NCBI RefSeq assembly: GCF_004359215.1
Contig: NC_090620.1
Location: 195,515 to 212,044, forward strand
Source: Bremia lactucae
Taxonomy: Eukaryota; Oomycota; Peronosporomycetes; Peronosporales; Peronosporaceae
Direction: 5' to 3'
Length of the DNA: 16,530 nt
In this document: in pieces, positions 1 to 16,530 of the stretch
Position numbering within the stretch: position 1 is the first letter of the stretch
How the letters are laid out: each line of letters starts with the position of its first letter
Position numbers and translations under genes: made by a program
The notes under the pieces: model-generated
The model's database searches: none
Told to the model about the DNA's origin: nothing
The model's input: the letters and a program-made list of their open reading frames with translations, nothing else

Positions 1-2321
1 ATCGTATATACGGACCATGCGTCATTACGCACGGCCGTCAATAGCCCACACCTCTCGCAAAGAATGGCGAGGTGGCTATCCTTCTTCGCGGAGTATAACT
101 TCTCCGTCGAATATAAACCAGGACGACTTAATGTCGTCGCTGATGCGTTATCACGCCGACCCGATTTCGAGTCAGCAGTGCACCCCAACAGTAAAAGTGA
201 TCTTACTGTTGCAACACTCACTACGAGTGTTCCATCATCAACCTTAGTTGATGAAATAAAGAAAGCCTATAAAGAAGATAAGGACCTTCTTTGTCTGATG
301 GATCATTTAATGAATCCATCCGATAAATCTTTTAAAGATCTACCGGCTTTATATCGATCGTCATCCGATCGATACACAACACGTAACGGCTTATTGTATT
401 ACACAGCCGTTACCGGCGACACCCCACGTGTCGTCGTCCCGACTCACAATGATTTGCGCTTGCGCATCATGTATGAGTGTCACGATGCTCCAACAAGTGG
501 ACATCGTGGACGTGAGAAGACTTACCTCACAGTAAGTCGATACTTTTACTGGCCCCGCCAGTATCAGTTTGTGCGCAAGTACATTCGTGCTTGCGAGGTT
601 TGTCAACGGGTGAAGCCTAGCCCTTCATCCCGTGCACCTCTTCAACCTCTACCACTTCCGGCAGAGTGTTGGCAGTCCGTATCTATGGACTTCGTCTTCG
701 GATTTCCCGAAGACGAACACAAAAACAATGGAATCCTTGTTTTTGTAGACAGATTCAGCAAGATGGTACACCTTGCTGCGGTACCAGAGTCGATTACGGC
801 TCCGGGTTGTGCCCGTGTCTTTATCGACACGGTATTCAAACTCCATGGGTTACCCCGTGAATTAGTCTCGGATAGAGATCCGAGATTCACGGCGGCGTTC
901 TGGCAATCCGTGTTCCGATCTCTCGGAACACGGCTGACTATGTCAACATCTGATCACCCGGAAACGGATGGTCAAACAGAACGCGTAAATCGCGTCCTCG
1001 AAGAGATACTTCGAGGTTACGTCCAATCGTATCCGAATTGGAGCGAGTTTTTACCGATGGTCGAATTCGCCATCAATAATTCGGTGCATGCGTCTACAAC
1101 GCATACACCGTTCTTTGTGAATGGCTTACGCCATCCTCGCATACCGGATCCTCTAGTTTAAGGGGGGGGGACTCGCACGAGCAAATCCAATTCTGGCTCA
1201 TGCTCATCACGCGTCGAAATTAACAACGACTCGAGTGATGTCAATGTCGAAGAAATTGACATCAAAGATGAGCATGATCTCATGGCAGTACGCACTAAGC
1301 GTACTGAAAATGACAAAACAAATGAGTTAGCAGAAGAGTTTCTGCTAACTCGAGAATCAATAATCCGTTTCGTTCAGGATTCCATTGCTAACGCAGTGGA
1401 CCGTCAGAAACGGAATGCAGACAAACATTGAAGAGCAAATGTTCATTCATTTCAAATTAATGATCTAGTGCTACTCTCTACGGTAAACCTACCTAAGCGA
1501 GTAATCACTAATGTGGGTAGCAGTAAACTACTACCCAAGTTCATTGGGCCTTTCCGTCTACTGCATCGCAGAGGCAATGCATAAACAATAGAATTGTCAC
1601 GTAGGATGCAAACGCATCCTACGTTACACGTTGGTCAACTCCGCCCGAACCATCAGTACGCGGCTTAGTTCCAGGACGGATCTGACCACCCTTTTCAAGA
1701 ATACTTAAGAGATTCTTGTGATCGCGAACCAAATTCTCATGTTGAACCTGGGGTTTCTCATGCCGGTTCCGAATATCCTCGAAACTGCGATAAGCTGACG
1801 ACAGCTCAACAAGAAGAGCGTGATTTTTCCGCTCGTACTCCAACAAGGAGTACGCACTCTTCGAACGGTCTTCCAACCGCTCGATATTGTGAGACTGCAC
1901 CGTCTGCTCCAACGAGCGACGCTTGCCGCGCTTGTGGTCAAGTCCCTCCTCCAAATCATGGAAGAAGTGATCATTTTGGCGATCTTCGACATTAGATCCG
2001 ACACACGGTTCGGATCTAATTTTCCCTCCTCCACCACAACCATTGGTGGATTCCCACGGTGGTCAACGTTTCCTTGTGGAACGTATCCTGAAACACCGTG
2101 ATGTGAAGGAGCAGCAAACGAGTTATCCTGTTCGCTGGCGCGGTTATCCACCTTCACATAACAGCTGGGAGCCTCATTTTCAGCTGGTTGCTGACGTTGA
2201 GGGCCTCGTCCGTCAGTATGACGAGACCCATCCGATTGTTCAGAAGGTCGATCGGAAAACACGCGCCCCTGGCGCGTGTAAATTGATTGCAAAACGTCAA
2301 TCGCATCCCGCATCTCAATAG
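1..2321 (+). pseudogene. Pol remnant: RNase H end, integrase, chromodomain
   Basis: The frame is open from base 1 to a TAA at 1159-1161. Codons 1-60 are the RNase H tail, with YTDHASL and the ADALSRRP motif. The integrase zinc finger has His at 481 and 502 and Cys at 592 and 601. The catalytic triad is Asp 688 (SMDFVFG), Asp 871 (VSDRDPRF) and Glu 979 (DGQTERVNR), with the D-x35-E spacing of true integrases. After TAA and a run of nine G, the same frame continues through stops at 1429, 1582 and 1666. It includes the GPY/F-like module (PKFIGPFRLL, about 1530-1555) and THPTLHVGQLRP (about 1612-1650). A frameshift between about 1971 and 1993 moves the chromodomain to another frame. The core is intact but a full-length Pol cannot be made. 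Confidence 0.95.
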
Positions 2322-3272
2322 AGATGCGAGCCCTTCCCCGACATCCCCTTTTACTCTCTTCGTGTTGTCAACACAACACGGACAGGGATCACCCCACGTG
2401 AGGCATGGAAGCCCAGCCTCACGTGACAACCGATGCAATTTATACTTTTCACCGGTTGGAGTTCGTTTCTTAAACTTAACGCGATTCGCGTTAAGTCTTT
2501 GATGCCAGGCTTCGCGTGCAATGTCCTTGACATTGCGAATAAAAAAAAAATGCGCTCCAGGCTTGCATAAGTGAGATAAAGATTCGCTTATTGTTGCCAC
2601 TAAACCATCGATGATTCAGAAAAGCATCGAGAAAAAAATCTTCCTCAGCGCGAAGCTTTTTCGCGCTGGGATCAAGCCATGTAGCTTTGTCGCAATAAAT
2701 AAGGGATATCTATTGTGAGGAGTAGTCTCTCCAGACAAGCTATTGATTAGCCGTTCGGGCAAAAGCCACGGCTTCTTTTCAGAGGCGAGATGATACATTT
2801 TATTGCCTTCACTCCCCTAAGTGGTACCCACTGAAGCAATGGTACCACAAGAAATATAATTGCGATGGCTTACGCCATCGTCACCACCTTGCACAGAAAC
2901 AGGTGCAGGTGACCGTACGGAAGAAGGAACGGGCGATGAGGGATCATCCTCATCGTCGGAACCAAATAGACTATTAACTCGTCTATCAGAATGAGCCCTC
3001 TCACTCGAAGGCTCATGGTCAGCCGCCTGACGTCTATCAGGCGACTGTTCTATTCTCCCCGAGTCGGCCATTGCGTCCGACTCGCATTCGTAGTCGACCT
3101 CCAAAGAGGGGTCGTACTCACGTGGTGAATCACCACGTGCTCCCGCAACATCTAGTGTTGCGCGAGAAGAAGATACTACGGCAGACGTTCCGTCTGCCGC
3201 AAGAAAGAACAGTGCGTCACCCGCGGCTGCACGAACCGCAGCCGAAGGCGCTGCACTATCAGCACCCCGCAT
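1619..3272 (-). pseudogene. Antisense reading frame of the left retrotransposon (function unknown)
   Basis: Reading leftward from an ATG at 3272, one frame stays open for 372 codon positions to 2154 with only two internal stops, TAG at 2817-2819 and TGA at 2616-2618. Chance would give about 17. The N-terminus is Ala-rich (MRGADSAAPSAAVRAAAG), followed by an acidic Ser-rich stretch (GSDDEDDPSSPVP) and a Cys-rich motif (CLTWGDPCPCC, about 2420). A further antisense frame, shifted and open from 2062 to the stop at 1619, gives a charged helical, coiled-coil-like tail (RRSLEQTVQ, LLEYERKNHALL). It overlaps the chromodomain and ends opposite the integrase C-terminus. Frames from 2313 and 2600 are both open between 2154 and 2313, so the exact path there is uncertain. 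I recognise no domain. It resembles the antisense extra ORFs known from some plant Ty3/gypsy elements only in position. Confidence 0.65.
2043..2321 (+). pseudogene. Chromodomain at the Pol C-terminus
   Basis: This frame is open from about 1971 to the TAG... region ending at 2321 and begins with a proline-rich linker. The chromodomain starts near 2070 with FLVERIL and continues through RWRGYPPSHNSWEP. The three aromatic cage positions that read methyl-lysine in HP1-type chromodomains are all aromatic here: Phe (2070), Trp (2136) and Tyr (2145). In chromoviruses this domain directs integration to marked chromatin. The tail after the domain is basic. It lies in a different frame from the integrase because of the upstream frameshift, so no start codon of its own is implied. 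The last 168 bases are also open on the opposite strand. Confidence 0.9.
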
Positions 3273-3389
3273 GGATTAGTTCTTCATGCGATGGAATTTA
3301 AAGTGACGGTTCTGACCAATCAACATCATTTTTAAATTAAGTGGTCCAGTGACCACTCCATCCGATGACAGTCAGAGTGATTGTCGTGT

Positions 3390-3399
3390 AAGGGAGGGG
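3390..3399 (+). other. Polypurine tract before the 3' LTR
   Basis: The all-purine run AAGGGAGGGG lies directly against the LTR start at 3400. In LTR retrotransposons this tract primes plus-strand DNA synthesis, and its position fixes the 5' edge of the LTR. Confidence 0.8.
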
Positions 3400-3846
3400 T
3401 GATATAACGGGGTGTATTGTTACATAAAATGAACACTTAAAGGTTGTTAACTGATATATTATCTAAAAGGTAGAGAATATTTGGAGAATATTACTTTATA
3501 TAGTAATGCTTGGAAATCTTATCCATAAATATTATAGGCTAGAATATCTATTTATCCCGCAGATCAATCAGCTGTAAACGTAAACAAAGAGAGAGCGACA
3601 GATAAAATTTCAATTGTATGTTTAGTATTAGTTCATAATTAAGTTAGCATTAACAGATAGAAAGAAGAAGAAACTTAATTTTATGAATACAGTTTTCATT
3701 TAACCCTCTTTAAAGTAGTTGTCTAAAATAGAAGTCTTCCTCTGCACGTACTAGTGTACGTGAAGTGACGTAAGGCACCACTCGCAACTGAAGCAGTGCG
3801 AAGTGGACTTGTACTGAAGCAGTACAAGTCGTAGTGCCCCGTTACA
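3400..3846 (+). repeat. 3' LTR of the left element (447 bp)
   Basis: The LTR begins TGATATAACGGGGTG right after the polypurine tract and ends GTGCCCCGTTACA. The ends share the inverted TAACGGGG/CCCCGTTA core and the usual TG...CA outer bases. The first two-thirds are AT-rich, with a TATA-like TTTATATAG at 3495-3503 inside a small inverted repeat (ATTACT...AGTAAT). The last 100 bases form three stem-loops (separate entry). The partner 5' LTR is outside the window, so the edges rest on the tract and the inverted ends, not on a pair comparison. Confidence 0.8.
3745..3830 (+). repeat. Three consecutive stem-loops at the LTR 3' end
   Basis: Stem-loop 1 (3745-3762) is CACGTAC-TAGT-GTACGTG. Stem-loop 2 (3778-3806) has near-perfect CCACTCGCA/TGCGAAGTGG arms. 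Stem-loop 3 (3806-3830) has perfect 10-bp arms GACTTGTACT/AGTACAAGTC. The second and third carry the same CTGAAGCAG core at the tip, so one may be a diverged duplicate of the other. They fall where the U5 part of the transcript would be. Confidence 0.8.
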
Positions 3847-4123
3847 GCTGACATGTTCCAACTTTATCCTGAGTACGATCGTGGACATAAAGAATCGTGT
3901 CTGAATGATCAGAGAGTGTGACTTTTCCTAATTGTAAGAAGAGCTAAAAAATTGCGCTAGCAAATCGCTTTGTAACTCGCGACTTTTCCGCTTGCCTCTG
4001 TTAAAACTTCTGCGTAAGTTGTGGAAAAGAATTCTCAATTACAAATGAACAAATACTAAATTTAAGATTTCGAATAACGATCGAGCGAAAAAAACTCGTG
4101 TTAACTTTTCCTCGGCGCAAAAA
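3847..4123 (+). promoter_or_regulatory. Upstream region of the FAR-acyltransferase gene
   Basis: These 277 bases lie between the LTR end and the start codon. They contain AT-rich stretches and a sequence similar to the oomycete initiator (consensus YTCANTYY) at 4034-4041, CTCAATTA, about 85 bases before the ATG. No TATA box is convincing. The whole native promoter either fits in this short space or was separated from upstream DNA by the retrotransposon. Confidence 0.3.
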
Positions 4124-7100
4124 ATGGAGCTGTGCTTCGCAGGCCAGAACCTCTTCATCACTGGCGGCACAGGCTTCCTAGCAAAAGTAAAAAACTATCC
4201 ATCGCCTATTTTTTCTCTCTTGTCGCGCTAAAGCATTGTTATCTTACCTCCAGGCCGTAATTGAGAAATTGCTACGATGCATGCCAAACATCGCCAAGGT
4301 ATTCGACCCCATTTTTTCATTTGATATCATTGATGCCAATCTTAACACGCATAGATTTATGTATTAATTCGCTCTCGCAAAGGCGTGGCGCCAGCCGAGC
4401 GCTTGCAGAAAGAAATCATTGAAAGTCGTATCTTCAATCGCCTACGCGCAGAAAGACCTAATGATTTTATAAGCTTTGCGAAACAAAAGCTCCAAGCCGT
4501 CGGTGGAGACATCACGGCACCCGAGTTGGGCCTTAGTGCAGAAGATGCACAGCTACTGCGGGCCTCTATTCATATTTCCATCCACTCGGCAGCTGCGGTG
4601 CAATTTGATGAGCCCCTCGAGACGGCTTTGGAGATGAATTGTCTTGGAGCTTTAAATGTTGCCAATTTTGTGCGGAGCTGCCCTAAAAATCTCTGCCACT
4701 TGCATGTGTCGACAGCCTATGTAAATAGTAATCGAAGAGATACGAGAATTTCTGAGGAATTGTATCCGCTGGATTTTGACGCTCATGTCGCACTTAAATC
4801 TGTGACCATGGCTTCGTCTAGTGAATTAGAGCGTCTAAAGGTTAATCTCATGGGAACTTATCCGAACACGTATACACTCACTAAGTCAATGGCGGAGCAT
4901 TTGTTGGTGAGGGAAATTGCGCCAACGTTTCCGTTGATTCTATTTCGCCCCACGATAATCGGTGCGAGTTGGAAAGAGCCCATGCCTGGTTGGATTGATC
5001 AAGTTGCAGCGGCCGGCGCTATTTTTTTGTCGGCAGGCTTGGGCGTCTTGACAATGCTACCGGGAGATCCACGAAATATTGCTGACATTGTTCCCGTGGA
5101 TCTGGCTGTAAACTGTATGCTTCTCTCGATTTGCGCCAGAATTCATGAGCACAAAAGCTCTTGTATACCACAAGAACACACTAGTCCGCTGGCAAAGGAC
5201 ATTGCCTTTAATAATCCCATGGTCGTACATTGTGGTACGTCAGATCCAAGACAGAACCCACTTCGTTGGCGTGTGCCGTGTGTGCTGGTACCGGAGTATT
5301 TTCGCAAGAATCCGCCTTTACGTGGAATTTCGCCGGCAAAATTCTCTATGATTCCAACTCATCAAAGCTTTCAGATTCAATGGTTTCTTGCATACGCACT
5401 ACCATCGTCTGTGTACTCAACTTTTGCTAACAAAAGCGGTCATCCAGGTCACATTAAAAATGCGGCCAAGCTATGGCAACTGACGTGGCGCGCGCGTAAT
5501 CTCGTGGAGCTGTTTAAGCCTTTTACTGAAAACCAATGGATCTTTGTCGCTGACGTTGTAGAAAACAGACTGAAGCCCTGGGCAACACAGGACTTTTGGA
5601 TTGATTCCCACGAAATTGCGTGGGAGCGGTACGTGAGGAATTTTTGCGTTGGGCTGAAGAAGTACATGCTAAATGAAGATGTAATTGACGTCGACATTGA
5701 AGGCGTGAATCAAACTAAGCTTGCACTAAGCACAGGGCGTATTTTGGAATGGGATCCGGATCACCACGCGATTTCGTTTCCTGGGCTTCTCTCTGACGTC
5801 GCTTGGGCTTACACGTCCAGCCGTAAGCCTGGATATACTACTTCTGGCCTCCTTGGCCGTGTCATGGGCATCACTGGGTGGAAGGAAGGCATGAATCATG
5901 AAGCCTCTCACGTCCCCAGACTTCATGTCGAATCTACTGGTGGCCTTCGCAATAGTGTCCTAGAGGCAGAAGTCGTCCGCACAGCTATAAGCAGACGTGT
6001 TCACGATCATGGAATGGACATTGATGACGTTGAGCGTGAAGCAGCCGCCATACTAAACGCTATGGCGTCACAGCAAAACTACAAGGTAGTGCGTAAGTTT
6101 GGCTGGTTACTACGAAAAGTGTGCCGCAACATGTACGAACAGATCCACGTGGACGAAACAGGACTTACTTGCATTCGTGATTTACTTGCTGAGAGACGTG
6201 GAAGTGTCGTTCTTGTGCCCACGCATCGATCTTATGTTGATTTTTTGCTCATGAGCTATGTATTCTTCGCCTACAATATTCCCATTCCTTATGTCGCAGC
6301 TGGAGAAGATTTTCTTAATTTGGGTAGACTCACGAAATTGCTTCGTGAGTCTGGTGCGTACTTTATTCGGCGATCATTTGCGGACGATCCTCTCTACTCT
6401 GCTGTATTTTGCGCTTACACGCAGTATTTGGTGGCTCGTGGACACACAATTGAATTTTTTATTGAGGGCTCCCGCAGTCGTAGCGGTAAACAACTTCATC
6501 CAAAGTTTGGCATCTTGAGCACAGTCGTCGACTGTTATCTCTCTGAGAAAGTAAAGAATGTAGGTGTTTTCTTACTTGCTTGTATTGAATATGTTAACGT
6601 GCAACTGCATGCATACAACAGCTCTATATCGTGCCCGTCACGATTGACTATGAGAAGCCGTTAGAAGCTCTCTTACACCAAAACGAGCTCCTAGGTGAAG
6701 GCAAAATTCGAGAGGTATAATGCTTGATTTCATGTAAACTGATGAAAGAAACTAATTTGTAATTGATCTGAGTATTATAGTCGATCAGTGCTCTATTCAA
6801 AGCCATGCCTATCGTGCGTAAAAAGTTTGGTTGCATTTCGGTCAAATTTGGTACACCATTGGACGTTAAAAAGCATGTTAGTGCTGCACGTGCACGTGCT
6901 CAAAAGCAGAATGTGTCAGTGCCCACTTCAGCCATAGTAGAAGATCTGGGCTACGCAATCACAGATGCATTGATTGACAGTGCGACGTGTTCAATGTCTC
7001 ATGTGGTGGCGACGATTTTGCTCGTGTACCGACAAGGGATTTCCAAACAAGAGCTAGTGCGCCAGACTGACTGGTTAAGACGAGAAATTCTGCAACGTGG

Positions 7101-8098
7101 GGGTCGAGTTATGGGTACTCAAGGACGCTCGCCCACCGTCGTCGTAGACTGTGCGCTTGAATTGCTGCACGAACTCGTCATGCGGCGGCGGAAGGACCTT
7201 GTTGAGCCTGCCATCCTTAGTGTGAGTAATTTTGAAGGATTAAAGACTGTTGAATTCTTACTTATGTGTAATTCTCAATTCGTCTTAGCGGGAGCAATAC
7301 CCCAACATGATCGGCCTCGGCTACTACCGCAACAAACTTCTGCATTGGTTCAACCTCGAAGGTGTTCTTGCTTGTGCATACAATGCTTTGGTCGCGTCCA
7401 ACATTCAATCTGGAGCTAACAGTACACATATAATAACAAGCCAGTCACAAAAAGCGGGTGTGGATCGCCAGGAGCTACTTGAAGGTGCCTTGTTCCTGCA
7501 CCAGATGCTTGCGATGGAATTTGTTCGTAAGGATGACCCAGAAGGGGATCGTGCTCATCTCGTCGAGGCCTTAGCCAAGCTCGAGACTCGCAAAGTGCTC
7601 GTATCGATAGCTAGTCTTTCACCGACGTCACCGCGCGTGGAAGCAGCAGATGGAACTATGCTGTCGTTATTAAACACTCTCATCGGGCCATTCATTGACA
7701 GCTACTGGGTTGCTATAACAAGTTTGTTTGCTTTGCGTCCAAAAGGTGAAGTTACTACCGAGGATTTGCTAAAGCGTCTCCAATGGCTCGCAGAGACCAT
7801 GTACCATGAAAAGCTCATTCATTTCTATGAGTCGTGCTCGCGTGAGACGCTGCAAAATGCGTTGGCGTTGCTGCAGCGGTGGGGAATCCTCTCCAGCTGC
7901 CAGCTTCCAGACAGCAGCAAAGCCAAACGCATTAAAGGAAAGCCAGTGAAACTTTTACGATTGAGCCAGCCGTACGCGCTCGATAAAAAGTTAGAGAAAC
8001 TTGCCATGCGCGTGTTTAAGTTCCGCAAGCTGCCGTTAGGCTCCATGATTGGCGAGACAGAGATACTCGCACGCCTGCCTGCGCTTTCTCGTATCTAA
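4124..8098 (+). CDS. Bifunctional fatty acyl-CoA reductase / glycerone-phosphate O-acyltransferase fusion, six exons
   Basis: The exons are 4124-4186, 4254-4298, 4355-6559, 6622-6714, 6781-7221 and 7289-8098. The five introns (56-67 nt) are GT-AG and all phase 0, and the product is 1218 residues. Residues 14-21 (GGTGFLAK) are the NAD(P)-binding Rossmann turn. Tyr209-x3-Lys213 (YTLTK) is the reductase active site. About 400-480 is the FAR C-terminal domain. The acyltransferase half has block I H660RSYVD665, block II GAYFIRR (703), block III FIEGSRSR (738) and block IV IVPVTIDYE (774), followed by a long GPAT/DHAPAT C-terminal region. The reductase makes fatty alcohol from acyl-CoA, and the acyltransferase loads an acyl group on dihydroxyacetone phosphate or glycerol 3-phosphate. 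The protein ends Ser-Arg-Ile, a weak PTS1-like signal. A fusion of this order (FARAT) is known from Dictyostelium, where it serves ether-lipid synthesis. Substrate choice and peroxisomal location here are inference; the fusion is directly visible. Confidence 0.92.
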
Positions 8099-8340
8099 TA
8101 CACTATAGAGTCATGCGCACATATGTAATCAGCGATAAATCTGCATACAGTCATGCGTTAGGTCACATACAGCGCGCGACATTATCACCCTATTTCCGAG
8201 GATGGAATTGGCGACATTTAGAAAGTTGTACGACAGCAACAAAAGACCTCCATTTAAATACACTATCACGTGTATCCATTTGATCAAATTAAACTCAACA
8301 AAGGCACGTATTTGCTCCTTCGTCTTTAGGAGCCAGTCGC
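8099..8340. other. Convergent intergenic region
   Basis: The two host genes meet tail to tail across 242 bases, which must hold both 3' UTRs. It is AT-rich. I see no clear polyadenylation signal, RNA gene or repeat. Overlapping 3' ends of the two transcripts are possible. Confidence 0.6.
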
Positions 8341-9810
8341 TTACAAGTTGCCACGAATGCGCTCAGAGACGTCGCCAATGCTGTGGTGAGCAGCAGACCA
8401 GGCGCAGTGGAATAGGCCTTCACGGTCTGTGCGCTCGTACGTGTGACCGCCGAAAAAGTCACGCTGAGCTTGAGTCAGATTAGCAGGCAGACGCTCGCGA
8501 CGGAACGTGTCGTAGTAATTGAGCGAGCTTGCGAACGAGGGCGCAGGGATGCCACTCGCGACCGCAAGCGACACCACACGACGCCACGAGTACTGGCGTG
8601 CCTGCAGCTCCGCGGCAAAGTCTGGATCCACCAGCAGCGAGATGAGTGAAGCGTCTTTCGTGTACGCGGACTTAATGCGGTCCAGGAACTTGGCACGAAT
8701 GATGCAACCGCCCTTCCAAATGCGAGCGCACTCGCCCAAGTTCACATTCCAGCCCATTTGGACACCCGCCTCGCGGATAAGATTCAAACCTTGGGCATAT
8801 GAGCAGATCTTGGATGCATACAGCGCCTGGCGCACATCGTCGATCAATTGCTGCTTATCAACGGCAGGGATTTCAGACGGACCGAAAAGAATCTTGGACG
8901 CAAAAACACGCTCGTCTTTACGAGCGCTAAGGTAGCGAGCGTCCAGAGATGCTGTGATAGTGGGAGCAGCGATCGAGCGCTCGGCAGCTTCTTGTACAGT
9001 CCAGCGACCAGTACCCTTCATGCCAGTTTTATCGAGGATCTTGTCTAACACGTAGCCTTCATCAGTCAGATCGTCCTTCTTAGCAAAAATTTGGGCCGTA
9101 ATTTCAATAAGAAATGACTCCAGCTCGCTCTTATTCCAATCATCAAAGACATTGGCCAGCTCTTCGTTCGTGAGGCCGCCAGCGATCTTGAGAATGTCGT
9201 AGGCCTCGGCAATCAGCTGCATGTCACCATACTCGATACCATTGTGCACCATTTTCACATAATTGCCGGAGCCGATAGGACCAAGGTACGTGGTGCAAGC
9301 ACCATCGTCTACCTGGGCAGCGCATTTGGTGATAATAGGCTCCAGCGCATCAAAGGCCTCTTTCGGACCTCCGGGCATGAGCGAAGGCCCATTGCGAGCA
9401 CCTTCTTCGCCACCAGACACACCCATACCGACGAAATGAATGCCTTTAGGCACTAGCTCACTTGCACGGCGCACGCTGTTGGGGAACCACTCGTTGCCGC
9501 CGTCAACAAGAATGTCGCCGGATTCCATGAATTCTGAGAGCGCGGCAATGGTCATATCGACAGGCTTTCCAGCGACGACGAGAATGATAATCTTGCGGGG
9601 ACGAGCGAGCGAGGCCACGAAATCCTTCATGTCTTTGTAGCCCACAAGAGGCAGGTTACCTTCATCCTTGGCTCGCTGCACCGTTGCATCCACCTTGTCG
9701 GGAGAGCGGTTGCAGACTGACACCTTGAATCCGTGTGATGCCATGTTAAGCGCAAAGTTTTGACCCATAACGGCAAGGCCGAATAGTCCGATGTCCGAGA
9801 GATCAGCCAT
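8341..9810 (-). CDS. gnd: 6-phosphogluconate dehydrogenase, decarboxylating
   Basis: This enzyme of the oxidative pentose phosphate pathway converts 6-phosphogluconate to ribulose 5-phosphate and CO2 while making NADPH, normally in the cytosol. It is a single 489-residue exon, full length for the family. Visible landmarks are GLAVMG (11-16) for the cofactor, VSGGEEGARNGPSLMPGG (131-148), and the catalytic Lys186, Asn190 and Glu193 in NYVKMVHNGIEYGDMQ. The family signature is DKTGMKGTGRW, and the C-terminal substrate-binding RDFFGGHTYERTD is present. The form DKTGMKGTGxWTVQEAAE with AAPTITASLD is the plant/cyanobacterial type, not the animal/fungal one (usually AGQKGTGKWT). No targeting peptide or PTS1 is seen. 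The start is fixed by the family N-terminus directly before the Rossmann turn. Codon use is GC-richer than the flanking DNA. Confidence 0.97.
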   Translation of the reverse strand: MADLSDIGLFGLAVMGQNFALNMASHGFKVSVCNRSPDKVDATVQRAKDEGNLPLVGYKDMKDFVASLARPRKIIILVVAGKPVDMTIAALSEFMESGDILVDGGNEWFPNSVRRASELVPKGIHFVGMGVSGGEEGARNGPSLMPGGPKEAFDALEPIITKCAAQVDDGACTTYLGPIGSGNYVKMVHNGIEYGDMQLIAEAYDILKIAGGLTNEELANVFDDWNKSELESFLIEITAQIFAKKDDLTDEGYVLDKILDKTGMKGTGRWTVQEAAERSIAAPTITASLDARYLSARKDERVFASKILFGPSEIPAVDKQQLIDDVRQALYASKICSYAQGLNLIREAGVQMGWNVNLGECARIWKGGCIIRAKFLDRIKSAYTKDASLISLLVDPDFAAELQARQYSWRRVVSLAVASGIPAPSFASSLNYYDTFRRERLPANLTQAQRDFFGGHTYERTDREGLFHCAWSAAHHSIGDVSERIRGNL

Positions 9811-9903
9811 GTTAAGAAGAATTAGGGGGATTTAGCGCTCAGATTGCGTTATGAGGAGTGTGGTGAAGATTCAATTAAGAGTTTTAAACACTGATGACAA
9901 ATG

Positions 9904-9933
9904 TACCGGTATGCGTAAATTGCTACCGGTAGC
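9904..9933. promoter_or_regulatory. Paired TACCGGTA palindromes in the gnd promoter
   Basis: Two identical 8-bp palindromes lie at 9904-9911 and 9924-9931, exactly 20 bp apart (about two helical turns) and 94-121 bp upstream of the start codon. The second is the core of a perfect 12-bp palindrome, GCTACCGGTAGC (9922-9933). The spacing suits a dimeric transcription factor. No known oomycete factor can be named. Confidence 0.4.
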
Positions 9934-10427
9934 TTCTGAACAAGACAATTCCAAAAGGGCTTCCTGATAAGTGTCATAATGTATTGTTCCAAGAGACATG
10001 AAAACATTGAGTGAAATACAATCTAGCAGCTGTACTGAGTTTCTGATGAGCATATTTCTCGAACAATGTGAATTATGATAAGTTTGCGTAATGTCACGGC
10101 AAAAAAAATACCTTGGCGAAAAGCAAAACTACAGTATTGCTGTTTCTTAATATCGGTTTTAATGGTCTAAATCGTATCATTTCCGATATGTCTTCAGTTT
10201 GTTATACAGAACATTCCCAATACACGCTAAGTGCGCCCAGTTTTGGTTTGAGGATATTTAATGTACTATTTTTGACAGGTGAGAAAAAGCCAAGAGCGCC
10301 GGCACTTGATAGGCAAGTCATAAAAATAGCGGAAAGAAAAAGCAGCAAATCGAGCACGGGAGAAGCTGAGCTGTGTTGGTATTGCACCGCTAAGAAGTGA
10401 AGGTAACATGATTTGGAACTAAAATAA

Positions 10428-10600
10428 TTTCTCAAGTGGTTAAGACGTGGGACCAACTGTCGGCGTGACGTTACAAATTATATCAATCCGACGATGGTAA
10501 AGTTGAAAACCGGTATCTGGTGTTTGGGGTTCACCAGGGCTTCGCTCCCCCAAAGTCACGTGCCCTGCCATCTTTATATTTCATCTTTAGGTTATCATTT
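10428..10600 (+). mobile_element. Possible tRNA-derived SINE remnant
   Basis: TTCTCAAGTGGTTAAGAC at 10429-10446 resembles a tRNA A box with its D loop. GTTACAAATTA at 10470-10480 resembles a degenerate B box about 30 bases later. A non-tRNA body with a TTTGGGG/CCCCAAA stem-loop (10523-10554) follows. Oomycetes are known to carry tRNA-related SINEs. The sequence does not fold into a full tRNA, and I see no target-site duplication, so this is a weak call. Confidence 0.3.
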
Positions 10601-10733
10601 GTAAGAACTGTTTTTACTTAGCGTAATTACCAACCTGCTTGGACCAATCAATGAGGGTAAGAAAATGAGTGGAGCAGAGTAGTGTTAGACAAATTAAACT
10701 CAATAATCATCACTTCGGATTTTGTCCTCTACT

Positions 10734-10778
10734 CCACAGTTATCTACTCGACAGTTATCTACTCCACAGTTATCTACT
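10734..10778. repeat. Tandem array, three copies of a 15-bp unit
   Basis: The units CCACAGTTATCTACT, CGACAGTTATCTACT and CCACAGTTATCTACT follow one another, differing at one base. The array stops 11 bp before the proposed outer end of the second element's LTR. Confidence 0.9.
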
Positions 10779-10789
10779 CAACAAGCTGG

Positions 10790-11251
10790 ATGTAGCGGAG
10801 CTACCTCGCTCCTAAAGTCAGAAGAAGACTTTTAGACTCAAAGAGTCTTTTAGCTCTATAGAACTAATGGGCTTAACAACTGAGGGAGCTATTAAAGCTC
10901 AATGAATCCTAGTTCAAGGGATTCAGGGGTTCGTAGAACCAAGTGGCAACTAGTGCCCAAGAGTATGTACCTTAGAAAGGCTTCTGTCTCTCACAGATTT
11001 ATGCGCAAGCCTTAGGAAGGCACTAGACGCTTTAAGATCAAAGAATGGAACTGCACTTTATTTAATTATTTAAATCTTAAACGTCTATATCTGGGGGCGA
11101 CCATATTTGTTGCATAATAAATGGGATTTGAGTAATGGGTCACATACCCTTTTAACCTATTCTAAACTAGTTAGAATAGGGTAAAAGGGTATCTGACCGA
11201 TAAAGTAAATGCACCACAACAACGGTTCTCTAGCCAATGTGTGCCCCATTA
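10790..11251 (-). repeat. Probable 3' LTR of the right element (about 462 bp)
   Basis: On the minus strand the LTR would start TAATGGGGCACAC directly after the polypurine tract and end GGTAGCTCCGCTACA. The ends form an imperfect inverted pair (TAATGGGGC / GCTCCGCTA) similar to the left LTR ends. Its length is close to the 447 bp of the left LTR. The inner part holds a 49-nt palindrome and several small stem-loops, such as AGACTC-AAA-GAGTCT at 10834-10848. The outer edge is uncertain because the partner LTR is not in the window. Confidence 0.5.
11144..11192. repeat. 49-nt near-perfect palindrome inside the right LTR
   Basis: Arms of 22 bases (11144-11165 and 11171-11192) are complementary with one mismatch around the 5-base centre ACTAG. 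The arm begins ATACCCTTTTAACC. It can form a long hairpin in RNA or a cruciform in DNA. Confidence 0.95.
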
Positions 11252-11262
11252 CCCCCCCCCCC
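11252..11262 (-). other. Polypurine tract of the right element
   Basis: Eleven consecutive C on the plus strand are G11 on the coding strand of the element. They sit directly at the proposed LTR start, the position where plus-strand priming occurs. The pure G run differs from the AAGGGAGGGG tract of the left element. Confidence 0.65.
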
Positions 11263-11420
11263 GTCAGACTGTTGACAACGAGTGACAACATTCTCTCCAT
11301 TTCCTTTTTGATGTTGGAACCTAAAAAGCTAACCGTTTGGTTGTGTTTTTCTTCCATTGTCTCATGACAATCAAGCATGAGTCACAGACTCTGAGCACCT
11401 TCCTCGACGATGAGGGAATG

Positions 11421-12698
11421 ATGAACTTTGATAGTCACGGTTTATCGGAAGGCTGGAGGAGAAAGAGCGTCGTTCTTCACGCCTTCTCCTCCGGATGAAC
11501 GTCGGCGGGCCCCGAATCCGTTCCCAGAACGTGGTGCCGCTGATGTCTTAACTGCATTGAGCAGGAAACGGGATTCTGAGTTTAACATCATTACGAATCC
11601 GCTCGATTAAGAGAGAGAGCGGGCAATCCTTATAGAGGAAAAGCTCGTCGTCGAGCTGCCGAGATAGAGAAAGCTAAAGCTCATAGTGACAATCGATTCA
11701 CTCCGCTTAGTGCGGACCAGCGTCTCAAAGTGATAGCGGGTCACAGCTTGGCCATCTGGATCTTCGAAGACCCGACCAGGACGCCGGAGTAGATCGCTGC
11801 TCGCGATGATCTTCATGAGCAATACCTTACGCCAAAGGTAATGACGCGAAGTCAGTATCTGACGCGTTCTTACGTGATCAAGCCCGTGGGGCTTCGGTGA
11901 CCTCAATGAGGGATATTTCGGTCGTTCTGTATCCAAACGAATCAAAAAAGCGGGAACGAAGTTTCATTTGAGAACTGGGTACATCGGGCCCGCCGCCTTC
12001 GTAATATTTGGAATATCAGAGAATCTGCGGATGCGGCTGATGTTCGTTTGGAACGGAAGCTATGCTTCGATTTCGCCAAGCTTAAGGCCAAAGGCCAGTT
12101 ACTTTCGGCATTGATGCCACAACACGAAGAAAGGTCTAGCCGATATTACAGTGCTTCGGTTGACCGTACAAACATGGATCAAAGCCGCACTGAGGCTATA
12201 GACCCACCTAATCCCACGTTTAGTGGTGGGACGTCGTTTGACGCGAGTTGACCCTGAGCTTGGCGCTCAAAACGCCAACGGCGTACGGGTAATCTTGCCG
12301 AAGAGGTACCTCGAACTCCCAAGAGCTTTCAGACTGGGGTCATCCTAGCCACTTCACCAGATATTGATATTGACCCTTACGACGGCATCGCTTTAAAAGT
12401 TTCTCCACATGAAACTGAAGGTCGCCCCGCGCAACAAGCAGCGCGGATGGGGACAGAAATTTCGGCGGAAGCATTTGATGCTCTAAGGCACGAGGTGCAA
12501 CTTCTTCGTGAGGTCCTTGCTCGGGTTAAGAGCCCTTTTAAGGCGGTTGAGAACCGTTTTTCGACGCGACAGCGTCAGCAGCCTCGTTTAGAGCGCCAGC
12601 TGGTCATCCTGGTGAGGATGCAGCAATCAGCGGCACGATCGCCTATCTCGGTGCAAGCGCCTTCAAGTCCACGTGGAAAGGGTCCCGATATGGCTTAA
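11421..12698 (+). pseudogene. Antisense reading frame of the right retrotransposon (function unknown)
   Basis: This lies on the strand opposite to pol. It may start at the ATG at 11421, though the first recognisable stretch (FFTPSPPDERRRAPNPFPERG, ADVLTALSRKR) is one frame away. Protein-like sequence then continues mostly in a single frame from 11661: SADQRLKVIAGHSLAIW, then FDFAKLKAKGQLLSALMPQ (12066 on), then IDPPNPTFSGGTSF, broken by stops and at least two frameshifts. From 12258 to the TAA at 12696-12698 it is open for 146 codons. The tail is charged and coiled-coil-like (EVQLLREVLARVK, RLERQLVILVRMQQ). It overlaps the chromodomain and ends opposite the integrase C-terminus. It looks gag-like in size, but it is on the wrong strand to be this element's gag. 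No domain is recognised with certainty. Confidence 0.6.
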
Positions 12699-12996
12699 GT
12701 AAGTTAACGTAGAACACTGGGTGTGTACGCAGCTTAGTATGAAGGTTTGGCGCATAAGCTAGACCTCTTTTGGCCACGACCGTAAATATTCCAATAAAGC
12801 GCGGGCGCTATTTGGTCTTAAAGACCGCGGAAACCAAGTTGGCAGGTAATTTTTTTGGCGTTTAATAAAACTCGATATCCGACCATATAAGAATTAATAC
12901 AGCTTCAGCCTTTGGCATCTGCTTGTTCTTTGTGTTTGTCTTGGCATCGTATCCCTTACATATCTCAAAACACTAAATCGCGCGCGAGAAACTCGC
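12220..12996 (-). pseudogene. Integrase C-terminus and chromodomain of the right element
   Basis: One frame runs from about 12850 down to a stop at 12220 with several internal stops. It shows a GPY/F-like module in which the usual Gly-Pro-Phe is Gly-Ile-Phe (RPRFIGIFTVV), then LRTHPVFYVNLLKPYRDP and a linker. The chromodomain lies at about 12420-12285: FHVEKLLKR, YQYLVKWLG and SSWE. The third cage aromatic position is replaced by a TGA stop. About 12860-12996, between the integrase core and this module, is too decayed to read. Confidence 0.85.
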
Positions 12997-13771
12997 TCAC
13001 GTGTACCCGAACGTAACAGGGCTGATATCAGCAAGCCTATCGGCTAATTCTCCCCCACAAAGCCCTGAACCACGCAGGGGAATCGGAAACGGAACGCGTC
13101 GGTGGGTGAGACCGTTGACATAGAACGGAGTATAGCCTGTAGAGGCATGTACAGCGTTATTTGACGCAAAATCCACCACTGGGAGCATTGAGCTCCAGCG
13201 CTTTGGTGTCTGAGTATACACACTGCGTAAAATGTCTTCAATTACGCGATTTACAGGTTCAGTTTGACCATCGGTCTACGGATGGTCCGCGGTGGACATG
13301 TCCAATCTGGTGCCAAGCACGCAGAAAATAGATTTCCTAAACTTACTCGTGAAACGGGAGTCCCGATCAGAGACATTGCCACTGGCAAACCGGGTTGTCG
13401 AAACACGCGATCGATAAACAGCCTTGCTGAACCTTCACCATCAATGGAATCCGGCACAGCCGCTAAGTGAGTTATTTTGCTCAATCGGTCAAAAAAGACC
13501 ACTACGTCAGAGTTACCGGCCGAATCTTTTGGTAGACCGAAAACAAAATCCATACTAATGGACTCGCAACACCCTATGGATACGGGCAGACTTGCCAGTG
13601 GCGCAGCAGCATGCGCCGAGAATTTAATCCGTTGGCAAGTTTCACAAGTGCAAACGTTAGTGCTGACAGATTATAAAGTTTAAGCCAACAAAAAGTTTGG
13701 CTTTCAGAGCCGTAGGTCTTTTCTTTACCGAAATGACCACAAAGGACAGTATCGTGTGTTTCACAGAGGAT
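12997..13771 (-). pseudogene. Integrase zinc finger and catalytic core of the right element
   Basis: The zinc-finger end CTCETCQR is readable at about 13630-13652. The core begins with MDFVFGLPKD (catalytic Asp at 13548-13550), and VVVFFDRLSKITHLAAVPDSI follows. After LPVAM a frameshift moves the second catalytic Asp region out of frame. The core end (WSSMLPVVDFASNNAVHAS, YTPFYVNGLTHRR) is in a third frame at 12997-13221. It is non-functional. Confidence 0.9.
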
Positions 13772-14400
13772 TCAGTACTTCAAATCCTCATCATCAGGAA
13801 AAACGATGCACGGAGGATCCGCAGCGTCCGTGCAATAAAGCAATAGGTCGTTACTGACAGAAAATCGATATAACCTTGCAAGCAAACGTGCCGATAATTT
13901 AAAACCCGAGTCGGAGTCCTTTAGAGCTCGTAGCATAGCTACACACTGTTCATCCTTGGCGTAAGCCGAACGGATTAAGTCAGTTATAGGCGACATGATA
14001 GTCGTTAAATGAGAGAGCTCATAATCCGGCCTGCGTGATAACGCATCGGCCAAAGCATTCTGCTCGCCACGATTAAACTTCACCTCGAAGTTGTACTCGG
14101 CGACGATGGAGAGCCATCGGGCCATTCTCTGTGGGAGATGGGGCGACTTAGTCGCCGTGCGTATTAATGCGTGATCTGCATATACCACAAACGGCTTGGA
14201 GCCGAGCAGATGAACTCTCAATTTGACAAGAGCATACTTCATAGCAAGTAACGCTTTGTCATAAACTGGGTAATTCTTTTCCGCAGCTTTAGCTGTCTAG
14301 ACTCGAACGCAACAACACTTTCACGCCCATCAACAGCTGTTTGTAACAGAGCACTGCCAATCAGAAAATCCGAAGCGTCACAGACGACACTGAAACGCCA
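13772..14400 (-). pseudogene. RNase H domain of the right element
   Basis: The start of the domain (VCDASDF-like, near 14390) and its end are in different frames. The readable end, 14242-13772, shows MKYALVKLRVHLLGSKPF, YADHALIRT (TDHASLRT in the left element), MARWLS, AEYNFEVKF and ALADALSRRPDY. This stretch aligns directly with bases 1-150 of the window in the other element. Confidence 0.9.
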
Positions 14401-15209
14401 ATTTGGATTGGCAGTGCCAGAATCGGGGCATGGATAAGACTATCCTTAACTCCTTGAAATAATATGTTCTGTGCTAGTCCAGCACCATTCTGTATTTTTT
14501 TAAGGAGATTAGATAATGGCCTGCCAATATCAGCGTAATTTTCGCTATATATGTGTAAATAATTGGCGAGACCCAACCACTTACGCAAATCCTTTTAATT
14601 TTAAGGAGCTGGCCAATCCACTATGGCTTTTACCTTAGCGGGATCCGCTCTAAGGCCTCGCTTTCAAATCATGCATTCAAAGAAAGGAATTTCGTCTGCG
14701 CCAAAGATGCATTTAAATGCATTAACATACAATGTATTTGTGCGCATACACTCGAACACGCTCGCAAATGGTCTAAATGGTTTTCCATATCCGACCGACC
14801 CTGCTCCGCACGACTATGGACAAAAAGGTCATCGAAAAAGGTCTGTGCATAACCTCGATGAGGGCGAAACAGTTGCGTCACTAGACAATTAAATGTTGCC
14901 GGGGCGTTGGGAAGCACTTGTGGCATAACCAGCCACTCCCATAACATGCCGCTTGGGGTGCTAACCGCTGTAAGCGGGATATCACTAGCTCGCATGAGCA
15001 ATTGGTAGTAACTGTCGACTAAGTCCAATGCACTGCACATTGTACATCCACCATATTGTTCTGAAGAACATCCTTTCTAGTAATGGGGGTTTGTGCTGGT
15101 ATAGTGGCAGCATTAATCTTATTATAAGCATGTACAATGCGCCATTAACCATTTGTTTTTTTACACAAAAAGTCGGTGTCGAATGAGGAGATCTGCTCTC
15201 TCGTACCAT
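14361..15209 (-). pseudogene. Reverse transcriptase of the right element
   Basis: The pieces are in three frames. 15209-14985 has the fingers motif [16 protein letters not shown]. 15040-14669 has the palm: ALDLVDSYYQLL with the first catalytic Asp at 15023-15025, LPNAPATFN, and AQTFFDDLFVHS with the paired Asp codons at 14828-14833. The usual Tyr of the YxDD box is Phe here. 14588-14361 has the connection motif RKWLGLANYLHIYSENYAD. It is broken by frameshifts and stops. Confidence 0.92.
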
Positions 15210-16060
15210 TCCAGCCTCGTGCTTAGCACGGAAGAAATCGTCAATGACGTCACACTTCTCCCTTGGTAAAGGCCATTGTCGTGTGACATAGTATGAACCA
15301 AGTCAATTTTATGACGAACACCTCTATCCGGAGGTAAAACAGATGGTGGATTATTACATACCACATCTTGGAATTCCTTAATTAAGGAATAAAATGGGTC
15401 CGTAGAATCTTTAAGAATCGATGACCCATTCCGCGCACTAATTGCAGCTTTTGTGTCATTCAGGACAGCTTCGTCTAGAAGTGACGATGAGTTTAAATCA
15501 ATTGTTGGTCGAATGCCCACCATCTCAGATAAGTCGCCAGCCTTCAAGGGTCGGCCGCACTTATCAATAAACACTTCGTCTAGCTCTAAAGAAGCATGTA
15601 ACGAAGGGATTGCCGCAAGGCTAACTTCCCCTTCAATGTTACCGGTTACACCATTTACAAGCGTGTGTAATTGCTCACTCGTATCATTTTGGGAGGGTAT
15701 AAACGCTTTGTGTCCCTCCTGTCTTGATGTGGATACAATACACCTCTTAGAGGCCGGGACATTCACGTCCCCGGGTTTTCCAGCCTGTATTGGTTCTATA
15801 CCAGACATGGTGTATAATTTGACATCCGACAAGGAGTTAGGTAACTCAACTTCCTTATCCAACGAACGTTCACGTGTCGATTCACTTGCATTAGAAGGGT
15901 TTGACCCAAAATGCCCTGGCGAACCGCCAACAGTGTCACTATTGACACTGTATGGTGCCACCTCGGCCGACCACACTCGATTGACTTCGACGTGCCACTC
16001 AACGAATTTCAGGATATTGCACCCTTGAGATCCGGCCAAACGCCAACAATGCTCTGACAC
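15161..16060 (-). pseudogene. Pol linker between protease and reverse transcriptase, right element
   Basis: This is a 299-codon open stretch, the longest intact piece of this Pol. Most is low-conservation, Ser- and acid-rich linker. The end is recognisable as the run-in to reverse transcriptase: [33 protein letters not shown]. It loses the frame just before the fingers motif. The opposite strand is also open for 191 codons (15453-16028), which I take as a shadow. Confidence 0.75.
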
Positions 16061-16200
16061 TCAGTATGATGACAACGAGGCCACCATACTCGGTGGACTT
16101 AGACGTGCCACTCTACGTATCTCAGGGATATTGCACCCTTGATGATTCGGCCTTAGGCCAACAATGCTTTGAGCATTCAGTGAATCGTTATTACAACGAG
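15965..16200. repeat. Imperfect tandem duplication, 114-121 bp unit
   Basis: Copy 1 (15965-16078) and copy 2 (16079-about 16192) share GGCC...ACTCG, GACGTGCCACTC, GGATATTGCACCCTTGA and CCAACAATGCT in the same order. A third partial copy may start at ACAACGAG (16193). The duplication lies in the Pol linker and breaks the reading frame between protease and linker. Divergence between the copies is clear, so it is not recent. Confidence 0.8.
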
Positions 16201-16322
16201 TGTCACTCGACGGAGTACGTACCGTTCCACTTCTTTCTACTGAGTCGGGCTCAGAATTATGTTTTTAACATTAAAGTATTTTAACTCAGACATGCCAATA
16301 AATAAAACACTGACAGACTCAT
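16201..16322. other. Unreadable part of the right Pol
   Basis: This short stretch lies between the linker and the protease fragment. No frame gives recognisable retrotransposon protein. Confidence 0.5.
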
Positions 16323-16529
16323 TCAATGATCCACGCCAATAGCGCTTTTGTTGCCTAGCACAGGTGGGTTCATGACTCTCCAAACGCTGCTAGGAACATT
16401 GCGCGTGGCTCCTAAGGTCTTAGACCTCCAATCGATCCATGGCTCATGGTGTTCTAACCAGGCCATACCAAGGATGAGATCATATCTCGATTCCAAATCA
16501 AGGACGAGAAAGCGTTCCACACTGTCCAA
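16323..16529 (-). pseudogene. Aspartic protease fragment of the right element
   Basis: Sixty-eight codons run in from the right edge. They show RFLVLDLESRYDLILGMAWL and HEPWIDWRSKTLGA, the conserved ILGxxW region in the C-terminal half of retropepsin-like proteases of Ty3/gypsy elements. The active-site Asp is beyond the window. The frame ends at a stop at 16323. Confidence 0.85.
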
Positions 16530-16530
16530 G

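What the first reader, a model, noticed from the sequence alone, without database searches (positions are those of the whole stretch)
1..3846. The left retrotransposon is saturated with perfect short inverted repeats
Reading by eye I find about 26 perfect inverted repeats with arms of 8-12 bp and loops of 1-15 nt. Left-arm starts: 186, 352, 383, 691, 720, 866, 908, 996, 1237, 1286, 1324, 1599, 1834, 1991, 2259, 2309, 2361, 2395, 2474, 2518, 2646, 2821, 2934, 3119, 3179, 3806. Examples are TTCGTCTTCGG/CCGAAGACGAA (691-717), GAGTTAGCAGAA/TTCTGCTAACTC (1324-1351) and CACGTGGTGA/TCACCACGTG (3119-3139). Many 6-7 bp ones lie between. A rough chance estimate (4^-8 per position, 15 loop sizes) is about one. 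In the two host genes (5.7 kb) I found only one of this size. They cross coding, antisense and LTR sequence alike. The matching integrase sites in the right element (about 13519-13549 for the 691 hairpin) have none, so they arose in this lineage. Possible causes are templated strand-switch mutation that perfects quasi-palindromes during reverse transcription, or selection for a highly folded genomic RNA.
Basis: partly seen in the sequence, partly recalled or inferred. Interest (0 to 1): 0.88.

Follow-up and report, generated by a model that had tools for sequence, protein, structure and literature searches.

The report
A retrotransposon saturated with hairpins
A family of Ty3/gypsy retrotransposons in an oomycete genome carries a perfect short inverted repeat about every 85 bases, in coding and non-coding sequence alike, so that it is predicted to fold more strongly than the host genes, the other retrotransposons and even the RNA phages MS2 and Qbeta tested here, likely because its RNA copy is under selection to fold.

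Summary
The left element holds 28 perfect inverted repeats (arm 8 or more, loop 15 or less) in 3,846 bases; dinucleotide shuffles give 0.75, and nearby host sequence is at chance. The hairpins are not new to this copy: 19 other copies at 89-95% identity share them, with decay, and more distant subfamilies keep many. Two further gypsy groups in the genome are hairpin-rich, mostly at other positions; 22 of 30 sampled gypsy loci are poor, yet the 8 of those that I folded still beat shuffles. Two Copia loci and the host genes tested do not. Predicted folding energy exceeds shuffles by 39% (42% against synonymous shuffles in pol), above MS2 and Qbeta (29-31%) and the published vertebrate-virus maximum (23.4%). 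Downstream of pol, variants shared by several copies show transversions halved in arms while private variants do not, a sign of selection during replication; pol itself shows no such depletion. A test for strand-switch mutation found one candidate but no excess over controls. I favour selection for a pervasively folded genomic RNA, as in structured RNA viruses. Weak points: G-U pairs are scarce, covariation is modest, the selected strand is unproven, and the benefit (packaging is my guess) is inferred.

The parts
1..1161 (+). pol reading frame: end of RNase H, H2C2 zinc finger and integrase core of a Ty3/gypsy element; carries 9 of the 28 hairpins
   Evidence: Pfam PF17921, PF00665, PF09337; ORF; RNase H tail read by eye; hairpins
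2067..2234 (+). chromodomain remnant (open over this stretch; the frame between it and pol is broken in this copy)
   Evidence: translation; the homologous stretch in copy L059 hits PF00385 and PF24626
3387..3846 (+). 3' LTR, TGTAA...TTACA; also carries hairpins
   Evidence: ends read from the sequence; its first part matches an LTR stretch left of the window at 84% over 185 nt
186..211 (.). hairpin arm 9 loop 8
   Evidence: perfect in 15 of 18 other copies
   Evidence: 16 of 18
352..374 (.). hairpin arm 9 loop 5
   Evidence: 17 of 18
383..413 (.). hairpin arm 9 loop 13; one pair T:A to C:G in L058
   Evidence: 17 of 19
691..717 (.). hairpin arm 11 loop 5
   Evidence: 14 of 19
719..746 (.). 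hairpin arm 10 loop 8 (A/C left arm, low complexity)
   Evidence: left out of the filtered counts from then on
866..885 (.). hairpin arm 8 loop 4
   Evidence: 12 of 19
908..933 (.). hairpin arm 11 loop 4; one pair C:G to A:T in L058
   Evidence: 14 of 19
996..1016 (.). hairpin arm 8 loop 5
   Evidence: 13 of 19
1236..1264 (.). hairpin arm 10 loop 9; one pair is a double change seen in the window copy only
   Evidence: 0 of 19 perfect as in the window, 7-9 of 10 pairs kept
1286..1306 (.). hairpin arm 8 loop 5; A:T/G:C covarying pair
   Evidence: 6 of 19
1324..1351 (.). hairpin arm 12 loop 4; T:A/C:G covarying pair
   Evidence: 3 of 19
1599..1624 (.). hairpin arm 11 loop 4
   Evidence: 9 of 18
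1834..1854 (.). hairpin arm 8 loop 5
   Evidence: 10 of 19
1991..2020 (.). hairpin arm 11 loop 8
   Evidence: 5 of 19
2259..2279 (.). hairpin arm 9 loop 3
   Evidence: 0 of 19 perfect, 5-8 of 9 pairs kept
2309..2328 (.). hairpin arm 8 loop 4
   Evidence: 11 of 19
2361..2380 (.). hairpin arm 8 loop 4
   Evidence: 0 of 19 perfect
2395..2425 (.). hairpin arm 10 loop 11
   Evidence: 8 of 19
2474..2496 (.). hairpin arm 11 loop 1
   Evidence: 2 of 18
2518..2536 (.). hairpin arm 8 loop 3
   Evidence: 0 of 19 perfect
2646..2668 (.). hairpin arm 9 loop 5
   Evidence: 9 of 18
2821..2848 (.). hairpin arm 8 loop 12
   Evidence: 6 of 15
2934..2955 (.). hairpin arm 8 loop 6
   Evidence: 6 of 15
   Evidence: 4 of 14
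3119..3139 (.). hairpin arm 10 loop 1
   Evidence: 7 of 14
3179..3199 (.). hairpin arm 9 loop 3
   Evidence: 2 of 14
3806..3830 (.). hairpin arm 11 loop 3, inside the LTR
   Evidence: 6 of 9

Best explanation
The window's left element belongs to a Ty3/gypsy family whose sequence holds a short perfect inverted repeat about every 85 bases, and these are likely kept by selection for a genome-long chain of local hairpins in the element's RNA, which would compact and shield it, most likely for packaging into virus-like particles. Shown here: the repeats are far above chance, shared across the family, present in coding, non-coding and LTR sequence, and raise predicted folding energy about 39% above shuffles. 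Also shown: downstream of pol, variants shared by several copies spare the arms from transversions, whereas private variants do not. Inferred: that the folded molecule is the element's RNA, and that the benefit is compaction for packaging. The two Copia loci and the host genes tested in the same genome lack the trait, so a general response of the host genome is unlikely. Untested: that the RNA folds this way in the cell, that Gag binds or condenses it, and any protection from small-RNA silencing.
For: Repeat excess, also against synonymous shuffles (folding energy of pol 1-1050 z -9.6). Folding excess in 350-nt fragments: window 38.6%, L059 39.9%, L003 35.6%, L058 32.9%; MS2 29.3%, Qbeta 30.5%; Copia -0.7 and 1.3%; host genes 0.2 and 1.3%. 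Published values: HCV 7.5-10.7%, highest vertebrate RNA virus 23.4% (PMC7642675, passages). Selection signal in 1161-3386, on the 41 hairpins seen in at least 4 of 20 copies: private variants are equally common in arms and elsewhere (transitions 0.256 and 0.257 per site, transversions 0.272 and 0.282), but shared transversions number 20 over 508 arm sites, 131 over 1602 other sites (p 0.001) and 19 over 130 loop sites. The same private/shared contrast recovers codon periodicity in pol (shared 24/15/48, private 111/108/121), so it does detect selection. Double Watson-Crick changes carried by two or more copies: 7 pairs, against 0-5 with partners slid by 1-5 columns; 26 cells against a permuted mean of 14.3 (maximum 24 in 300; relatedness of copies is not controlled there). 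Hairpins lie mostly at different places in the other rich families, as described for genome-scale RNA structure.
Against: In pol (1-1160) the transversion depletion is absent: 3 shared transversions over 188 arm sites, 12 over 930 other sites, and shared transitions are if anything commoner in arms (10 and 29). G-U pairs are scarce: relative to shuffles 0.40 (sense) and 0.59 (antisense) in pol and 0.56 and 0.58 downstream, against 0.82/0.73 in MS2 and 0.84/0.71 in Qbeta. Single-mismatch stems in the window show 6 A-C, 0 G-T and 5 transversion mismatches. Among variants shared by three or more copies in arms of 1161-3386, A-C (14) and G-T (11) are about equal, so no sense-strand preference appears. 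Sense and antisense folding excess are similar (39 and 43%), though MS2 and Qbeta are also near-symmetric. Counting every pair with any double change, the true register (28) does not exceed the slid ones (16-28). Hairpin ascertainment could lower shared variation in arms, though it should not single out transversions. No RNA was probed.
Confidence: 0.58

Rival explanations
1. Templated strand-switch mutation: during reverse transcription the growing strand folds back, copies its own arm and perfects quasi-palindromes, with no benefit from the structure.
For: Arms are Watson-Crick pure and poor in G-U; coding, LTR and non-coding sequence are all affected, and the host genes tested are not. Copying between inverted-repeat arms is documented in yeast (starts of the abstracts of PMC8604942 and PMC3820800 in a search listing). 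One candidate event: a new 11-bp-arm hairpin in L058, though both of its arms changed.
Against: 99 clusters of private changes match nearby inverted sequence no more than mirror controls at 8 bases or more; single-copy new hairpins are no more than chance; a mutational model does not predict that transversions alone are depleted in arms; the two Copia loci tested are also made by reverse transcription and lack the trait; mismatched intermediates are seen at several covarying pairs.
Confidence: 0.21
2. Selection on a DNA form (minus-strand cDNA hairpins or cruciforms) rather than on RNA.
For: No sense-strand preference of mismatches or G-U pairs; in the window the antisense fold is slightly stronger.
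Against: Subfamily members L058 and L059 fold slightly better in sense; no need for cDNA hairpins every 85 bases is known to me; the two RNA phages also look nearly strand-symmetric.
Confidence: 0.13
3. By-product of dual-strand coding: an antisense reading frame overlaps the 3' part and constrains it.
For: A 367-aa antisense frame is open in L059 and has 143 homologues, the named ones listed being from oomycetes. Shared variants are uneven over the antisense codon positions in 1619-1954 (34/23/45), though the sense frame overlaps there.
Against: Hairpins are as dense in pol 1-1161 (15 at arm >=7, against 27 in 1162-3386) and lie upstream of it too, far from that frame; no codon periodicity of shared variants in 2817-3272 (42/42/48).
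Confidence: 0.04
4. Chance, base composition or assembly artefact.
For: None found.
Against: Dinucleotide and synonymous shuffles; the same hairpins in 19 other copies on many contigs.
Confidence: 0.01

Closest known systems
Genome-scale ordered RNA structure (GORS) of positive-strand RNA viruses
   Same: Many consecutive local stem-loops across coding and non-coding sequence, folding energy well above shuffles, positions poorly conserved between related lineages (PMC7642675, passages).
   Different: Here in an LTR retrotransposon; the excess (39%) is beyond the 7-24% quoted there for structured vertebrate RNA viruses; stems are perfect and G-U-poor; within the family the positions are conserved.
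Structured genomes of ssRNA phages MS2 and Qbeta (dispersed packaging-signal idea, PMC6281560, highlights in a search listing)
   Same: Large folding excess on both strands, computed the same way; inverted-repeat excess at arm >=8 (Qbeta 6 against 1.25, MS2 3 against 0.55).
   Different: The window family has 27 against 0.75 and a larger folding excess; no capsid-binding motif is known here.
Quasi-palindrome correction and template-switch mutation
   Same: Ends in perfect inverted repeats with small loops.
   Different: No excess of multi-base templated events over controls.
Ty1/Ty3 packaging and dimerisation RNA structures (PMC5454406, PMC4974528; starts of abstracts in search listings)
   Same: Structured retrotransposon RNA linked to packaging.
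   Different: In Ty1 the listing speaks of a structured domain at the 5' terminus; here structure runs through all of the element that could be read.

Membership tests
Ty3/gypsy LTR retrotransposon (chromovirus type) | Integrase with H2C2 zinc finger and rve core after RNase H | tested here: met
   PF17921, PF00665; RNase H tail by eye
Ty3/gypsy LTR retrotransposon (chromovirus type) | Chromodomain at the integrase C-terminus | tested here: met
   In copy L059 (PF00385, E 8.4e-14); the window keeps a 56-residue remnant
Ty3/gypsy LTR retrotransposon (chromovirus type) | Two LTRs flanking gag-pol | tested here: inconclusive
   3' LTR present and an LTR stretch lies to the left, but what lies between is withheld
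Genome-scale ordered RNA structure | Folding energy above sequence-order shuffles along the genome | tested here: met
   38.6% mean over 10 fragments of the window, lowest 21.0%
Genome-scale ordered RNA structure | Excess holds with protein and codon use fixed | tested here: met
   42.1%, z -9.6 against 60 synonymous shuffles, pol 1-1050
Genome-scale ordered RNA structure | Pairing positions poorly conserved between related lineages | tested here: inconclusive
   Mostly different positions between gypsy families, conserved within the window family
Genome-scale ordered RNA structure | Wobble tolerance biased to the genomic strand (expected for RNA-level selection; seen here in MS2 and Qbeta) | tested here: not met
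   G-U scarce, no sense excess
Genome-scale ordered RNA structure | Carried by a positive-strand RNA virus | tested here: not met
   It is a retrotransposon
Genome-scale ordered RNA structure | Folded state shown by RNA probing | not testable with these tools
   no RNA data
Template-switch (quasi-palindrome) mutation | Clusters of simultaneous changes copied from the inverted neighbour | tested here: not met
   3 of 99 clusters at 8 bases or more, mirror control 5 of 99; one of 11 bases in L058 stands alone

The most novel reading that the evidence does not exclude
Ty3/gypsy retrotransposons of an oomycete have evolved genome-scale ordered RNA structure, in one family more extreme than in the canonical packaged RNA phages, with perfect hairpins tiled through genes and LTRs; the intensity differs sharply between gypsy lineages and is absent from Copia elements in the same genome, pointing to an element-encoded (Gag or RT) requirement for a hairpin-ladder genome.
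Probability: 0.5. Interest if true: 0.82.

Novelty: new variant of a known kind. Interest (0 to 1): 0.72.

Why it matters
Genome-wide RNA folding is known from RNA viruses and debated as a device for packaging, persistence or escape from RNA sensing. Finding it, stronger than in the two phages tested, in retrotransposons that live beside unstructured Copia elements in one genome gives a natural within-genome control for asking what the folding is for. It also bears on small RNAs: in Phytophthora infestans inverted and tandem repeats are the sources richest in small RNA per megabase, and from inverted repeats the shorter (18-23 nt) class prevails (PMC3804510, passages), so a hairpin-tiled element could feed or resist that pathway.

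Tried and rejected
Rejected: chance or composition; mirror or direct repeats as a general repeat effect (direct repeats are mildly raised, 4 against 0.85); recent creation in this copy; strand-switch clusters; dual coding as the cause. A viral-contig scan for relatives found none. The first alignment had minus-strand copies in the wrong orientation and was redone; the counts do not depend on orientation. Loop base composition gave no consistent strand signal. One weak DDE_3 transposase locus, below Pfam's cut-off, folded at 9.4% sense and 2.5% antisense with 2 repeats; it is a single locus and settles nothing. Literature: nine full-text searches; those on retrotransposons with genome-scale ordered RNA structure, folding energy or MFED listed no paper that reports it in a retrotransposon, judged from titles and starts of abstracts; the library holds open-licence papers only.

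The confidence of the best explanation went from 0.60 to 0.58 for the pol result, with the first two rivals raised by 0.01 each.
Full report
What was checked. A script lists 28 perfect inverted repeats with arms of 8-12 bp and loops up to 15 nt in window 1-3846 and 7 in the remaining 12.7 kb. Dinucleotide shuffles of the left element give 0.75 on average and at most 3 in 60 runs; window 3900-9900 is at chance (1 against 0.75) and the right-hand gypsy element has a slight excess (5 against 1.4). Loops peak at 3-5 nt and the excess fades beyond 50 nt. At arm >=7 there are 44 hairpins (15 in pol, 27 in 1162-3386, 2 in the LTR), their centres on average 84 nt apart, irregularly (sd 74).

What the element is. 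The left end is the 3' part of a Ty3/gypsy element: RNase H tail (by eye), H2C2 and rve integrase domains, a chromodomain remnant (Pfam hit in copy L059) and a 3' LTR at 3387-3846. The part to the left of the window is withheld and was not read. The closest named proteins are from Hyaloperonospora and Peronospora and, further off, Phytophthora (the best 120 of 143 and of 3,542 hits were listed), so the host is likely a downy mildew or near relative; the genome (116 Mb in 220 contigs) carries no name.

Family-wide, not copy-specific. Nineteen further copies at 89-95% identity keep the same hairpins with scattered decay, best in pol (for example 17 of 18 perfect at 352) and less downstream; four hairpins (1236, 2259, 2361, 2518) are perfect in none of the 19, most of which lack only one to three of the pairs. 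L056, L058 and L059, at 81-88% identity to the rows compared, keep many of them. Of the 20 copies, 7 have a readable 1.5 kb upstream of the match: six of these hold 6-11 repeats at arm >=8 there and L020 holds none; in the other 13 it is partly or wholly withheld. By its reading frame the stretch in L003 is still pol (by eye).

Other elements in the same genome. Of 30 loci taken by integrase zinc finger, 8 are hairpin-rich (2.8-4.7 per kb) and 22 are poor (0-1.3 per kb; shuffles 0-0.4); a ninth rich locus, L025, came from a stretch taken as background. The rich ones form two sister groups; in a tree of 33 of 37 integrases (4 dropped for low coverage) they and the window family are separate, with a poor clade as the nearest relative of the two groups (support 0.87), so the trait changed at least twice. 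Hairpin positions mostly differ between the window family and these groups. Two Copia loci have 1 and 3 repeats (shuffles 0.5 and 0.95). The repeat-rich part of background stretch L022 is a member of the window's own family, judged by its antisense frame (by eye), while its other 7.4 kb has 1 repeat.

Predicted folding. In 350-nt fragments the window exceeds dinucleotide shuffles by 38.6%, L059 39.9%, L003 35.6%, L058 32.9%; MS2 29.3% and Qbeta 30.5%; four other gypsy loci 6-18%; Copia -0.7 and 1.3%; host genes 0.2 and 1.3%. For pol 1-1050 with protein and codon use fixed the excess is 42.1%, z -9.6. PMC7642675 (passages read) quotes 7.5-10.7% for HCV, about 15% for SARS-CoV-2 and 23.4% as the highest of vertebrate RNA viruses; its scan used 350-base fragments. 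Eight of the 22 hairpin-poor gypsy loci were folded and all eight are above shuffles (6-17%), so the window family is the extreme of a wider gypsy trait in this genome.

Selection or mutation. Private variants (one copy only) behave as neutral decay: no codon periodicity in pol (111/108/121) and, downstream of pol, equal rates in arms and elsewhere. Shared variants, which arose in replicating lineages, show codon periodicity in pol (24/15/48) and, in 1161-3386, transversions halved in arms: 20 over 508 arm sites, 131 over 1602 other sites, 19 over 130 loop sites. Shared transitions are hardly reduced (77 over 508 against 280 over 1602). A transversion destroys a pair; a transition leaves G-T or A-C. 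In pol itself no depletion is seen (3 over 188 against 12 over 930), on few variants. Compensatory change exists but is modest: 7 column pairs carry a double Watson-Crick change in two or more copies, against 0-5 for slid partners, but counting every double change gives 28 against 16-28. Clusters of private changes do not copy nearby inverted sequence more than controls do (3 of 99 at 8 bases or more; mirror 5, direct 0, complement 1), apart from one 11-base case in L058 in which both arms changed. I read this as selection for pairing, not as strand-switch mutation.

What does not fit well. Stems avoid G-U on both strands (0.40-0.59 of the shuffle level, against 0.71-0.84 in the two phages), and A-C is as common as G-T among shared variants in arms. 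Strong selection for stability would also disfavour G-U, but these points leave open whether RNA or a DNA form is selected. The choice of packaging as the benefit is inference: Copia elements share the genome, and so presumably the silencing machinery, and the two tested are unstructured, which points to something carried by the gypsy elements.

Novelty. Pervasive folding is known for RNA viruses; three full-text searches listed no report in a retrotransposon, in a library of open-licence papers only.

Noticed in passing
window 1619-1954(-), 1705-2313(-), 2154-2600(-), 2817-3272(-); L059:700-1800(-): Pieces of a long antisense reading frame. In L059 367 aa are open, antisense to the integrase tail and chromodomain; 143 homologues, among those named Peronospora and Hyaloperonospora proteins up to 593 aa; five of them scanned gave no Pfam family above its cut-off. 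No codon periodicity of shared variants in window 2817-3272.
   Followed up: partly
L025:5975-7051(-): A second gypsy family also carries a 359-aa antisense frame in its 3' part, with no Pfam hit.
   Followed up: no
window 1504-1775, 1537-2619, 1915-2111, 2473-2676, 3405-3563: In some copies these segments lie inverted relative to their flanks: micro-inversions or nested pieces near hairpins.
   Followed up: no
L058 (G000:C12:2770200-2774100) and 13 other places: Fourteen places with the same score of 1249 bits over the same 1,372 bases: a recent amplification or segmental duplication of a subfamily, not compared letter by letter.
   Followed up: no
window 3406-3589 and L021:1503-1687: LTR stretches left and right of the element are only 84% identical although pol is open to 1161, suggesting an old or recombinant copy.
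   Followed up: no
window 1162-1170: Run of nine G directly after the stop codon of pol.
   Followed up: no
window 4385-8098 and 8341-9810: Host genes: male-sterility (fatty acyl reductase type) and acyltransferase domains in one frame, followed by a glycerol-3-phosphate acyltransferase C-terminal region, and 6-phosphogluconate dehydrogenase on the other strand.
   Followed up: partly
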